Source: Vallitaleaceae bacterium (GTDB lineage: Bacteria; Bacillota; Clostridia; Lachnospirales; Vallitaleaceae). Taken from it: a DNA stretch of 64,000 nucleotides. Made by a program: the position numbers and the translations under genes. Where the stretch lies: the NCBI GenBank assembly GCA_028277605.1, contig JANQFZ010000013.1:1-64000 (forward strand), read 5' to 3'. Shown one piece after another: positions 1 to 64,000 of the stretch. The number at the start of each line of letters is the position of its first letter. Within the stretch, counting starts at the first letter, position 1. The notes below the pieces were generated by a model. It was given only the letters and a program-made list of their open reading frames with translations. It was not told the origin of the DNA and ran no database searches.

Positions 1-110
1 AGGATGGTGATTCCTTATATTTTGAGCGTTTTTAAAAATCTGTTGATAATCTATTTCTTATATTTAGTTCCATGTGGATAAAAAACACGAAAACTCAAGC
101 TGCATTATTC

Positions 111-139
111 TTGACATCAATGCTTTTTTACACTATAGT
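111..139 (+). promoter_or_regulatory. Sigma-A-type promoter of lysA
   Basis: TTGACA at 111-116 and TATAGT at 134-139 are separated by exactly 17 bases. Transcription would start near 146 and leave a leader of about 140 nt before lysA. The leader contains a small hairpin (AGTATT/AATACT), but I see none of the conserved features of a lysine riboswitch. The rest of 1-284 shows no gene. Confidence 0.6.
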
Positions 140-284
140 AGTAGTATTGAACAGTAATACTTGATAAGGAAGTTATTAAATCTAATATTTATTACGATTA
201 TCAAATATAAGTTTCAACACATCTAATTCTTTACTTTAGTAGAGCTTTACAAAAATGGAAATTACATAACGAAAGGAGCCACTT

Positions 285-1541
285 ATGCTTACATTACATA
301 ACCAAGTAAGTAACAGTACTAATTTTTTTGGTAATACTACACCGATTGAACTCATTCAACAATATGGAAGTCCCCTCTATGTCTATAATGAAGAAATATT
401 TAGAACTCGATGCAAAGAACTTAAAAACCTTATCACGTATCCACAGTACGCGGTTAATTACTCTGTAAAGGCTAATGGTAATTTAACTCTTCTAAAAATT
501 GCACATGAAGAGGGTCTCAATGTGGATGCAATGTCTCCTGGTGAAATTTATGTTGAACTAGAAGCAGGCTTTTCTCCTGAACAAATCCTATACATTAGTA
601 ACAATGTCTCTTCTAATGAAATGTTATATGCCATTGAAAAAAATATTATGGTCAGTATAGATTCTCTTTCTCAGCTTGAGTTATATGGAAAAATCAATCC
701 AAATGCAAAGGTATGTATTAGATTTAATCCAGGCATAGGCGCTGGTCATCACGAAAAGGTTATTACTGGTGGAAAGAAAACTAAATTTGGTATTGATCCA
801 AAATATATGGATGAAGTAAAAAAAATACTAAAAAAGTATCATCTTAAAGTAGCTGGTATCAACCAGCATATTGGCTCATTATTTATGGATAGCAATAATT
901 ACATTGAAGGAGTTAAGTCTGTATTATCTATAGCAGAAGCATTCGATGACTTAGAGTTCATAGATTTTGGGGGTGGTTTTGGCATCCCATATCAAAAACT
1001 AAATCATGAGGAACGATTGGATCTGAATGAACTGGGGTGTAGGCTTGATGACGTCATTTATCAGTGGACCAAAAACTATGGTAAGCAAATCACAATTAAA
1101 ATAGAACCTGGCCGCTATATTGTTGCTGAGTCTGGTATATTATTGGGAACTGTTTATGCTATTAAACAAAATTATAACATGAAATATGTTGGTACTGACT
1201 TAGGATTTAATGTTTTAAAGCGTCCAGTGATGTATGATTCTCATCATGATATAGAAATCTATAGAGAAAGTAATAAGCCTTCTAATCAATCAGAAATAGT
1301 CAACATCGTTGGTAACATATGTGAAAGCGGTGATATCATTGCTAAGCAAAGAGAGTTACCCGAAATTTTTGAAGGGGATATTCTTGGAGTATTAGATGCA
1401 GGGGCTTACGGCTACTGTATGTCCTCTAACTATAACAACCGTTTAAGACCAGCGGAGGTGTTAATAGATACCAATGGTCATGCCCAACTAATAAGACGCC
1501 GAGATACGCTTGAAGACCTAATGAGAAATTTTCAGTTTTAA
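285..1541 (+). CDS. lysA: Diaminopimelate decarboxylase
   Basis: This PLP enzyme catalyses the last step of lysine synthesis, removing CO2 from meso-diaminopimelate in the cytoplasm. The 418-residue length is normal for LysA. Visible family motifs are the PLP lysine K62 in YSVKANGN, HIGS at 195-198, the glycine-rich phosphate loop GGGFGIPY at 229-236, EPGR at 274-277, the active-site CESGD starting at C346, and GAYGYCMSSNYN near 373-384. The ATG follows GAAAGGAG at good spacing. The gene stands alone between its own promoter and a strong terminator, with no other lysine gene beside it. Related decarboxylases of the same fold (carboxynorspermidine, arginine) are less likely because the CESGD and EPGR motifs are of the LysA type. 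Confidence 0.9.
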   Translation: MLTLHNQVSNSTNFFGNTTPIELIQQYGSPLYVYNEEIFRTRCKELKNLITYPQYAVNYSVKANGNLTLLKIAHEEGLNVDAMSPGEIYVELEAGFSPEQILYISNNVSSNEMLYAIEKNIMVSIDSLSQLELYGKINPNAKVCIRFNPGIGAGHHEKVITGGKKTKFGIDPKYMDEVKKILKKYHLKVAGINQHIGSLFMDSNNYIEGVKSVLSIAEAFDDLEFIDFGGGFGIPYQKLNHEERLDLNELGCRLDDVIYQWTKNYGKQITIKIEPGRYIVAESGILLGTVYAIKQNYNMKYVGTDLGFNVLKRPVMYDSHHDIEIYRESNKPSNQSEIVNIVGNICESGDIIAKQRELPEIFEGDILGVLDAGAYGYCMSSNYNNRLRPAEVLIDTNGHAQLIRRRDTLEDLMRNFQF

Positions 1542-1581
1542 TTATATTAAATTAAATAATTTTTTACTTGATTATAATAAG

Positions 1582-1623
1582 AATTAGAGCTATGATAGGC
1601 ATCAGTAGCTCTAATTTTTTTTT
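1582..1623 (+). terminator. Rho-independent terminator after lysA
   Basis: An 11-bp perfect stem (AATTAGAGCTA at 1582-1592 with TAGCTCTAATT at 1606-1616) closes a 13-base loop and runs into a T tract ending at 1623. Confidence 0.9.
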
Positions 1624-1700
1624 GCTGATTTGCCATTTGGTTAAATGGTTTTATTATGTTTTTCATAACTTTTATCTTTGTATTTAAAGGAGTTGTTTTT

Positions 1701-2864
1701 TTGACACATAAAATTAACGGTAACACGACTTACTTCACTTTTTATTTTTCATATTATTTTTCTGTCGCTTCTATGTTCTCTTTATTTTCTGTATATTTAG
1801 GAGATTCCTTAAAGCTTTCTAATGCTCAGGTAGGCATAATTGTATCTATCTTATCAATTGCTTCAATTTTTATGCAGCCATTTTGGGGTATTGCCTCCGA
1901 TATAACTAAAAAGACTAAGCGTATATTACTATTAGCAATTATGGTTTCAATTATAACCAGTATTGTTTTTCTATTTATAACCAGCTTTACAGCACTATTT
2001 ATTAATTTTCTTATCATGTCTCTATTTTATTCAGCCATTATACCATTATCCGATACGATGACCTTAAATTTTGTTAATAAATATCATACTTCCTCTTTTA
2101 GCACAATTAGAGCTTTTGGATCTATAGGGTACGCTATTGGTGCCTTACTCATAGGTTTTATAACTCAGTACTATGGAATAAGATGGATCTTTATCATATT
2201 CTCATTTTTTATGCTGATTACTTTATTTTTTACTCTTAACCTTCAAGACAGCGTCAGTAGTAAAAAAACTCATTATAAAAAAGATTTTAAATCGTTATTA
2301 AAGATACCTAATTATTGGATCCTTGTCTTATTTGTCTTTATTTTTATAGGTACTCTATATGGATCTGGTACATACTTAAATCTATACATTAAGCATAGAT
2401 ACGGTTCTTTATGGATCATTGGCGTTATTTACTTCTTAATGGCTGGTATAGAAATGCCCGTCATGTTATCTTACAACCGCCTCATCAAGAAATTAAATCC
2501 ATGGACAGTTATGCTTATTTGTAGCCTATTATCTGCACTAAGACTCTTTGGGCTCTCCTTAGATTCCAGCCTGATAGTTTTCATAATTATCTGTATTACT
2601 CAAAGCATTATATTAGGCTTAACCTTTCCTAACTTATTACATATTATCCACCAATTAGTCCCTAGTGGTATCTTATCAACATCTGTTACATTATACACAG
2701 CTATTGGATTTAATTTAAGTCGATTATTCCTAGGTATTTTCGCAGGTTACTTATCGGATACTTACGGCTATCAACAAATGTTTCAGTTTTATTCCATAGT
2801 TTCCGTACTGGCAATCATCATTAGTGGTTACTTAATTGTTGCAAATAGAAAAGTAAAAGTATAA
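1701..2864 (+). CDS. MFS transporter (MFS_1-like, LacY/NupG-type fold)
   Basis: This is a 12-helix major facilitator protein that probably exchanges a small solute across the membrane; the substrate cannot be read from the sequence. I start it at the TTG at 1701, because AAAGGAG at 1687-1693 sits 7 bases upstream. The ATG at 1656 has no ribosome binding site and adds 15 hydrophobic residues unlike family N termini. The resulting 387 residues match the family. After helix 2 the loop GIASDITKKTKR resembles the MFS motif A (GxxSDRxGRR). A second copy lies near GYLSDTYGY in the C-terminal half. It sits after the lysA terminator, so it is its own unit or reads into the next gene. Confidence 0.8.
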   Translation: MTHKINGNTTYFTFYFSYYFSVASMFSLFSVYLGDSLKLSNAQVGIIVSILSIASIFMQPFWGIASDITKKTKRILLLAIMVSIITSIVFLFITSFTALFINFLIMSLFYSAIIPLSDTMTLNFVNKYHTSSFSTIRAFGSIGYAIGALLIGFITQYYGIRWIFIIFSFFMLITLFFTLNLQDSVSSKKTHYKKDFKSLLKIPNYWILVLFVFIFIGTLYGSGTYLNLYIKHRYGSLWIIGVIYFLMAGIEMPVMLSYNRLIKKLNPWTVMLICSLLSALRLFGLSLDSSLIVFIIICITQSIILGLTFPNLLHIIHQLVPSGILSTSVTLYTAIGFNLSRLFLGIFAGYLSDTYGYQQMFQFYSIVSVLAIIISGYLIVANRKVKV

Positions 2865-2950
2865 TATACCGAGTTATTAATATTAATTACTTTATAAATG
2901 AATATAAATTGGTATTTTATAGCCTTAATTATAGGCTGAGGAGGATAATA

Positions 2951-4339
2951 TTGAAAAAAAACATTATGATACTCAGCATTGGTTTATTCCTTGTAGTAAC
3001 TATTCTTTATTTTATTCCGAACAGCTTAAAGACTCGAGAATTAAAGCATACAAATGAGCAAAGCAAAGAATCCTTAACACATATTAACTCACTTAATACC
3101 TTTAAAGTTGAGGGTGATAATAAAATTAAGCCAACCAATGCATCCTTAGATAATAGATTACTAAAAACACTGATAGATAATAATTGGAGTGAAACTTGTA
3201 TAGCATCCATACTTGGTAATCATGAAACCAAAATAAGCCGCCCGACTGATCTTGAAGTTAGTGGACCTGTTTTATACTATCAGACTTATTATAATCAAGG
3301 AATAAAAATACAGCTTAGTGACAATACTACAGAAACTCAACATATTTACTGTCTCATCTTTAATTCCAACTATCCCGAGGATATACTACCTAACATTAAT
3401 ATGAGTTCAGGTCTTACTCAAGTACAAGACGTTTTGGGGGAACCTCATTTTAGTGATGCTGAACTTCACTTAATAGGCTATAAGCTCAAGCATTTCTATG
3501 TATTTTTTAGAGGTAATAATACGCTTGAAGAGATTTCTGTGTATTCGAGACGTTATAAATATGACAAAAATTGTCTTAATACAGCTCTTAAAAGATATGC
3601 AGATACTGGTATACCATCAGAATTTGTACAAGCTTTGTGGCAGGATTTTGATTATAGCAGCGGTAATTCTACTTATACATATTATAATTATGATAGTAGA
3701 GGGGTTTTCGTAGAAATCACTGAATCAGGTAGCTTACAAGATTATGTAACTCTATCACTTTATGGGAACTATATTGGTAGCGTTACTGATGACCTTACCC
3801 TGCCTCAAAAAAACAGCGCCCTTTCTGACTCAATTAATTCAACCCTTGGATTAAGCACAGATAAGCTCTTCATTAATCTTTTATTGGATGAGGACATGGT
3901 TTTTAATTGTGAAAAAGAAAGAATTATAGAAGTAAATGAAATACAAAAAAGATTATTAGAAGATGGTGAACTTTCTAGTGACGGCAAAACACGGTTACTC
4001 TATCTTTTTTCTATGTATACGGGTAATAGATTAAAACTATATAACGAATCAAATAGTGAGATCTTTGATGAAATATGGGGAGTAACCCACTACGATTGGT
4101 TAAACGGCAGATACTTAATATATGATAAAAACTATAGAAAACAACTCTGTGATAATGGCATATTCGTTTATGATTGTTATCACAAAAAAGAAATAAAAAT
4201 AGCAGAATCTATTCATGAAACCGAAATAAATCTACTATCTATAGATAGAGACATTATTCAATATAAACAAAACAGTGAAATACATACCATAGAACATTCT
4301 TTTAATAAAGAAAATGGTGATATAATCCTTATTCATTAA
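2951..4339 (+). CDS. Membrane-anchored protein of unknown function
   Basis: I do not recognise the family. From the TTG at 2951 (GAGGAGG at 2938-2944, 6 bases upstream) the product has 462 residues: a short Lys-rich start, one hydrophobic segment at about 5-22, then a long polar domain likely exposed outside the cell. There is no lipobox cysteine. The middle part contains a LTQVQDVLGEPHFSD stretch that resembles the helix-turn region of small repeat domains in exported Gram-positive proteins. The C-terminal part is rich in Tyr, Asn and acidic residues. It follows the MFS gene by 86 bases in the same direction and may be co-transcribed. Function cannot be assigned. Confidence 0.6.
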   Translation: MKKNIMILSIGLFLVVTILYFIPNSLKTRELKHTNEQSKESLTHINSLNTFKVEGDNKIKPTNASLDNRLLKTLIDNNWSETCIASILGNHETKISRPTDLEVSGPVLYYQTYYNQGIKIQLSDNTTETQHIYCLIFNSNYPEDILPNINMSSGLTQVQDVLGEPHFSDAELHLIGYKLKHFYVFFRGNNTLEEISVYSRRYKYDKNCLNTALKRYADTGIPSEFVQALWQDFDYSSGNSTYTYYNYDSRGVFVEITESGSLQDYVTLSLYGNYIGSVTDDLTLPQKNSALSDSINSTLGLSTDKLFINLLLDEDMVFNCEKERIIEVNEIQKRLLEDGELSSDGKTRLLYLFSMYTGNRLKLYNESNSEIFDEIWGVTHYDWLNGRYLIYDKNYRKQLCDNGIFVYDCYHKKEIKIAESIHETEINLLSIDRDIIQYKQNSEIHTIEHSFNKENGDIILIH

Positions 4340-4439
4340 TTAAAGTTTTAATACCTTTCAAAATTTTTAGATGGAATAGCATCGCTACATACTATTCCAC
4401 CTTGATAAACATGTAATATTTTTGTACTTGAATAGCAAC

Positions 4440-5099
4440 TTATCTATTTTCCAAGTACTCAATCAGCTCTAATGGATGGCTGATAATCAAATCTGCACCA
4501 TTATTTACTAATTCCTGTTTTTCTCTTAACCCCCATAAGACACCCACAGCAAACATACCTGCTGCTTTGGCAGTTTTCATATCTACATCTGTGTCTCCAA
4601 CAAATAGACAATTCTTTGGCTCTACTCCCAAACTCTTAGCGATCGCTAAAGCCACTTGAGGATCTGGTTTTAAAGGGCGATCTTTTTTTGCTCCTTCAAC
4701 TTCAGAAAAAGACCAGTTGGATAACAGATGATGTATCATTAAAACTGCTTGTTCATGTGGTTTATTGGTATGTATCGCAGTTGGAATCTTTCGCTCTGCA
4801 AGATAATCTAAAACTGCTGGGATACCATCGTATGGACAGCTTTTGTTATTCCATCTTTGACTGTACTCCTTCTTCATTGCTTCAAAACACTGTTGAATGA
4901 TTGGCTCTTGGCACTGACTCTCGGGTAATACATCTATGACCATATCTCTTATTCCAGCACCTACAAAGTATTTATAGTTATGTAGCTCATGTACAGGGTA
5001 TTGATACTTTTTAAGTACTGCATTCATAGCATCTGCTATATCAACTAATGTATCTAAAAGCGTACCATCTAAATCAAATATTACTGCTTTATTTCTCAT
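4440..5099 (-). CDS. HAD-family phosphatase (phosphoglycolate phosphatase / PpaX-like)
   Basis: This 219-residue cytoplasmic HAD hydrolase has all four motifs: the nucleophile DLDGT with D9 and D11, the Thr of motif II in AIHTNKP, a Lys in DRPLKPDP, and the acidic pair in FVGDTDVDMKTAKAAGM. The helical cap between motifs I and II places it with Gph, PpaX and GmhB-like subfamily I enzymes that remove phosphate from small molecules such as 2-phosphoglycolate. Which substrate it uses is not decidable here. Its ATG follows AGGAGA. It is last in a minus-strand run with the MutS-like gene upstream (28 bp apart), and it converges with the unknown gene ending at 4339; a short stem (TGGAATAG/CTATTCCA, 4372-4399) without a T tract lies between them. 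Confidence 0.8.
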   Translation of the reverse strand: MRNKAVIFDLDGTLLDTLVDIADAMNAVLKKYQYPVHELHNYKYFVGAGIRDMVIDVLPESQCQEPIIQQCFEAMKKEYSQRWNNKSCPYDGIPAVLDYLAERKIPTAIHTNKPHEQAVLMIHHLLSNWSFSEVEGAKKDRPLKPDPQVALAIAKSLGVEPKNCLFVGDTDVDMKTAKAAGMFAVGVLWGLREKQELVNNGADLIISHPLELIEYLENR

Positions 5100-5127
5100 T
5101 ATCTTTCTCCTAACTTTATGCCTTATT

Positions 5128-6936
5128 TCACTCTTGTATGTCTATACCAATTTGCTTCATGAGATAAATAGCATTGAAGGTTGTTGAGACACCAGAATTC
5201 AAAGTATAATCAAAACATATTTTGTTATCCTTGTAATGCTCTCTAAAATGGTAATTAGCAATTCTAGCTCCTGATTCCTCAGCAAGTTCTGCAAGCTCTA
5301 GATCATGTGTAGAAACAAGTCCTAATGTATTTTGCTTGCTTAACGTTCTAATTAAGGCCTTTGCTCCTATATGACGGTCTCTAGAGTTTGTTCCTTTGAA
5401 TATCTCATCTAGCAAAAAGAAAACTTCTTTACCTTGTGAAGCTGTTTCTACAATCTTTTTAATACGTATTAACTCTGCATAGAAAGAAGATATTTTGTTC
5501 TCCAAATCATCTTTAACTCTCATAGAGGTATATATAGACATAATCGGACAACAGAATTTCTTAGCACATACAGGTGCTCCTGAGTAAGCTAATACTAAAT
5601 TAATTCCGACCGTTCTAAGAAATGTACTCTTCCCTGACATATTTGACCCTGTTATCAACAGTACATTCTTGTTGCCACCAAATTGAATAGTATTAGCAAC
5701 CCTTTCATTAGCGTTAAGTAATGGATGTCCTAGATCATGCCCAACAACTTTTCGTTCCTTCGTTATTTCGGGCATCTCCCACTGATGCTGCTCATAGGCT
5801 CGCATACCAATACTTAATAATGCTTCCACGTCCCCTACAGATTCTAACCATTGTTTTAAATTTTTACCATATTTCTTTTTCCATCTCTCTAATGCAATGA
5901 CACATTGATAATCCCAAAGAGTTAAAATATTAAATATAATGTAAAACTGTATATGTCGCATAGAAACCATATCTAAAACACCATCTAACTTCTTCATCTG
6001 CTGAGTAACTGATTCTTCTTTATCACTTTGTAATCCCTTTTGCAGCTGCTTAATATAAGGTGACTTAAAAGATGATTTTTCTAATTGACAAATGAGCTTC
6101 TCATAGACTTTTATATCCTCCCTATACTTACCCGCAGAAGACATAATGTCATTTCTAACACTAAATCCTATTACAGCAAGGACGATTTGTACCGTAAATA
6201 GAATAGCAGGAACCATGTAAGAAAAATTTGTAATCGTAAAAGCAGCAATAATACTTAACAAGGTTAGTGCTGGAAGAATTTTGGTTACTAAACCAATGCC
6301 CATTTTAAGATAAGAATCATTCATCTTATGACTCCAATTTAACAGTGGTTTAGGATCGTTCATCATATCTTTTTCAATAATTCCAGATACTTGAAAATCT
6401 TGTGCCCAATCTATTTTATTGGCTAACTCTTGTACAGCTTTTTGCCGTCCTTTTATTGTATCAGCTGTTTTGTCTGGTTGTATCAATGCTTTCCTAAGTT
6501 TCTCTTTGCCCATTGGTGTTACGGTATCATTCATCCATTGGAATAGTGATCCTCTCCCAAATAGGTCTAAATCCCAAGAAAAAAAGTGATCTTCATCAAT
6601 ATAGTCCTCTCCAGATTCAGGAAATGACTTCCATTCCCCTTGTAAACGCTGGAGACCCTTGATGTTAATTGAATATAAAATCTCCGCTCTTTTCTTTTTT
6701 TTATTCCACTGATTGTATTTGAAAACCAAATATAAAAAAACGATAAAGGTGATCACTAATATATTTAAAGTGCCCAGCCATGATTTATTAAAATACAAGC
6801 CTATAGCAATACCAATGCCAGCTAGTATTACAATCAGCCTAGCATTTCCAATGTGATTTACCTTTAGTGTAAGCCTGTCCATCTGCTCCTTATAAGTATC
6901 TCTTCTTTGTTCATATTCCTTAAATCGATTGACCAT
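5128..6936 (-). CDS. Membrane-bound MutS-family ATPase (MutS domain V protein)
   Basis: The product ends in a MutS-type ABC ATPase: Walker A GSNMSGKST at about 430-438, Walker B LLDEIFKGTNSRDR, and the STHD switch near the end. It lacks the mismatch-recognition N domain of MutS1. Instead there are two pairs of hydrophobic helices at about 32-74 and 212-259, so the protein is probably membrane-attached with the ATPase in the cytoplasm. Proteins of this type are common in Clostridia and Bacteroidota but have no settled function. The start at 6936 (MVNRF) is chosen because AGGAG lies 6 bases upstream; the longer reading from 6963 has no such site. The 602-residue length fits the family. Confidence 0.8.
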   Translation of the reverse strand: MVNRFKEYEQRRDTYKEQMDRLTLKVNHIGNARLIVILAGIGIAIGLYFNKSWLGTLNILVITFIVFLYLVFKYNQWNKKKKRAEILYSINIKGLQRLQGEWKSFPESGEDYIDEDHFFSWDLDLFGRGSLFQWMNDTVTPMGKEKLRKALIQPDKTADTIKGRQKAVQELANKIDWAQDFQVSGIIEKDMMNDPKPLLNWSHKMNDSYLKMGIGLVTKILPALTLLSIIAAFTITNFSYMVPAILFTVQIVLAVIGFSVRNDIMSSAGKYREDIKVYEKLICQLEKSSFKSPYIKQLQKGLQSDKEESVTQQMKKLDGVLDMVSMRHIQFYIIFNILTLWDYQCVIALERWKKKYGKNLKQWLESVGDVEALLSIGMRAYEQHQWEMPEITKERKVVGHDLGHPLLNANERVANTIQFGGNKNVLLITGSNMSGKSTFLRTVGINLVLAYSGAPVCAKKFCCPIMSIYTSMRVKDDLENKISSFYAELIRIKKIVETASQGKEVFFLLDEIFKGTNSRDRHIGAKALIRTLSKQNTLGLVSTHDLELAELAEESGARIANYHFREHYKDNKICFDYTLNSGVSTTFNAIYLMKQIGIDIQE

Positions 6937-7011
6937 TGTACACTCCTTTCTTCTTTCATACATTGTACTATTAAAAGCTATTCTTGTAAATCAATAACAG
7001 GAGTTACAGTT

Positions 7012-7746
7012 TTACTGCTTATGATTAAACTCATAAGCGGCTATTCCCACTGCCATAGCTAGATTGAGAGAATCAATGCGATGATTGTGCCTGATAAAGA
7101 TACTAGTTCCAATATTAGAATAAGATGGATCCAACCCAGACGATTCATTACCGAAAATCAAGCTATAATTTCTAGCATCCTCTAACTTAGCCGTTTTTAA
7201 ATCAATACCACCGTCAAGCATAAATGGATAGAACACATGATTTATAAAAGTGTTTTTATAGGTTTCAAAATCACTATAGTATTTAAATTGAACTTGAAAT
7301 ACAGCGCCCATAGATGCTCTTATAACTTTTGGATGAAAAATATCAGCAGCAGGTGTTATAATCGCAATATTAGATATGCCAAAGCCTAAGCAGGTTCTAA
7401 TAATAGTTCCTAAATTCCCCATATCACTTGGATTGACTAGAACAATATGGTTAGAGACGTGTTCTAATTCTAAGTCATATTTTTTTAGAACACCAATGAC
7501 ATTGCAGCTTTCTTTATCACGGACTCTTTCTATGACTTTATTAACATTGGTTTTTATTTCTATATTATTAGACTTACACAATTCCTTGAGTCTATCCTGA
7601 TTACTGGAGTCTAATTTATCATGTATCAATACACATTCAACTTGTGCAGGTTTGCTTTTTATTAAATCTATCGTTGCAAAGGTTCCATAAGAATAGGAAT
7701 GAGACATTTTACGATTGTATTTTTTATATCTTTTATCTGTAGCCAA
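7012..7746 (-). CDS. TrmH/SpoU-family RNA 2'-O-methyltransferase
   Basis: This is a SPOUT-fold SAM-dependent methyltransferase that probably modifies a ribose in rRNA or tRNA. The three SpoU motifs are present in order: NPSDMGNLGTIIRT (motif 1, with Asn and Arg), FGNESSGL (motif 2) and DSLNLAMAVGIAAYEF (motif 3) at the C terminus. The N-terminal 100 residues correspond to the substrate-binding domain seen in RlmB/TsnR-like members. The start is a TTG preceded by AAGGAG at 8 bases. At 244 residues it is slightly short for RlmB. It could equally be an rRNA or tRNA enzyme; the target nucleotide is unknown. Confidence 0.85.
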   Translation of the reverse strand: MATDKRYKKYNRKMSHSYSYGTFATIDLIKSKPAQVECVLIHDKLDSSNQDRLKELCKSNNIEIKTNVNKVIERVRDKESCNVIGVLKKYDLELEHVSNHIVLVNPSDMGNLGTIIRTCLGFGISNIAIITPAADIFHPKVIRASMGAVFQVQFKYYSDFETYKNTFINHVFYPFMLDGGIDLKTAKLEDARNYSLIFGNESSGLDPSYSNIGTSIFIRHNHRIDSLNLAMAVGIAAYEFNHKQ

Positions 7747-7942
7747 TAGTATAGCTCCTTTATAAATGAATGCTCAATTAAAAGTATTATGGTTAAAATT
7801 TACCATACTAGATTTTGCCTTTTATTATACCATAATTAGTTCAAGCACCCTAGTTATTTATTAAATAAAATAATCAATTTTGCTTTAAAACAGCTATAAT
7901 ATGCTATAATATAAGTTAATGCTTCTATACAAGGTGATACCA

Positions 7943-10900
7943 ATGATATGTTTTAGTTTGAATGATATACGTAAATTAGCAAGCGATACCTCTTTTAGGC
8001 GAGGTGTCAAGTATTTTAATAACGGTCATGTTAAAAATGCCTCTTATGAACACAATACCATAGTTTTACAAGTACAAGGGCATGAATTATACGAAGTAAT
8101 ACTAGAGTTTTCAGAAGAAACAGGCAGTATTGTGTACACAGAATGCAACTGTCCTGCTCATGGTAAATATTACGGTGTATGTAAGCATATAGTTGCCGGC
8201 TTATTGTATGTCCTATATAAACAAGAACAAATGGAAAAAGAGCTTCTCGCTGTTACCCATAAACAAGTAATAGATTCTTTTACAAAGGCTTTAATTGTGT
8301 CTAATGAAAACGTACCTAAAAAAATAATAGAGTTAGATATTACTATTGCTCCAGCAGATATTAACAAGAAAACAAAGAGTACACAGATTCAATTTAGAAT
8401 CGGAGAAAAACGCTTGTATGTCATAAAGAAAATAAGAGATTTTATTAAAAAAGTTAGTATGGGAGAACCTTACCTTTTTGGAAAAGATTTTACCTATAAT
8501 CACCACCTGCATAGCTTTAATGATACAGATAAGAAAGTACTTCATGTAATTGAAGATTATTTTATGACCGAAGATTATTTTATGGGACAAGTCTCAAGCT
8601 GGCATCAATCACAACAAACAGCTCATACAATAGCTTTACCTGAAAACTATTTAGTTCAGTTTTTAAACCAGCTTGAAAATACCACTTTTCATTTAAACTA
8701 TGAAGAACGTGTCTATAGAGATGTAGAAATATTGGAGACTATAGACATACCTTTTGTGGTAAAGCAAAAAGAAGATGTAATGATAGTTTCTATTGATAAG
8801 ACACCTGATTTTTTTAAGCTTGTTTCTAATGGACTCTATATCTTTTTTGGTCATAATATCTATAAGCTTAACGAAGAAAAAAGAAAATTAATTGATGTAT
8901 TGTTGGACACTTTTGATAAGCATCATCCTCAATTGATGATTAAAAATAGCTATAAAAATAAATTTGTATCTTCAGTTCTTCCTGTTTTAAGCGCTTTTGG
9001 AACGGTTATTATGGATGATTCGCTGAGCAAGAATATTTATAAAGAATCTATGCAATGTGACATATATCTTGATAAATATAACGAAACAATAAAAGGTACT
9101 GTGGTCTTTTATTATGGTCCCTATAAAGTGGGCTTATACCCTCCTTCAAAGCCAAAACTCCCAGAAGACCTTTTACTTGTTCAAGACATTAAAACAGAGT
9201 CCGAAATCCAAACACTTATTAAAAATGCTGGCTGTGTACCTAATGAAGATTATTCTTGGTTTACCATTCCTAGTGAGGAAAATCTATATAATTTTATATA
9301 TCATTATCTTCCAAAGCTTCAAAGTTATGCAACCATCTATTATTCTGAAGCCTTTCAGAATATGCCCATTCATAGAAGCTATCCTATACAAGGAGAATTT
9401 AAATTAAATAAAAAATCGGATATGCTGGAATTTAGCTTTTCAATTGAAAATATAGATACAAGTGAACTATCCAATATTCTTAAATCCGTAAAAGAGAAAC
9501 AACGGTACTATAAATTAAAAAATGGAGGATTACTTCCACTTAACACTCATGAATTTAATGAGATTGGTTCACTTATAGAACATTTGCATCTATCCTCTGA
9601 TGATTTGAAAAAAAGTAAGATTCTAATTCCCAAATACCACGCTATTTACATTGATAAAGTATTAGAAGATACCCCTATTAAAGGGGTTAATATAGATTCA
9701 AGACTAAAAGAATTAGTTCAGAATATACAAGAGCCTAACACTTTAGCCATAGTCCCCCCTAAAGAATTACTTCCTATACTAAGAGATTACCAAAAACTAG
9801 GATACCAATGGCTAAAAACATTAAGTCTATACGGCTTTGGAGGTATATTAGCCGACGATATGGGGCTTGGCAAAACGCTTCAAGCTATAGCCCTTATAAA
9901 ATCTAGTAAAAATTCTCACCCCTCCTTAGTAGTTGCTCCCACATCCCTTATTTTTAATTGGTTGGATGAAATAGAAAAGTTTGCTCCTGATTTAAATGCT
10001 AATGTAATCAATGGCAATAAGATAGAACGCGAAAAAGCCCTTGCTCATACAGAAGCAGATGTACTTATTACATCCTACGGACTTCTTAAAAGAGATATTG
10101 AATTTTATGAAGACTTTACCTTCAACTACTGCTTCATAGATGAAGCTCAGCATATTAAGAATCCTAAATCCTTAAATGCTAAAACAGCCAAACAGATACA
10201 TGCAAAAACACGATTTGCCTTAACAGGTACACCTATAGAAAATTCATTGACTGAATTATGGTCCATCTTTGATTTTATTCTGCCTGGCTATTTATCAACA
10301 CACTCAGATTTTTGTACTTTATATGAGCGACCTATCACAAAGCATAATAATCATGAGGTATTAAAAGTCTTGACAAAGAAAATCAAACCATTTATATTAC
10401 GTAGGTTAAAAGAAGATGTCTTAAAGGAATTACCACCAAAAATTGAAACTAAGGTTGTGACAGAACTCCTTACCCATCAGAAAAAACTCTATTTGGCTTA
10501 CTTAGAACAAACTAAAAATGAAATCAAGATAGAGTTATCAAGTAAGGGATACCAAAAAAGCAGAATAAAAATACTATCCGCGCTGACTCGTTTAAGACAA
10601 ATTTGCTGCCACCCTTCACTATTTATTGACAATTATGAAGGAAGCAGTGGTAAATTGGATCTGCTTAAGGAAATAGTTACAGATGCTGTGGAGAGCTCTC
10701 ACAGACTTTTAGTATTTTCTCAATTTACCAGCATGTTAAAAATTATTCAAAATATGTTGGAACGTCTAAATATCTCAAGCTTTTATCTGGATGGTAGTAC
10801 AAAGGCAGAGACTAGGAGAACTATGGTTCATTGTTTTAACAAAGGTGAGAAAAACTGTTTTCTTATCTCATTAAAAGCAGGAGGAACAGGTTTGAATCTA

Positions 10901-11158
10901 ACAGGTGCAGATATGGTTATCCACTATGATCCTTGGTGGAATCCTGCTGTTGAAGAACAGGCTACGGATAGAGCCTATAGAATAGGACAGGATAAACCTG
11001 TTCAGGTCATTAAGCTCATCACACATGGTACTATTGAAGAAAAGATTTACCAGCTACAACAAAAAAAACGCTCTATGATAGAGTCTGTAATAATGCCCGG
11101 AGAGACATTGCTCTCTAATCTGAGTGAAGATGATATAAGAGCCTTATTAGAAATATAG
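7943..11158 (+). CDS. SWIM zinc-finger SNF2-family helicase
   Basis: This is a DNA-dependent ATPase of the Swi2/Snf2 group, related to the bacterial YwqA/HepA-type proteins. It has an N-terminal SWIM finger (CNC...CKH, C68, C70, C80, H82), a long bacterial SNF2-associated middle region, then the helicase core: DDMGLGKT (motif I, about residue 640), DEAQH (II), LTGTPIEN (III), LDGST, and SLKAGGTGLNL...DRAYRIGQ (V-VI). I start it at the ATG at 7943, because AAGGTG lies 7 bases upstream and the likely -10 TATAAT at 7905-7910 would put the RNA start near 7917, leaving no leader for the ATG at 7919. The -10 lies in a tandem GCTATAATAT repeat (7893-7912). It probably remodels protein-DNA or transcription complexes; the physiological role is unknown. 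Confidence 0.9.
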   Translation: MICFSLNDIRKLASDTSFRRGVKYFNNGHVKNASYEHNTIVLQVQGHELYEVILEFSEETGSIVYTECNCPAHGKYYGVCKHIVAGLLYVLYKQEQMEKELLAVTHKQVIDSFTKALIVSNENVPKKIIELDITIAPADINKKTKSTQIQFRIGEKRLYVIKKIRDFIKKVSMGEPYLFGKDFTYNHHLHSFNDTDKKVLHVIEDYFMTEDYFMGQVSSWHQSQQTAHTIALPENYLVQFLNQLENTTFHLNYEERVYRDVEILETIDIPFVVKQKEDVMIVSIDKTPDFFKLVSNGLYIFFGHNIYKLNEEKRKLIDVLLDTFDKHHPQLMIKNSYKNKFVSSVLPVLSAFGTVIMDDSLSKNIYKESMQCDIYLDKYNETIKGTVVFYYGPYKVGLYPPSKPKLPEDLLLVQDIKTESEIQTLIKNAGCVPNEDYSWFTIPSEENLYNFIYHYLPKLQSYATIYYSEAFQNMPIHRSYPIQGEFKLNKKSDMLEFSFSIENIDTSELSNILKSVKEKQRYYKLKNGGLLPLNTHEFNEIGSLIEHLHLSSDDLKKSKILIPKYHAIYIDKVLEDTPIKGVNIDSRLKELVQNIQEPNTLAIVPPKELLPILRDYQKLGYQWLKTLSLYGFGGILADDMGLGKTLQAIALIKSSKNSHPSLVVAPTSLIFNWLDEIEKFAPDLNANVINGNKIEREKALAHTEADVLITSYGLLKRDIEFYEDFTFNYCFIDEAQHIKNPKSLNAKTAKQIHAKTRFALTGTPIENSLTELWSIFDFILPGYLSTHSDFCTLYERPITKHNNHEVLKVLTKKIKPFILRRLKEDVLKELPPKIETKVVTELLTHQKKLYLAYLEQTKNEIKIELSSKGYQKSRIKILSALTRLRQICCHPSLFIDNYEGSSGKLDLLKEIVTDAVESSHRLLVFSQFTSMLKIIQNMLERLNISSFYLDGSTKAETRRTMVHCFNKGEKNCFLISLKAGGTGLNLTGADMVIHYDPWWNPAVEEQATDRAYRIGQDKPVQVIKLITHGTIEEKIYQLQQKKRSMIESVIMPGETLLSNLSEDDIRALLEI

Positions 11159-11269
11159 AAAGAAGGACCTATATTTTTCTTATATTTAACATAAAATTGA
11201 TTTGCATTTAACGAAAACATGGTATTTTTACCTTGGGAGATTATACAATATTTGGAAGGTAAGGGAATT

Positions 11270-13102
11270 ATGAGAATAAAAAAAGAGTTGCTAAGCATTC
11301 TTGATAAAGAGAAAATTACAACTTTGTTTCAACCCATCATAGATTTAGTTCAAGGGAATGTCACGGGTTATGAAGGTTTAAGTAGAGGACCTCAAGGTTC
11401 TGAGTTATATACACCTCTGAGTCTTATACAAACGGCTAAAACGATAAACAAAACACATGAATTAGATCAGCTATTTATTAAAAAAGCTATAGAAAACTCA
11501 AAAAAAATAAATAGCAGTAAGCTACTCTTTATAAATGTCGAACCTGATATGCTGTTAAATAAAAAAACAGAAAAACAATACCGTTCCTTTATATTCAACC
11601 AAAAAGATAGAGCACTCAACTCTATTGTCTTTGAAGTGACAGAAAGAACCGTTATCAATGACCACGTTCTATTCAAAAAAATAATTGAGGACTATAGAAA
11701 CCACGGCTTCAAATTTGCAATAGATGATGTTGGAAACAGTTATTCTTCACTTAGTAGAATTATGTATACACAACCAGATTTTATAAAAATTGATATGGCA
11801 TTAATCAGAGATATACATGAAGACAGCTTCAAACAAGCTTTAATACAATCCATCGTTCAATTTGCCTCTACATCTGGTATTCAGGTTATTGCTGAAGGCA
11901 TTGAATCTAAAAATGAATTAGCAACCATTATAAGACTAGGCGTTCATTATGGACAAGGCTACTTTATAGGACATCCTGATGTGGACATGCCTAAGTCCAT
12001 AGACAAAGTAAAAAAACGAATTATTAAAATCAACTATGAAAAAAATAATTTGTTGAGCTTTGATATAGAAAATTTTCAAATAGGAAAAATCGCAGAGCAA
12101 ATTGAGCCTATTTCTAAAGATATTAAATGCTGCAGTATTAAGGAGATTTTCTACGAAATGCCTTATGAAGGCTTATGTATCGTGCAAAATCGCAAACCCA
12201 TAGGATTGATTATGAAGCATTGCTTATATGCTGAGATGGCTACACAGTATGGTTATTCAGTCTATAATAACAGAGACATATCCTTGGTCATGGATAGTCA
12301 GCCCATTATTGTCGATTATTTCACGGATATCAGAAAAGTATCTGAGCTTATAACCGTTAGAGAGAACAATAAAGTTTATGATAATGTTATCGTAACAAAA
12401 GACGGCATATACTATGGTCTTGTTTCAATCAGAAACTTACTACAACATATAACAAACTTAGAAACCGATTACGCAAGACAATTAAATCCACTCACACTAT
12501 TACCAGGTAACAAGCTTATCAACAGTATGCTTTGGAAATATAAAAATTTAAGTAAAACCGTTGCCATAGTCTATGTGGATTTAGATAATTTTAAAATATA
12601 CAATGATAAATATGGATTTGAAAACGGAGATAATATTATTAAAAGAACATCAAAAATACTAGAAGCCATCATCAATAAACATCATCCCCTTGAGAGTTTT
12701 ATAGGTCATATTGGAGGAGATGATTTTATGTTTATACTATCCACCAATTTAACTCATCTAAGAAGCACATTAGATGACATGATTATACAGTTCGACGAAA
12801 CCATACTAGAATTTTTTAATGAAAAAGATAAAAAGAACAGGAAAATATGCGCCATTGATAGAAATGGAAAAAATACTGTTTTTGATTTAACTTCATTATC
12901 TTTAGGCGGTTTTATTGGTACACTTAATTCTTTTCAAACGTTGGATGCTTTTGGGGAATACATGGGTCAATTAAAGAAAAAAGCAAAGAAGATAAAAGGA
13001 AATAGCTATTACATACATGACATGCATAAGGATATAGAAATGATAAATAGCATTTATTTCAGTCAATCATTAGATATCTCAGATTCTAAAACCATCAGCT
13101 AA
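11270..13102 (+). CDS. EAL-CBS-GGDEF cyclic-di-GMP signalling protein
   Basis: A cytoplasmic three-part protein: EAL domain (about 1-245), a CBS pair (about 265-395) and a GGDEF domain (about 425-600). EAL catalytic landmarks are kept: EGLSR (the EAL motif), FINVEP, the TER glutamate, DDVGNSYSSL, KID, AEGIES and GQGYFIGHP, so c-di-GMP hydrolysis is likely. The GGDEF signature reads GGDDF, in which the fourth residue is Asp instead of Glu, and cyclase activity is doubtful; it could act as a GTP-sensing or substrate-binding domain. The CBS pair could bind an adenine nucleotide. I start at the ATG at 11270 (GGAAGGTAAGG upstream); the longer reading from 11219 has no ribosome binding site. A strong terminator follows. 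Confidence 0.9.
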   Translation: MRIKKELLSILDKEKITTLFQPIIDLVQGNVTGYEGLSRGPQGSELYTPLSLIQTAKTINKTHELDQLFIKKAIENSKKINSSKLLFINVEPDMLLNKKTEKQYRSFIFNQKDRALNSIVFEVTERTVINDHVLFKKIIEDYRNHGFKFAIDDVGNSYSSLSRIMYTQPDFIKIDMALIRDIHEDSFKQALIQSIVQFASTSGIQVIAEGIESKNELATIIRLGVHYGQGYFIGHPDVDMPKSIDKVKKRIIKINYEKNNLLSFDIENFQIGKIAEQIEPISKDIKCCSIKEIFYEMPYEGLCIVQNRKPIGLIMKHCLYAEMATQYGYSVYNNRDISLVMDSQPIIVDYFTDIRKVSELITVRENNKVYDNVIVTKDGIYYGLVSIRNLLQHITNLETDYARQLNPLTLLPGNKLINSMLWKYKNLSKTVAIVYVDLDNFKIYNDKYGFENGDNIIKRTSKILEAIINKHHPLESFIGHIGGDDFMFILSTNLTHLRSTLDDMIIQFDETILEFFNEKDKKNRKICAIDRNGKNTVFDLTSLSLGGFIGTLNSFQTLDAFGEYMGQLKKKAKKIKGNSYYIHDMHKDIEMINSIYFSQSLDISDSKTIS

Positions 13103-13107
13103 GGATG

Positions 13108-13137
13108 CATGGATGGCAGAAGCCATCCATGTTTTTT
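13108..13137 (+). terminator. Rho-independent terminator after the EAL-GGDEF gene
   Basis: A 10-bp perfect stem (CATGGATGGC / GCCATCCATG) with a four-base AGAA loop is followed directly by TTTTTT at 13132-13137. Confidence 0.95.
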
Positions 13138-13153
13138 CTGTCATCAAAACCAC

Positions 13154-13218
13154 TTGACAATAGGATCAAATCATGCCATAATATGACCATTAGTCACATG
13201 ACTAATGGTCATATTATG
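13154..13218 (+). promoter_or_regulatory. Promoter with nested palindromic TetR-type operator
   Basis: TTGACA at 13154-13159 and CATAAT at 13177-13182 are 17 bases apart. A perfect inverted repeat with 20-bp arms (13177-13196 and 13199-13218, centre CA) begins exactly at the -10. Each arm itself holds a TGAC-N5-GTCA palindrome (13184-13196 and 13199-13211), so two short operators are arranged symmetrically. Position over the -10 and start site implies repression, and the TetR gene in the same operon is the natural candidate for autoregulation. Confidence 0.8.
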
Positions 13219-13235
13219 CTTAAGGAGGTTTTTAT

Positions 13236-13982
13236 ATGAGAACTAAAAGGTACTTGGACTTTATCGTAGCAGGTCTTGTTGCTGGCATTGGTTATTGGCT
13301 GCTATTATCAACCCCTCAAACTGGTTTGGTCGATACGAGTATTGAAATGATTTTATTTTTTAGTGGAAGTTTAATTGCTTTTATAGGTTTTTTTAAGCTA
13401 AAAGGCGCTTCCATAGCATTCCGGAGATTTGAGCTTTTTTATGGTTTAACCTACTCCATAGCTGTACTTTCTTTTATAATTGGTATTGTTTATTATATAA
13501 ATAATCCACTTCTATCTGAAATTAGTCTTGAGCATGTAAAAGGTAACCCATGGCTAATTGTTATGAGTTCTATCAAATCTCTTAGTCTTATATTCTTAAT
13601 CTTGACTTGGATTAACTTTTATAAAAATCTAAATATCCACCTTTCAAAGGGTAAAAAGATAGGTATATATTTAATTGGTGTATTGATTTACTTGGGGACA
13701 TCTGTACTTATATGGCAGGTGACAAATGACAGTAATGTTCTTAGCCTTGGTTTAACGATTGGACTGGTTGTTGGTATTTTTGGTTTAATTGCTCAGGATA
13801 GAAGAACAAGGTATTTAACTTTTATTTTTATTGATTACAGTGCGATTCACTTAATAGATTCTTATCATATGGGATTGGGTTATGATCTTACAGCCAGTAT
13901 AACTAATCCAATTTATTGGGGTATTTCTGTTTTATATATCTTAGAGGTTAGAAGATGGATTAAGACAGAAAACTATAGATAA
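13236..13982 (+). CDS. Polytopic membrane protein of unknown function
   Basis: The 248-residue product has about seven or eight hydrophobic helices and almost no soluble domain; I do not recognise a family. It begins at an ATG with a textbook AAGGAGG 7 bases upstream. It is the first gene behind the TetR-type operator and is followed after only 22 bases by the tetR gene, so the pair is an operon in which the regulator probably controls this membrane protein. Such pairs often concern export or sensing of a toxic or hydrophobic compound, but nothing in the protein itself shows transport activity. Confidence 0.7.
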   Translation: MRTKRYLDFIVAGLVAGIGYWLLLSTPQTGLVDTSIEMILFFSGSLIAFIGFFKLKGASIAFRRFELFYGLTYSIAVLSFIIGIVYYINNPLLSEISLEHVKGNPWLIVMSSIKSLSLIFLILTWINFYKNLNIHLSKGKKIGIYLIGVLIYLGTSVLIWQVTNDSNVLSLGLTIGLVVGIFGLIAQDRRTRYLTFIFIDYSAIHLIDSYHMGLGYDLTASITNPIYWGISVLYILEVRRWIKTENYR

Positions 13983-14004
13983 TTTCAAGAGAAAGGGTAT
14001 GACT

Positions 14005-14610
14005 ATGCCTAAAACCACATTTTTTCATTTATCAGAAGAAAAAAGAAACCGCATTATTAATGCAGCCATACTACAGTTTTCTAAAACACATTATAATAAA
14101 GTGACCATAGATAGTATAGTACAAGAAGCTAAAATACCTAAAGGAAGCTTTTATCAGTACTTCAGTAATAAGGATGATTTATATTTATATGTTTTCAGCC
14201 GTATCGGTGACGACAAAATGACAATACTGGATAATCTTATGAAGGATGTAATTAATCTCAGTTTTAAAGCTTATATACTTCGTGTATTAAAACAAGCAGA
14301 AGCCTTTGAAATACGCGATCCCTATTTATCAGAGCTAAAGGAAAAATTCATCCATCAGTGTCCACAAAACATTCGTAAAGAAGTCTTAAAAAATGAGATA
14401 CCTAAGAGCTATAGAATACTAGAAACAGTCATAAAAGCTTATATTGAAAAAGGAGAATTGAGAAATGACTTAGATGTTAAAAAGAGTGCCTATATAATAA
14501 CATCTATTACGGTTCAATTAGAGCATTATGAGTTTTTAGAAGGAGATAGCATTAACCATATTATCAGTGATCTAATAGATATACTGCTTCGAGGTATGCT
14601 CAAGGAGTAA
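14005..14610 (+). CDS. TetR/AcrR-family transcriptional regulator
   Basis: The N-terminal helix-turn-helix is typical: RIINAAILQF, then TIDSIVQEAKIPKGSFYQYFSNKDDL at about 35-60. The roughly 140-residue C-terminal helical domain would bind a ligand and dimerise. I prefer the second ATG at 14005 because AAAGGG lies 7 bases upstream; the ATG at 13999 is one base from it. It shares the operon with the membrane protein gene, and the nested palindrome upstream of that gene is the probable binding site. The ligand is unknown. Confidence 0.9.
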   Translation: MPKTTFFHLSEEKRNRIINAAILQFSKTHYNKVTIDSIVQEAKIPKGSFYQYFSNKDDLYLYVFSRIGDDKMTILDNLMKDVINLSFKAYILRVLKQAEAFEIRDPYLSELKEKFIHQCPQNIRKEVLKNEIPKSYRILETVIKAYIEKGELRNDLDVKKSAYIITSITVQLEHYEFLEGDSINHIISDLIDILLRGMLKE

Positions 14611-14640
14611 TTGTCACTCTTGATAAAAATAAAAAACAGG

Positions 14641-14669
14641 TTGACATAAACGTATAGATACTATACACT
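14641..14669 (+). promoter_or_regulatory. Promoter and palindromic operator of the marR gene
   Basis: TTGACA (14641-14646) and TACACT (14664-14669) are 17 bases apart. The perfect inverted repeat GTATAG-ATA-CTATAC (14652-14666) fills the spacer and touches the -10. Transcription would begin at about 14676, the A of the marR start codon. Confidence 0.65.
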
Positions 14670-14675
14670 TACCTT

Positions 14676-15152
14676 ATGGATAATTCTTATATTGACTCAA
14701 CAGATATTATTTATGTCTTAATTCAATTAGTAGATAAAGTGATGAATGTCGATAAAGTGAGTATGAATTATGGTTTAAATGTACCACTTCATAATGCCGA
14801 AATTCATATGATTGTTGCTATCAAGGAAAATGAGGGATGTCATATTTCTGGTTTAGCAAAGCAATTATGTATAACGAAAGGTGCTGTGTCACAAATCGTG
14901 AGTCGGTTATGTAAGAAAGGCACAGTGACGAAAGAGCAAGATCCCTTAAATAAGTCCCGTCTAATCCTTGGATTAACTGAGGACGGTGAACGTGCTTACC
15001 AATATCATGAAAAATATCATGCACTATATCTCGATCCATTAATAGAACTATTAAGCACTATGGATGAGCAATCTAAACAGATTATCTATGACTTTTTGAA
15101 AAAAACCAACCATTATTTTAAAACGTTAAAAAAAGAAATCACGATACTTTAA
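14676..15152 (+). CDS. MarR-family transcriptional regulator
   Basis: This 158-residue winged-helix protein has the recognition region HISGLAKQLCITKGAVSQIVSRLCKKG and the wing DPLNKSRLILGLTEDGE. Helices before and after form the dimer interface. The ATG at 14676 gives the usual N-terminal helix of about 35 residues, yet no Shine-Dalgarno sequence precedes it and the predicted RNA start coincides with it, so the transcript may be leaderless. A palindrome over its promoter suggests autoregulation, and a near copy 18 bp past its end suggests that it also controls the M23 peptidase gene downstream. Confidence 0.9.
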   Translation: MDNSYIDSTDIIYVLIQLVDKVMNVDKVSMNYGLNVPLHNAEIHMIVAIKENEGCHISGLAKQLCITKGAVSQIVSRLCKKGTVTKEQDPLNKSRLILGLTEDGERAYQYHEKYHALYLDPLIELLSTMDEQSKQIIYDFLKKTNHYFKTLKKEITIL

Positions 15153-15169
15153 TTTTTTTTATTAAAAGT

Positions 15170-15189
15170 GTATAGCATCTAAACACTTA
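15170..15189 (+). promoter_or_regulatory. Second copy of the MarR-type operator, before the peptidase gene
   Basis: GTATAG-CAT-CTAAAC (15170-15184) followed by ACTTA matches 16 of 20 bases of the site at 14652-14671, including the flank CACTTA. It lies 29 bases before the peptidase start codon. One arm has a single mismatch, so binding may be weaker than at the marR promoter. Confidence 0.5.
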
Positions 15190-15217
15190 TCATAACTTTA
15201 ACTAAAAGGAGACTAAA

Positions 15218-16129
15218 ATGAAGCACAATTTAAAAAAATGGTACATACCTCTATTTTTAATTTTGATATTAGTCGGAGAATGGGGAACTGTTCTTTTGCT
15301 CAAAGGCACCCCTAAAGTAATTGCTTGGTGGCTGATACACTGTACGAGTCTTATAGGTATTATAGCAGTTATTACAAGTATCATCCTTATCATTAAAAAT
15401 ACGGTTAAACACAAAAAAATTACCACTTCTTTAATAACGCTTATCTTAGGTGTGGTAATGTCATGGCCCATTGGGTGGTTCTTAGGTATAGGGCAAATAG
15501 CGTATCCTGCTGACATCAATACTACAAAGCCTTCTGTCCAGATAAGATTACCATTAGAAGAAGAAACCATTGTTGGATGGGGAGGCGATCGTTTAGAAAC
15601 TAATTACCATGTAACAGTACCAGTACAGCGATGGGCATACGATTTATTAATCGCACCTGCTGGTATAGGTAGTAATAAACTGGAGGATTATGGTATCTTT
15701 GGTAAGGACTTAATTGCTCCAGCATCTGGTATTGTTATTTCAGCTTACGATGATGACTCAGATATGACTCCGGGAAATATAGACCATGCATATAAGGGAA
15801 ATCATATTTATATACAGTTAGACGAAACAGGTACCTACCTCGTGATGGAGCACCTGATGCAAAACTCAATATTAGTTGAAGAAGGACAGCACATACAAGA
15901 AGGAATGGTTATTGCCAAGGTAGGTAATTCGGGTAATTCATCTGAACCACATCTACATATCCACCACCAAAAGCAAAATCCAGCTACAACCAGTCTATTC
16001 CTGTCAGAGGGTTTACCGCTTTACTTTAGAGATATAACTGGTTCTCCAATGCCTCTAGGAGGCGTTCATGTACAAGATGGAAAAGATGTACCTATCGGTG
16101 ATATTATATCACCAATTACTGCTAACTAA
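15218..16129 (+). CDS. Membrane-anchored M23-family metallopeptidase
   Basis: Three hydrophobic helices (about 9-28, 36-60 and 70-92) precede an extracytoplasmic LytM/M23 domain that would cut peptidoglycan cross-links. The HxH motif is clear (EPHLHIHH, H245 and H247), and MEHL supplies another His at 212. The usual HxxxD is altered: QRWAYD keeps D142, but the first His is replaced by Arg138, with H131 slightly upstream as a possible ligand. It may therefore be a variant or inactive member. AAAAGGAG precedes the ATG. It follows the marR gene and the operator-like repeat, which suggests control by that MarR. A bidirectional terminator ends the unit. Confidence 0.75.
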   Translation: MKHNLKKWYIPLFLILILVGEWGTVLLLKGTPKVIAWWLIHCTSLIGIIAVITSIILIIKNTVKHKKITTSLITLILGVVMSWPIGWFLGIGQIAYPADINTTKPSVQIRLPLEEETIVGWGGDRLETNYHVTVPVQRWAYDLLIAPAGIGSNKLEDYGIFGKDLIAPASGIVISAYDDDSDMTPGNIDHAYKGNHIYIQLDETGTYLVMEHLMQNSILVEEGQHIQEGMVIAKVGNSGNSSEPHLHIHHQKQNPATTSLFLSEGLPLYFRDITGSPMPLGGVHVQDGKDVPIGDIISPITAN

Positions 16130-16172
16130 TTTGAAACTATGAGTTAATATAAAACATTCCTAACAATGCTAG

Positions 16173-16206
16173 AAAAAAGATAATCATCATGTGATTATCT
16201 TTTTTT
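16173..16206. terminator. Bidirectional terminator between the peptidase gene and the ATPase operon
   Basis: AAAAAAGATAATCA (16173-16186) pairs with TGATTATCTTTTTT (16192-16205 region) across a five-base loop. A and T runs on both sides let it serve both converging units. It touches the stop codon of the ATPase D subunit gene. Confidence 0.85.
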
Positions 16207-16813
16207 AGCTTTGCTTGATAATTTTAAGTCGTGTAAACTCTTCTCTGTCCTTTTCTTCAAGATAGTTTTGTATATACTTTACAAGCTCTTCATACCTTGG
16301 TATCATTATGTTTTTAAGTGCATTGGCTCTTTTTTGAGTTCTTTTTATGTTGATAGCCAGCCTGTAAACAGCACTTTCTACCTCTGCTAAGACAATGGTT
16401 AGTTGCTTAACCTTTTCAAACTGACTATACGCTTCATCTAAGGATATGGTTGTTGTTGCAAAGCTATACTGAGGTCTTATTGGTTCATCTGGTATGCTTA
16501 TAATTGGAATTTCAACGCCCATAATACTACGTGTTTTAATGTTGATTCTATCCTCTTCATCTACAGAATGACTGATTTGCATTACTGTACTGATTCCAAT
16601 CATTATATTAGCTGCTTGGAGCGCCTTATAAGCTTCTGTATAGGTAGAATCAATTTTGGATTGAATTTTCTCTGCCTTTTCAATAAGCAACATCATTTCT
16701 CTTACTAAAATATTACGCTTTTTATCTAGCAACTCATAGCCTTCTCGGGATAGTTTTAATCGATTCTTAGCAAGAATTAAATTACCCTTTGTTGGAAACA
16801 ATGCAGTTTTCAT
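16205..16813 (-). CDS. ntpD: V/A-type ATPase subunit D (central stalk)
   Basis: Subunit D forms the long coiled-coil rotor shaft inside the A3B3 head. The start FPTKGNLILAKNRLKLSREGYELL and the C-terminal helix with RRANALK-like basic residues are hallmarks of the family, and about 202 residues is the usual length. I use the ATG at 16813; the upstream GTG at 16822 overlaps the end of subunit B by 8 bases and has no better ribosome site. It is the last gene of the operon and runs into the shared terminator. Confidence 0.93.
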   Translation of the reverse strand: MKTALFPTKGNLILAKNRLKLSREGYELLDKKRNILVREMMLLIEKAEKIQSKIDSTYTEAYKALQAANIMIGISTVMQISHSVDEEDRINIKTRSIMGVEIPIISIPDEPIRPQYSFATTTISLDEAYSQFEKVKQLTIVLAEVESAVYRLAINIKRTQKRANALKNIMIPRYEELVKYIQNYLEEKDREEFTRLKIIKQS

Positions 16814-16814
16814 G

Positions 16815-18206
16815 TTACTCACGCTCTTTCTTATAAGGCTTGTAATATTTATTCAATGTTTCTTCATCTATTCTATCTAGTTCTTTCTTAGGTAGAATTC
16901 CTAAAATACTCCAGCCTAAATCAAGTGTGATTTCAATAGCTCTATTTTCATCCTTAGCCTGTGATACAAATTGTTCTTCAAAAACTTTGCCAAAAGCTAT
17001 ATATTGCTTATCAATATCGGTAAGCTCATCTTCACCTATGACAGATGCAAGTGCCTTTACCTCTTGTACATGTGCATATGACGCAAACAACTGATTGGCA
17101 ACTTGTGGATGATCTGATCTTGTATACCCGTCACCTATACCATCCTTCATTAATCTAGATAATGATGGAAGTATATTAATAGGCGGATAGATCCCTCTCT
17201 GATACATAGCTCTATTAAGAACAACCTGACCTTCCGTGATATACCCTGTTAAGTCAGGAATCGGATGAGTAATATCATCATTGGGCATAGTAAGGATAGG
17301 AATTTGAGTTATCGATCCTTCTCTATCTTTAAGCATACCTGCTCTTTCGTATAATGAAGCTAAATCACTATACATATAGCCTGGAAATCCTTTTCTACTT
17401 GGTATTTCTCCTTTTGATGAGGATACTTCTCTCAATGCTTCACAATATGAAGTCATATCTGTCAAAATTACTAGAACATGCATATTATGCTCAAATGCTA
17501 AGTACTCAGCTGCTGTTAAAGCACATCTGGGGGTAACAATTCTCTCAACAACAGGATCGTTAGCTAGATTCAAGAACATAACAACTTTCTCTAATACACC
17601 ACTCTTCTCAAAACTTCTTCTAAAATAATCAGCTACGTCATTTTTGACACCCATAGCTCCAAAAACAACAGCAAAATTATGACCCTCGTCACCCATAATT
17701 CGGGCTTGATTAACAATCTGAACTGCAAGAGCATCATGAGGAAGACCATTACCTGAAAATACAGGAAGCTTCTGTCCTCTTATTAAGGTGGTTAAACCAT
17801 CAATTGCAGATATACCTGTTTGGATAAAGTTTCTCGGATATAATCTTGCTATAGGGTTGATAGGACTACCATTAACATCCCATTTAACATCTGGTAAAAT
17901 ATCGCCTAATCCATCAATAGGACGACCAAGTCCATCCAAAGTTCTTCCAAGTATTTCCCTGGATAAAGGTATTTCCAATGCACGTCCTTTAAAGCTAGTA
18001 CGTGTATTGGTACTAGATATACCCGTTGTACCTTCGAAAACCTGTACAACCGCCATGTCCTCTTTCAATTGAATAACACGACCAACTCTATTCTCTCCAT
18101 TTTGAAGCTTGATATCCACCATTTCTTCATAGGCTATATCTTTAATGCCTTGTAAAATAATTAATGAGCCTGTAACTTCTTTAACACCTAAGTACTCAAT
18201 ACTCAT
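16815..18206 (-). CDS. ntpB: V/A-type ATPase subunit B (non-catalytic nucleotide-binding)
   Basis: The 463-residue B subunit alternates with A in the hexameric head. It opens with [20 protein letters not shown] and carries the family segments [35 protein letters not shown] and FSGNGLPHD in place of a true P-loop, which marks it as the non-catalytic subunit. Its ATG overlaps the TAA of subunit A in TAATG, so translation is probably coupled. Confidence 0.97.
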
Positions 18207-19993
18207 TAGCTTTTCTTCCTTTCAAAGCTCTTATAGCTGTCCTTAACTTTCTCGTAAAAATCATCTATTCTTATGTACAGTTCTTTGAACTGTTCCATAT
18301 CTTCATTACCAATAGTGTATTTCATCTTTATTAACTCATCATAAATACCTGTTTTTCTAAGCTCTGATAGTGGAATTCCCTTATCTACTAAATCTTTTGA
18401 TCTTTCATATAGATATAGAATTGTCTTCATCATATGAAATTGCTTTTCCATTGGTACATACGTATCCACATCATGAAAAGCGTTCTGTTGTAGAAATCCC
18501 AGTCTTATGACTTTAGCAATCTCTAAAATCAGTTTCTGCTCCTCAGGAAGTATATCAGAACCAATAAGCTTTACAATCTCCATGAGTTTGTTTTCTTCTT
18601 GTAGTAATTGAATGATTTTTGTTCGAACATTGAGGAAATCTTCTGATATATTACTTTTATACCATTCTTCTAGATCATCCATGTACTCACTATAGCTGTT
18701 CAACCAATGAATTGCAGGGTAATGTCTAGCATAAGCAAGTTGTCTATCTAGAGCCCAGAAACAGCGGATAAAGCGTTTGGTGTTTTGTGTTACTGGCTCA
18801 GAAAAATCTCCTCCTTGCGGAGAGACAGCTCCAATAATACTTACTGATCCTTCTGAATCATTAAAATTCTCTACATAACCCGCTCTTTCATAGAACTGAG
18901 ATAATCTTGAAGGTAAATAAGCAGGAAATCCTTCCTCTGCAGGCATTTCTTCTAAACGTCCTGATATTTCTCTTAAAGCTTCTGCCCATCTGGATGTAGA
19001 ATCTGCCATTATAGCCACGTGGTATCCCATGTCTCTATAGTATTCAGCCAGCGTTATACCTGTGTAAATAGAAGCTTCTCTAGCAGCAACAGGCATATTA
19101 GATGTATTAGCAATCAGTATCGTTCTATCCATTAAAGGCTTGCCTGATTTTGGATCGATAAGCTCTGGAAAATCTTCAAGAACACCTTTTATCTCATTTC
19201 CGCGTTCACCACATCCTATATACACAATAATATCAGCATTACTCCATTTTGCTAGCTGATGCTGCGCCATAGTTTTACCCGTTCCAAAGCCACCTGGAAT
19301 TGAAGCTGTACCACCTTTGGTTATAGGAAATAGGGTATCAATAACTCTTTGACCCGTAATAAGAGGCTGGTCTAATCTTTTTCTAGCTTTAAAAGGTCTA
19401 GGTTTTCTTACCGGCCATTCCTGATACAATTTAACTTCTTCTAGGTCGTCGCTTTGGGTTCTCAGCTTAACTATAGGTTCTTCAACCGTATACTCACCAT
19501 CTTTAGCTGCATATTCTACAACTCCACAATAATCAGGATGTAGCATGACCTTATGCAACACTAAATCTGTTTCCTGAACTGTAGCAACAACATCTCCACC
19601 TTTAAGGGTGTCACCAACTTTAACAGTTACAGTTACCTGCCATTTCTTTTCTTTGTCTAGTGGTGTAATATTAATTCCTCTAGTAATAAATGGACCACTT
19701 TGATCTTCAATATCCTCAAGCGGTCTCTGTATACCATCAAAGACACCACCAATAATACCCGGTCCTAGTTGAAGAGACAGAGGCTTTCCAGTAGCAATAA
19801 CAGGTTCAGAAACCTTTAAGCCTGTTGTTGATTCATAGACTTGAACAATAGCATGTTGATCCTCTACGCCAATAACTTCACCAATGAGTTTCTCATGTCC
19901 TACAAGAACCATTTCCAGCATCTCAAATTGACCAGTACCTTCTACTGTGATAACCGGACCATTGACTCCTATAATTCGACCATTCTGTTCCAA
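18206..19993 (-). CDS. ntpA: V/A-type ATPase subunit A (catalytic)
   Basis: The catalytic subunit hydrolyses or makes ATP in the cytoplasmic head. The P-loop GGFGTGKT lies near residue 232, followed by the GCGERGNE motif and the bulge region typical of A subunits. I start at the TTG at 19993, where AAGAAGG sits 7 bases upstream and the N terminus becomes [14 protein letters not shown], as usual for the family. The alternative TTG at 20014 overlaps the end of subunit E and lacks a ribosome site. The 595-residue length is normal. Confidence 0.97.
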
Positions 19994-20006
19994 TATTACA
20001 CCTTCT

Positions 20007-20606
20007 TTATTCAATGTCTAATTTACATCTTTCTAAAAAGTTTGTTTTTTGCTCATACAACAAAGTATAAAAGGATTCATCTAAAAAAATATTGGAATCA
20101 TGATTAACCATTTTAAAGCCGCCTATCATTTCACGCTTTTTGCTCTCTGCTTTAAATTCAACATCATTAAAACTCTGCTTAAGCTTTTCTATTCTATTAG
20201 AATCCTCTGGGGCTAAGTAAACGGTTAATCTACCATCTCCAACCTGTTTAATTCCTTTACTTATAGCTGTAAATAAATGTTCTTCATATAGTTCACCTTT
20301 TGTAAACTGAATCAGTTTTTCTTTCGCAGAAGCAAACGTACTATCAATAATTTCTTCTCTCTTTAGTAAGCGTTTTTTCTTACAAGTCATCATGGTTCTT
20401 GATAATATTTCGTTCTTTTCGTTATCGATTTTTTTATACTCATTTTGTATATAATTATAAGCATCTGTTAAATATTGTGTTTCACAAACATCATATTTCT
20501 CATCTAATTTTTCATCAACAGACTCGATAATTTGTTGTCTTTTTTTCTCAACATCTGTCATAATATCTTTAGCGAAGCGTTCTAATTTATTATCTACTAT
20601 TTTCAA
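20007..20606 (-). CDS. ntpE: V/A-type ATPase subunit E (peripheral stalk)
   Basis: A charged helical protein of about 199 residues with an N-terminal coiled coil and a globular C-terminal part (KREMIGGFKMVN then DESFYTLLYEQK) characteristic of subunit E, which joins the head to the stator. The TTG at 20606 has GAGGTGG 5 bases upstream and is preferred over the GTG at 20615, which would overlap that same ribosome site. It follows subunit F by a few bases in a tightly packed operon. Confidence 0.88.
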   Translation of the reverse strand: MKIVDNKLERFAKDIMTDVEKKRQQIIESVDEKLDEKYDVCETQYLTDAYNYIQNEYKKIDNEKNEILSRTMMTCKKKRLLKREEIIDSTFASAKEKLIQFTKGELYEEHLFTAISKGIKQVGDGRLTVYLAPEDSNRIEKLKQSFNDVEFKAESKKREMIGGFKMVNHDSNIFLDESFYTLLYEQKTNFLERCKLDIE

Positions 20607-20616
20607 TACAACCACC

Positions 20617-20925
20617 TCAGATTTTGAGTCCTATTGCTTCTCTAACGTATTTCATTATGGAATCAGGCGTTCTACCTGTTCCATGACGATCGGGTATCTC
20701 AACGATTAATGGTGTTTTGTAATTCAGTCTTATATTATTGATCTTATCTGGTATTAAACTACCGAGTTTTTCAGTTATGAGAATAATACCAACGGATTGA
20801 TTCTCAAGAGCTTTATTTAATGCTCCGAGAATCTCGTTTTCTTTATGGACAACAATTCCTTCAATACCTGCAAGGCGCATGCCAGTCCATGTATCAATAT
20901 TATCACTAATGAGATACATTTTCAT
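20617..20925 (-). CDS. ntpG: V/A-type ATPase subunit F (rotor stalk)
   Basis: This 102-residue protein has the Rossmann-like pattern of subunit F: an initial strand YLISDN, TGMRLAGIEG, then IGIILITEKLG and the closing PLIVEIPDRHG. It sits on subunit D in the rotor. AAGGAG precedes the ATG. In most known operons F follows C; here it lies between K and E. Confidence 0.92.
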   Translation of the reverse strand: MKMYLISDNIDTWTGMRLAGIEGIVVHKENEILGALNKALENQSVGIILITEKLGSLIPDKINNIRLNYKTPLIVEIPDRHGTGRTPDSIMKYVREAIGLKI

Positions 20926-20947
20926 TTTACCACTCCTTAAGAGCCGC

Positions 20948-21373
20948 TTAACCTAATATCATAATAGAAATAATTAATCCATAAATTGCAATACCTTCAG
21001 CAAGTCCAACAAAGATAACGGTTTTACCAAGCAAACTTTCATTCTCACTAATTGCACCGATAGCAGCTGATGCAGAAACAGCAACCGCTATTCCACAACC
21101 AATACATGCTAAGCCAGTTGAAAGACCAGCTGCAAGGTATCTCATGCCGTCTGAAGAACTGACAGCTGCATTAACAGCATGCTCTGCTGCTACAGAAGTA
21201 CCACCGCTTAATAATACAATGGTTGTAACGATTAAGAAAGTAAAAAAACTTAGAATATTGATACCTAGAAATTTTTTTGCTTTTTTGCCTTCTACACCTT
21301 TTTTAATCGCATAGACGCCATATCCAATCGTTACGACAACAAATAATAATGCTGTACTCATTACAAAATCCAT
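20948..21373 (-). CDS. ntpK: V/A-type ATPase membrane rotor subunit K
   Basis: Each copy has four hydrophobic helices (two hairpins) that build the ion-carrying ring. The essential carboxylate is Glu in GLAEGIAIYG of the last helix. The first hairpin lacks an acidic residue, as in other K subunits that carry one ion site per four helices. The Gln found in helix 1/3 of well-studied sodium-binding rings is not seen in CIGCGIAVAVSASAAIGAI. I start at the ATG at 21373 (AAGGAGG 7 bases upstream, 141 residues); the reading from 21391 would include the ribosome site itself. Confidence 0.93.
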   Translation of the reverse strand: MDFVMSTALLFVVVTIGYGVYAIKKGVEGKKAKKFLGINILSFFTFLIVTTIVLLSGGTSVAAEHAVNAAVSSSDGMRYLAAGLSTGLACIGCGIAVAVSASAAIGAISENESLLGKTVIFVGLAEGIAIYGLIISIMILG

Positions 21374-21394
21374 GATTAGTCCTCCTTCCAAGTA

Positions 21395-23317
21395 TTAATG
21401 ACTCATTTGTCTATTTTTTATTTCAAATGGCTTAAAGGGTATTCCATCGCCACTAAAATAACGGCTGAATAATTCATAATATTGAAGTCTTAATCCTTGA
21501 ATACTTACAATTAAGCCTTCAAGACCTATAACTATGATATTACCAATAATCATAACTATAATAGAACCTCCACTACCTGCCATATCAGCTAAAGCATGAA
21601 AGGCTATAAAGAAACCCACATGATTAAGAGCAAAAGCACCGAGCCTGATAAAGGATATGGTATTACTTAAAATCCCTAGCAAGGTTTCTATCATTTCAAA
21701 AAATGCTTCAATAAAGAAGCCAGACTTCTTTGGAAAAATTCGTTTTCTTCGTGCTAGTAAGTTTTCTAACGGATGTGACAAAAACATGATAATTAGTGGC
21801 AAAACAATTAATAATAGTATATGCCATGGCTGAATCTGTACATCAAGGTTAAATGCCAAAGCTGCCCCTCCTACTAATAAGGAGATGTAAAAAATCAGTC
21901 CAGTAATTCCGTGTCTATCAAACAGCATTTTACCATATTTTTTACTGTTAAACTTATTTCTTATATTTAATAGCGTAGCGATGATAAGAAGTAGAACACC
22001 AAAAGCAATTGCCACACCTAATATCAACATCTTATGTTCCATAGGATTAATCATAGGAATAAAGTAAAAAACTTCTCTTAAGAACGTTTCATTCCCAAAA
22101 AACGAACCGTAAAACAAACCAAAGACAGCAGATGATAGACCTAAATAGACAGCTATCATAGCAATACTATTTCTAGACTTTTTGTAAAACCTCCACCCAA
22201 AAAAGCTAATAAGTAAGCCTTGACCAACATCTCCAAACATCATACCAAACATCAATAAATATGTAATGGCAACAAAAATTGTGGGATCCAACTCATTGTA
22301 GGAAGGCGTCCCATACAAATAGACAAGCGCTTCAAACGGCTTAAAAAATTTCTTGTTATTTAGTTTAGTTGGAGGTTTAGCATTTTTCATTGTATCCACT
22401 TCTTCAACGAAACACGATATACACTCTTCTTTTTCAATGCTTGCTAAAAAAGGTTTCAGAGAAGATTCTGGTATCCAACCAGTAATATAAAAGCTTTCTT
22501 TGGATCGCACAGCATATTTTCTAACATCAAACACTTTATCCAATCGGATAATTAAATTATAGCATTGAGCAATATCTGTAAAGTTATCCTTGTAAAAGCT
22601 TTTGATTTTTTCATTCATAAGCTTCTGTTGCTGCTCTAAATCCTTAATGTCATTTTCAAGTCGAGCTAGAGCCTCTTTAGGTTTGCCCTTAACCGTATCA
22701 GAAATTTTTATTCTTTCAAAGTAATGAGTAGCAAATAAGCTATCGATATTTTCCTGTTCCATATGGGGCATAAAGTAGACAATATAAACATCTTCGCCTT
22801 CTTCAAAGACTTTAAAAAGGATAATCTCAAGATTCTCTAAATAGTAATGTAATCTTTTGAAACTCTCTTTAGACATTTTCCCAAATCTAAATTTAATAAA
22901 TTTAAAAGAAAAAAACTGTTCCATTTCAATGTCTAAATTCAGAATTGGATGTAATTGCTTCATAGTAATACTTTTTCTCTTAATCTCTTTTTCTATTTTT
23001 TTCTTTTCTTGATCTAATTCACTCATCCTTTGATTTAAATCATCAATAAGCGGCTCAACATCAGTTTGGCTTATATCTGCATTCTCTAAACTAAGATCAT
23101 TTAAAGAAATATTTAGATGATCACATAGCTTTTCAATTTTTTTTAAAATTGAATCATACGGATTTTCATGAGTAAATGGATGAAGCCCTTTAACTGAATC
23201 TAAAATCACTGTGTCATTAATAAGCTGAATATGGTGAGGAATAACATGCTGATCGACAAAGGAATCAATGTCTTTTATGGGTCCAGCTACATTAATCATA
23301 TACATTTTTTCAACCAT
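21395..23317 (-). CDS. ntpI: V/A-type ATPase subunit I (membrane stator, a-subunit homologue)
   Basis: The 640-residue protein has a cytoplasmic N-terminal half with coiled coils (about residues 85-120 and 215-245) and a C-terminal half of about seven to eight membrane helices, including GMMFGDVGQGLL and FIRLGAFALNH. The Arg in the latter is the conserved residue that faces the K ring and forms the ion half-channels. The start has GGAGG just upstream. It lies between C and K. Confidence 0.95.
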   Translation of the reverse strand: MVEKMYMINVAGPIKDIDSFVDQHVIPHHIQLINDTVILDSVKGLHPFTHENPYDSILKKIEKLCDHLNISLNDLSLENADISQTDVEPLIDDLNQRMSELDQEKKKIEKEIKRKSITMKQLHPILNLDIEMEQFFSFKFIKFRFGKMSKESFKRLHYYLENLEIILFKVFEEGEDVYIVYFMPHMEQENIDSLFATHYFERIKISDTVKGKPKEALARLENDIKDLEQQQKLMNEKIKSFYKDNFTDIAQCYNLIIRLDKVFDVRKYAVRSKESFYITGWIPESSLKPFLASIEKEECISCFVEEVDTMKNAKPPTKLNNKKFFKPFEALVYLYGTPSYNELDPTIFVAITYLLMFGMMFGDVGQGLLISFFGWRFYKKSRNSIAMIAVYLGLSSAVFGLFYGSFFGNETFLREVFYFIPMINPMEHKMLILGVAIAFGVLLLIIATLLNIRNKFNSKKYGKMLFDRHGITGLIFYISLLVGGAALAFNLDVQIQPWHILLLIVLPLIIMFLSHPLENLLARRKRIFPKKSGFFIEAFFEMIETLLGILSNTISFIRLGAFALNHVGFFIAFHALADMAGSGGSIIVMIIGNIIVIGLEGLIVSIQGLRLQYYELFSRYFSGDGIPFKPFEIKNRQMSH

Positions 23318-23349
23318 ATCCGTTGCCTCCTTTCAATGAAATATCATTT

Positions 23350-24381
23350 CTAAGTATTAATCATAAAATGTTCTATCGTTTTTAGATCTTCTCCATAACG
23401 AATACCTTCAATGATAGTCGTTATATTAGCTATTTCAATTTGTTTTATAACTACATAACCTATAATTGGCGCAATAGAAAACGGGCTCATTCTAATATAT
23501 TTTTTTAGACCATGTGCTAAATACTCTTGAAAGCGCTTGTCCCATTCTATAGGATTATCATTAAATAAAAATTTATAAGCAGATTGATTCAGTAATTTTA
23601 GTAGAGTGTCATCATCTTTGGCATCAATCATCTGATTCATTAAATGAGGCTTAAGCTTATAATTAAAAGGTACTAAATAGCGATAAAGCATTTCTTTGCT
23701 GAGTTTATAGTACTTTTTACCACGATAAATCCATAGGATATTACCAAAATCAGCTGCTGTACCCAAGAAAAACATTTCTTTTTCTGTTCTACTGGGCAAA
23801 TCACCGTCTTGTTCTACTAACTGTTTATAAAAATACATATCTAAAATCATCTCAGCGGAAAACAAATCTATTTTATGGTCATCAATAATAAGCGGTTTTA
23901 AAAGTTTATAAAAGCCAGTATCACTTAAACCATCTAACCAAGTATTAAAATTATCAGCTTTAAGAAGAACATCAAAATCAATAACACTATATTTGTTAAT
24001 AAAAAAGAAGCTTTTATCCATCTGTTCTAAGCTCTTACCAACTTGTAACACTCTCATCATTTTTTTAAGATCATCAATGACCTGTCTCATATAGACAAAA
24101 CGATAAATAGATTTATCGCTGCCTTTTAAATATCGATCAATTTTAAGAACATCTTGTATCAAAGCTTGGCTTAATAAGCTTTCTAAATGACCTCTATGAA
24201 TGTTATTTTCATTAATTCCTTCTAGAACTTCATGATAATAGGTATTATTTTTTAAATATAGCGCAACTTCTTTTACACTTTTTTTAGCCATAAGTTGTTC
24301 ATAATCATTTTTTTTAAGCATTTTGCCAGTCATAGCCCTTATTTTCGTTGATAGATGGCTATATTTAACCAAACCTAACAT
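23350..24381 (-). CDS. ntpC: V/A-type ATPase subunit C (socket between rotor shaft and ring)
   Basis: This 343-residue, mostly helical, basic protein fits subunit C (vATPase d/AC39 family), which plugs the DF shaft into the K ring. The start KYSHLSTKIRAMTGKML and the later KKYYKLSKEMLYRYLVPF and Glu/Leu-rich segments follow the family pattern. A good GAGGTG ribosome site precedes the ATG. Its position second in the operon, before I and K, is unusual. Confidence 0.88.
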   Translation of the reverse strand: MLGLVKYSHLSTKIRAMTGKMLKKNDYEQLMAKKSVKEVALYLKNNTYYHEVLEGINENNIHRGHLESLLSQALIQDVLKIDRYLKGSDKSIYRFVYMRQVIDDLKKMMRVLQVGKSLEQMDKSFFFINKYSVIDFDVLLKADNFNTWLDGLSDTGFYKLLKPLIIDDHKIDLFSAEMILDMYFYKQLVEQDGDLPSRTEKEMFFLGTAADFGNILWIYRGKKYYKLSKEMLYRYLVPFNYKLKPHLMNQMIDAKDDDTLLKLLNQSAYKFLFNDNPIEWDKRFQEYLAHGLKKYIRMSPFSIAPIIGYVVIKQIEIANITTIIEGIRYGEDLKTIEHFMINT

Positions 24382-24387
24382 CTAAAA

Positions 24388-24699
24388 TCACCTCTTAAGT
24401 ACAGCTTCAACCAGCTGTTCAACCCATATTGTTTTGTTTTGACTAGCAAGGGACTCCATAGCTGCTACTTTATCATTCGTTTCGTTCATTAGAAGTTCTG
24501 CCTTTTCTCTAACTTCATTCAGCTCTCGTTCTCTTATCTGCTTTATTTTCCTTATTGCCTTGGATTTGGTTTCTTTCTCTAATAAGTCAAGTCTATTATT
24601 CATTTCACTGACTTTTTGATTTCTTTCTTGATGCGTATTTTCAATAATATCTTGAGCCTTTTTTTCAATAGATATTATCTCTTTAATGACCTCAATCAT
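24388..24699 (-). CDS. V/A-type ATPase subunit H/G (peripheral stalk coiled coil)
   Basis: The product is a 103-residue, highly charged single coiled coil (about 10-85), as expected for the stalk partner of subunit E (called H in archaea, F in Enterococcus, G elsewhere). Sequence conservation in this family is low, so the call rests on length, composition and position as first gene of the operon. AGAGGTG lies upstream of the ATG, and the stop is 6 bases before subunit C. Confidence 0.8.
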   Translation of the reverse strand: MIEVIKEIISIEKKAQDIIENTHQERNQKVSEMNNRLDLLEKETKSKAIRKIKQIRERELNEVREKAELLMNETNDKVAAMESLASQNKTIWVEQLVEAVLKR

Positions 24700-24728
24700 A
24701 GCGGCACCTCTTTCTTTACAAGAATTTC

Positions 24729-24756
24729 ATAATATCATTTTATCTTGTACTTTCAA
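24729..24756 (-). promoter_or_regulatory. Promoter of the V-type ATPase operon
   Basis: Read on the minus strand, TTGAAA (24751-24756) and TATTAT (24729-24734) are 16 bases apart, placing the RNA start about 25 bases before the first gene. The rest of 24757-24958, downstream of addB, has no gene I can support. Confidence 0.5.
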
Positions 24757-24958
24757 GTCTATCAGCACAAGTTATTAATAAAATTATAAAGAATTCTTTT
24801 AAAAAACACACTTATAATGATAGCAGATTTGATAAAATTTCTCAACTACATTATATCTAAAAATATGATCAAACTATACAATATATTCATTTAAATTACA
24901 CAGTTCGTTTTTTACTTATGTTTATGAGTAGGTCTATCACCTAAAAAGTAGCTAAAAA

Positions 24959-27900
24959 TCACCCTTCATCTAATTGTACTTCTTTTTGAATCAATTTAAA
25001 AACATCCTCTTTTGATATTTTTTTCAGCCTATGATAGCGATTGTTTTGTATGGATGGATCAAATTGACAAATAGAAGAGTAAGGACAATAATCACATCCT
25101 GTGCCTTTAGCATCTTTATAAGGATACAGGTCAACCTGACCTTTCATTATAGCTTTACCTATATTCATAGATTTTATTTGAACGTATCGCTGTATTTCTT
25201 TCATTTGCTCCTTGGAAGCAATAGACGATCTTTTTCCAAAACCTTTAGATGTAATTTCTACTGGTATCACATCTGAATGCCTGATAATATCCCTATCCAT
25301 CTTTTTAATAATATCAATATCTTTTAAAACAAGTCCTTTCATTTTAAGATTCTTAATGATTTCTTTTTCAATAATAGGATCATCTACCTCTTTATTTTGC
25401 TTAATAATTGGATCGTCTATGTAATAGTAAAAGACCCCTGCTGGTATAACATGCTTCGTTGTATTATTCTTTTCAAGCTCAGTCACAGCATTTAAATAAA
25501 CAAAGAGCTGTAGTTGCATACCATAATATAAGGCTGCTATATCAAAATTCTTAGAACCAGATTTGTAATCAATGATTTTTACATAAACCGTATCCTCATT
25601 TTCATACTTATCTACTCTATCTATTCTTCCTCTTAACTGCATGGTTTTATTATCTTCAAAATTAATACATAAGGTATCACATTCCTTCGCATTAAAAGCA
25701 ACCTCATAATCCGTGGGTTTAAACTCTCCCTTCTTAATTTGATAGGTCAGTGCCCAAACTGCCCTTTTGGTAATCCGTATCAGCCTTTTAACCAAATACT
25801 CATTCCTTCTATTACTAAAGAATAGTTGATGACTATACTTTTCTGCTACTTCTATTACCGTCTCTTCAATTAATTGATTTCTGACTGTATCCTCTAACAT
25901 ATCCCATTGCAGTCGACGTTGACTTAGCTTTTTAGAAAATTGATCGATCGACTGGTGAAATAAAATACCAATGTCAGGCATGGATATTTCATAGACGGGT
26001 CTTTCATGAACTTCTAGTCCATATTCTAAAAAATGAGCAAAAGGGCAATTTGCAAAGGCTTCTAATCTTGATACGCTATTAATTAATGTATCACCATATA
26101 GCACGTGTACTGCTTTTTTAGAAAGCATCTTTTCATTATTATCATGGTACAGCCCCTTAACAGCTGCCTTAGTAACAGGATGCCATACTTTATTTTGAAT
26201 ATACCAGCTATAGACTTCTTTCCACATATCATTAGTATCTTCAATAAAATTGTTTTTTAAATTCTCTAATAATCTTTTAAACGTTGGTATCGGCTGATTC
26301 ACTAGGAATTCTACCCCTTTTACTTCGTCTGTTCGATAAAGCTTAAGCTCTGGATAGATTTTTCTCAACCGACTGACGAGGATAGAAGGTCTTAGTGTTT
26401 TTCCATCAAAATTAGTGCGCGCAAAGCTTAAAATAAGCTTTTCACTAGGCTTTGTTATACCCATATATATTAAGAACTGCTCTTCAAATAATTGTCTATT
26501 TGGATTGGGTGCGAGGTGTATTCCTTTGGTTTCAAGAAGGTCTCGTTCCCCATCAGTTAACAAACCTGCTTTTAATAATGGCTTAGGAATTTTGCCTTCA
26601 TTAATACCTAATAATAACAGCACCTTAACCTCTTTCAATCGTGTCCTTTCTAAATCACCAACCACAACCTGATCTAATCCAGGAGGAACAAGTCCTAACT
26701 CGCATTGCTCTAATCCCGCTCTTAGTATACCTAAATACTCCAATGGCGTTAGGCTTTCTTCGCCAAGTATATCTACCATCTGATCCAGTAAATCTGTTGT
26801 AATTTTCCATATCTGTGCATATTCACGTTCTAAGAGCCATTCTCCTTTTTCGTGGAATGATTTCTGATAATTCTCTATTTTTTCCTGTACTTGCAGTTGT
26901 TCCAATAATTCATATAAGGCACTAGATAGAACCGATACCTTCACAGCTTTGCTTCTATGTACTCTATCATTGAAAACCCTTAGAGGCTGTATAAGCTTCT
27001 CTCTAGCAGCATTAACTTGTTCTGCTAAACATCTCTTATGATCTTCATTTGCAGTATTTGGTAAGCGATACGGATAAGTCCATGGCTGAAGCCATTGATT
27101 TTTCCCTTTGATACCATATGCCAATACATAGTTATCCAATCGATCAATCTCTTGTTGGCAAAGTGACGTTAAATTCGTTCTTAAATATCTAAATACAGAT
27201 TCATACGACCAATTTTTATTAATAATTTCTAAAGAGGAACTAATCAATTCAACTAAAGGATGAGAAAGTATCGTTTTCTTTTTATCAATAAAATAAGGGA
27301 TATCGTATGCATTAAAGGAGCGTTGTATCATTTTATCATAGCCGTTTAGGTCACCTGTGACAACTGCTATATCTTTATATCTATACCCATTCTTTCTAAT
27401 AAAATAATGGATAAGATTTGCTGCAAAATCCACTTCACTTTTTATGGTATCTGCAGTATACAGCATCATTCCTTTAGGCACTTGTTTATATTTTTTATAA
27501 GGGTAGCGAAAAATATTCTTTTCTAGATGTGCTAACACTTCATTGCCTGCAAATCTCTTAGGACTGCCATTATTAAGATTAATGTCTTCTAATAGCATAA
27601 CCCCTTCTTCCCATGCAATCTGCTTAAGTTTATTATAGGTTAAGAAACTTTCATAGAACAAATGAGCCTCATCTTTCATCTCATTTTTAGAATAGTTACG
27701 TTCTAGGTTTAACGTCATAAACACATTCTTTGCTTTCGTTATTAACGATCTTAATACTTTATATTGAATAGGAGTAAATCCATAAAACCCATCAATCCAT
27801 ACCGTAGCATGTTTTATCCATGAGGATTGAATGACAGCACCAGCTAATAGATCTAAGGTCTCCTCAGCCGTTAAATATGCTTTTTTTATCTCATTCTTAT

Positions 27901-28399
27901 ACCTGCTGTAAACCAACGACATATCTTTTAACTTTAGAGATAACAGAGCATTATCCTGTATATCTTGTATTGATTGTTCTAAGTCCTCTAAGCTAATATT
28001 ATATTGAGCTAATTCAGTAATCATACTTTTAATTTTACTAATAAAACCTGATTTATTCTTATTTTTATAAATCAAGCTAAGACCTTTGCCTTCTTCTTCA
28101 ATAATTTTTCTAATGAGCATGTTTTTTCCTGTATCGCCTAATACTGTTTTTCCTGCTGTACCTATCTCATCAAAAATTCTATAAGCTAACCTTTGAAAGC
28201 TTAATACTTCAATTGACATAATGCCATGCGTAGGATGAAGCTCTACCATATCTTTCTGAGATTCTAAAGTAAACTGTTCAGGCACAATAAAGAGTAATTT
28301 ATCTAATGTGTTTAATTTTAAGGATGCTTGTATCATGGATTGATAGCAGTAATGTGTTTTTCCCGCTCCAGAACATCCCAAAACCAATTGTAATGCCAT
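24959..28399 (-). CDS. addB: Helicase-exonuclease AddAB, subunit AddB
   Basis: AddB pairs with AddA to resect double-strand breaks for RecA recombination. The 1146-residue length is typical. The N-terminal P-loop is GCSGAGKT (8-15). The nuclease core is at IIDYKSG near residue 965. The four cysteines of the iron-sulfur clasp are visible: one in FANCPFAHF near residue 790 and three in CDYCPYSSIC (C1102, C1105, C1111). AAGGTG precedes the ATG. In most Clostridia and Bacilli addA follows directly; here the next genes are the ATPase operon and no addA occurs anywhere in the window. Confidence 0.95.
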   Translation of the reverse strand: MALQLVLGCSGAGKTHYCYQSMIQASLKLNTLDKLLFIVPEQFTLESQKDMVELHPTHGIMSIEVLSFQRLAYRIFDEIGTAGKTVLGDTGKNMLIRKIIEEEGKGLSLIYKNKNKSGFISKIKSMITELAQYNISLEDLEQSIQDIQDNALLSLKLKDMSLVYSRYKNEIKKAYLTAEETLDLLAGAVIQSSWIKHATVWIDGFYGFTPIQYKVLRSLITKAKNVFMTLNLERNYSKNEMKDEAHLFYESFLTYNKLKQIAWEEGVMLLEDINLNNGSPKRFAGNEVLAHLEKNIFRYPYKKYKQVPKGMMLYTADTIKSEVDFAANLIHYFIRKNGYRYKDIAVVTGDLNGYDKMIQRSFNAYDIPYFIDKKKTILSHPLVELISSSLEIINKNWSYESVFRYLRTNLTSLCQQEIDRLDNYVLAYGIKGKNQWLQPWTYPYRLPNTANEDHKRCLAEQVNAAREKLIQPLRVFNDRVHRSKAVKVSVLSSALYELLEQLQVQEKIENYQKSFHEKGEWLLEREYAQIWKITTDLLDQMVDILGEESLTPLEYLGILRAGLEQCELGLVPPGLDQVVVGDLERTRLKEVKVLLLLGINEGKIPKPLLKAGLLTDGERDLLETKGIHLAPNPNRQLFEEQFLIYMGITKPSEKLILSFARTNFDGKTLRPSILVSRLRKIYPELKLYRTDEVKGVEFLVNQPIPTFKRLLENLKNNFIEDTNDMWKEVYSWYIQNKVWHPVTKAAVKGLYHDNNEKMLSKKAVHVLYGDTLINSVSRLEAFANCPFAHFLEYGLEVHERPVYEISMPDIGILFHQSIDQFSKKLSQRRLQWDMLEDTVRNQLIEETVIEVAEKYSHQLFFSNRRNEYLVKRLIRITKRAVWALTYQIKKGEFKPTDYEVAFNAKECDTLCINFEDNKTMQLRGRIDRVDKYENEDTVYVKIIDYKSGSKNFDIAALYYGMQLQLFVYLNAVTELEKNNTTKHVIPAGVFYYYIDDPIIKQNKEVDDPIIEKEIIKNLKMKGLVLKDIDIIKKMDRDIIRHSDVIPVEITSKGFGKRSSIASKEQMKEIQRYVQIKSMNIGKAIMKGQVDLYPYKDAKGTGCDYCPYSSICQFDPSIQNNRYHRLKKISKEDVFKLIQKEVQLDEG

Positions 28400-28490
28400 A
28401 TTTTAACACCTTCTAATTATGTTTTCTATTAATAAGCCTATCATAAGTGACATTGGCATTGCAAGATTAAAAGATTACGATAAAACGGTC

Positions 28491-28543
28491 AAGGGTAAAT
28501 ACTATTAGTTCTATAACCCTCTTTCTAAATAGTACTTACCCTT
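28491..28543. terminator. Long stem-loop between the sigma operon and addB
   Basis: 16-base arms (28491-28506 and 28528-28543) pair at 15 positions around a 21-base loop. A T6 run follows on the plus strand. The expected user is the minus-strand sigma operon ending at 28601, for which the T stretch after the stem (GACCGTTTT) is weaker. Confidence 0.5.
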
Positions 28544-28600
28544 TTTTAATTAAATACATAATGCTATAATTTGTTAGCTTACTAGCTTATATATTCTTCT

Positions 28601-29212
28601 TTATTTAACTTGATTTCTTTCTGCTCTTTTAATTCTAAATAGTATAAAAGCACCTAACCCAATTAATAGTAGTGGAAAAAGCATTGTTCTAATTTTGTAG
28701 ATGACATGCCATGGTACATAATCTTTAAAAATAACATTCAATAATGAAAGACTTCCTACAATTAAAAGCCCATAAGCAGCATGTAGAGATTTAAACTGTA
28801 TATCTAATCTAAAAAACGGCTTATCTAAAACTATTTCATTATTTTTAACCTTTTTTATAATATGGTGTGCATCAAAGAAGCTGTAAAACCACAGAATGAC
28901 AAATGCAAATGCTGGAAGAGGTCCTATAAAAAATAAGTTCATTAGTGATATTAAACCTAAAAATATTACCATAAGAATAAAGCCTCTTTGCATTAATCCT
29001 AAATACATATGAGCCGCACCAGGAAGTAATGAAAAAACAAAAGCCCAGAATTTATTATAATCCTTATTCACATCCTTAACGCCTAAGGTCTGGTAGCATT
29101 CCTTACATAACGCTTTAACACCATCTGTATGCGCACATTCTTCGCATATGGGTTTTCCACATTCTGCACATGTATATTGTGCTTCTCTTTCTGGATGATA
29201 GTGACATTTCAT
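28601..29212 (-). CDS. Membrane protein with N-terminal B-box-type zinc finger
   Basis: The first 45 residues are rich in paired Cys/His (CHYHPE, CAECGKPICEECAH, CKECY) and match a B-box-like zinc-binding module that often precedes membrane segments in bacterial proteins. Three or four hydrophobic helices follow (about 55-75, 78-110, 140-160, 170-195). It is last in the ECF sigma operon, 12 bases after the putative anti-sigma gene, with AAGGAGG before the ATG. A sensory or accessory role in the envelope signalling of that operon is inferred only from position. Confidence 0.7.
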   Translation of the reverse strand: MKCHYHPEREAQYTCAECGKPICEECAHTDGVKALCKECYQTLGVKDVNKDYNKFWAFVFSLLPGAAHMYLGLMQRGFILMVIFLGLISLMNLFFIGPLPAFAFVILWFYSFFDAHHIIKKVKNNEIVLDKPFFRLDIQFKSLHAAYGLLIVGSLSLLNVIFKDYVPWHVIYKIRTMLFPLLLIGLGAFILFRIKRAERNQVK

Positions 29213-29224
29213 GTATTAACCTCC

Positions 29225-29611
29225 TTAATTAAATATTTGATATTGACTTAATTTATCCAATAGTTCTGTAATCACTTGATTGAAGGATATAATTCCATTT
29301 TGTAATCCTTGAGTAAAAAACATATTTTTTTTGAAGGTCATCATATTAACAACTAAACCTAGTATACCTGTACATATCAAGCTGTTTGCCAACTTCATAG
29401 CAAAAGCATTCGTCGTTTTATGATGAATTATTCTTTCTGAGTGTTGTACAGAAACCATAATTCTATCTGATAAATTGCTACTTGTTTCTATGAGTGGATG
29501 AGCATTGAGGAGCGCTTGTAGTTCTTCATCAACATTAACCGTTTGTTTTAGGTCACTTGTTTTCCTGTTTTTTCTATTAAGTATTTTCATTTTAAACTCT
29601 TTGCACTTCAA
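29225..29611 (-). CDS. Putative anti-sigma factor or sigma-operon membrane protein
   Basis: Directly after the sigma gene, this protein of about 129 residues has a charged, soluble N-terminal half and one hydrophobic helix (about 80-100), the usual layout of an ECF anti-sigma factor. I do not see a zinc-binding HxxxCxxC motif, so the call depends on position and topology. The start is uncertain: the TTG at 29611 has GGAGGTG 6 bases upstream and lies inside the sigma gene, giving a 20-base overlap. ATG starts at 29626 and 29590 are alternatives. Confidence 0.5.
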   Translation of the reverse strand: MKCKEFKMKILNRKNRKTSDLKQTVNVDEELQALLNAHPLIETSSNLSDRIMVSVQHSERIIHHKTTNAFAMKLANSLICTGILGLVVNMMTFKKNMFFTQGLQNGIISFNQVITELLDKLSQYQIFN

Positions 29612-30167
29612 TTGCTTCACCTCCATAACCTTCTTTTATCAGCTTATCTTTCAATTGTTTTCTAGCTCTATATAGTCTAGTTTCAATGGTTTTAACTGGA
29701 AGATCCAGTATGTAAGAAATTTCTTTATAAGTTAAGTGATTAAAATGATAAAGAATAATGACTGCTTTGTACTTATCTTTTAAGCTTTTAACAGCAAGAT
29801 GAACCATCTGTTGTTTTTCTTTATAAACAACTATATCCTCAACGCATGCATTGTCTTTAACTTCTTTAACTTTTTGGTCAGTAAAACTCAGCTTATCAAA
29901 AAATCTGCGTTTGGACTTTCTCTTCCAATCCAGACATGTGTTCATGGCTATTTTATATATCCATGTTGACAGCTTACATTGATACTTAAAGTCAGGAAGA
30001 TATTGATAAATCTTAATAAAAATATCTTGACACAAATCCTCTGCATCATTATAGTTATTGGTAAACTTATAAGCCATCGTTAGGATTCGGGATTGGTTTT
30101 CGATGACTAATTCTTGAAAGGCTTTTTGGTTATGCTGCCTTAACTGCCTTATATTTTCCTCTTGCAA
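29592..30167 (-). CDS. ECF-type RNA polymerase sigma factor
   Basis: At 191 residues this is a standard group 4 sigma-70. Region 2 is recognisable in RILTMAYKFTNNYNDAEDLCQDIFIKIY and TWIYKIAMNTCLDWKR; region 4 in YKAVIILYHFNHLTYKEISYILD and PVKTIETRLYRARKQLK. It resembles SigM/SigW-like stress sigma factors of Bacillota. The start is a TTG; AGGACGGTGAT precedes it. It is second in a four-gene operon (solenoid protein, sigma, putative anti-sigma, zinc-finger membrane protein). Confidence 0.92.
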   Translation of the reverse strand: MQEENIRQLRQHNQKAFQELVIENQSRILTMAYKFTNNYNDAEDLCQDIFIKIYQYLPDFKYQCKLSTWIYKIAMNTCLDWKRKSKRRFFDKLSFTDQKVKEVKDNACVEDIVVYKEKQQMVHLAVKSLKDKYKAVIILYHFNHLTYKEISYILDLPVKTIETRLYRARKQLKDKLIKEGYGGEAIEVQRV

Positions 30168-30197
30168 GTCATCACCGTCCTCTAACCTATCAAAGAT

Positions 30198-31640
30198 TTA
30201 TCTTATATTAATATTTCCATGCGTGGCAGCTATAGTAATTGTATTTTCGCTCTCTCCAATTGTTTGATTAACTGTATTAGAATTATTGTCTTCGTTAGCT
30301 AATTGATTCGGATAGTCGTTTCCATCATATCGTTCATTTACCTTTAAATTCATATCTGTTTTTATTGTGCCATAAGATGATGATAAGTCAAATAAACCCT
30401 GTTGTTGATTTGGAACTTTTAAGGTGACATCTCCATAGCTGCTATCTATTTCTACACTTTTTAATTCAGTATCTGGGTTATAAAGTTCAATATTTCCATG
30501 CTCTGAAACAATATCTATATCCCCTTGACTATCTTCAATAAATAAATCTCCATGTCTGCTTCTCAATTTAATATTCGATTGAATGTTTTTTACTCTGATG
30601 ACTTCATAGCTGTTTTTAATATCGGTTTTACCATTGACACCATCTACCTGTATCCCAGAATACTCAGCAGAAATGGTTAAATCTTTTTTTACTTCAGAAC
30701 CTTCTATTGTACCATGCATTTGATTAACCGTTACTGTGCCGGCGATATTATCAAATGAAGTTAGTTCATATTCATTCTTGAGTTCTAAATCACTTTTTAT
30801 ATCCTTAGCTTCAATTTTACCATGTTTATTTGTGATAACCGTAGAACCTTTAACATCTATAACCTCTACATCACCATAGGTATTCTCAATCGAACACTCA
30901 CTACCAACATGTTCTACTTTAGTGTTACCATGCCTATTATTTATGGCTATATACTTATCTATATTTCTTGCATGTATATCACCATATTTATTATTGAGTT
31001 CAACTTCTAAGTGCTTAGGCATCTTAATAATAAGTTGTACGGATGTACTTAATTCAACAGTATTTAATCCTCTGTAATTCGCTGATATATTTAAGTGCTC
31101 CCCTGATCCTCTACTTAATTTTATGATTTGATTTGCTATATCTGATGCATATGATTCGTCTTCAAATGTTCGTACTTTAATAACTGCCTCTATGAGTATA
31201 TCTTCTGCTTCTATGGTTTGAATATCTATATCTCCTTGAGAGTTATCAATCACAAGCTTCTGTAGATTGTTTGCATCTTCTGTATAATGCTCTGTAAATT
31301 CATAGACATTTTTAATATCAAACACTCTTTCAAACCATTGGTTTTCATAATTACCATCCACAAAGTATGTAAAACCTGTTATAGAAAAAGAAGAACCATA
31401 AATAATAAGCAATAAAATAATAGACCAACCACTTATTTTTACTTCTAATGCTTTTTCTGTCTTTTTATAAAACCATTCATAAAAAATGAATTCAACACCT
31501 AGTAATATAATACTTGAAGCAAACATAATACGTAAAGTTTCAAATATATCTAATGGTGTATAGATATTGATAAGATATATAACCCCTATAGCTATTAGGG
31601 TTATAGCTAAGGTCAAAGAACCTATTTTTTTCTTTTTCAT
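30198..31640 (-). CDS. Membrane-anchored DUF4097-type beta-solenoid protein
   Basis: Three hydrophobic helices (about 7-27, 36-56, 70-92) anchor a large C-terminal domain outside or at the membrane. That domain (about 128-480) is a right-handed-helix-like repeat of the DUF4097/LiaF-associated type. From residue 219 to 381 a Tyr or His before Gly (or Glu/Ser) recurs every 18 residues exactly. Proteins of this class accompany envelope-stress regulators (for example PspC/LiaF systems), but the molecular function is not established. It is the first gene of the ECF sigma operon (31-base gap), so it may be the sensor or the main stress product. AAGGAGG precedes the ATG. Confidence 0.8.
   Translation of the reverse strand: MKKKKIGSLTLAITLIAIGVIYLINIYTPLDIFETLRIMFASSIILLGVEFIFYEWFYKKTEKALEVKISGWSIILLLIIYGSSFSITGFTYFVDGNYENQWFERVFDIKNVYEFTEHYTEDANNLQKLVIDNSQGDIDIQTIEAEDILIEAVIKVRTFEDESYASDIANQIIKLSRGSGEHLNISANYRGLNTVELSTSVQLIIKMPKHLEVELNNKYGDIHARNIDKYIAINNRHGNTKVEHVGSECSIENTYGDVEVIDVKGSTVITNKHGKIEAKDIKSDLELKNEYELTSFDNIAGTVTVNQMHGTIEGSEVKKDLTISAEYSGIQVDGVNGKTDIKNSYEVIRVKNIQSNIKLRSRHGDLFIEDSQGDIDIVSEHGNIELYNPDTELKSVEIDSSYGDVTLKVPNQQQGLFDLSSSYGTIKTDMNLKVNERYDGNDYPNQLANEDNNSNTVNQTIGESENTITIAATHGNINIR
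30471..31010 (-). repeat. Ten tandem 18-codon repeats in the solenoid gene
   Basis: Counting residues from the ATG at 31640, the marker residues are Y219, H237, Y255, H273, Y291, H309, Y327, Y345, H363 and H381: ten positions with a perfect spacing of 18. The preceding residue is often Lys, Arg, Thr or Glu and the following one usually Gly. Two looser rungs follow at Y402 and Y423 (spacing 21). The nucleotide sequences of the units are diverged, so this is an old protein-level repeat. Confidence 0.85.
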
Positions 31641-31771
31641 GATACCCTCCTTAAGTATGCACTACTTTGTTGTACTTATATGACCTGTCGTCTATTAGTT
31701 ACTAATGCTTAGTAATATTTTATACCTCCTTATTCTTCTTGATACGTATCATTTTTAGTTTCATTTATTTA

Positions 31772-31798
31772 GACGCATTAACTCTCAATAACCCTTCA
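31772..31798 (-). promoter_or_regulatory. Possible ECF-type promoter of the sigma operon
   Basis: On the minus strand TGAAGG (31793-31798) is followed after 17 bases by CGTC (31772-31775), close to the TGAAAC-N16-CGT pattern known for Bacillota ECF sigma factors. The match is partial. The rest of 31641-31943 holds a 10-bp palindrome GATACGTATC (31741-31750) and no gene that I trust. Confidence 0.3.
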
Positions 31799-31943
31799 AA
31801 AAAACAAATTTATTTTTTAATAGATATTCTCTTTTCTATCATCCTAGAATTTCAAGGATTGAAGGAGTTTTATAAAAAAATCATACTATTACTTTTAAGG
31901 ATTAAATGTATTAATCCACAAAAAGATTGAGTATGACTTTGTA

Positions 31944-33131
31944 TTATTCTTCTTCTAACTCATATAAATAGAGTTCTTTACCTTCTAGTTTATCTTTATT
32001 AATCTTATGCTCATATTGGGTAGGTAATGCAATTCTATCTGGATTGCCATCTGAGATATACCGATATTCTGGATGCTTATTCTCATAAAAATCAAAAAAC
32101 CACCATAAATCTTGAGGTTCCCATTCTGAACCTGTTACCCTAGGCATATTCAATGGTTCAAAATTAATATGTAAAGGAGACACATTGGGACCACACGCGC
32201 CGACTCTCATAGCCAATTGATTTTTATAAGTATGGTTATCATAACTACCTTCTGCTATCAAATGAATCTGTTCCCCTTTTGGTCTCTCACCAAATGGATA
32301 AGCTAAAAAATCCACAGTATAGTTAGGAATTATTTCCTTAATGAATTGATCGGTTTGAGCAATTTCTTTTTGAATGTTCTCAGGACTGCTTGTTCTAAGA
32401 TTAGCATGCGTATGTGTATGATTTCCCACATCATAACCATGTTCCACCAACCATTGCAGCCTCTGTTTGAGCGTACCAGCGCCTTCAAAAATATGTTTAC
32501 CACTATTAATATTTAGTGCTGCTGCTTTTCCAAAATCAGGATGTTCCTTAGCAAATGCTTCCAACATGCCTATTGCAGTACCAGGTGCTGGGACCAGCTC
32601 CCCATCCACTTCAATTAATGAAAACGTTGATTTAAGTCCATCATCAAAAGTCAACACGATAGGCGTGTATCCTGCTTCTACTTGAATATGATTATCTAAA
32701 TAATCGCGCATGGATATTAATCGATAGCCATGCTCATACATGTATTCTAAATCTTTGATAAAATCATTTGCAGTTCTATGATAAGGTGGATTATCAAGTA
32801 TACCATGATACATAACTATCATAATATGTCCTACTTCATAAGGCTTAACCTCTTGGTAATTGATTTCTCTGCCTTCTAAACCAGGCTGTTCTGTATCTTC
32901 ATCAATTGTAAGCTCCATATGATTGGAGCTTTCATAAGTATCTGTTTGACTATCATTTGGACTATTATCTAGCAGTCCATCTTGTTGATTGGTATGACTA
33001 ATATTTTCTATAGGGATTTCACTTTCTACCTTGGGAGTATCTTTATCTTTATGTATGGGCGTACCATTTGCTTGACAAGCTGTAAAAATCGAAAGACATA
33101 AGAGTATTATGGAGAGTTTTTTTCTGTTCAA
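31944..33131 (-). CDS. Polysaccharide deacetylase lipoprotein (NodB domain)
   Basis: The signal sequence ends in the lipobox FTAC with the lipidated Cys19, so the enzyme is held on the outer face of the membrane. A Ser/Asp-rich linker (about 20-90) leads to a CE4/NodB domain with TFDDG (motif 1, catalytic Asp and metal Asp), NHTHTHANL (motif 2, metal His residues) and FLAYPFGERP (motif 3). It would remove N- or O-acetyl groups from peptidoglycan or another glycan. The start is TTG with AAGGAAG upstream. The 395-residue length is normal for lipoprotein members. The exact substrate is unknown. Confidence 0.88.
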   Translation of the reverse strand: MNRKKLSIILLCLSIFTACQANGTPIHKDKDTPKVESEIPIENISHTNQQDGLLDNSPNDSQTDTYESSNHMELTIDEDTEQPGLEGREINYQEVKPYEVGHIMIVMYHGILDNPPYHRTANDFIKDLEYMYEHGYRLISMRDYLDNHIQVEAGYTPIVLTFDDGLKSTFSLIEVDGELVPAPGTAIGMLEAFAKEHPDFGKAAALNINSGKHIFEGAGTLKQRLQWLVEHGYDVGNHTHTHANLRTSSPENIQKEIAQTDQFIKEIIPNYTVDFLAYPFGERPKGEQIHLIAEGSYDNHTYKNQLAMRVGACGPNVSPLHINFEPLNMPRVTGSEWEPQDLWWFFDFYENKHPEYRYISDGNPDRIALPTQYEHKINKDKLEGKELYLYELEEE

Positions 33132-33277
33132 TGAATTCTTCCTTTCAGTATTAATCTAGAATATGATAGGTCTTTAGCATGTCACTATTTATTTCAATGC
33201 ATTTTTCCAGTTTTTTTCATATTTTGTCTACATTATAAATAAAATATAATAATGAACCATTGCTATAGGAGGGTATT

Positions 33278-33718
33278 ATGAGTCGAACTAAAATTATCGT
33301 TCTTCAGTTAAAAGAAATTATCTATACTGCTTTGTTTGTTGCTCTTGGCATCTTTCTTATCTTATTATTAATTTTTATGTTTACCAATAAAAAAGACAAA
33401 GAAGCTGTTCCAACTACACAGTATGTCCCTGGTGTTTATACATCCTCTGTTATTTTTAATAATCATTATGTGGATGTAGAGGTTATTGTGGATAAAAATC
33501 ACGTCAATGCAGTTAATATTAAGCAGCTGGATCCAATTGTTGAAACCTTCTATCCAACCCTTGTCCCATCACTCAATAATATTGAAGATCAGTTGATGGA
33601 TGACATAGCATTAGACGATATAGAAATAGGTATTGAAACTAAACATACCTCCAATCAATTAGTCTTAGCTATTGAGCATGCATTACAAAAGGCTAGAGTC
33701 GGAGAGATACATAACTGA
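33278..33718 (+). CDS. Small membrane-anchored FMN-binding-like protein
   Basis: After one hydrophobic helix (about 15-37) there is a domain of about 100 residues with the pattern PGVYTSSVIFNNHYVDVEVIV...VNAVNI that resembles the first strands of the FMN_bind fold (as in RnfG/NqrC). The flavinylation signature [ST]GA[ST] is absent; the corresponding region reads ETKHTSNQLVLAIEHALQ. It may thus be a non-flavinylated relative. GGAGGG precedes the ATG and a strong terminator follows, so it is a single-gene unit converging on the lipid kinase gene. Confidence 0.6.
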   Translation: MSRTKIIVLQLKEIIYTALFVALGIFLILLLIFMFTNKKDKEAVPTTQYVPGVYTSSVIFNNHYVDVEVIVDKNHVNAVNIKQLDPIVETFYPTLVPSLNNIEDQLMDDIALDDIEIGIETKHTSNQLVLAIEHALQKARVGEIHN

Positions 33719-33733
33719 TTTGCAGTATAAAAG

Positions 33734-33767
33734 TAGAATTACCTTTTATAGTAATTCTATTTTTTTT
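33734..33767 (+). terminator. Rho-independent terminator
   Basis: TAGAATTAC (33734-33742) pairs perfectly with GTAATTCTA (33751-33759) across an eight-base loop, followed by eight T residues. Confidence 0.9.
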
Positions 33768-33803
33768 ACTTAAATCCATTGTGTAGCATTTTGTATTTTC
33801 ATT

Positions 33804-34706
33804 CTATGATTCTTTTTTACTAATTACACTTAGTGCCTTATGCTTGACGGTTATGTTGAGAGGATATTTAGGCCCCGCTTCCCCATCAATATCGGATAGA
33901 TTGCTTTGTTCGCTTTCATCTAAGCAATGGATTTGAAGCTCTTTCACCTTCCAGTGAATCACATTTCTATCTCTTAAATGATCGCCTCGTAATATTTTAG
34001 AGAATAAAAAAGGCAGTTCATTAATTGGACAAGCTTTAATACCAATTAAATCCATATACCCATCATCAATTGCTGCCTCTGCTGCCAACTTGTTAAAACT
34101 ACCTGCTCCAGTACTGTTTAATAATAAAAACAGATAAAAATCATCTTCTAATTCATCCTTTTCAGATTGTAAAAGATATCTTATTTTTCTAAATCTAGGA
34201 ATCTGCTGTACACCTTTTATATAATAGGCAAGTTTACCAAGGGTATTCTTTAGTTCAATATCAATGTTTTGAGAAATATTGGTAAATAAACCACCACTAC
34301 AGACATTAATGAAGTACCTGTCATTAACTTGACCAACATCTACTCTTTTTTCCTGCATTTCACTTAGAACATCAAAGCATTCAAGATAGTCCATAGGTAT
34401 ATTCATGTAAGTTGCAAAATCATTGGCTGTTCCTGATGGTATTACCCCTAAAGGTATCTCAATCTTTTGCTTCATCATAAAATTAACAACTCGATTAACA
34501 GAACCATCTCCACCAGCAGCAATAATCGCCGTACACCTTCTTAAATCTTTATCTATTAAGTAGTGTTCAAAATCCTTATTGCTGACTGTTCTATGTATTC
34601 TTACTTCACAGCCTATGCTTTCAAATTTATGTATAAAAGCATCTAAATGATTGGGAAAGTCTCTATTCCCAGCCATTGGATTGTATAAAAGCTGTACAAA
34701 TTTCAT
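33804..34706 (-). CDS. Diacylglycerol kinase-family lipid kinase (YegS/DgkB-like)
   Basis: The 300-residue protein shows the DAGK catalytic landmarks: YNPMAG near the start, GGDGS at 65-69 and SGTANDFA at 91-98. It probably phosphorylates a lipid such as diacylglycerol at the inner face of the membrane, recycling it to phosphatidic acid. DgkB and the multidrug-associated BmrU belong to the same family, and the substrate cannot be separated by sequence alone. GGGAGGGG precedes the ATG. Confidence 0.88.
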   Translation of the reverse strand: MKFVQLLYNPMAGNRDFPNHLDAFIHKFESIGCEVRIHRTVSNKDFEHYLIDKDLRRCTAIIAAGGDGSVNRVVNFMMKQKIEIPLGVIPSGTANDFATYMNIPMDYLECFDVLSEMQEKRVDVGQVNDRYFINVCSGGLFTNISQNIDIELKNTLGKLAYYIKGVQQIPRFRKIRYLLQSEKDELEDDFYLFLLLNSTGAGSFNKLAAEAAIDDGYMDLIGIKACPINELPFLFSKILRGDHLRDRNVIHWKVKELQIHCLDESEQSNLSDIDGEAGPKYPLNITVKHKALSVISKKES

Positions 34707-34883
34707 TTAATCCCCTCCCACATCGTCATAGCCTATTGATTTCCTTCATACTACTTATTATAAAGAAAATGGAGAACTATTCAATATGTGTTTACTAGAA
34801 AATAAGTAGATTTTTAGTCTTATGTAGGTCAACATAGATATGTATTTATCTATGCTGTAGCTATTAAAGCTCACCCTTTATTA

Positions 34884-35063
34884 TTATTTAAATGAATGGT
34901 CACTTGAGTTAAATCTTTGATTAAGCTGTTCCCCACTACCAAGTTTTCCTGCACTTGCTAATTGACCTATTTCAGCAGAGGTTAAATGACCCATATATGG
35001 CTTAACTCTTGGCACATTATTGGATGGTATATTGTTACTACTTGGATTATTTATTGATTTCAT
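34884..35063 (-). CDS. Small hydrophilic protein, 59 residues, unknown
   Basis: An ORF on the minus strand starts at ATG 35063, with GGGAGG 7 bases upstream, and ends at tandem TAA codons. The product is hydrophilic: an Asn/Ser/Pro-rich first 20 residues, then PYMGHLTSAEIGQLASAGKL and a polar tail. No signal peptide or membrane segment is present. I do not recognise it; it is not an alpha/beta-type SASP. The good ribosome site, double stop and codon pattern support it as real. It is the only gene in the 577-base stretch between the lipid kinase and nrdJ genes; 34707-34883 otherwise holds only a hairpin (CATAGATA/TATCTATG, 34833-34854). Confidence 0.6.
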   Translation of the reverse strand: MKSINNPSSNNIPSNNVPRVKPYMGHLTSAEIGQLASAGKLGSGEQLNQRFNSSDHSFK

Positions 35064-35202
35064 ATATTGACCTCCCTATTTTTTATTTTATAATTTTACT
35101 TTTGCCTTGGGTTTCTTTCAATTATTATTATTTTAACCGCCTTTGTTTTAAACTATCCGATAGATGCCATACTAAATAATGTTATTGAATCAATAGAAAT
35201 TC

Positions 35203-35231
35203 TTGACAATAAAAAAACATGATGATACAAT
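35203..35231 (+). promoter_or_regulatory. Promoter of nrdJ
   Basis: TTGACA (35203-35208) and TACAAT (35226-35231) are 17 bases apart. The -10 lies inside the first NrdR box. Confidence 0.75.
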
Positions 35232-35240
35232 ATATTGTAT
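35225..35240 (+). promoter_or_regulatory. NrdR box 1
   Basis: ATACAATATATTGTAT is a perfect 16-bp palindrome that fits the NrdR consensus ACACWATATATWGTGT at the central positions. It overlaps the -10 of nrdJ, a place where binding would repress. Confidence 0.75.
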
Positions 35241-35256
35241 TAACTTATCGCATTAA

Positions 35257-35272
35257 CTACAATATAATGTAT
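35257..35272 (+). promoter_or_regulatory. NrdR box 2
   Basis: CTACAATATAATGTAT is a second, slightly imperfect copy of the box. Sixteen bases separate the boxes and their centres are 32 bp apart, the three-turn arrangement known for NrdR sites. It ends just before the nrdJ ribosome binding site. Confidence 0.7.
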
Positions 35273-35283
35273 GAGGTGACCTT

Positions 35284-37641
35284 ATGATAACCGTTTTAAA
35301 ACGAAGTGGAGCAATTGTTGATTTTAATAATAAAAAAATAATAACCGCAATTCAAGCGGCCATGGCAGAAACTAAAGCTGGTATAGAAGTAGATTTAGCT
35401 ATAGATATGAGTGAAGCTATCACCAAAGAAATAAGTACTTATAAAATGCCAATACCTGTTGAAACTATTCAAGACATTGTTGAAAACTATCTCATGGATT
35501 CACCTAGAAAAGATGCTGCAAAGCGTTATATTCTTTATCGCTATGAGAGAGATAAAACAAGAGATAAAAGAAATAAAAGAACGGATTCTACACTTCTATC
35601 AGAAGCCTTTATCAGCCAATATAAACATAAACCTAATCCCATGAAACAACTGGGTAGTTTTGTTTATTACAGAACATACTCACGATGGCTTCCTGAGGAA
35701 AATAGAAGAGAGTATTGGTGGGAGACAGTTAGACGTGCTGTTGAATACAACTGCAGCTTAATACCTACCACAAAGAAAGAAGCAGAGAAGCTTTATGATA
35801 ATATTTTTCATCTCCGCCAATTTTTATCTGGTAGAACCTTCTGGGTTGGTGCTACAGAAGTAGCTAAAAATTATCCGATGGCGAATTATAACTGTGCTTT
35901 TCAAGTGATTGATGACTTCGATTCTTTCAAAGATCTGTTTTATTTGTTAATGGTTGGTGCTGGAGTTGGCATTAGAGTTTTGAAAAGTGATATTGAAAAA
36001 TTACCAAAAATCAGAACTGATTTTGAAGTGATTCATGAGGACTATACCCCAACTCCTTATAACATGAGAGAAGATAGTACCAGCATCGAATTCAGTCATA
36101 ATAATACAGCAAAAATTATAATTGGAGATAGTAAAGAAGGATGGGTTCAATCTTTAGACCTATTTCTTAAGTTAATTTATAGTAATGAATATAGAAAAGT
36201 TAATACAGTGATTTTGAATTATAATCATGTGCGTCCAAAAGGTGAACGATTAAAAACTTTTGGAGGCACAGCAAGCGGACATACAAGCCTCAAGAACATG
36301 TTTATAAAAATAAGCAAAATCATAAAGAAAAGAGGAGTTGTAGAAGAAGAAATCCGAATCAACCTCCGTCCTATTGACTGTTTAGATATAGCTAATATTA
36401 TAGGAGAAAATGTAGTCGTTGGTGGTGTTAGACGAACTGCTGAAATTGTTCTCATTGGGCCAGATGACAAGGAATGTATCGAAGCTAAAAATAATCTCTA
36501 CAAACAAATAGATGGTCAGTGGATAGTTGACCAAGACATTATCCATAGACAAATGAGTAATAACTCTATCTACTACAAACAAAAACCGCAAAGAGAGCAA
36601 CTACATTGGATGTTGAATCAGATGAGATATTCTGGAGAACCTGGGTGGGTCAATGAATCAGCTGGTTTAAAAAGAAGACCTAATATGAATGGTGTTAATC
36701 CATGTGGTGAAATTCTTCTTGATTCTAAAGGTCTATGTAATTTAACAACAGTCAATGTCTATGCTTTTGTTAATGAAGACGGTACTCTAAACCAAGAAGA
36801 ATTATTTGATGCACAACGTTTATCTGCTAGAGCTGGTTACAGGATGACCTGTGTTGAATTAGAGCTTCCTAAATGGGATTATATACAAGATAGAGATAAA
36901 CTGATCGGCTGTTCTCTAACAGGATGGCAGGACATGGTCAATAAAGTGGGGCTTGACAAGAATGAGCAAGCTAAGCTTTTAACAAAGCTAAGAGAGATTG
37001 CTAAAGAAGCTGCTAAAGTATATTCTAGCGATATAGAACAAAATGAACCGCTTCTTGTAACCACCATTAAGCCTGAAGGTACTCTTAGTCAGCTTCCTAC
37101 AGTATCGAGCGGTGTCCACTATTCTCATTCTCCCTACTATATTAGAAGGGTTAGAATTAGTAGTGCCGATCCATTGTGTAAGGTATGTGAAGAATTAGGC
37201 TATCCAATATTTCCTGAAGTAGGCCAAGAACTAGAAACATGCACAACTAAAGTGATTGAGTTTCCAGTAAAAGCTCCAGAAGGCATAACTAAATACGATA
37301 TATCCGCTATAGAGCAATTGGAAAACTATCAGATGTTTATGGAAAATTATGTTGATCATAATTGTTCCATTACAGTTCATGTAAAAGAGCATGAATGGGA
37401 AGAAGTCGAACAATGGGTGTGGAATAACTGGGAAGATATAGTGGCAGTTACATTTTTATCTCTAGATAATAATTTTTATCAGCTTTTACCCTATGAAGCC
37501 ATTAACGAAGAAGAGTATCAGAAAAGAGTGAACGCTATGAAACCATTTATACCTAACCTTCTATCTAAGTATGAAAAAGTAGAGACAGAACTGGATATTG
37601 GAACACAGTCCTGTGAAAATGGTGTGTGTCCAATTCGATAA
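35284..37641 (+). CDS. nrdJ: Adenosylcobalamin-dependent ribonucleoside-triphosphate reductase (class II)
   Basis: This enzyme makes deoxyribonucleotides with a radical from coenzyme B12 and so works with or without oxygen. It is of the monomeric RTPR type first studied in Lactobacillus leichmannii. Recognisable residues are C204 in YNCAF, N472, C474 and E476 in NPCGEILL, C485 in GLCNLTT (the redox pair is C204 and C485, the thiyl residue C474), and the C-terminal shuttle pair C777/C782 in SCENGVC. Residues 3-90 form an ATP-cone (VLKRSGAIVDFNNKKI...) that the Lactobacillus enzyme lacks, so overall activity control by ATP/dATP is likely. GAGGTGA precedes the ATG. Two NrdR boxes lie upstream. 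Confidence 0.92.
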   Translation: MITVLKRSGAIVDFNNKKIITAIQAAMAETKAGIEVDLAIDMSEAITKEISTYKMPIPVETIQDIVENYLMDSPRKDAAKRYILYRYERDKTRDKRNKRTDSTLLSEAFISQYKHKPNPMKQLGSFVYYRTYSRWLPEENRREYWWETVRRAVEYNCSLIPTTKKEAEKLYDNIFHLRQFLSGRTFWVGATEVAKNYPMANYNCAFQVIDDFDSFKDLFYLLMVGAGVGIRVLKSDIEKLPKIRTDFEVIHEDYTPTPYNMREDSTSIEFSHNNTAKIIIGDSKEGWVQSLDLFLKLIYSNEYRKVNTVILNYNHVRPKGERLKTFGGTASGHTSLKNMFIKISKIIKKRGVVEEEIRINLRPIDCLDIANIIGENVVVGGVRRTAEIVLIGPDDKECIEAKNNLYKQIDGQWIVDQDIIHRQMSNNSIYYKQKPQREQLHWMLNQMRYSGEPGWVNESAGLKRRPNMNGVNPCGEILLDSKGLCNLTTVNVYAFVNEDGTLNQEELFDAQRLSARAGYRMTCVELELPKWDYIQDRDKLIGCSLTGWQDMVNKVGLDKNEQAKLLTKLREIAKEAAKVYSSDIEQNEPLLVTTIKPEGTLSQLPTVSSGVHYSHSPYYIRRVRISSADPLCKVCEELGYPIFPEVGQELETCTTKVIEFPVKAPEGITKYDISAIEQLENYQMFMENYVDHNCSITVHVKEHEWEEVEQWVWNNWEDIVAVTFLSLDNNFYQLLPYEAINEEEYQKRVNAMKPFIPNLLSKYEKVETELDIGTQSCENGVCPIR

Positions 37642-37651
37642 ATATTTAAAA

Positions 37652-37695
37652 GAAGCTAATACAAGATTACCCGTTTAAGGAAATGTATTAGCTTC
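37652..37695. terminator. Stem-loop between converging nrdJ and hydE
   Basis: A 12-bp perfect stem (GAAGCTAATACA at 37652-37663 with TGTATTAGCTTC at 37684-37695) encloses 20 bases. On the minus strand it runs into TTTTAAATATTT, which suits hydE; on the plus strand no T tract follows. Confidence 0.6.
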
Positions 37696-37708
37696 ATTAC
37701 TCACTTGA

Positions 37709-38758
37709 TTATATGGGATATTGTCTATCCAAATGATCTCCTCTTGACATGTCGACTATATAACCAGCATGACTAATACCTTCTTGAATAATAGCTAAGA
37801 ATTGTGCTCCTTCATCTCCTGTATTCATCTTTCCATCATATAATGAATACTTGTCTCTAACATTGGCTGGTGTTAAATTAGGCATAACAACATTAGCTCC
37901 TGCTCTTAATCCTTTCTTTCGCCCTATGGGACTAAGCGTTCCTAATGCTGTTGTGGCAGGTAATAAAACCTTTGGTAATAATAATCGAATCATTGACAAC
38001 AAAATGCATGTTTTATCAACGGTTCCAGATGGGTAACGACCTAGTGGGGTATCTTTTTGAGGAATAAAAGGACCTATGCCTACCATATGTGGTTGAAGCT
38101 CTTTTAAGAATCTTAAGTCTCTTACAAAATCCTCATTAGTCTGTCTAGGTAGTCCCACAATAAAACCTGCACCAATCTGATACCCGATCGTTTTAAGATC
38201 ATATAAGCATCTGATTCTATTATCATAGCTCATATCTGGATGAAGGTAGTCATATAATTCTCTGCTATTAGTTTCATGACGTAATAAATATCTGTCTGTA
38301 CCCGCATCATAATACCTTTTGAAACTGTCATATGATTTTTCACCAATGGAGAGTGTAATAGCACATTCTGGAAAATCGCTTTTTATATTGGATATAATAT
38401 CGCATATCTTTTGGTCGGTGTAATAAGGGTCTTCGCCCCCTTGTAAGACAAAGGTTCGATATCCCAAATGATAACCTTCTCTACAGCATGCTATAATACC
38501 CTCTTTAGACAATCTGTATCTATCCGCCTTACAGTTGGCATGTCTTATCCCACAATAAAGACAATTGTTTGTGCAATAATTGGTGAACTCTATAAGACCT
38601 CTAAGGTACACTTTGTCTTGATAGTTTGCCTTTCTTACTTTGTCTGCACATCTGTGCAAATATAACGTATTCTTATCATTGAGATTATTTAAAAGCTGTA
38701 GTAGATTTTCAGCATCCAAATCGTTAGTATGATAAAGCTGATCAATGAGTGATTTCAT
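37709..38758 (-). CDS. hydE: [FeFe]-hydrogenase H-cluster radical SAM maturase HydE
   Basis: HydE is a radical SAM enzyme that helps build the diiron site of [FeFe]-hydrogenases. The CX3CX2C cluster motif is C62, C66, C69 in YCTNNCLYCGIR. The following LQGGEDPYYTD, GLPRQTNEDF and PATTALGTLSPIGRKKGLRAGANVVMP are family-typical. The C-terminal cysteines that hold the optional second cluster of some HydE proteins are missing, which is common. At 349 residues the length fits. GAGGAG precedes the ATG. Neither hydF, hydG nor a hydrogenase gene is in the window, so the partners lie elsewhere. The related PylB and BioB are less likely given these motifs. Confidence 0.88.
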   Translation of the reverse strand: MKSLIDQLYHTNDLDAENLLQLLNNLNDKNTLYLHRCADKVRKANYQDKVYLRGLIEFTNYCTNNCLYCGIRHANCKADRYRLSKEGIIACCREGYHLGYRTFVLQGGEDPYYTDQKICDIISNIKSDFPECAITLSIGEKSYDSFKRYYDAGTDRYLLRHETNSRELYDYLHPDMSYDNRIRCLYDLKTIGYQIGAGFIVGLPRQTNEDFVRDLRFLKELQPHMVGIGPFIPQKDTPLGRYPSGTVDKTCILLSMIRLLLPKVLLPATTALGTLSPIGRKKGLRAGANVVMPNLTPANVRDKYSLYDGKMNTGDEGAQFLAIIQEGISHAGYIVDMSRGDHLDRQYPI

Positions 38759-38866
38759 AATCTTCTCCTCTCAAAAGGCATAAGATTAAAGTTTTAATTT
38801 AGTCTAGTTTATATAGTATCAAAAAAAAGTGTGATTGACAATGTATAGTATTTATACAAAAAGACA

Positions 38867-38912
38867 AACCCCTTAAGACTAGTGCTTTGATGCACTTCAA
38901 TCTTAAGGGGTT
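38867..38912 (-). terminator. Rho-independent terminator after oleate hydratase
   Basis: AACCCCTTAAGA (38867-38878) pairs with TCTTAAGGGGTT (38901-38912), and an inner AGTGC/GCACT extends the stem. On the minus strand the stem is followed by TTTGTCTTTTTG. Confidence 0.85.
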
Positions 38913-38980
38913 AATCTATTCACCTAATGTATAAGTTCTTTTAATAGAGGGTATCTTGTATTTCTAAGCTTCTAATCCTC

Positions 38981-40675
38981 CTACAGATCCATAATATTAT
39001 TGAGTCCTGTATTCATTAAAAGTTTTGCTAGAAGATTATCTATGGATATTTTTTTGCCTACCATAGTCCTGACTGTATTTAGGAGTACTCTAAGGTCATA
39101 TTGTCCATTATAAACTGGGGGTACCTGCTTTTCTAATCCTAGTAATTGGTAGACTGCCATGATAGCAGAACGTATAGAGTATTCAACTGTGAACACACAA
39201 TCATTAGGTATCTCTGAAAACTGCCCGATAAAAGCTAAGTTAGTGGAGCCTTTGGGTACTACCTCAGGACGGTCTCCCTTGCTACGAGGCATAAATTGAC
39301 TGGTAATATAGGGCATCATACACGGTATAACATTGGAAGAGGATAGAATCTCAGGTATTTGTTCCTCTAACCCTAGATGATATAGAAGTTCTGAAAGCAA
39401 CTCTGAACCCGTGCAATCTCGCATTTTTTTCTTAATGTAATTACCGTCTTTATCAGAAAATAAACCATAAGCCCATAATACATGTACGTTTTCAGGCTGA
39501 TTAATAAAATGCGGCTGTTTTGGAACAACGAAGGTTATCAACCAATTAGAATCCTTAATGGTTATGGCACCACCCATTCCTGGTGCATCGCCAGTAAACT
39601 CTAATAGATAATCTAATAGGGTTGAGTTATCTGTAATGGTTGTTGTAAAGGACAGCCAATTGGAATCTTCTATGTTGCCTGCAAAAACATCAGGATGACC
39701 AAAATCATCACTCTGTTTTGCAATCTTTTCCCATAGAGACCAACAACCTCTGTTTTTCTGATCACGGTTAAGAACCGCTGGCTTATCCATACTCCCTAAT
39801 GTTGAATTTTCAGTCATAGAGCCATTCGTGATAAAGACTAAATCAGTGTTAGATGTTTCAATGACCTCTTCTTTTCCATCTCTAATAATATAGATACGTT
39901 CCACTGTTTTTTCATTTTCTGTTATCTTAATATCCAGATCTGTAACTTCAACACCTAGTTCCATTCTAACCCCATGTTTTTTAAGCCAGGTGATGAGTGG
40001 TAAAATAAAGGAATCATATTGGTTGTATTCTGTATGAAGAATACCGACTAGTTGATTCATACCACTAATTAAGTGCATAAAACGAACAATATAGCGTTTG
40101 GCTTCTAATACACTATGCCAGTTTTCAAAAGCAAACATGGAACGAAAAAAATACCAAAAATTTGTTTCAAAAAACGCTGGTTTAAACCATTGCTCACAAG
40201 TAACATATCCCAAATCTTCATCGTTACTTATAACCAATTTACTTAAATCCATAATTTCATCCATTTCTAGACCAAGTGTTGAAAAATCAGCTTTTTGTCC
40301 TTGATTTTCAATAAGTCTGCAATGGGATTTAATGGGTTCTTCAATATTAAGCGCTTTAAATTCGTCCAAAACGGTTCTATTTGGATCTGTAAGTGAGGGA
40401 ATAAAGCCATATAAATCCCAAAGGCATTCCATATAACTTTCTAACTCTCTACCACCTCGTGCAACATAGCCGTCTTTTGCGTTACCTGCGCCATCCATGC
40501 TCCCACCTAAAACTCTCAGCTTTTCAAAGATATGTATTTGCTCGCCCTTCAGATGACCATCTCGAATTAGATAAGCTGCAGAAGCTAGAGATGCAATACC
40601 TCCACCTACTAAATAGGCATTCTTATTTTCGATTCCTTTGTGAGTAATAGTATTAATTCTTTCATAATTTTTCAT
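38981..40675 (-). CDS. ohyA: Oleate hydratase (MCRA family, FAD-dependent)
   Basis: Oleate hydratase adds water to the cis-9 double bond of unsaturated fatty acids, giving 10-hydroxy acids; it is thought to detoxify host or environmental fatty acids. The FAD-binding start NAYLVGGGIASLASAAYLIRD, the motif GGSMDGAGN and the RGGRE segment (whose Glu is the catalytic acid in characterised enzymes), then ESYMECLWDLYG, are clear. The ATG at 40675 is chosen since AGAGGTGG sits 5 bases upstream; the reading from the TTG at 40735 adds 20 residues without a ribosome site. With 564 residues it is complete. A cyclase-family gene and a TetR gene lie upstream in the same direction. Confidence 0.92.
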   Translation of the reverse strand: MKNYERINTITHKGIENKNAYLVGGGIASLASAAYLIRDGHLKGEQIHIFEKLRVLGGSMDGAGNAKDGYVARGGRELESYMECLWDLYGFIPSLTDPNRTVLDEFKALNIEEPIKSHCRLIENQGQKADFSTLGLEMDEIMDLSKLVISNDEDLGYVTCEQWFKPAFFETNFWYFFRSMFAFENWHSVLEAKRYIVRFMHLISGMNQLVGILHTEYNQYDSFILPLITWLKKHGVRMELGVEVTDLDIKITENEKTVERIYIIRDGKEEVIETSNTDLVFITNGSMTENSTLGSMDKPAVLNRDQKNRGCWSLWEKIAKQSDDFGHPDVFAGNIEDSNWLSFTTTITDNSTLLDYLLEFTGDAPGMGGAITIKDSNWLITFVVPKQPHFINQPENVHVLWAYGLFSDKDGNYIKKKMRDCTGSELLSELLYHLGLEEQIPEILSSSNVIPCMMPYITSQFMPRSKGDRPEVVPKGSTNLAFIGQFSEIPNDCVFTVEYSIRSAIMAVYQLLGLEKQVPPVYNGQYDLRVLLNTVRTMVGKKISIDNLLAKLLMNTGLNNIMDL

Positions 40676-40830
40676 ACTGACCACCTCTTCCATCAAATAT
40701 ACAACCATCTTAATCGATTCATATCCATTGTTCAATTGACAGAAATGGCATCATGTAAAGATTTTTTACAGAAATCCCTCATTGTATAGTAAGTAACTCA
40801 ACTTTGCAGTTTAAACATTAAACAAACTTT

Positions 40831-40859
40831 AACATAACAAATTTGTTTCTTATAGCCAA
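40831..40859 (-). promoter_or_regulatory. Candidate promoter and operator of ohyA
   Basis: On the minus strand TTGGCT (40854-40859) and TATGTT (40831-40836) are 17 bases apart. The spacer contains the 12-bp perfect palindrome AACAAATTTGTT (40836-40847), well placed for a repressor. The -35 and -10 each match the consensus only partly. Confidence 0.4.
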
Positions 40860-40956
40860 GTCCCTTTTTCAAAAATCACAACCTTTTGTTTAAACCTCAG
40901 TTACTTATGATACATTTCTCCGATAGAGTAATCTGCGATTTTAGAAATTAGTATTC

Positions 40957-41574
40957 TTAAACCTTTGCTACAACTCTAACAGGAGATGCTTCCGCCTTTA
41001 TTTTTAAGGGTAGTGCAATAATCTCAAATCTATCTATATTCAATAAACTTCCTAAGTTTTTCATGTTTTCAATAATAAGAATATCTTTCTCAAATAATAT
41101 TTTATGTATTTCAAAGGGATATTTATCTGGTGATGGCAAATCTATCCCAACCATCTTAATCCTTTTATTCACAAAAAATTGAGCTAACTGTTTTTCTACT
41201 ATTGGATGGTTGGTAAAATACTCCTTGCTTCCAAATTGCTTATCAAAACCTGTATATAAAAGTACAATGTCATTTTCCTCTACGATATCTATATATTCTT
41301 CCTGCATAGTAATAATGTTTTGTTCTCTGACATCAAGCAAACACCCATTTCCAATAAATTTATCTATAGGATAATCTTTTATTAGAACATTACTATCCAT
41401 TAGATGGCTAACAGCATCAATATGGGTTCCTACATGCATGCCAGTTTCTAATCTAGAGTCATTATATTTGTGCTTATCCAAAAATCTATTTTGATACAGC
41501 TTTAACTCATCGTCATAGGGATGCGTAGGTAAACCATTTTCTATGGTATAACTTAAGTCAATATATTTAGCCAT
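40957..41574 (-). CDS. Cyclase-family metal-dependent hydrolase (kynurenine formamidase-like)
   Basis: The 205-residue protein has the family's metal-binding motif HVGTHIDAVSHL (HxGTHxDxxxH) and a C-terminal pattern GIDLPSPDKYPFEIHKILF. Members include kynurenine formamidase, isatin hydrolase and many uncharacterised hydrolases. The DLSYTIENGLPTHP start is typical. No tryptophan-degradation gene lies nearby, so kynurenine formamidase is not supported by context. It follows the TetR gene by 48 bases and precedes ohyA by about 280 bases. AAGGAGG precedes the ATG. Confidence 0.82.
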   Translation of the reverse strand: MAKYIDLSYTIENGLPTHPYDDELKLYQNRFLDKHKYNDSRLETGMHVGTHIDAVSHLMDSNVLIKDYPIDKFIGNGCLLDVREQNIITMQEEYIDIVEENDIVLLYTGFDKQFGSKEYFTNHPIVEKQLAQFFVNKRIKMVGIDLPSPDKYPFEIHKILFEKDILIIENMKNLGSLLNIDRFEIIALPLKIKAEASPVRVVAKV

Positions 41575-41622
41575 TTATCCATACCTCCTTAGTAATTTTA
41601 AATAGAAAAGGACAGGCAATTA

Positions 41623-42228
41623 TCATTTCCTTTTCTCTTCATACTGCTTTAGAACTCTCATTATAGTACCATCCAATAATTCACTAAGGTTTAATATGAT
41701 ATTTTCAGGCTTTTCCTTCATGCCGCTATCCATCCATTTTGCCACTAGAGCTATGAAAGCTGGTGTATAAAAATCTACAACAAACTTTTTCTTGGACTCA
41801 GTAACCTGCATGCCCTCTGATAGTTCATAAATCTTCTGAGATAAGAATTGAGCGGTATTCGCAAATAGGAACCTTTCTAAATGCTCTCGTCCTATAGAAT
41901 GATAGGTGTTCATGCAGAAGGACTTATTTTTTTCTATGTATTGGAAAACTTTAAGATAAGCATTTTTCCAACTTTTGCTCTTGGACATACCTTCAACTAC
42001 TTCATGACTATATATCCATCCTAGTAATTCATATATATCCTGAAAATGATAGTAAAAAGCCTGTCGAGTTAATCCGCAACCTTGAGTAACATTTTGTATT
42101 GAAATTTTATTGAAAGGTGTACTAACCATTTGTTTTTTCAAAGAGTCAGCCAATGCTTCTTTGGTTCTATAATTATGAATTAGTGCCTCCCTCCCTTTAT
42201 TTTGAATACTCAAAATATATTCTTCCAT
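41623..42228 (-). CDS. TetR-family regulator (TetR_C_8/DhaS-like)
   Basis: The helix-turn-helix KISIQNVTQGCGLTRQAFYYHFQDIYELLGW is characteristic of TetR proteins of the dihydroxyacetone-kinase-regulator type. The C-terminal helical part would sense a ligand. It is the first gene of the TetR-cyclase-(ohyA) cluster and may control it, for example in response to fatty acids. The start is unclear: the ATG at 42228 has no ribosome site, while a strong GGGAGGGAGG lies inside the reading frame about 35 bases further in but with no ATG/GTG/TTG at a suitable distance. Confidence 0.85.
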   Translation of the reverse strand: MEEYILSIQNKGREALIHNYRTKEALADSLKKQMVSTPFNKISIQNVTQGCGLTRQAFYYHFQDIYELLGWIYSHEVVEGMSKSKSWKNAYLKVFQYIEKNKSFCMNTYHSIGREHLERFLFANTAQFLSQKIYELSEGMQVTESKKKFVVDFYTPAFIALVAKWMDSGMKEKPENIILNLSELLDGTIMRVLKQYEEKRK

Positions 42229-42292
42229 TATAATTTATGATTATTTTATCATAATATTAATAGTGCATCAAATAAAAGTAGGGATAATAGTA

Positions 42293-42333
42293 AAAATGCA
42301 AGATATAGTTATGGACATTACTATATCTTGCAT
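42293..42333 (-). terminator. Rho-independent terminator
   Basis: TGCAAGATATAGT (42298-42310) pairs perfectly with ACTATATCTTGCA (42321-42333). On the minus strand the stem ends in TTTTT (42293-42297). It lies about 87 bases past the interrupted phosphoesterase gene. Confidence 0.9.
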
Positions 42334-42419
42334 CTAGTTGAGTCTCACTTAATTATGAGGTCTAAGCATTTAATGATATCTAATAACTGTTAGGAAAAAA
42401 CCGTGTCTTATAGTAAAGC

Positions 42420-43652
42420 TTAAGGCTTTTTAATGATAGCAAATAGACCATCTGTATGAACAAATCCCCATAGAGCATGAGCACCTTTATAGTGACCCCA
42501 GTATTGTTGCTCATAACCGTCAGTACCGAAACCACCTTCTGGCTCTTGCTCGTCTAATCGGTATAAAACGCTGTAGTGATCTGAATAGCCCGTGTTTACA
42601 AAACACTCTTCTTTGAATACTGGAACCCAGCTATTACTAGATTCATCATAACGTCCTAATGTTACTTCATCCAGATTAACATGCTCTGGTACTGTCATAA
42701 TCACAGCCATTGCATCTGCAAAATCTAATCCATTTTCACCTATTATATTATCACCGGTATAAAGGTTATTGATAGGTCCATAATCTTTAGCATGTTCATC
42801 ATAATAGTTAGTTCCTTTTACTAATTCACCATCTCTAGTTACCATAGTAGGATTGTTAGCCATAAGTCCAGAACGGTTATTGAAAATCATAGAGGGTGAT
42901 GAGCTAATTTCTCTGCTACCTTCTATTATAGTTGCTGGCTCATTTTTGGTACCATATTTATTAATAACGCCAATAGTGGAATCTTGTACGGTTATGGTTT
43001 GTAGTACACCTTCATGGTCTTTATAAGTTCCATCTTGATTTTGATTACCATCAATCAATACGATATCCGATACGGTTACAGGATTCTCATCTGTGAACCA
43101 GCTTAAGGCTAACTGTTCATTCATGTTTTGAATAGCGTTTTCTCTTAAATGTGCTCTTGAACTGTTATACGTTAAATTATGTCCATCTATTATGGTAAAT
43201 TCTGTTCCTAGATAGCCTTTTGATTTAGGAGCCGTTGTGGTGGAGAAATAATTCTCTCCAGGTGCTACAATTCGCTTAAAAGCATCATTTGTATAACTGG
43301 CTGTATCTCCTATCTTCCAATTAAGCTTGATAGGCTGATTCACTGTTTTCCCATCTTCTTCTGTATAGTAGTCCCACTGATTTTTGTCAAAATCATAGTT
43401 CAGGTTATTCTCAGAAGCATACTCATCTTTGAATGAAACATCAGCAAAGTAATTACATAAGGTCATTTGACGTCCATTCACTTCAACAGAAAGAAATGAT
43501 ATTTTGCTGGAATGTCCTGTCTCTTTATCAATAAAATTGTCTTGATAAAGAGGCGTTTCAAAAGCCACATTGGTTCCAAAATTATTTTCATATGCTTTCC
43601 ATGAAGCATTACCTGTAATGATTTGTGTGAACGCTGGGGAACTCTTATCACC
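42420..43652 (-). pseudogene. C-terminal part of the interrupted metallophosphoesterase gene
   Basis: Reading on in the same frame past the TAA at 43653-43655 gives GDKSSPAFTQIITGNASWK and then an open frame of about 410 codons to the stop at 42420. It contains no other stop and no frameshift. The first possible start (GTG at 43568) has no ribosome site, so this part would not be made by itself. It looks like the beta-rich accessory region that follows the phosphoesterase domain in large secreted members; several VNGRQMTLCNYFADV-like strands are visible. Either the gene was inactivated recently, or the stop is read through, or it is a sequencing error. Confidence 0.8.
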
Positions 43653-44966
43653 TTATACAGAGTGTATTAGACTCCTTGAGTATTGATGATCATGTCCAGC
43701 AATATAGTGAACACCATACTCAGCAAATAGTCCAAAAAGCTTTTCTGAGAATTTTGGCTCTGATTTTTGCTGTTGCAAAACGAAACCTAATTGCCCCATA
43801 TCGTAAGCCATTAAATCAAACTGCTCATTTCTTTCCTCATCCTCTTTTCCTGATTCAAAGGATTCTAAAAAAGCTAACTTTTCCATGGATTCAAGATACA
43901 TCTTGTAGTCTTCAGATTCATACATTTGAGGACGATGCTTTGTAATAAAAGCCTCATGGCTAAAGACAACAATATGATCTACAGCATCGCCTTCATTTTC
44001 AAAAACATCTTTGAGCCATTTGTAAAGAAGCATCCACGTTCCACGATATTTTGTGCTGACTAGTTCAGCAAAGTAAGGATCTAATGCAACAAAAAGTGTA
44101 TTTTTATGTGTGAAGTAATACACAAGATCCTTGTAGTCTTCAGAAAAGCTTTTGATTTCACCAGATGCAATTTTATCATCTAATAAGCTTCCTGTGTACT
44201 GATGGTAGAGTTTATATCCTTGGTCGTAGCTATCGTCTTTACTGTAAACATCTATACTGTTATCTACATTGTTAACGGATGTTTTTTGAGTTTCATACTC
44301 ACTTGCAAACCAAGCCAGCCAGTTACGCCCATTAACAATTTCATGATTTCCTCGAATAGGATATATATCTATTCCAGCGTCTATGAAACGTTGAGCAATA
44401 CGGTTACGCCATACAACATACTCATGTTCAGAACGATGCTCTGTAAAATCTCCAATAAATAGAACCATATCCACCTTATCTTCAATCATCTTATCCACGA
44501 TAGGTTCAGCATAAGCAAAAGGAGGAACCTTCCAATCCCCTACAACATCTTTTCTGTTTTTAGAATCGACAGGAATCCCATAGCCTTTAGCATCTAATAC
44601 AAACTTAGGATTTAATGAATCACTTACATCAATAAGATATTTAGATCCATCCCAGATACCATCTTGGTTAACGTCAATACCAACATAGTATTTTCCAGCT
44701 TTAGTTAAGGCTTCATTGGTAATTTCTGTACCATCTGGCTGCACATATCTCAGTTCTACAGAATAATCGTCATCGTCACGTCCCTGCATATCAGGAAACA
44801 CAGCAAATTTCCAAGCTTTTTCATTGTTGTTTTGAACCATTACATTAGGTCCCATAGTTTTCTCTGTACTTGCAGCTGCTACCTGAATTTCACTCATAAC
44901 AACTAAATGTATCATACATAGAATGAGTAAAAATCCATTTTTAAGATAGTTGTGTCTACGTTGCAT
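43653..44966 (-). CDS. N-terminal part of secreted calcineurin-like metallophosphoesterase (interrupted)
   Basis: A signal peptide (about residues 1-31 from the ATG at 44966, hydrophobic core GFLLILCMIHLVV) exports the protein. The metallophosphoesterase motifs are in order: FPDMQGRDDD, IGDFTEH, RGNHE, FSHEAF and AGHDHQYSRS. An insert DVNQDGIWDG looks like a calcium-binding EF-hand/dockerin-type loop. The frame stops at TAA 43653-43655 directly after the last metal motif, though the same frame continues for some 410 codons. The start is uncertain (44966 with GAAGGGA 11 bases upstream, or 44987 with none). A LacI-type palindrome lies just upstream. The phosphate ester hydrolysed is unknown. 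Confidence 0.75.
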   Translation of the reverse strand: MQRRHNYLKNGFLLILCMIHLVVMSEIQVAAASTEKTMGPNVMVQNNNEKAWKFAVFPDMQGRDDDDYSVELRYVQPDGTEITNEALTKAGKYYVGIDVNQDGIWDGSKYLIDVSDSLNPKFVLDAKGYGIPVDSKNRKDVVGDWKVPPFAYAEPIVDKMIEDKVDMVLFIGDFTEHRSEHEYVVWRNRIAQRFIDAGIDIYPIRGNHEIVNGRNWLAWFASEYETQKTSVNNVDNSIDVYSKDDSYDQGYKLYHQYTGSLLDDKIASGEIKSFSEDYKDLVYYFTHKNTLFVALDPYFAELVSTKYRGTWMLLYKWLKDVFENEGDAVDHIVVFSHEAFITKHRPQMYESEDYKMYLESMEKLAFLESFESGKEDEERNEQFDLMAYDMGQLGFVLQQQKSEPKFSEKLFGLFAEYGVHYIAGHDHQYSRSLIHSV

Positions 44967-44996
44967 TATACATACATTCCCTTCCATTAACTTTGC

Positions 44997-45012
44997 ATAA
45001 ACTCGCGTTTAT
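44997..45012 (-). promoter_or_regulatory. LacI-type operator upstream of the phosphoesterase gene
   Basis: ATAAACTCGCGTTTAT has 6-bp palindromic arms and a TCGC centre. Its inner 14 bases differ by one base from the site at 48928-48941 before the GH94 gene. On the minus strand it overlaps a TATAAA that could be the -10. Confidence 0.65.
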
Positions 45013-45218
45013 AGCTAGACTTATTATGACAAATTTTTGTTAATTATACATTAAGTAAAAGTAATTTTTCAAGAAACTCTCAAGAGAAAGACTGCTTAAA
45101 TACAAGTTTATCATTATAAGAAGAGCCGCTTGTCAATAATTCCATTTATGTTCACAAATTTGACATATATAATTCACAAGTATTGTGTAAGATATATTTG
45201 TTTACTAATTATTTACTA

Positions 45219-45246
45219 GTTACTTACTATTACTTGTTACTTACTA
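45219..45246 (+). repeat. Direct repeat GTTACTTACTA before the polyferredoxin gene
   Basis: GTTACTTACTA occurs at 45219-45229 and 45236-45246 (period 17), with further TTTACTA copies at 45201 and 45212. The array ends about 20 bases before the start codon and could be an operator or an RNA-level element. The remainder of 45013-45200 contains no gene. Confidence 0.5.
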
Positions 45247-45267
45247 AATGAAGAAGGGAATAATCTT

Positions 45268-46395
45268 ATGAAGAATTTACAGAGAAAACGTCTTGTAGCT
45301 CAATTACTATTTTTATTAATAAGTATCACTGGGTTTTTTATTAATTATCAATCAACCATGATGCTTATTATTCTTGCAACCCTTTTAGGTGGTGCCTTTT
45401 TTTGCGGATGGATATGTCCTTTTGGTACCATACAGGACTTGATTAGTCGACTTGGTCGTTCCCTTGGTATAAAAAAGAAAAAAATGCCTAAGAGCATTCA
45501 TAAGATCTTGATTTATACTAGATATATAATCTTGGTTTTAGTTACGCTATTTGCAACAGATTTAATTTTTTCAATCATCAGTTATGATCCAAGAGCTAAC
45601 CTTACTAAATTACTAACTGGTAACGTGCCTACAATTGCTGCGGTTATTGTCATACTGGCTTTTAGTGTGACTGCCCTATTTTATGACCGTCCATTTTGTA
45701 ATTACTTATGTATGGAGGGTGCAAAGTACAGCTTAATGAGTTCAGTTAGATTGGTTACCATACAAAGAGAGCAAGATAAATGCGTTAACTGTAAAAAATG
45801 TGATAAATCATGTCCGATGAACATTGAAGTTTCTAAAATTAACCAATTAACCAATCTCCAATGTATTAATTGTTTTAATTGTATCTCTGCTTGTCCCATT
45901 AAAAAAACATTAACTTATAAAAAAGTCCCATTTAATAAAAGTACAAAAAAACGTTATCTAAAGCTTAGCACCGCCTTAGTACTGGGTGTAATAGCCTTAT
46001 TCATCTACGATTTTTCAACTAATCAGAGTTTATTTAATTTTGATATAGGACAGAATGAACCAGCTGCACAAGAAGTTAATATAGACGTACCTGAAGTATC
46101 TGAAAGTATTACAGCTGGAGAAGCAGAGGGTATTTCTGATGGGGTTTATACAGGAACTGGAGAAGGATACAATGGATCTATGACGGTTGAAGTAACAGTG
46201 GAAAATGAAATAATTACAAATATTGAAGTGACTGAGCATTCTGATGATAGATCATGGTTTAATCGCGCTAATAAAACCATACCAAAAAGTATTATAGAAG
46301 ATCAAAGCACTGATGTTAATACAGTTAGCGGTGCGAGCTACTCATCTCAAGGTATAATAGATGCTGTTAAAAATGCATTAGAATCTGCAAGATAG
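45268..46395 (+). CDS. Membrane polyferredoxin with C-terminal FMN-binding domain
   Basis: This protein would pass electrons across or along the membrane. The N-terminal half has about five helices with NapH/NosR-type cysteine motifs (CGWICPFGT and FCNYLCMEGAKYS). Two [4Fe-4S] ferredoxin motifs follow (CVNCKKCDKSCP and CINCFNCISACP, about 170-215). After one more helix comes an extracytoplasmic FMN_bind domain (about 285-375) with NTVSGASYSS, where S357 would be the residue flavinylated by ApbE. The usual Asp three residues before SGA is Asn here. Such proteins take part in flavin-based extracytosolic electron transfer. GAAGGG precedes the ATG. No apbE gene is in the window. Confidence 0.85.
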   Translation: MKNLQRKRLVAQLLFLLISITGFFINYQSTMMLIILATLLGGAFFCGWICPFGTIQDLISRLGRSLGIKKKKMPKSIHKILIYTRYIILVLVTLFATDLIFSIISYDPRANLTKLLTGNVPTIAAVIVILAFSVTALFYDRPFCNYLCMEGAKYSLMSSVRLVTIQREQDKCVNCKKCDKSCPMNIEVSKINQLTNLQCINCFNCISACPIKKTLTYKKVPFNKSTKKRYLKLSTALVLGVIALFIYDFSTNQSLFNFDIGQNEPAAQEVNIDVPEVSESITAGEAEGISDGVYTGTGEGYNGSMTVEVTVENEIITNIEVTEHSDDRSWFNRANKTIPKSIIEDQSTDVNTVSGASYSSQGIIDAVKNALESAR

Positions 46396-46414
46396 AAGAT
46401 ATAAGACATGTACA

Positions 46415-46439
46415 TAGAGGAGAAAAAAGCTCTCCTCTA
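46415..46439. terminator. Stem-loop between converging polyferredoxin and GH94 genes
   Basis: TAGAGGAGA pairs with TCTCCTCTA around a seven-base loop. No immediate T run follows on the plus strand, so termination strength is uncertain. Confidence 0.45.
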
Positions 46440-46456
46440 TTACATCTGTCACTTTT

Positions 46457-48871
46457 TTAATTTTCCATATAAGCAATAATCGTATGTTCCTTTCCATCCT
46501 TAAATAACGGACATTTGTTTCCAATTATCTCTTTACCGTCAACCATTAGCCGTTCAGTTCCTTTAGATAGATGCTTTCGATTTTCGACCGTAATGGAGTA
46601 AAGTGTATCTCTAAATTTCTTTTTAACCTTAAATCCATTCCAAGCCTTTGGTATACAAGGGTCAATTATCAATCCATCATAATCCGCTCGAATACCTAGT
46701 ATATACTGTGTTGCTGCTTGATAAGCCCATGAGGCTGTTCCTGATAACCAACTGTTACGACCTAAACCAAATTGGGGATGTTCATCTCCTAATATATTTT
46801 GAGGATAGACATAAGGCTCAACCTCAAATGTATCAATTCTATCATTTTTTGCTATAGGATTGATTTGTTGATAATACTGAAAGGCACGATCGCCATTGCC
46901 GACCAATGTCTCAGCAATTATCACCCACGGATTGGCATGTAAAAAAATCCCTCCATTTTCTTTTGTTCCCGGTGGATAGGTGGATACTCCACCCAAATTT
47001 GGATTATAGCCGTTATAGCCCGGGTAACTCAATTTAATCCCATTGTCGGTGTTTAAATATTTTTCAACGGAATCCAATGCCATTATCGCTTTATCTCTCT
47101 CTGCAAATCCTGATATAATTGGCCAAGACTGGGCATTGGTATAGATTTTACCCTTTGTATTTTTTCTTGATCCTATAGGTTTTCCTTTATGATCAATATA
47201 TCGAATGAACCATGCGCCATCCCAGCATTTCTCGTTAAACGCTTTTTTCATAGAATGATAATAGCTTTCGTACTTAACTGCTAAGGTAGTGTTACCTAAA
47301 AATTCTAAAAGGTGTATCATTTCAATCAATGCTTTCCCATACAAATTAGCATTAAATACAGATTGTGCTCCTTTAGGCAGATTAACACAATCATTCCAAT
47401 CTGCAAAACCAAGTAAAGGTAAGCCATCTTCCCCTTTATGCTGCTCTGTGAACTCTATAGCTCTTGTTAAATGCTCAAAAACCGTTCCCTCTTCAACGGA
47501 TTTCCCTTGCTTATCCTTATTATAATAGGAAACTTTCTTATCCAAAAATTCATAATGAGCCGTTTCTTTAAGGTAATGACACACGGTTTGAATCACCCAA
47601 AGATGGTCATCTCCATAGAAGTCATATCTATCCTCTAAATCAGATGATTCTCCAGTGGTAGCCTCCATAGTTGAAGGATAAAACTGATGCATAGCTGAAC
47701 CATCCAATCGTTGAGTCGAAAGTAGCTTCTCCATCATATCTAGTGTTTCATGGGGACAAATACCCATGATACCAATTAAATCCTGTGAAGTATCTCTGAA
47801 GCCAATTCCCCTTTTTCCTAACCCTAACTGATATAGAGATAAAAACCTCGACCAATTTTTGGTTGTTAGGCATTGCTTTGGACTATGTATATTGACCAAT
47901 GTATTAAAATCCTCACATGGCGTTTGAACGCTAAACTTGGATAAGTTCTGATGCCATTTTTCCTTTAGCTGACGTAAAGATTTATCCACTACTTCTTCTC
48001 TTCTATAACGTTTTATCTCTAGCATTTCTTTATCATAATCTGTATATTGCCCAAGTTGTGTCATCAACCGCCTTGTTTCTCCCGGATGCAGGATTCCAAG
48101 CCGATGCATAGCAGCCGCAATATTATCTTCTCTTAATGCCTCATAGTTACTTAATGAATCATTCCTTAAACTTAAAGGATTCATATAGGTACCATACCCA
48201 TTGTCTCCCAAAAACCTCTTTCGATCCGTTTCAAAGGAATCCATCGGTAGATTAGAGGTAAAATAATTGATATCTGTAGTCTTTCTCATAAAGGCGTACT
48301 GTGTCAGAATGGTTTTTCCATTTTCCTGCTTTATGGCTTTAGACTGCATGGTTTGTGGTACCCAATCGGCATTATTAAACTGCTTAGCTGCTTCAAAATG
48401 TGTATACTCTACAAAAGGAATAACATCAATGTCAATAGATTCATTACTTATATTTGTAATTTTAATATCCCTAATTTCTCTTTGACTATCAATAGGAACA
48501 AAAACTGTAACTTCCGTTCGAACTCCCATAATTTCTGACGTAATGATTGAATATCCAGTGCCTACACGGCATTCATATTTATCGTATTTAGATAAAGTAG
48601 GAATAAAAAAGGGAGAGAGCAGTCTATAACCATTATCTTGTTTTATTCTTAGATAAAGCGTTTCACCCTTTACCTGAGAATCTGGTAACTGTGGAATGTA
48701 CTTGACAATTCGGTTTAGAGCTGGATCTCCTTTACAAAGAAGTGCCCCACCCGTCTGATCAACAAATCCTCCAAAATCTAATGTCCCAATATAATTGATC
48801 CATTTAACAGGAGTTTTTGGATTAGTTATAATATACTCTTTGTTGTCATTATCAAAAAAACCATACTTCAT
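46457..48871 (-). CDS. GH94 glycoside phosphorylase (cellobiose phosphorylase-like)
   Basis: GH94 enzymes split beta-linked glucosides with phosphate, giving a sugar 1-phosphate. The start KYGFFDNDNKEYIITNPKTP and WINYIGT match cellobiose phosphorylase, and the length (804) is close to it. The catalytic Asp is D491 in FADWNDC; GFRDTSQDL and WLSGTASW are substrate/phosphate-region motifs. No signal peptide is present, so it acts on imported sugar. The exact disaccharide (cellobiose, laminaribiose, chitobiose or other) cannot be fixed by reading alone. GAAAGGAG precedes the ATG. A sigma-A promoter overlapped by a 14-bp palindrome lies upstream. Confidence 0.88.
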   Translation of the reverse strand: MKYGFFDNDNKEYIITNPKTPVKWINYIGTLDFGGFVDQTGGALLCKGDPALNRIVKYIPQLPDSQVKGETLYLRIKQDNGYRLLSPFFIPTLSKYDKYECRVGTGYSIITSEIMGVRTEVTVFVPIDSQREIRDIKITNISNESIDIDVIPFVEYTHFEAAKQFNNADWVPQTMQSKAIKQENGKTILTQYAFMRKTTDINYFTSNLPMDSFETDRKRFLGDNGYGTYMNPLSLRNDSLSNYEALREDNIAAAMHRLGILHPGETRRLMTQLGQYTDYDKEMLEIKRYRREEVVDKSLRQLKEKWHQNLSKFSVQTPCEDFNTLVNIHSPKQCLTTKNWSRFLSLYQLGLGKRGIGFRDTSQDLIGIMGICPHETLDMMEKLLSTQRLDGSAMHQFYPSTMEATTGESSDLEDRYDFYGDDHLWVIQTVCHYLKETAHYEFLDKKVSYYNKDKQGKSVEEGTVFEHLTRAIEFTEQHKGEDGLPLLGFADWNDCVNLPKGAQSVFNANLYGKALIEMIHLLEFLGNTTLAVKYESYYHSMKKAFNEKCWDGAWFIRYIDHKGKPIGSRKNTKGKIYTNAQSWPIISGFAERDKAIMALDSVEKYLNTDNGIKLSYPGYNGYNPNLGGVSTYPPGTKENGGIFLHANPWVIIAETLVGNGDRAFQYYQQINPIAKNDRIDTFEVEPYVYPQNILGDEHPQFGLGRNSWLSGTASWAYQAATQYILGIRADYDGLIIDPCIPKAWNGFKVKKKFRDTLYSITVENRKHLSKGTERLMVDGKEIIGNKCPLFKDGKEHTIIAYMEN

Positions 48872-48927
48872 GTCACTACTCCTTTCATAATGCTATTAAC
48901 AACAAACATTACATACATAATAACGTG

Positions 48928-48969
48928 TAAACGCGCGTTTATTATATCGTATTCTAGCTTATAAATCAA
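48928..48969 (-). promoter_or_regulatory. Promoter of GH94 gene with LacI-type operator
   Basis: On the minus strand TTGATT (48964-48969) and TATAAT (48941-48946) are 17 bases apart. The perfect palindrome TAAACGCGCGTTTA (48928-48941) begins at the last base of the -10 and covers the start site. CG-centred palindromes of this form are typical for LacI-family repressors. Confidence 0.8.
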
Positions 48970-49437
48970 GCCTTCTTGGATGAAAGTTGAAATTCTATAT
49001 GAATATATGATTTATTAATATAGTTCTAAAGTTCCTGATTATTACAGTAAACAAGCTATTAAATCACTAACTCAACTTTCCAACCGTAATATCTTATGCT
49101 ATTACACTAAGCTAAGGAGTCACAGAATAAAATATAGAGTTTTTTATCTGAACACCTATTTTATAAACCCTAACTATGCTCGACATATATGAAAGAAGAC
49201 AATTAAGCTCATATCTATACACGGTTTTCCTCATCAGAAAGAATAATTTTGGAACAGTTAATAAAAAAAAGATGAACAGTATAAGCACCCAGCGAAAGAG
49301 GAGTGAGCTTAACCCCTAGTAAACAAAGACGTTTATAGGGATATGGAGCTAATACTATTCACCCTTGACTGTTGTTAGTGTAGATGTAATTCTAAAATCG
49401 TCTCATATTCATAAGACTAGAACAACTATAGTGCCAT
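48970..49437. other. Gene-free stretch between the GH94 promoter and GH3
   Basis: I see no ORF with a ribosome site here. The only visible structure is a hairpin at about 49314-49340 (CCCTA-TAAAC pairing with GTTTA-AGGG). The slightly higher G+C near 49290-49345 could be a remnant of something older. Confidence 0.4.
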
Positions 49438-51654
49438 TTATTTATTTTTAATATGTTGTTTTTTTAGTCCACCCACCTTCTTCAAAAATCCATCCATACA
49501 TTCTTTAGAAATCAGATCAGGAAATAACCTAGCTATCAGATTTAAAGGCATATCCAGAATAATGTCAAAAACGCCTTCTTCTTTAAGATATGAAAAGCTT
49601 TCCATAAAAGGTTCACGTGTCAGCGGATAATAGTAAAAATCCTTACATAAAGAATTCTCCCTCAATCCTAATAAGGTTTTTCTTATTGACATCTCATCAT
49701 AAATACTCTCAACTTGACTTGTAAAATGAATCCTTCTAGAAGATGTTCCAATATACAGATTAAAAATACCTGGAACGACCACATAATCCTTTAGATTCGT
49801 ATTATAGCTTTCAAAATCAGCTGAGTCAACGGTAAAGGCGACCCTTCTGCTTTGATTCGGTTTAACCTCAATTTTTATAAATCTCTTAAGCTCCTTCATA
49901 GGATATATCTGAGAGGGCTGATCCAATCCCATATACAATTGAATGACTTCCATGCCTTTTCGACTGCTAACATTGGTTATCTGTAGGGATATCTCATATC
50001 TTTTATCCTTTTTTATAAGCTGATAGTTATCTAATTTAAATTCTGAATAACTTAATCCGAAACCAAATTCAAAATGAACTGGCTTATTTAGATAATCATA
50101 ATACTTGTAACCCGTTAATACACCCTCAGAATAAACCACATCTGTTTCGTTCATCTTAAACCTAGGTCCCATAGGTAAATCTAAGTCACTAATAGGAAAT
50201 GTTTCTGATAGCTTACCCGAAGGGTTTTCCCTGCCGAATACAATTGCCCAAAGCGCCTCCCCCATCGCTTCACCCGGAAGCCATGCTTCTATCATACTAT
50301 TCACTTGTTTCATTTTATCAAAGCTTACGGCTGTACCATTATTTAGAATAATAATAACATCCTGATTCGCTTCATAAACTATATTGATAAGCTGATTATA
50401 GTAAGAGGATAGACGAATGGTATGTCTATCTATTCCTTCGCTTTCAATCATCTCTTCAAGTCCAGCAAAAAGGATTAGTGTCTTATAGTTCTTAGCAAAT
50501 GCTTGAATCTCTTGAACATATGTGTCATCTTTCAAATCGTCCTGTGTAGGATTAAGATAACTATACTGGATATGGCTGTAGTCTTTTCTTAATGCCATTT
50601 CAGGCGTGATTTGCTTATAGGGTGTTACCTTAGAGCTTCCTGCTCCCTGAATTCTAGGGTTTCTAAAGAAATCTCCAATTATACCAATTCGTTCAGTTGT
50701 TTCATTCAAAGGTAACAGCTGCTTATCATTTTTAAGTAGAACTATGGATTGGACAGCTGCTTGATAGGCTAATTCATAGTGCTGGTCATAATTGACTCCT
50801 TGAGAATTAGAGAAATCTAATTTATTACTAAAATCCTTAACTCTTTTATAACGTGCTTCTAAGACTTCATGATCTAAGTCACCGTTTTGTAACGCTTTTT
50901 GAATGGTTTCTGTTTGATATTCTCCCATATAGGGCATATCAAAATCTAATCCTGCTTTAAGTGCTTCAACTGGATTTTCAACCGCTCCCCAATCCGATAC
51001 AATAACACCATCAAATTGGAGCTGTTGTCTCAATACCTCAGTTAGCAGATAAGTACTTTCACTTACCTTATCACCGTTCACTTGATTATATGAAGCCATA
51101 ACCATCCAAGGATGAGCTTTACGAATAACCTCTCTAAATGGCCATAGGTAAGTCTGAAATAACGTTTTTTCATCTACCATGCAATTGATGGTCATTCTTT
51201 CTATTTCCTGTTCATTTAAGATAAAATGCTTGAGACAAGCGGCAACACCATTGATTTGTATACCTTTCACAAAGCTTGATGCACATTCCGCTGTTAAGCA
51301 GGGATCTTCTGAATAGTATTCAAAGTTTCTTCCACCCAAAGGTGTTCTTTTTAGATTAATACCAGGACCTAATAACGCATGAATACCATGTGCTTTTGCT
51401 TCCTTTCCTATCGCCTTTCCAATCTGGTAGATTAAATCTGGGTTCCAGCTTGAAGCAAGAGCACTGCTTGTAGGAAAACAAGTGGCTGTCTTATTCTTAG
51501 TAGCTATAATAGCAGAACTATTGGTTCCTCTCACCCCATGAGGACCGTCATTCATATGAATGCTTGGTATATGATAGGACTTGACCTCATGAGTATGCCA
51601 GAAGTCTTTAGCTGCACCAACTAAAACAATTGGATCGATAGGCTTATGATTCAT
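49438..51654 (-). CDS. GH3-family beta-glycosidase
   Basis: The nucleophile is the Asp of GVIVSDWGA (D221 counted from this start), with the KHF and NFEYYSEDP motifs of the GH3 barrel, a second alpha/beta domain, and a fibronectin type III-like C-terminal domain (near KGMEVIQLYMGL). There is no signal peptide, so it cleaves imported oligosaccharides, most likely beta-glucosides. I start at ATG 51654, which has GGAG 7 bases upstream and overlaps the GH65 gene by 11 bases; the longer frame from 51672 has no ribosome site. It is the last gene of the six-gene sugar operon. Confidence 0.92.
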   Translation of the reverse strand: MNHKPIDPIVLVGAAKDFWHTHEVKSYHIPSIHMNDGPHGVRGTNSSAIIATKNKTATCFPTSSALASSWNPDLIYQIGKAIGKEAKAHGIHALLGPGINLKRTPLGGRNFEYYSEDPCLTAECASSFVKGIQINGVAACLKHFILNEQEIERMTINCMVDEKTLFQTYLWPFREVIRKAHPWMVMASYNQVNGDKVSESTYLLTEVLRQQLQFDGVIVSDWGAVENPVEALKAGLDFDMPYMGEYQTETIQKALQNGDLDHEVLEARYKRVKDFSNKLDFSNSQGVNYDQHYELAYQAAVQSIVLLKNDKQLLPLNETTERIGIIGDFFRNPRIQGAGSSKVTPYKQITPEMALRKDYSHIQYSYLNPTQDDLKDDTYVQEIQAFAKNYKTLILFAGLEEMIESEGIDRHTIRLSSYYNQLINIVYEANQDVIIILNNGTAVSFDKMKQVNSMIEAWLPGEAMGEALWAIVFGRENPSGKLSETFPISDLDLPMGPRFKMNETDVVYSEGVLTGYKYYDYLNKPVHFEFGFGLSYSEFKLDNYQLIKKDKRYEISLQITNVSSRKGMEVIQLYMGLDQPSQIYPMKELKRFIKIEVKPNQSRRVAFTVDSADFESYNTNLKDYVVVPGIFNLYIGTSSRRIHFTSQVESIYDEMSIRKTLLGLRENSLCKDFYYYPLTREPFMESFSYLKEEGVFDIILDMPLNLIARLFPDLISKECMDGFLKKVGGLKKQHIKNK

Positions 51655-53959
51655 GATTTGACTCCATTTCAATTTTTATTTTATCTATAACCGTTATCAA
51701 TACGCCGTCTACTTTAATATCTATGGGTATCTTCTTTAGGTTAATAATCTTAAGATAATTATTGTCCATTCTAATTTTTAAGGGTACGCCACGATAAACC
51801 ATTGTAAAAGACAGTTCATCAAATATAGAAAATCTACTAGTTGTTATATTGCATTCACCATCATAATAAGAAATACCACCAAATCCTAAAACTATAACCT
51901 GCCAGATGCCTCCCATTGCAGCAGCATGAATACCTGTTTTGGCACTTTCCTCATTATGATTCAAATCAATTCTGCAAGCCTCATCTAAAAATACCCTTGC
52001 TTTTTCCTTATTACCCATTCTTATAGCTAATAAGGCATGCATGGCATAACTCAGTGACGAATCATGCAGTGTTTTGGATTCATAATAGTTAAAATTACGA
52101 ACAATAGTTTCATCCTTAAAATATGATTTCAGGAGCAAAAATAATAAAACGATATCCGCCTGCTTACTGACTTGATAATGATGAAGCTGTGTCATACTAT
52201 ATGATTTAAAGATACTTAGGACTTTATCTGAATTTTTAAAGTGACTTAAATCTGGAAGTTCTTGCAAACTCAAGTAAGTGTCATCTTGAGGTATAATACC
52301 TTCTGAATCCTCAGATGGTAGATAGATTTTATCTATTATGCTTTCCAAGCGTTTTATTCTATCCATGACAGCCTCTTTGTTTATAGAACAGGACAGCTCT
52401 TTATTCTTCAGAATATATAACGCCAAAGTAAGATTCCAATAGCACATATAATTGGTAAAAGCATTATTGTCTATATGCTCCTTGTATTCATCTGGACCTA
52501 TGACGTCTGTTAACTCATAGTAATCCTGTTCTGAATCATACTCCAGTCTTGACTCCCAGAACATAGCCGTTTCTAAAATCATTTCATAGCCTATGTCCTG
52601 CATCAATTCCTCATCCCCAGTTATCTGATAATACTTCCATAGTGTATAGATAATATCTGACGTAATATGAATCTGTTTTTTACCAGTCCAGATGGGCTCT
52701 CTCTCACCAGTTAATATATCCATATTCCCCCACTCAGGTGTACACTCACCATCTTTAACCCAAGCAGTTTCCCACGGATACATGGCACCTCTATAGCCAT
52801 TATCAATTGCCTTTTCTTTAGCTTTCTTAAGCAGCCTGCCTCTATACTTAAGCAGTTGTTTAGCCGCCTTTGGATCCGTAGCTATCCAGAAAGGCAGGAT
52901 GTATATTTCGGTATCCCAAAAGGAATGCCCCTTATAATCCTCTCCTGTTAGCCCTTTGGCTCCTATCCCCATTCTAGAATCATGTACAGGGGTCATTATT
53001 CTCAAATGATATAAGGCAAGTCTTACAGAGGTCTGATAAAAGGGATTCTGTGACTTAACTATAATATCCGCTTTATCCCAGTAATTTTTCCATGCTTTTG
53101 TGCTTAAAGCTAATAGCTCATCATATCTTTTCTCTGACATTTCTTTGATTTCATACAGGGCTTCAACATCTCTATCAAGGCAGCCCTTATTATCCCTTGA
53201 TGTATGAACATTAGCGATTTTATCAATGACTAAGTTAGTATTCTTATCCAGCTTAATGTGATAATCCTGCTTAAGATCACGACGTCCAATGGCTTGTAAT
53301 GGAAAGCTTTCCTTTTTGATTCCATTTAGATAGACATTTGAAGTCATATGAATGTTAAAATTTAAGTTTGATTGTATGGTCTTTTGGTTGAAGTGAGCAA
53401 TTTTTTTTTCTATAAATTTCATATCACCAGCCTTAAAGTGCTGTGCTCCATGATTTGTAACCTTACCGTCTATGAGATGCTTAATTTTTAGTTCTACATT
53501 ATCCTCTGCTTGAATATGAAGTGTAGATACGAACACATGTCGATGGCTAAGTGAAATAAAACGTTTCAACGATAAACTAATCCTTTTTCCGTGAGCGGAT
53601 TCCCAATGTATTGTTCTGGTTAGTTCTCCATTAAATAAGTGTAAGGTTCTTTCATAGCCCAAGAGCTTTCCAGTTGTCATAGAAAAACGCTCACCATCTA
53701 TATATATTTCGGTGTTTGTCAGATCCGCGAAATTTGGTAATTCAGGGACTTCATTCTCGCCTTCTATTGTATTGAAAGTACCAGCCACAAAAGCATTCCT
53801 CTGCTGTCCATAATACGCTTCTTCATAAGCACCACGGATCCCCATATAACCATTACCCTGCGTGAACAAGGACTCTGATTTGTTCATATACTGAATATCA
53901 AATGTGTGCTCGCTGATTTTCCATTCACTATAGTCATAGTGGTTCTTATTTGTTTTCAT
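51644..53959 (-). CDS. GH65 glycoside phosphorylase (kojibiose/nigerose/maltose/trehalose type)
   Basis: GH65 enzymes phosphorolyse alpha-glucosides, releasing beta-glucose 1-phosphate. Landmarks are GKGLTGEDYKGHSFWDTEIYILPFW-like residues near 335-358 and the catalytic Glu E491 in GPDEYKEHIDNN. The 771 residues match characterised kojibiose and nigerose phosphorylases; linkage preference is not readable with confidence. No signal peptide. AAAGGTG precedes the ATG. It lies between the lacI and GH3 genes and the GH3 reading frame overlaps its end, so the two enzymes are probably made in coupled amounts. Confidence 0.9.
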   Translation of the reverse strand: MKTNKNHYDYSEWKISEHTFDIQYMNKSESLFTQGNGYMGIRGAYEEAYYGQQRNAFVAGTFNTIEGENEVPELPNFADLTNTEIYIDGERFSMTTGKLLGYERTLHLFNGELTRTIHWESAHGKRISLSLKRFISLSHRHVFVSTLHIQAEDNVELKIKHLIDGKVTNHGAQHFKAGDMKFIEKKIAHFNQKTIQSNLNFNIHMTSNVYLNGIKKESFPLQAIGRRDLKQDYHIKLDKNTNLVIDKIANVHTSRDNKGCLDRDVEALYEIKEMSEKRYDELLALSTKAWKNYWDKADIIVKSQNPFYQTSVRLALYHLRIMTPVHDSRMGIGAKGLTGEDYKGHSFWDTEIYILPFWIATDPKAAKQLLKYRGRLLKKAKEKAIDNGYRGAMYPWETAWVKDGECTPEWGNMDILTGEREPIWTGKKQIHITSDIIYTLWKYYQITGDEELMQDIGYEMILETAMFWESRLEYDSEQDYYELTDVIGPDEYKEHIDNNAFTNYMCYWNLTLALYILKNKELSCSINKEAVMDRIKRLESIIDKIYLPSEDSEGIIPQDDTYLSLQELPDLSHFKNSDKVLSIFKSYSMTQLHHYQVSKQADIVLLFLLLKSYFKDETIVRNFNYYESKTLHDSSLSYAMHALLAIRMGNKEKARVFLDEACRIDLNHNEESAKTGIHAAAMGGIWQVIVLGFGGISYYDGECNITTSRFSIFDELSFTMVYRGVPLKIRMDNNYLKIINLKKIPIDIKVDGVLITVIDKIKIEMESNHES

Positions 53960-53973
53960 TTCATCACCTTTAA

Positions 53974-54939
53974 TTATGTTGTCTCACCTATAAATAACTC
54001 AACAGGCAGTATAATTTCTCTTTTTCCTCTCTTGTTCTTGATTAAATCTAGTATACTCTTTGCAGCTGAAATACCCATTTCATCTATGGGCTGTACTATG
54101 GTGGTCAAAGATTTCTGTACCGTATTGAACATATCAATACCATCATAACCTACCACTTTTACTTGTTCTGGTATTTTTACGTTTCTTTTGGTTAGCTGGT
54201 GAACCAGCTGATAAGCTAACATATCCGTTAAAGCAAAAATACCATCAATACTTGGATATTTCTCAACAAATGCTTGAGCAAATGCGTTCATATCCTCTAT
54301 GCCATTTTTTTCTTCATAAATGGTGTAGTTGATTTCTTTTTCATTGAGATAATCTATAAAACCTTGTTTTCTTTTATGTACCTCTGTTTCAACCTCTGGA
54401 AATCCCCCGACAAAAGCAATATTGGTACAACGCTTATCTACTAAGTGTTTGGCTGCCATTCTACCACCCTGATAGTTATCGGATGAGATATAGATCATCT
54501 CATGACATAAATGCCGATCAATAGTAACGATCGGTAGATCAGGTGTTATATAGTCATTGATATCACTATTGGATATAAAAATAATACCATCTATAATTTT
54601 CTTATTCAGCATACGAATATACTCTAATTCCTTTTTTACCTCAAAATCTGAATTGCAGATAAAGAGCTTATACCCATGCTGGTTAAGTGTTTTTTCAACA
54701 TAGTAAGCAAATTTACTAAAAAGCGGATGATGGATTGTGGGCAGTATTAAAGCGACAATCATGGAATTGTTTTTTAACAAGCTCTTTGCCATTTCATTAG
54801 GTTCATATCCTAACACCTTGATGGCATGCTCCACCTTTTCTCTTGTTTCTGGTGAAACATAGCCTGAATTGTTCGTCACTCTAGATACAGTACCTAACCC
54901 GACACCTGCTAATTTAGCAACATCTTTTATTGAACTCAT
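53974..54939 (-). CDS. LacI-family transcriptional regulator
   Basis: The N-terminal helix-turn-helix SIKDVAKLAGVGLGTVSRVTNN and hinge PNEMAKSL are textbook LacI; the remaining 260 residues form the periplasmic-binding-protein-like sugar sensor. It is the fourth gene of the ABC/GH65/GH3 operon, so it is made from the promoter it probably controls. The two GGAAA/TTTCC palindromes at that promoter are the likely targets. AAGGAG precedes the ATG. Confidence 0.93.
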   Translation of the reverse strand: MSSIKDVAKLAGVGLGTVSRVTNNSGYVSPETREKVEHAIKVLGYEPNEMAKSLLKNNSMIVALILPTIHHPLFSKFAYYVEKTLNQHGYKLFICNSDFEVKKELEYIRMLNKKIIDGIIFISNSDINDYITPDLPIVTIDRHLCHEMIYISSDNYQGGRMAAKHLVDKRCTNIAFVGGFPEVETEVHKRKQGFIDYLNEKEINYTIYEEKNGIEDMNAFAQAFVEKYPSIDGIFALTDMLAYQLVHQLTKRNVKIPEQVKVVGYDGIDMFNTVQKSLTTIVQPIDEMGISAAKSILDLIKNKRGKREIILPVELFIGETT

Positions 54940-54988
54940 TTTCTTTAACTCCTTTGTGAAATATACTTCATTGTATCAAATTGTTCTG

Positions 54989-55801
54989 CTATTTTAAAGA
55001 CCCCTGCGTCACACCACTAATAATGTATTTTTGCATGATTAAGTAGAAGATAACGACGGGCACAATGGATAATACCAGTCCTGCCATAGCCAATCCGTAT
55101 TGTGAGGTATATTTTCCAAAAAAAGCGAACGTGGATAACGGTAAGGTTCTAGCTTCTTGGAACAAAACTAAGGATGGGAGTAAGAAATCGTTCCAAATCC
55201 ACAAAACATTTAAAATTGCAACCGTTGAAGCAATCGGTTTCAACATTGGAAAAATAATGGACCAAAAAAGTCTAAACTGTGATGCACCATCCATCATAGC
55301 TGATTCGTCAATAGCTGTAGGAATTGTTTTTATGAATCCATGAAACAAAAAGGTCGATAAGCTCACTCCAAAGCCTAAATAAAAACAAATCAGTGACAAT
55401 CGACTGTTGAGCATTCCCAGTTTTCCATAAATCGTGACAAATGGTATCATCAACGCTTGAAAAGGAATGATCATAGACGCTATCAAAACAATAAAAATAA
55501 TCTTAGTCATCACTGTTTTATGTCTAACAAGATAATAAGCCAGCATTGAAGTAAACACAATAAGCACAATAACACTGGATACAGTTATTAAGAGCGAGTT
55601 CATAATGGAGGTTAAATAATTCATTTCATTAAAAGCTTCTATATAATTAGAAAAACTTAAATCCTTGGTTATTGCTAATGGATACTGGATAATATCCGCT
55701 TTATTTTTTAGAGCATTTAAAAGAATGATGAAAAAAGGAAACAAAAAGGATACAGCAGATAGCACTCCTATGGTACTTATGAGTAATCTTTTAGATTTCA
55801 T
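54989..55801 (-). CDS. Sugar ABC transporter permease (MalG/CUT1 type)
   Basis: Six helices and the EAA loop AIDESAMMDGASQFRLFWSIIFPMLKP near 165-190 identify a CUT1 permease that binds the ATPase. Its ATG directly abuts the TAA of the upstream permease, and GAGGTT serves as ribosome site. The ATPase gene (MsmX/MalK-like) is not in the window; CUT1 systems of Bacillota often share one encoded elsewhere. Confidence 0.93.
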   Translation of the reverse strand: MKSKRLLISTIGVLSAVSFLFPFFIILLNALKNKADIIQYPLAITKDLSFSNYIEAFNEMNYLTSIMNSLLITVSSVIVLIVFTSMLAYYLVRHKTVMTKIIFIVLIASMIIPFQALMIPFVTIYGKLGMLNSRLSLICFYLGFGVSLSTFLFHGFIKTIPTAIDESAMMDGASQFRLFWSIIFPMLKPIASTVAILNVLWIWNDFLLPSLVLFQEARTLPLSTFAFFGKYTSQYGLAMAGLVLSIVPVVIFYLIMQKYIISGVTQGSLK

Positions 55802-56683
55802 TTATGATTCAACCTCCATTCTTTTCGTTATTAAAACTTGAGTAATGGCAACCGCCGCAACAATTACAAATAGTATCACTGCTTTAGCTTGTCCTGTACC
55901 GTATGCCTGAAATAAAAAAGCTTCATTATAAATGTGCATGGTAATCATTTCTGTGGAGCGGTACGGACCGCCATTCGTTAATGAAAGGTTTAAATCATAT
56001 ACCATAAAACTATTCTTTATTGTTAAAAATACGGCTATAGTAAACGCCTGAATCATTAATGGAATTCGAATATGAACCAGCTGCTTTATTTTAGTTGCTC
56101 CATCGATACTAGATGCCTCAAGGACTTCTTTTGGGATACCTATAAACCCAGCAATATAGATCAGCATTAAATACCCAGACATCTGCCATACACTGACGAT
56201 AACCATGGCCCAAAAGCCCTTATTTGTATCTATCAGCCATGAATATTGAAATAGAGCTATACCCGTAGCATCCCCTATATAAACCATAAATTTTGAGAAA
56301 ATAAACTGCCAAATAAATCCTAGAATAACACCGCCAATAAGATTAGGCATAAAAAATACGGATCTTAAAAAATGCTTTCCCTTTATTTTAGAAGTCACTA
56401 ACAGTGCTAATAAAAAAGCAATAAGATTTGTAAAAATAACGGAACAAAGCACATATTGAATGGTCAACCATAAAGTAGACCAAAATGTTTTATCTGTTAA
56501 AGCCTTGCGATAATTCTCTACACCAACCATTTTGGTCATCTCTATACCATTAAAATCTGTAAACGTATTAAATACCCCAGATATAAAAGGAATGATTACA
56601 ATCATTAAAAAAGCAAAAAGAGGAATAAAACAAAATTGAATAAAGGATAATAGTTTCTTCCATCTACTCTTTTCTTTCAACAT
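55802..56683 (-). CDS. Sugar ABC transporter permease (MalF/CUT1 type)
   Basis: The partner permease has six helices and an EAA loop at VLEASSIDGATKIKQLVHIRIPL. I start at ATG 56683 because AGGAGG is 5 bases upstream; the upstream start at 56722 would put that ribosome site inside the coding region. The 293-residue length is normal. Confidence 0.93.
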   Translation of the reverse strand: MLKEKSRWKKLLSFIQFCFIPLFAFLMIVIIPFISGVFNTFTDFNGIEMTKMVGVENYRKALTDKTFWSTLWLTIQYVLCSVIFTNLIAFLLALLVTSKIKGKHFLRSVFFMPNLIGGVILGFIWQFIFSKFMVYIGDATGIALFQYSWLIDTNKGFWAMVIVSVWQMSGYLMLIYIAGFIGIPKEVLEASSIDGATKIKQLVHIRIPLMIQAFTIAVFLTIKNSFMVYDLNLSLTNGGPYRSTEMITMHIYNEAFLFQAYGTGQAKAVILFVIVAAVAITQVLITKRMEVES

Positions 56684-56739
56684 AAAGGCCTCCTGATTCA
56701 ATTGCAAAGAAAGTGTGGACACACTTTCTTTGCCTTATG

Positions 56740-58074
56740 TTATTGTTTTTCCCAATAGGCTTCAAATTCCTCTGCTAATGCTTCTTGATCAATGACACCA
56801 TTAAGATATTTTTGCATAGAAGCCCCCATAGCAGGCCATCCATCCGCTGGGTATTTCATATTCATCCATTCTAAGGTTCTTCCTTCCTCTGTGTATCTTA
56901 AGATTTCCTTAGACATATAATCCTTTGGCATGGTTTCAAATCCATTAAAGGTGGGAATAAAATTCATTTGATTGACAAAATAATCCTGTCCCTCACTCGA
57001 TGTCACTAGCCAAGTTAAGAAATCAACAGCACCTTCCTGTTCCTGCTGGCTGGATCGTTCTTTATCGACTACCATATACATCGGTACCCCTACTGAAATA
57101 TGGGTGTTACCATAATCCTCAGGATTATCACTGATAGGATAAGGCATTATACCAAATTCACTCTCTGGGTTAAGTTCGTGTAAAGGTGCATATGCCCAGT
57201 TACCCATAAACCAAAGACCTACCTTTCCATTGGCTAAGTCAATGGTGCCGCCATCATAATCACCACTTAAAGGCGATGCCTCGTGAATATTGTATTCCAT
57301 CAATAAATCAAATGTATCCAGCCAACCATGGTAAATCTCATTGTCCATTAAATTAATAGAACCTGCTTTTAAACCATTCATAAAATCTGCTTTTTTAGCT
57401 TGAGTTGAAAATAAAATATTGGTTACATGGGCACCTAATGACCAATCCATTGGAGATAAGTGCACAGCCTTGGTTCCATCTAGAGCCTCTATCTGATCTA
57501 ATAACTCTTTTAAATCTGTTCTTGTTTGGATCTCAGCAGGATCAAAGGTTCCTCCCACTGCTTCATTTAACACTTTTTTATTATAAAGCAATCCGAATCC
57601 TTCAACTGTAAAAGGCATTCCTAATATTTTACCATCCATCGTGGCATTTGCCTGTGTTCCCGGGAAAGCAAGCTTGGTAAACTCTGTCTCACTTAGATCA
57701 AGAAGTCTATCCTTAAACTCTGCCATTTCCTGCCCCATAACCATAATGGTTGGTGCATGTCCAGAAGCATATAAGGCAGTCATTTTTTCAAATGGATTTT
57801 GTCCATCCATAGGTATAATTGTAATTTTGAATTGCTTCTGCGATTGATTATAGGTTGCTACAGCCTCTTCAAATGCTTCTCCAATTTCTGATTTAATTGT
57901 CCCAAGTATGGTAACTTCTACAGCTTCCTTGGAATTCTCATTGTTGGATGTATCTCCAGAAACATCTCCGCCATTGGTTACATTCCCCTTATCAGGCGTA
58001 TCTTTATTCTCTTGACAGCCAGTAAATAAAGATAGCACCAATACCACTGCTAATACTACAGATAGTTTTTTCAT
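56740..58074 (-). CDS. Sugar ABC transporter solute-binding lipoprotein
   Basis: The signal peptide ends in the lipobox LFTGC with lipidated Cys20, followed by an Asp/Asn/Gly-rich linker and a family 1 extracellular solute-binding domain (FAYDRLLDLSETEFTKL-like and GLWFMGNWAYAPL patterns). It captures an oligosaccharide for the two permeases. AAGGAGG precedes the ATG. It is first in the operon, directly behind the promoter with two operators. Confidence 0.93.
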   Translation of the reverse strand: MKKLSVVLAVVLVLSLFTGCQENKDTPDKGNVTNGGDVSGDTSNNENSKEAVEVTILGTIKSEIGEAFEEAVATYNQSQKQFKITIIPMDGQNPFEKMTALYASGHAPTIMVMGQEMAEFKDRLLDLSETEFTKLAFPGTQANATMDGKILGMPFTVEGFGLLYNKKVLNEAVGGTFDPAEIQTRTDLKELLDQIEALDGTKAVHLSPMDWSLGAHVTNILFSTQAKKADFMNGLKAGSINLMDNEIYHGWLDTFDLLMEYNIHEASPLSGDYDGGTIDLANGKVGLWFMGNWAYAPLHELNPESEFGIMPYPISDNPEDYGNTHISVGVPMYMVVDKERSSQQEQEGAVDFLTWLVTSSEGQDYFVNQMNFIPTFNGFETMPKDYMSKEILRYTEEGRTLEWMNMKYPADGWPAMGASMQKYLNGVIDQEALAEEFEAYWEKQ

Positions 58075-58090
58075 AATTAGCCTCCTTTTG

Positions 58091-58110
58091 TTATGGAAAC
58101 CTTTCCATAA
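58091..58110 (-). promoter_or_regulatory. Operator 1 of the sugar operon
   Basis: TTATGGAAA (58091-58099) and TTTCCATAA (58102-58110) form 9-bp arms around CC. It lies just before the ribosome site of the binding-protein gene, about 65 bp from operator 2, a distance that could allow looping. Confidence 0.65.
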
Positions 58111-58159
58111 TGTCTATACTTTTATGTACCATAGCATAGTTGCATATATTATTGATTGT

Positions 58160-58208
58160 GGAAAGCTTTCCTTATGTGTAATTATACTACGATTCTTATT
58201 TCTGTCAA
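58160..58208 (-). promoter_or_regulatory. Promoter and operator 2 of the sugar operon
   Basis: On the minus strand TTGACA (58203-58208) and TATAAT (58181-58186) are 16 bases apart. GGAAAGCTTTCC (58160-58171), a perfect 12-bp palindrome, lies just past the predicted RNA start. The remaining 58209-58483 shows no gene. Confidence 0.75.
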
Positions 58209-58483
58209 GGCTTTTTTATTAGTAAATATTAGAATACCCATGAGTAAAGATAAGTATTAGTACTTAAAAATGTTTTTAACCCATGTATCTTCTATACATG
58301 TAGAAATTGTAGATATGAAACGACTGTAATGCTGTTTTTTATCAATAGCTATAGCTAACATTTTATTACCTTTTGCAGCTGATTAAAAAGAGTCAATTAA
58401 AAGTAATTATATTTTGTTAAATCAGCAAAAAAGTGGTAAACTAATAGCGTAAAGTATCACAAAAGAAAAAGGAGTGACTATAT

Positions 58484-59203
58484 ATGAGTACAATACCAAC
58501 CCCTCATATAGAAGAAAAAGATCCCAGCAATATAGCAAGTACTGTTCTTATGCCAGGTGATCCCTTACGTGCTAAGACCATTGCTGAAAAGTTTCTAAAG
58601 GACGTTGTACAGTTTAATACCGTCCGCAATATGTTTGGTTATACTGGCACTTATAAAGGACGACGTATATCTGTTATGGGTTCAGGTATGGGTATGCCTA
58701 GTATTGGTATCTATTCTTATGAATTGTTCAAGTTCTATGGCGTTGATAGAATTGTCCGTATTGGGTCGTGTGGTGCCTATACCAGTGAACTAAAACTATA
58801 TGACGTCATACTGGCAGATGATGCTTATTCTGAATCAACTTTTGCTAAGGTTCAAAGTGGCTATGACAAAGATTCTATTGAAGCGTCATCTACACTTAAC
58901 GAGAAGATAGTTTCCATTGCAAAGCAGCTAGACATCCCATTAACCCAAGGACGGATTCATTCTTCTGATGTTTTTTATAGAAATAATCATGAAGAGTACA
59001 AAGAGCTTCGTGACCAACATGGTTGTTTAGCAGTAGAAATGGAGTCTTTTGCTCTATTTGCAAATGCTAAAAATCTAGGTAAAGAGGCCGCTTGTTTATT
59101 AACAGTATCTGATTCTTTAGTGAGTGGTGAATTAACTACCAGTAAAGAAAGACAGAATGCTTTTACAAAAATGATGGAAATAGCATTAGAATTAGCAGAA
59201 TAA
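58484..59203 (+). CDS. deoD: Purine nucleoside phosphorylase, DeoD type
   Basis: DeoD splits purine (deoxy)nucleosides with phosphate for salvage. The 239-residue hexameric-type enzyme shows VLMPGDPLRAK (phosphate site), GSGMGMPSIGIYSYEL, RIGSCGAY, VEMESFAL and SDSLVSGE with the catalytic Asp. AAAAGGAG precedes the ATG. A weak promoter (TTGTTA at 58414, TAAACT at 58437, spacer 17) is possible. It is a single-gene unit diverging from the sugar operon and converging with trpA. Confidence 0.95.
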   Translation: MSTIPTPHIEEKDPSNIASTVLMPGDPLRAKTIAEKFLKDVVQFNTVRNMFGYTGTYKGRRISVMGSGMGMPSIGIYSYELFKFYGVDRIVRIGSCGAYTSELKLYDVILADDAYSESTFAKVQSGYDKDSIEASSTLNEKIVSIAKQLDIPLTQGRIHSSDVFYRNNHEEYKELRDQHGCLAVEMESFALFANAKNLGKEAACLLTVSDSLVSGELTTSKERQNAFTKMMEIALELAE

Positions 59204-59225
59204 AAGAGCCTATTATGGCTCTTTT
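59202..59225. terminator. Bidirectional terminator between deoD and trpA
   Basis: AAAAGAGCC (59202-59210) pairs with GGCTCTTTT (59217-59225) across a six-base loop, with T runs in both directions. It ends deoD and the trp operon. Confidence 0.93.
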
Positions 59226-59993
59226 TTATTTTGCAATCAACTGCTTTACAAATGTTCCGAGCTGTGTGCTGTCTTTATGTATCTGTCTTACAATAGCTGA
59301 TCCCACAATCACACCATCTGATAGTGCATTCATTTTTATTACATCTTTTTTATGTGTAATACCAAAGCCTACAGCTATTGGAAGATCGGTACAAGATTTT
59401 ACATAGTGAAGATAGGAGTCAATGCTTTGATGAAAACTTGAGGAACTGCCTGTTACCCCTGTATTAGAGACACAGTAAACAAAGCCCTTTGCTCCATTTA
59501 AAATAGTCTTTATCCTATCTTTAGACGTTGGTGCCACTAAAGGAATTAGAGCTAGTGTTGTTTTATCTAACACGTCCTTCAGTTCATCTTTTTCTTCATA
59601 GGGTAAGTCAGGTATAATAAGACCATCAACGCCTGCTTCAACACAGCTCTCTACAAATTTTTCCTTACCGTAAGTAAGAATTGTATTGATGTAAACAAGA
59701 AAGATTAATGGTATACTAGTTTTCTGTCTTACCTTTCTCACCAGATCTATAATCTTATCCACTGTCGCTCCTTTTTTTAGTGCCCTTTGTGCTGCTTCCT
59801 GCAATGTGGGTCCATCTGCTAAAGGATCAGAAAATGGAATACCTAATTCAATGATATCCGTTCCTGCTTCTTCTAGAGTATAAATATACTCTTCTGTTTT
59901 ATCCATATCAGGATCACCTGCTGTTATATATGCAACAAAGGCTTTCTCTCCACTCTTTTTCAATTGCTTAAAGGTTCGGTCGATTCGATTCAT
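59226..59993 (-). CDS. trpA: Tryptophan synthase alpha subunit
   Basis: TrpA cleaves indole-3-glycerol phosphate and passes indole to TrpB. Characteristic are FVAYITAGDPD, the catalytic Glu in IELGIPFSDPLADGP (E and D both present), LVYINTIL, GLIIPDLP and VGFGI. AAGGAGG precedes the ATG. Last gene of the trp operon, 35 bases after trpB. Confidence 0.97.
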   Translation of the reverse strand: MNRIDRTFKQLKKSGEKAFVAYITAGDPDMDKTEEYIYTLEEAGTDIIELGIPFSDPLADGPTLQEAAQRALKKGATVDKIIDLVRKVRQKTSIPLIFLVYINTILTYGKEKFVESCVEAGVDGLIIPDLPYEEKDELKDVLDKTTLALIPLVAPTSKDRIKTILNGAKGFVYCVSNTGVTGSSSSFHQSIDSYLHYVKSCTDLPIAVGFGITHKKDVIKMNALSDGVIVGSAIVRQIHKDSTQLGTFVKQLIAK

Positions 59994-60028
59994 TCTATAT
60001 ACCTCCTTAATTCATTTATTTTGAATAT

Positions 60029-61204
60029 TTATTGCTGTAAAACTTGTACAGACTGAACATCCTTATCTCCACGCCCCGATAGATTGATTACTATGCTTTG
60101 ATCCTTTCTCATCTTTGGTGCTATTTTTATAACATGAGCAACGGCATGTGAGCTTTCTAGCGCAGGAATAATACCTTCCACTTTGGATAATAAGTTAAAG
60201 GCTTCAAGAGCTTCACTATCTGTTACGGCTGTATACTCAGCCCTTTTCGTATCAAATAAGTATGCATGTTCTGGTCCTGTTCCCGGATAGTCTAAGCCTG
60301 CTGAAACAGAGTAAGCTGGCTTAATATTACCATTAGGATCGGTCAGTAAGTACGTTTTCATACCATGTAGCACGCCAACCGTTCCATTGGCACCTTCTGA
60401 TAAAACAGCGGCATGCTGTCCAGATAAAATTCCTTTACCAGCAGCTTCAACACCAATTAATTGAACCTGCTCATCATGAATAAATGGATAAAACATACCT
60501 GCTGCATTGCTTCCACCACCAATACAAGCGACAATTACATTCGGTAACTCTCCAGTTTTCTCAAGGATTTGCTCTTTCGTCTCTTCACCAATAACTTTTT
60601 GAAAAGATCTAACCATCGTTGGATAAGGATGCGGACCAACTACAGATCCAATGACATAAAATGTATCTTCTACCCGCCTTACCCATTCTCTAATGGCTTC
60701 ATTGGTGGCATCCTTTAAAGTTCTTGTACCACTTTTCACAGGATATACTTGTGCACCTAATAGCTTCATTTTAAACACATTGAGTTGTTGTCTTTCCATA
60801 TCTTCTTCACCCATAAACACCGTACAGGATAGCCCAAAAAGAGCCGCTCCTGTTGCAGTAGCTACTCCATGCTGACCTGCCCCTGTCTCTGCTATAACCT
60901 TTTTCTTTCCCATTCTTTTAGCTAACAGCATCTGACCAATAACATTATTAATTTTATGAGCCCCAGTATGATTCAGATCTTCTCTTTTTAGAAAAATCTT
61001 AGCTCCACCTAAATACCTAGTCAATCGTTCTGCATAATACAGAGGAGAAGGTCTTCCTACATACTCACTTAAGTAATACCTATAATCCTTTATAAAACCT
61101 TCGTCCTTTATGGCTTCCTCATAAGCCGCCTCCAATTCCTTTAATGGATACATCAATGTTTCGGGAACATATTGTCCACCAAATGTTCCAAATTTTGTAT
61201 TCAT
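60029..61204 (-). CDS. trpB: Tryptophan synthase beta subunit
   Basis: TrpB joins indole and serine with [18 protein letters not shown] carries the PLP lysine, EDMERQ and [13 protein letters not shown] bind substrate and phosphate. The 391-residue length and [16 protein letters not shown] start mark it as TrpB1. A 70-base gap separates it from trpF, with AAAGGA before the ATG. Confidence 0.98.
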
Positions 61205-61274
61205 AAGCTTTCATTCCTTTTATTTTATTTAATCATAAGAGTTAATGCTAAATTATGACTGTCTATGTTTACTC

Positions 61275-61898
61275 TTAAATAAGCAGATTGTTTTTTTTGA
61301 GCTTTTCTATAAGTATCTGTATTTTATCTTTATCCTTTCTTAGATGTGTTTCTACCCCCGAATTTACATCTACAATATCTGGTTGAGCATTTCTAACTGC
61401 TTCAACAATATTCTCAGGATTTAGCCCTCCAGCTAGTATAAGCTGAACATCATAGTTGATGTCCTTTACGAATGACCAGTTAAAACACTTTCCAGTACCT
61501 CCAGTCCTTCCTTCATCATAGGTATCTAATAACAGTCCCTGTACCACTGGGTATTGATGGATTAAATTTAAGCTTTCTTTGTCCTTGATAGCAATACTTT
61601 TCCAAACAGGTATTGGCATCTGACTGATATACTCTTGTGTTTCGCTGCCATGCAGTTGAGCAATAGATAAACCACAATAGCAGCAGATATCTACAGCTTT
61701 TGCAATGGGTTCATTAACAAAAACCCCTACAGGTTGTATGTCCTCCCTTAACAGCTGAATTAATTCCCTAGCCTCTTCTTTCCTTATCCTACGCTTACTA
61801 GGTGCAAAGATAAAGCCAACATAGTGAATTGGATACTCATTAATGATTGCTACATCCTCTAACGATCGAATACCACATACCTTTACTTTACATTTCAT
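61275..61898 (-). CDS. trpF: Phosphoribosylanthranilate isomerase
   Basis: The small barrel enzyme shows KVKVCGIRSLED with the catalytic Cys, GVFVNEP, LLLDTYDEGRTGGTGK and LAGGLNPENI. I prefer the ATG at 61898 (GAGAG 6 bases upstream) over 61904; either overlaps the end of trpC, indicating coupled translation. Confidence 0.95.
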   Translation of the reverse strand: MKCKVKVCGIRSLEDVAIINEYPIHYVGFIFAPSKRRIRKEEARELIQLLREDIQPVGVFVNEPIAKAVDICCYCGLSIAQLHGSETQEYISQMPIPVWKSIAIKDKESLNLIHQYPVVQGLLLDTYDEGRTGGTGKCFNWSFVKDINYDVQLILAGGLNPENIVEAVRNAQPDIVDVNSGVETHLRKDKDKIQILIEKLKKNNLLI

Positions 61899-62670
61899 AA
61901 GCATCTCTCAATTCTATTACCTTGTTTTTGATGTTTTGTGCTTTCATAAAGCTTTCACCTATAAGCACCCCTTGAATGTCTGCTTCTCTTAGCTTTTGAA
62001 TATCCTCATCTGTATGTATGCCACTTTCGCTAATAACAACAGTAGATTTAGGAATATCATGCCTTAATGCTAGTGTGGTCTGGATATCCGTTTTAAAGGT
62101 TTTCAAATCTCTATTATTGATACCGATAATTTTTGCTCCTGATTGGACTGCTTGATTGATTTCTTCTCTTGTATGCACCTCAACTAAAGCATCCATTTCA
62201 AGTTGATGAACTAAGGCTATATAGTCTTTTAACTGTTCATCTGTAAGAAGCGCTGTAATTAATAGTACACCGCTTGCCCCTAATACTTTTGCTTTGTATA
62301 TTTGATAAGGGTCTATGATAAAATCCTTGCATAATACTGGAATATCAACCCTTAGTGATACTTGTTCAAGATACCTATCACTTCCCATAAAATAATCCTC
62401 TTCTGTTAATACAGAAATAGCATCCACAGCGTCTTGATAGACATCTGCAAGATGAAGGGGATCAAATATGTCTCTAATAATACCTTTAGAGGGCGATGCT
62501 TTTTTTATTTCACCTATAATGGATAGCTTTTTCTTTACCATAGCTTCATAGAAAGATGGTCTTTGCCTGACTCGATCCACTTGCTTTAAAAGTTCAGAAA
62601 ATGCCACAGTCACATGCTCTAGTCGTTTCTTTTTTGCTTCTACAATATCCTCTAAATAAATCCTTTCCAA
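61888..62670 (-). CDS. trpC: Indole-3-glycerol phosphate synthase
   Basis: TrpC motifs are IGEIKKASPSKG with the catalytic Lys, VLTEEDYFMGS, VLCKDFIIDPYQ, GINNRDL and VISESGIHT. The start is a TTG after GAGGTAGAG. 260 residues is the normal length for a monofunctional TrpC. The trpF gene overlaps its end. Confidence 0.97.
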   Translation of the reverse strand: MERIYLEDIVEAKKKRLEHVTVAFSELLKQVDRVRQRPSFYEAMVKKKLSIIGEIKKASPSKGIIRDIFDPLHLADVYQDAVDAISVLTEEDYFMGSDRYLEQVSLRVDIPVLCKDFIIDPYQIYKAKVLGASGVLLITALLTDEQLKDYIALVHQLEMDALVEVHTREEINQAVQSGAKIIGINNRDLKTFKTDIQTTLALRHDIPKSTVVISESGIHTDEDIQKLREADIQGVLIGESFMKAQNIKNKVIELRDAYEM

Positions 62671-62700
62671 TGGCTCTACCTCACTTTCTATAAGTAATCT

Positions 62701-63729
62701 CTATGCTGTTTTACACGATAGTCTTTTCGTTACTTGGATCCATTGTTCAAGCTTTTTCATCGCTTCTCCTGAGTCAATTAAACTTTGGGCGATCTGTATA
62801 CCTTCTTGGATATTCTGTGCCTTGTCTGAAATGTACAAGGCTGCACCTGCATTGAACAGTAGAATATCCGTTTTTGCTCCTTTTTCGCCATTGAAAATGT
62901 TTCTTATGATTGTAGCATTTTCAGATGCAGTCCCTCCTTTTAACTCCCCAGCTTCTGCTCTTTTAAATCCATATTGTTCTGGTTCAATGGTGTAGGTCTT
63001 CATACGTCCCTGATCCAACTCAGTAACTCTGCTAGAGGCTGTTACAGTCAATTCATCTAAGCCATCATAACCGTATACAACCATCGCTTTCCTCACACCT
63101 ACGTTATTAAGCACTTCTGCCATAATACGGGTTAGATCAGGATGAAAAACACCTAAAACCTGACCTTTCGCAAGAGCTGGATTAGCAAGCGGTCCTAGTA
63201 TATTAAACAGGGTTCTTATACCTAGTTTTTTTCTTACATTTGCTACATGCTTCATCGCACTATGGTATTGAGGAGCAAATAAGAAACATAAATTGGTTTC
63301 TTTCAAGCATTGTCTAGCTTGTTCCTTGGTTAGATTGATTTTTACCCCTAATGCTTCCAGAACATCTGCACTACCACATTGACTGGAAATAGAACGATTG
63401 CCATGCTTTGCTACTTTCACTCCAGCAGCAGCTGCTATCAGTGCTGCAGCAGTGGAAATATTATAAGTACCTGCCCCATCCCCACCAGTACCACATGTAT
63501 CTATCACAAAATCTTCCTCAAGATTCATAGCAGCAGCTTTTTTTCTTAAGACTCTAGCAGCGCCTGTTATCTCTTCTATACTTTCACCTTTAGTTTTAAG
63601 GGCTGTTAAAAAGCCAGCGATTTGAATGTCATCAACCTTTCCTGACATCATTTTTTCCATACATACCATCATTTCATTTTCTAACAGGTTTTCTCCTGTT
63701 GTTATCTTATGAATAAATGATTGAATCAC
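62701..63729 (-). CDS. trpD: Anthranilate phosphoribosyltransferase
   Basis: DTCGTGGDGAGTYNIST binds phosphoribosyl pyrophosphate; KHGNRSISSQCGSADVLEALG and the later GVRKAMVVYGYDGLDE are family-specific. The start is GTG with AAAGGAGG 8 bases upstream, inside the end of trpG (23-base overlap). Confidence 0.97.
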   Translation of the reverse strand: MIQSFIHKITTGENLLENEMMVCMEKMMSGKVDDIQIAGFLTALKTKGESIEEITGAARVLRKKAAAMNLEEDFVIDTCGTGGDGAGTYNISTAAALIAAAAGVKVAKHGNRSISSQCGSADVLEALGVKINLTKEQARQCLKETNLCFLFAPQYHSAMKHVANVRKKLGIRTLFNILGPLANPALAKGQVLGVFHPDLTRIMAEVLNNVGVRKAMVVYGYDGLDELTVTASSRVTELDQGRMKTYTIEPEQYGFKRAEAGELKGGTASENATIIRNIFNGEKGAKTDILLFNAGAALYISDKAQNIQEGIQIAQSLIDSGEAMKKLEQWIQVTKRLSCKTA

Positions 63730-64000
63730 TTCGTACGCCTCCTTTTAAAATCATAAAATTATAAATTAACTGTCTTCCCTGCTCACATAAAATGGATTCG
63801 GGATGAAATTGCAAACCATAAGTATTAAAATGCTGATGCTGTAAAGCCATGATTTCTCCTCCCACCTTTGTTTCTGCCACACTTTCTAACGTACTAGGCA
63901 GACTCTTTTTCTCTACGATAAGTGAATGATACCTTGCCACTTTAAGAGGATTTGGGAGTCCATGAAATAAATCCTGATCATTATGATGAATCCTAGATAC
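63707..64000 (-). CDS. trpG: Anthranilate synthase glutamine amidotransferase subunit (C-terminal part)
   Basis: The open frame runs past the window edge, so only the last 97 codons are visible. GLPNPLKVARYHSL and FNTYGLQFHPESIL include the catalytic His and Glu of the class I glutaminase triad; the nucleophile Cys lies outside the window. PabA of folate synthesis is nearly identical in this part, but position before trpD favours TrpG. trpE presumably lies upstream. Confidence 0.9.
   Translation of the reverse strand, partial: VSRIHHNDQDLFHGLPNPLKVARYHSLIVEKKSLPSTLESVAETKVGGEIMALQHQHFNTYGLQFHPESILCEQGRQLIYNFMILKGGVRSDSIIYS

Follow-up and report, generated by a model that had tools for sequence, protein, structure and literature searches.

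An alternating aromatic and Asn/His ladder in a predicted extracytoplasmic Toastrack protein encoded with an ECF sigma factor in Vallitaleaceae

In the genome of a Vallitaleaceae bacterium, a membrane protein with regularly spaced Tyr and His residues is encoded beside an ECF sigma factor. The locus raises two questions: what this ladder of residues does, and how the protein is related to the sigma factor. The window analyzed was a stretch of 64,000 nucleotides (contig JANQFZ010000013.1), and the coordinates of its features are given in Table 1.

Table 1. Features of the operon in the window, and the second promoter copy found in more distant carriers
Feature	Position	Strand	Basis
Predicted ECF promoter, TGAAGGG-N16-CGTCTA	31770..31798	minus	Conservation; 0 expected in shuffles
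Toastrack (DUF4097) membrane protein, 480 aa	30198..31640	minus	PF13349 match, AlphaFold model, Foldseek
Three N-terminal TM helices (residues 8-90)	31371..31619	minus	Hydropathy and charge, 7 orthologues
Ten rungs with 18-aa spacing, alternating ladder (residues 219-381)	30498..30986	minus	
ECF sigma factor, 191 aa	29592..30167	minus	Sigma70_r2 3e-16, Sigma70_r4_2 4e-14
Single-TM protein, 133 aa, overlaps sigma gene	29225..29626	minus	Position and zf-HC2 in syntenic counterparts
B-box-like zinc finger and TM protein, 203 aa	28601..29212	minus	Profile match and operon conservation
Second exact promoter copy and PspC/LiaI-LiaF-like TM gene	L151:168-599; L152:1648-2088	minus; plus	

Residues 127-480 of the protein matched the Toastrack DUF4097 family (PF13349; Pfam, E = 4.3e-15; 56.2 bits vs. 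a gathering cut-off of 22.9). The AlphaFold model of the protein contained two strands per 18 residues (pLDDT 95-98 over residues 201-380), in agreement with the beta-helix of one rung per 18 residues proposed in the initial annotation. With this model, the best Foldseek fold match in the PDB was 4QRK, followed by 3JX8, 3LYC, 3PET and 4OPW (DUF4097/DUF2807-type); the matches to 4QRK and 4OPW had E-values of 3.5e-6 and 2.6e-4 and a probability of 1.0, with low TM-scores (0.21-0.44). Sequence searches of the PDB with the protein or the family profile gave nothing convincing, and NikR, a weak match (E = 0.05), was dismissed. The Toastrack fold is a right-handed beta-helix of two sheets (PMC11237479), and on the predicted structure the 480-aa protein is such a Toastrack/DUF4097 beta-helix, placed C-terminal to three TM helices. 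No LiaF-TM or LiaI-LiaF-like domain was matched in the protein by Pfam, and it has three TM helices vs. the four of LiaI-LiaF-TM. As the charges in 7 orthologues favor an N-in/C-out orientation (positive-inside rule), the Toastrack domain is predicted to be extracytoplasmic, and the claim that the ladder lies outside the membrane anchor is borne out as a prediction. Toastrack domains have been predicted to be intracellular in published work (PMC11237479), and the topology of the ladder-bearing subclass may differ from that prediction.

The ladder consists of ten residues (Y219, H237, Y255, H273, Y291, H309, Y327, Y345, H363 and H381) at steps of exactly 18. Our recount agreed with the positions given initially, where the location of the gene on the minus strand had gone unstated. 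Beyond residue 381 the ladder continues at Y402 and Y423 by 21-residue steps, and then at H474; the exact 18-residue period is confined to rungs 219-381. Ten Tyr/His residues in one 18-residue phase were matched in 0 of 20,000 domain shuffles, whichever period between 10 and 30 was taken (highest count 6). The order of Tyr and His within the window protein alone was weakly non-random (residue changed at 7 of 9 steps, P = 0.17; an alternating run of 7 rungs anywhere, P = 0.05). The claimed alternation was present but weak in this protein, and became significant over the homologues.

Homologues were drawn from relatives, the order, the class and the phylum, and the ladder residue was located by a register score blind to residue identity, except that V/I/L/P were penalized. 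A search of close-relative contigs with the single ladder protein gave no match; the corresponding profile search returned 2 Vallitalea MAG contigs only, which appear to be the L003 and L006 loci. Alternation statistics were calculated for the 45 proteins in which six or more steps were exactly 18 residues long. The same residue occurred two rungs apart in 69.5% of cases (0.695) vs. 20.7% (0.207) one rung apart (z about 13 vs. shuffles), a contrast that may be enriched by the alternating members contained in the profile that selected the homologues, and with a z value inflated by sequence relatedness. Phases -1 and +2, beside the ladder, alternated weakly (z about 4, similarly inflated), and the remaining phases little or not at all. 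Aligning homologues, the check suggested in the initial annotation, thus gave a non-random ladder position and a conserved alternation.

The ladder position is the residue before a G-D turn, and at this position F/Y alternates with N/H, as in FNFNFNFNFN (L036, L037), FHFHFHFHY (L048), YNYNYNYNYN (L007) and NNYNYNYNYN (L004). In a tree built on the N-terminal part, with the ladder left out, alternation extended across the whole of a 28-protein clade (100/100), inside which F and Y, and N and H, swap; twice, in L003 and L008, the ladder has become all-His. In a second group (f146, f155, f198), F alternates with Y or H. A sample of proteins selected by PF13349 alone had mostly uniform ladders of Ser, Thr or Asn on coils of about 19 residues, and the alternation is therefore taken, from these comparisons, to mark a Toastrack subclass in which the conserved contrast is a bulky aromatic vs. 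polar Asn/His, rather than Tyr vs. His. The uniform small polar residue (Ser) before the G-D turn in the sampled mainstream members is absent from the window protein; it is a trait of common DUF4097 members and stands outside the family definition. Other alternations were observed at the ladder position (Lys/His, aliphatic/Asn, Tyr/Cys and Tyr/Ser; L090, L057, L061, L027), and their occurrence suggests that alternation arose more than once. A further uniform variant was seen in L066, L068, L070 and L072, where 18-residue coils carry ladders, seven to nine rungs long, that are all Tyr or nearly so.

Tandem repeats commonly grow by block duplication. Growth by blocks would copy an alternation along with the rest of the repeat, and the pattern could then be left over from a recent duplication of two-coil units of 36 residues, and lack structural meaning. 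However, in most other phases residues 36 apart were no more alike than residues 18 apart, no DNA-level repeat is any longer present in the gene, and residues swap within the classes F/Y and N/H. The alternation also persists among sequences less than 45% identical (0.314 vs. 0.00 +/- 0.044). The relic reading is largely refuted by these results and is considered very improbable.

The side of the solenoid on which the ladder lies was assessed from strand parity. Phases -6, -4, +3, +5 and +8 are hydrophobic and phases -5, -3 and -1 polar, and as these set the parity, we infer that the ladder residue (phase 0) points inward, on the side of the hydrophobic core. It is the last residue of strand 1 and adjoins an Asn-rich position at -2. 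The initial annotation had set the ladder along one face of the beta-helix; strand parity favors the inner side over an outer face. It had also suggested that the ladder could respond to pH or metal and feed the ECF sigma factor, a surface-sensor reading with which the ten regular Tyr/His positions and the predicted location outside the membrane are compatible, as are the homologues with ladders wholly or almost wholly of His (L003, L008) or with F alternating with H (L038, L048, L093). Asn, however, replaces 5 of the 6 ladder His residues in L004, and takes this place across many families that retain the same sigma-linked operon. Asn, unlike His, has no titratable side chain, and by strand parity the residue points inward. 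A pH- or metal-responsive ladder is disfavored because of this replacement in orthologues of the same operon, and is held to be improbable.

A packing role fits the ladder better. It would serve as a corner packing device at the end of strand 1, beside the tight G-D turn, where the F/Y ring on one coil would cover part of the neighboring coil, which bears the smaller, hydrogen-bonding N/H, and the packing unit of the solenoid would then be two coils (36 residues). Lys, His and Glu occur at the ladder position in some homologues (L090, KHKHKHK; L057, with E); these residues suit a partly exposed corner and seem to count against packing. As all-Tyr and all-His ladders exist, alternation is not obligatory.

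The main rival to packing is a ladder facing outward at the edge of the solenoid, as a binding strip with a two-coil spacing of about 9.6 A for a repetitive ligand; candidates are a peptidoglycan glycan, a teichoic acid or an antimicrobial lipopeptide oligomer. Strips that bind glycans typically carry aromatic rings, and the predicted extracytoplasmic location and the envelope-stress context would also suit a strip. Phases -1 and +2, which lie at the turn, change with rung type: at phase -1, Ser is the commonest residue where the rung is aromatic and Lys where it is N/H (p = 7e-8). This response of the neighboring phases speaks for packing as well. Against a strip, parity groups the ladder residue with the core, the rings alternate with Asn/His, charge is not conserved and the ligand is purely hypothetical; this reading is regarded as unlikely. 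In the usual account of beta-solenoids, a ladder is a stack of one kind of residue (Asn, Ser, aromatic), and no description of an alternating ladder in beta-helices or solenoids was found in the open-access literature searched. If the two-coil ladder is real, it would be a new packing rule (or a ligand register) for beta-solenoids, and its conservation would give a simple solenoid design rule and a sequence mark for the Toastrack subclass.

Compared with known Toastrack proteins (DUF4097/DUF2807/DUF2154; PF13349; 4QRK, 4OPW, 3JX8), the window protein shares the Pfam match and the beta-helix fold, and with those described in PMC11237479 it shares a domain C-terminal to TM helices and a linkage to a transcription regulator. 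It differs by three TM helices with predicted C-out topology and by 18-residue coils with an alternating aromatic/N-H ladder, where mainstream members have coils of about 19 residues and a uniform Ser/Thr/Asn ladder.

The relation to the sigma factor was examined through the operon. The initial report of an ECF sigma gene in the same operon was confirmed by Pfam, with sigma regions 2 and 4 only, as in the ECF class. This gene and the overlapping downstream single-TM gene resemble a known arrangement, an ECF sigma factor with a zf-HC2 membrane anti-sigma factor. Syntenic counterparts of the 133-aa protein in f45 genomes (L047, L051, L058) matched zf-HC2 above cut-off and share an IM...SLIAAG-type segment with it, whereas the window protein matched no library model and lacks the zf-HC2 HxxxCxxC motif and the zinc ligands. 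It is probably a reduced anti-sigma factor, from which the zinc-binding domain of its counterparts has apparently been lost; its structure model was poor (pLDDT 60) and was set aside. Vallitalea-type genomes keep the order Toastrack, ECF sigma, TM protein of about 115-145 aa and B-box/TM protein, and the same four-gene operon occurs with altered order in other families of the class. In many families the gene for the B-box/TM protein remains part of the operon, at times with the genes rearranged. The four genes lie together, in relatives as well, and are preceded by a single conserved promoter of predicted ECF type. A link between Toastrack operons and sigma factors has been reported in general terms (PMC11237479).

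The motif TGAAGGG-N16-CGTCTA was found upstream of the Toastrack gene in all close orthologues. The exact motif occurred exactly once per genome in 7 of 7 carriers, always before the Toastrack gene, and was found in 0 of 16 genomes of the same family without the operon and in 0 of 4 other genomes of the order. One-mismatch sites were near the level of a reversed-pattern control and were not counted as targets. The motif appears to be self-specific in close carriers, and the operon appears to be switched on by its own ECF sigma factor. Other carriers in the class (f45, f76, G664, G410) had no exact promoter and may use a variant of it. No paper on the motif was found in a literature search (open-access coverage). 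By the promoter evidence, the ladder protein would be primarily a product of the sigma factor, and feedback on the sigma factor is plausible. The pattern of one promoter per genome constitutes a testable ECF regulon, and would tie Toastrack and PspC output to a sigma factor, not to a two-component system.

An autoregulated, Psp/Lia-like envelope-stress operon with the Toastrack protein as main product, and the ladder as a packing device, is proposed with moderate confidence. Envelope stress would free the sigma factor, which would then transcribe mainly its own operon. Large amounts of the Toastrack beta-helix would accumulate outside the membrane and serve there as a scaffold or a shield, and its domain may feed back on the sigma/anti-sigma pair, as the LiaX C-terminal domain reportedly does on LiaFSR. 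Points against this model are that the window's genome has one exact promoter only, with its PspC genes lacking it (a relaxed search before them gave chance-level matches), that the third gene has no zinc ligands, no library match and a poor structure model, and that published work predicts an intracellular Toastrack domain (PMC11237479). We put at about even the chance that the protein represents a Toastrack subclass with a 36-residue period at essentially one position, in which an aromatic/Asn-His ladder is kept by selection across several families of one class, with the protein as the dedicated product of a self-specific ECF sigma factor.

LiaG of Bacillus, a DUF4097 protein of the lia operon (NCBIfam NF049997), was matched partially, over two stretches and at 32.9 bits vs. 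an equivalog cut-off of 285, which was not reached; the operon also differs. LiaX is a DUF4097 protein. In Enterococcus, the LiaR targets are LiaX and LiaY (PspC domain), and LiaFSR is reportedly kept in check by the LiaX C-terminal domain (PMC11601895). The window system differs from LiaXYZ in having an ECF sigma/anti-sigma pair in place of the two-component system and a TM-anchored Toastrack domain, and an N-terminal domain of the LiaX type was not seen in the window protein. LiaFSR acts chiefly on two targets, a protein with a regulatory C-terminal domain and a PspC protein. A similar pairing is suggested by G650 and G731, more distant carriers of family f65, where two exact promoter copies each were identified, one before the Toastrack operon and the second before a PspC gene with LiaI/LiaF-like TM segments.
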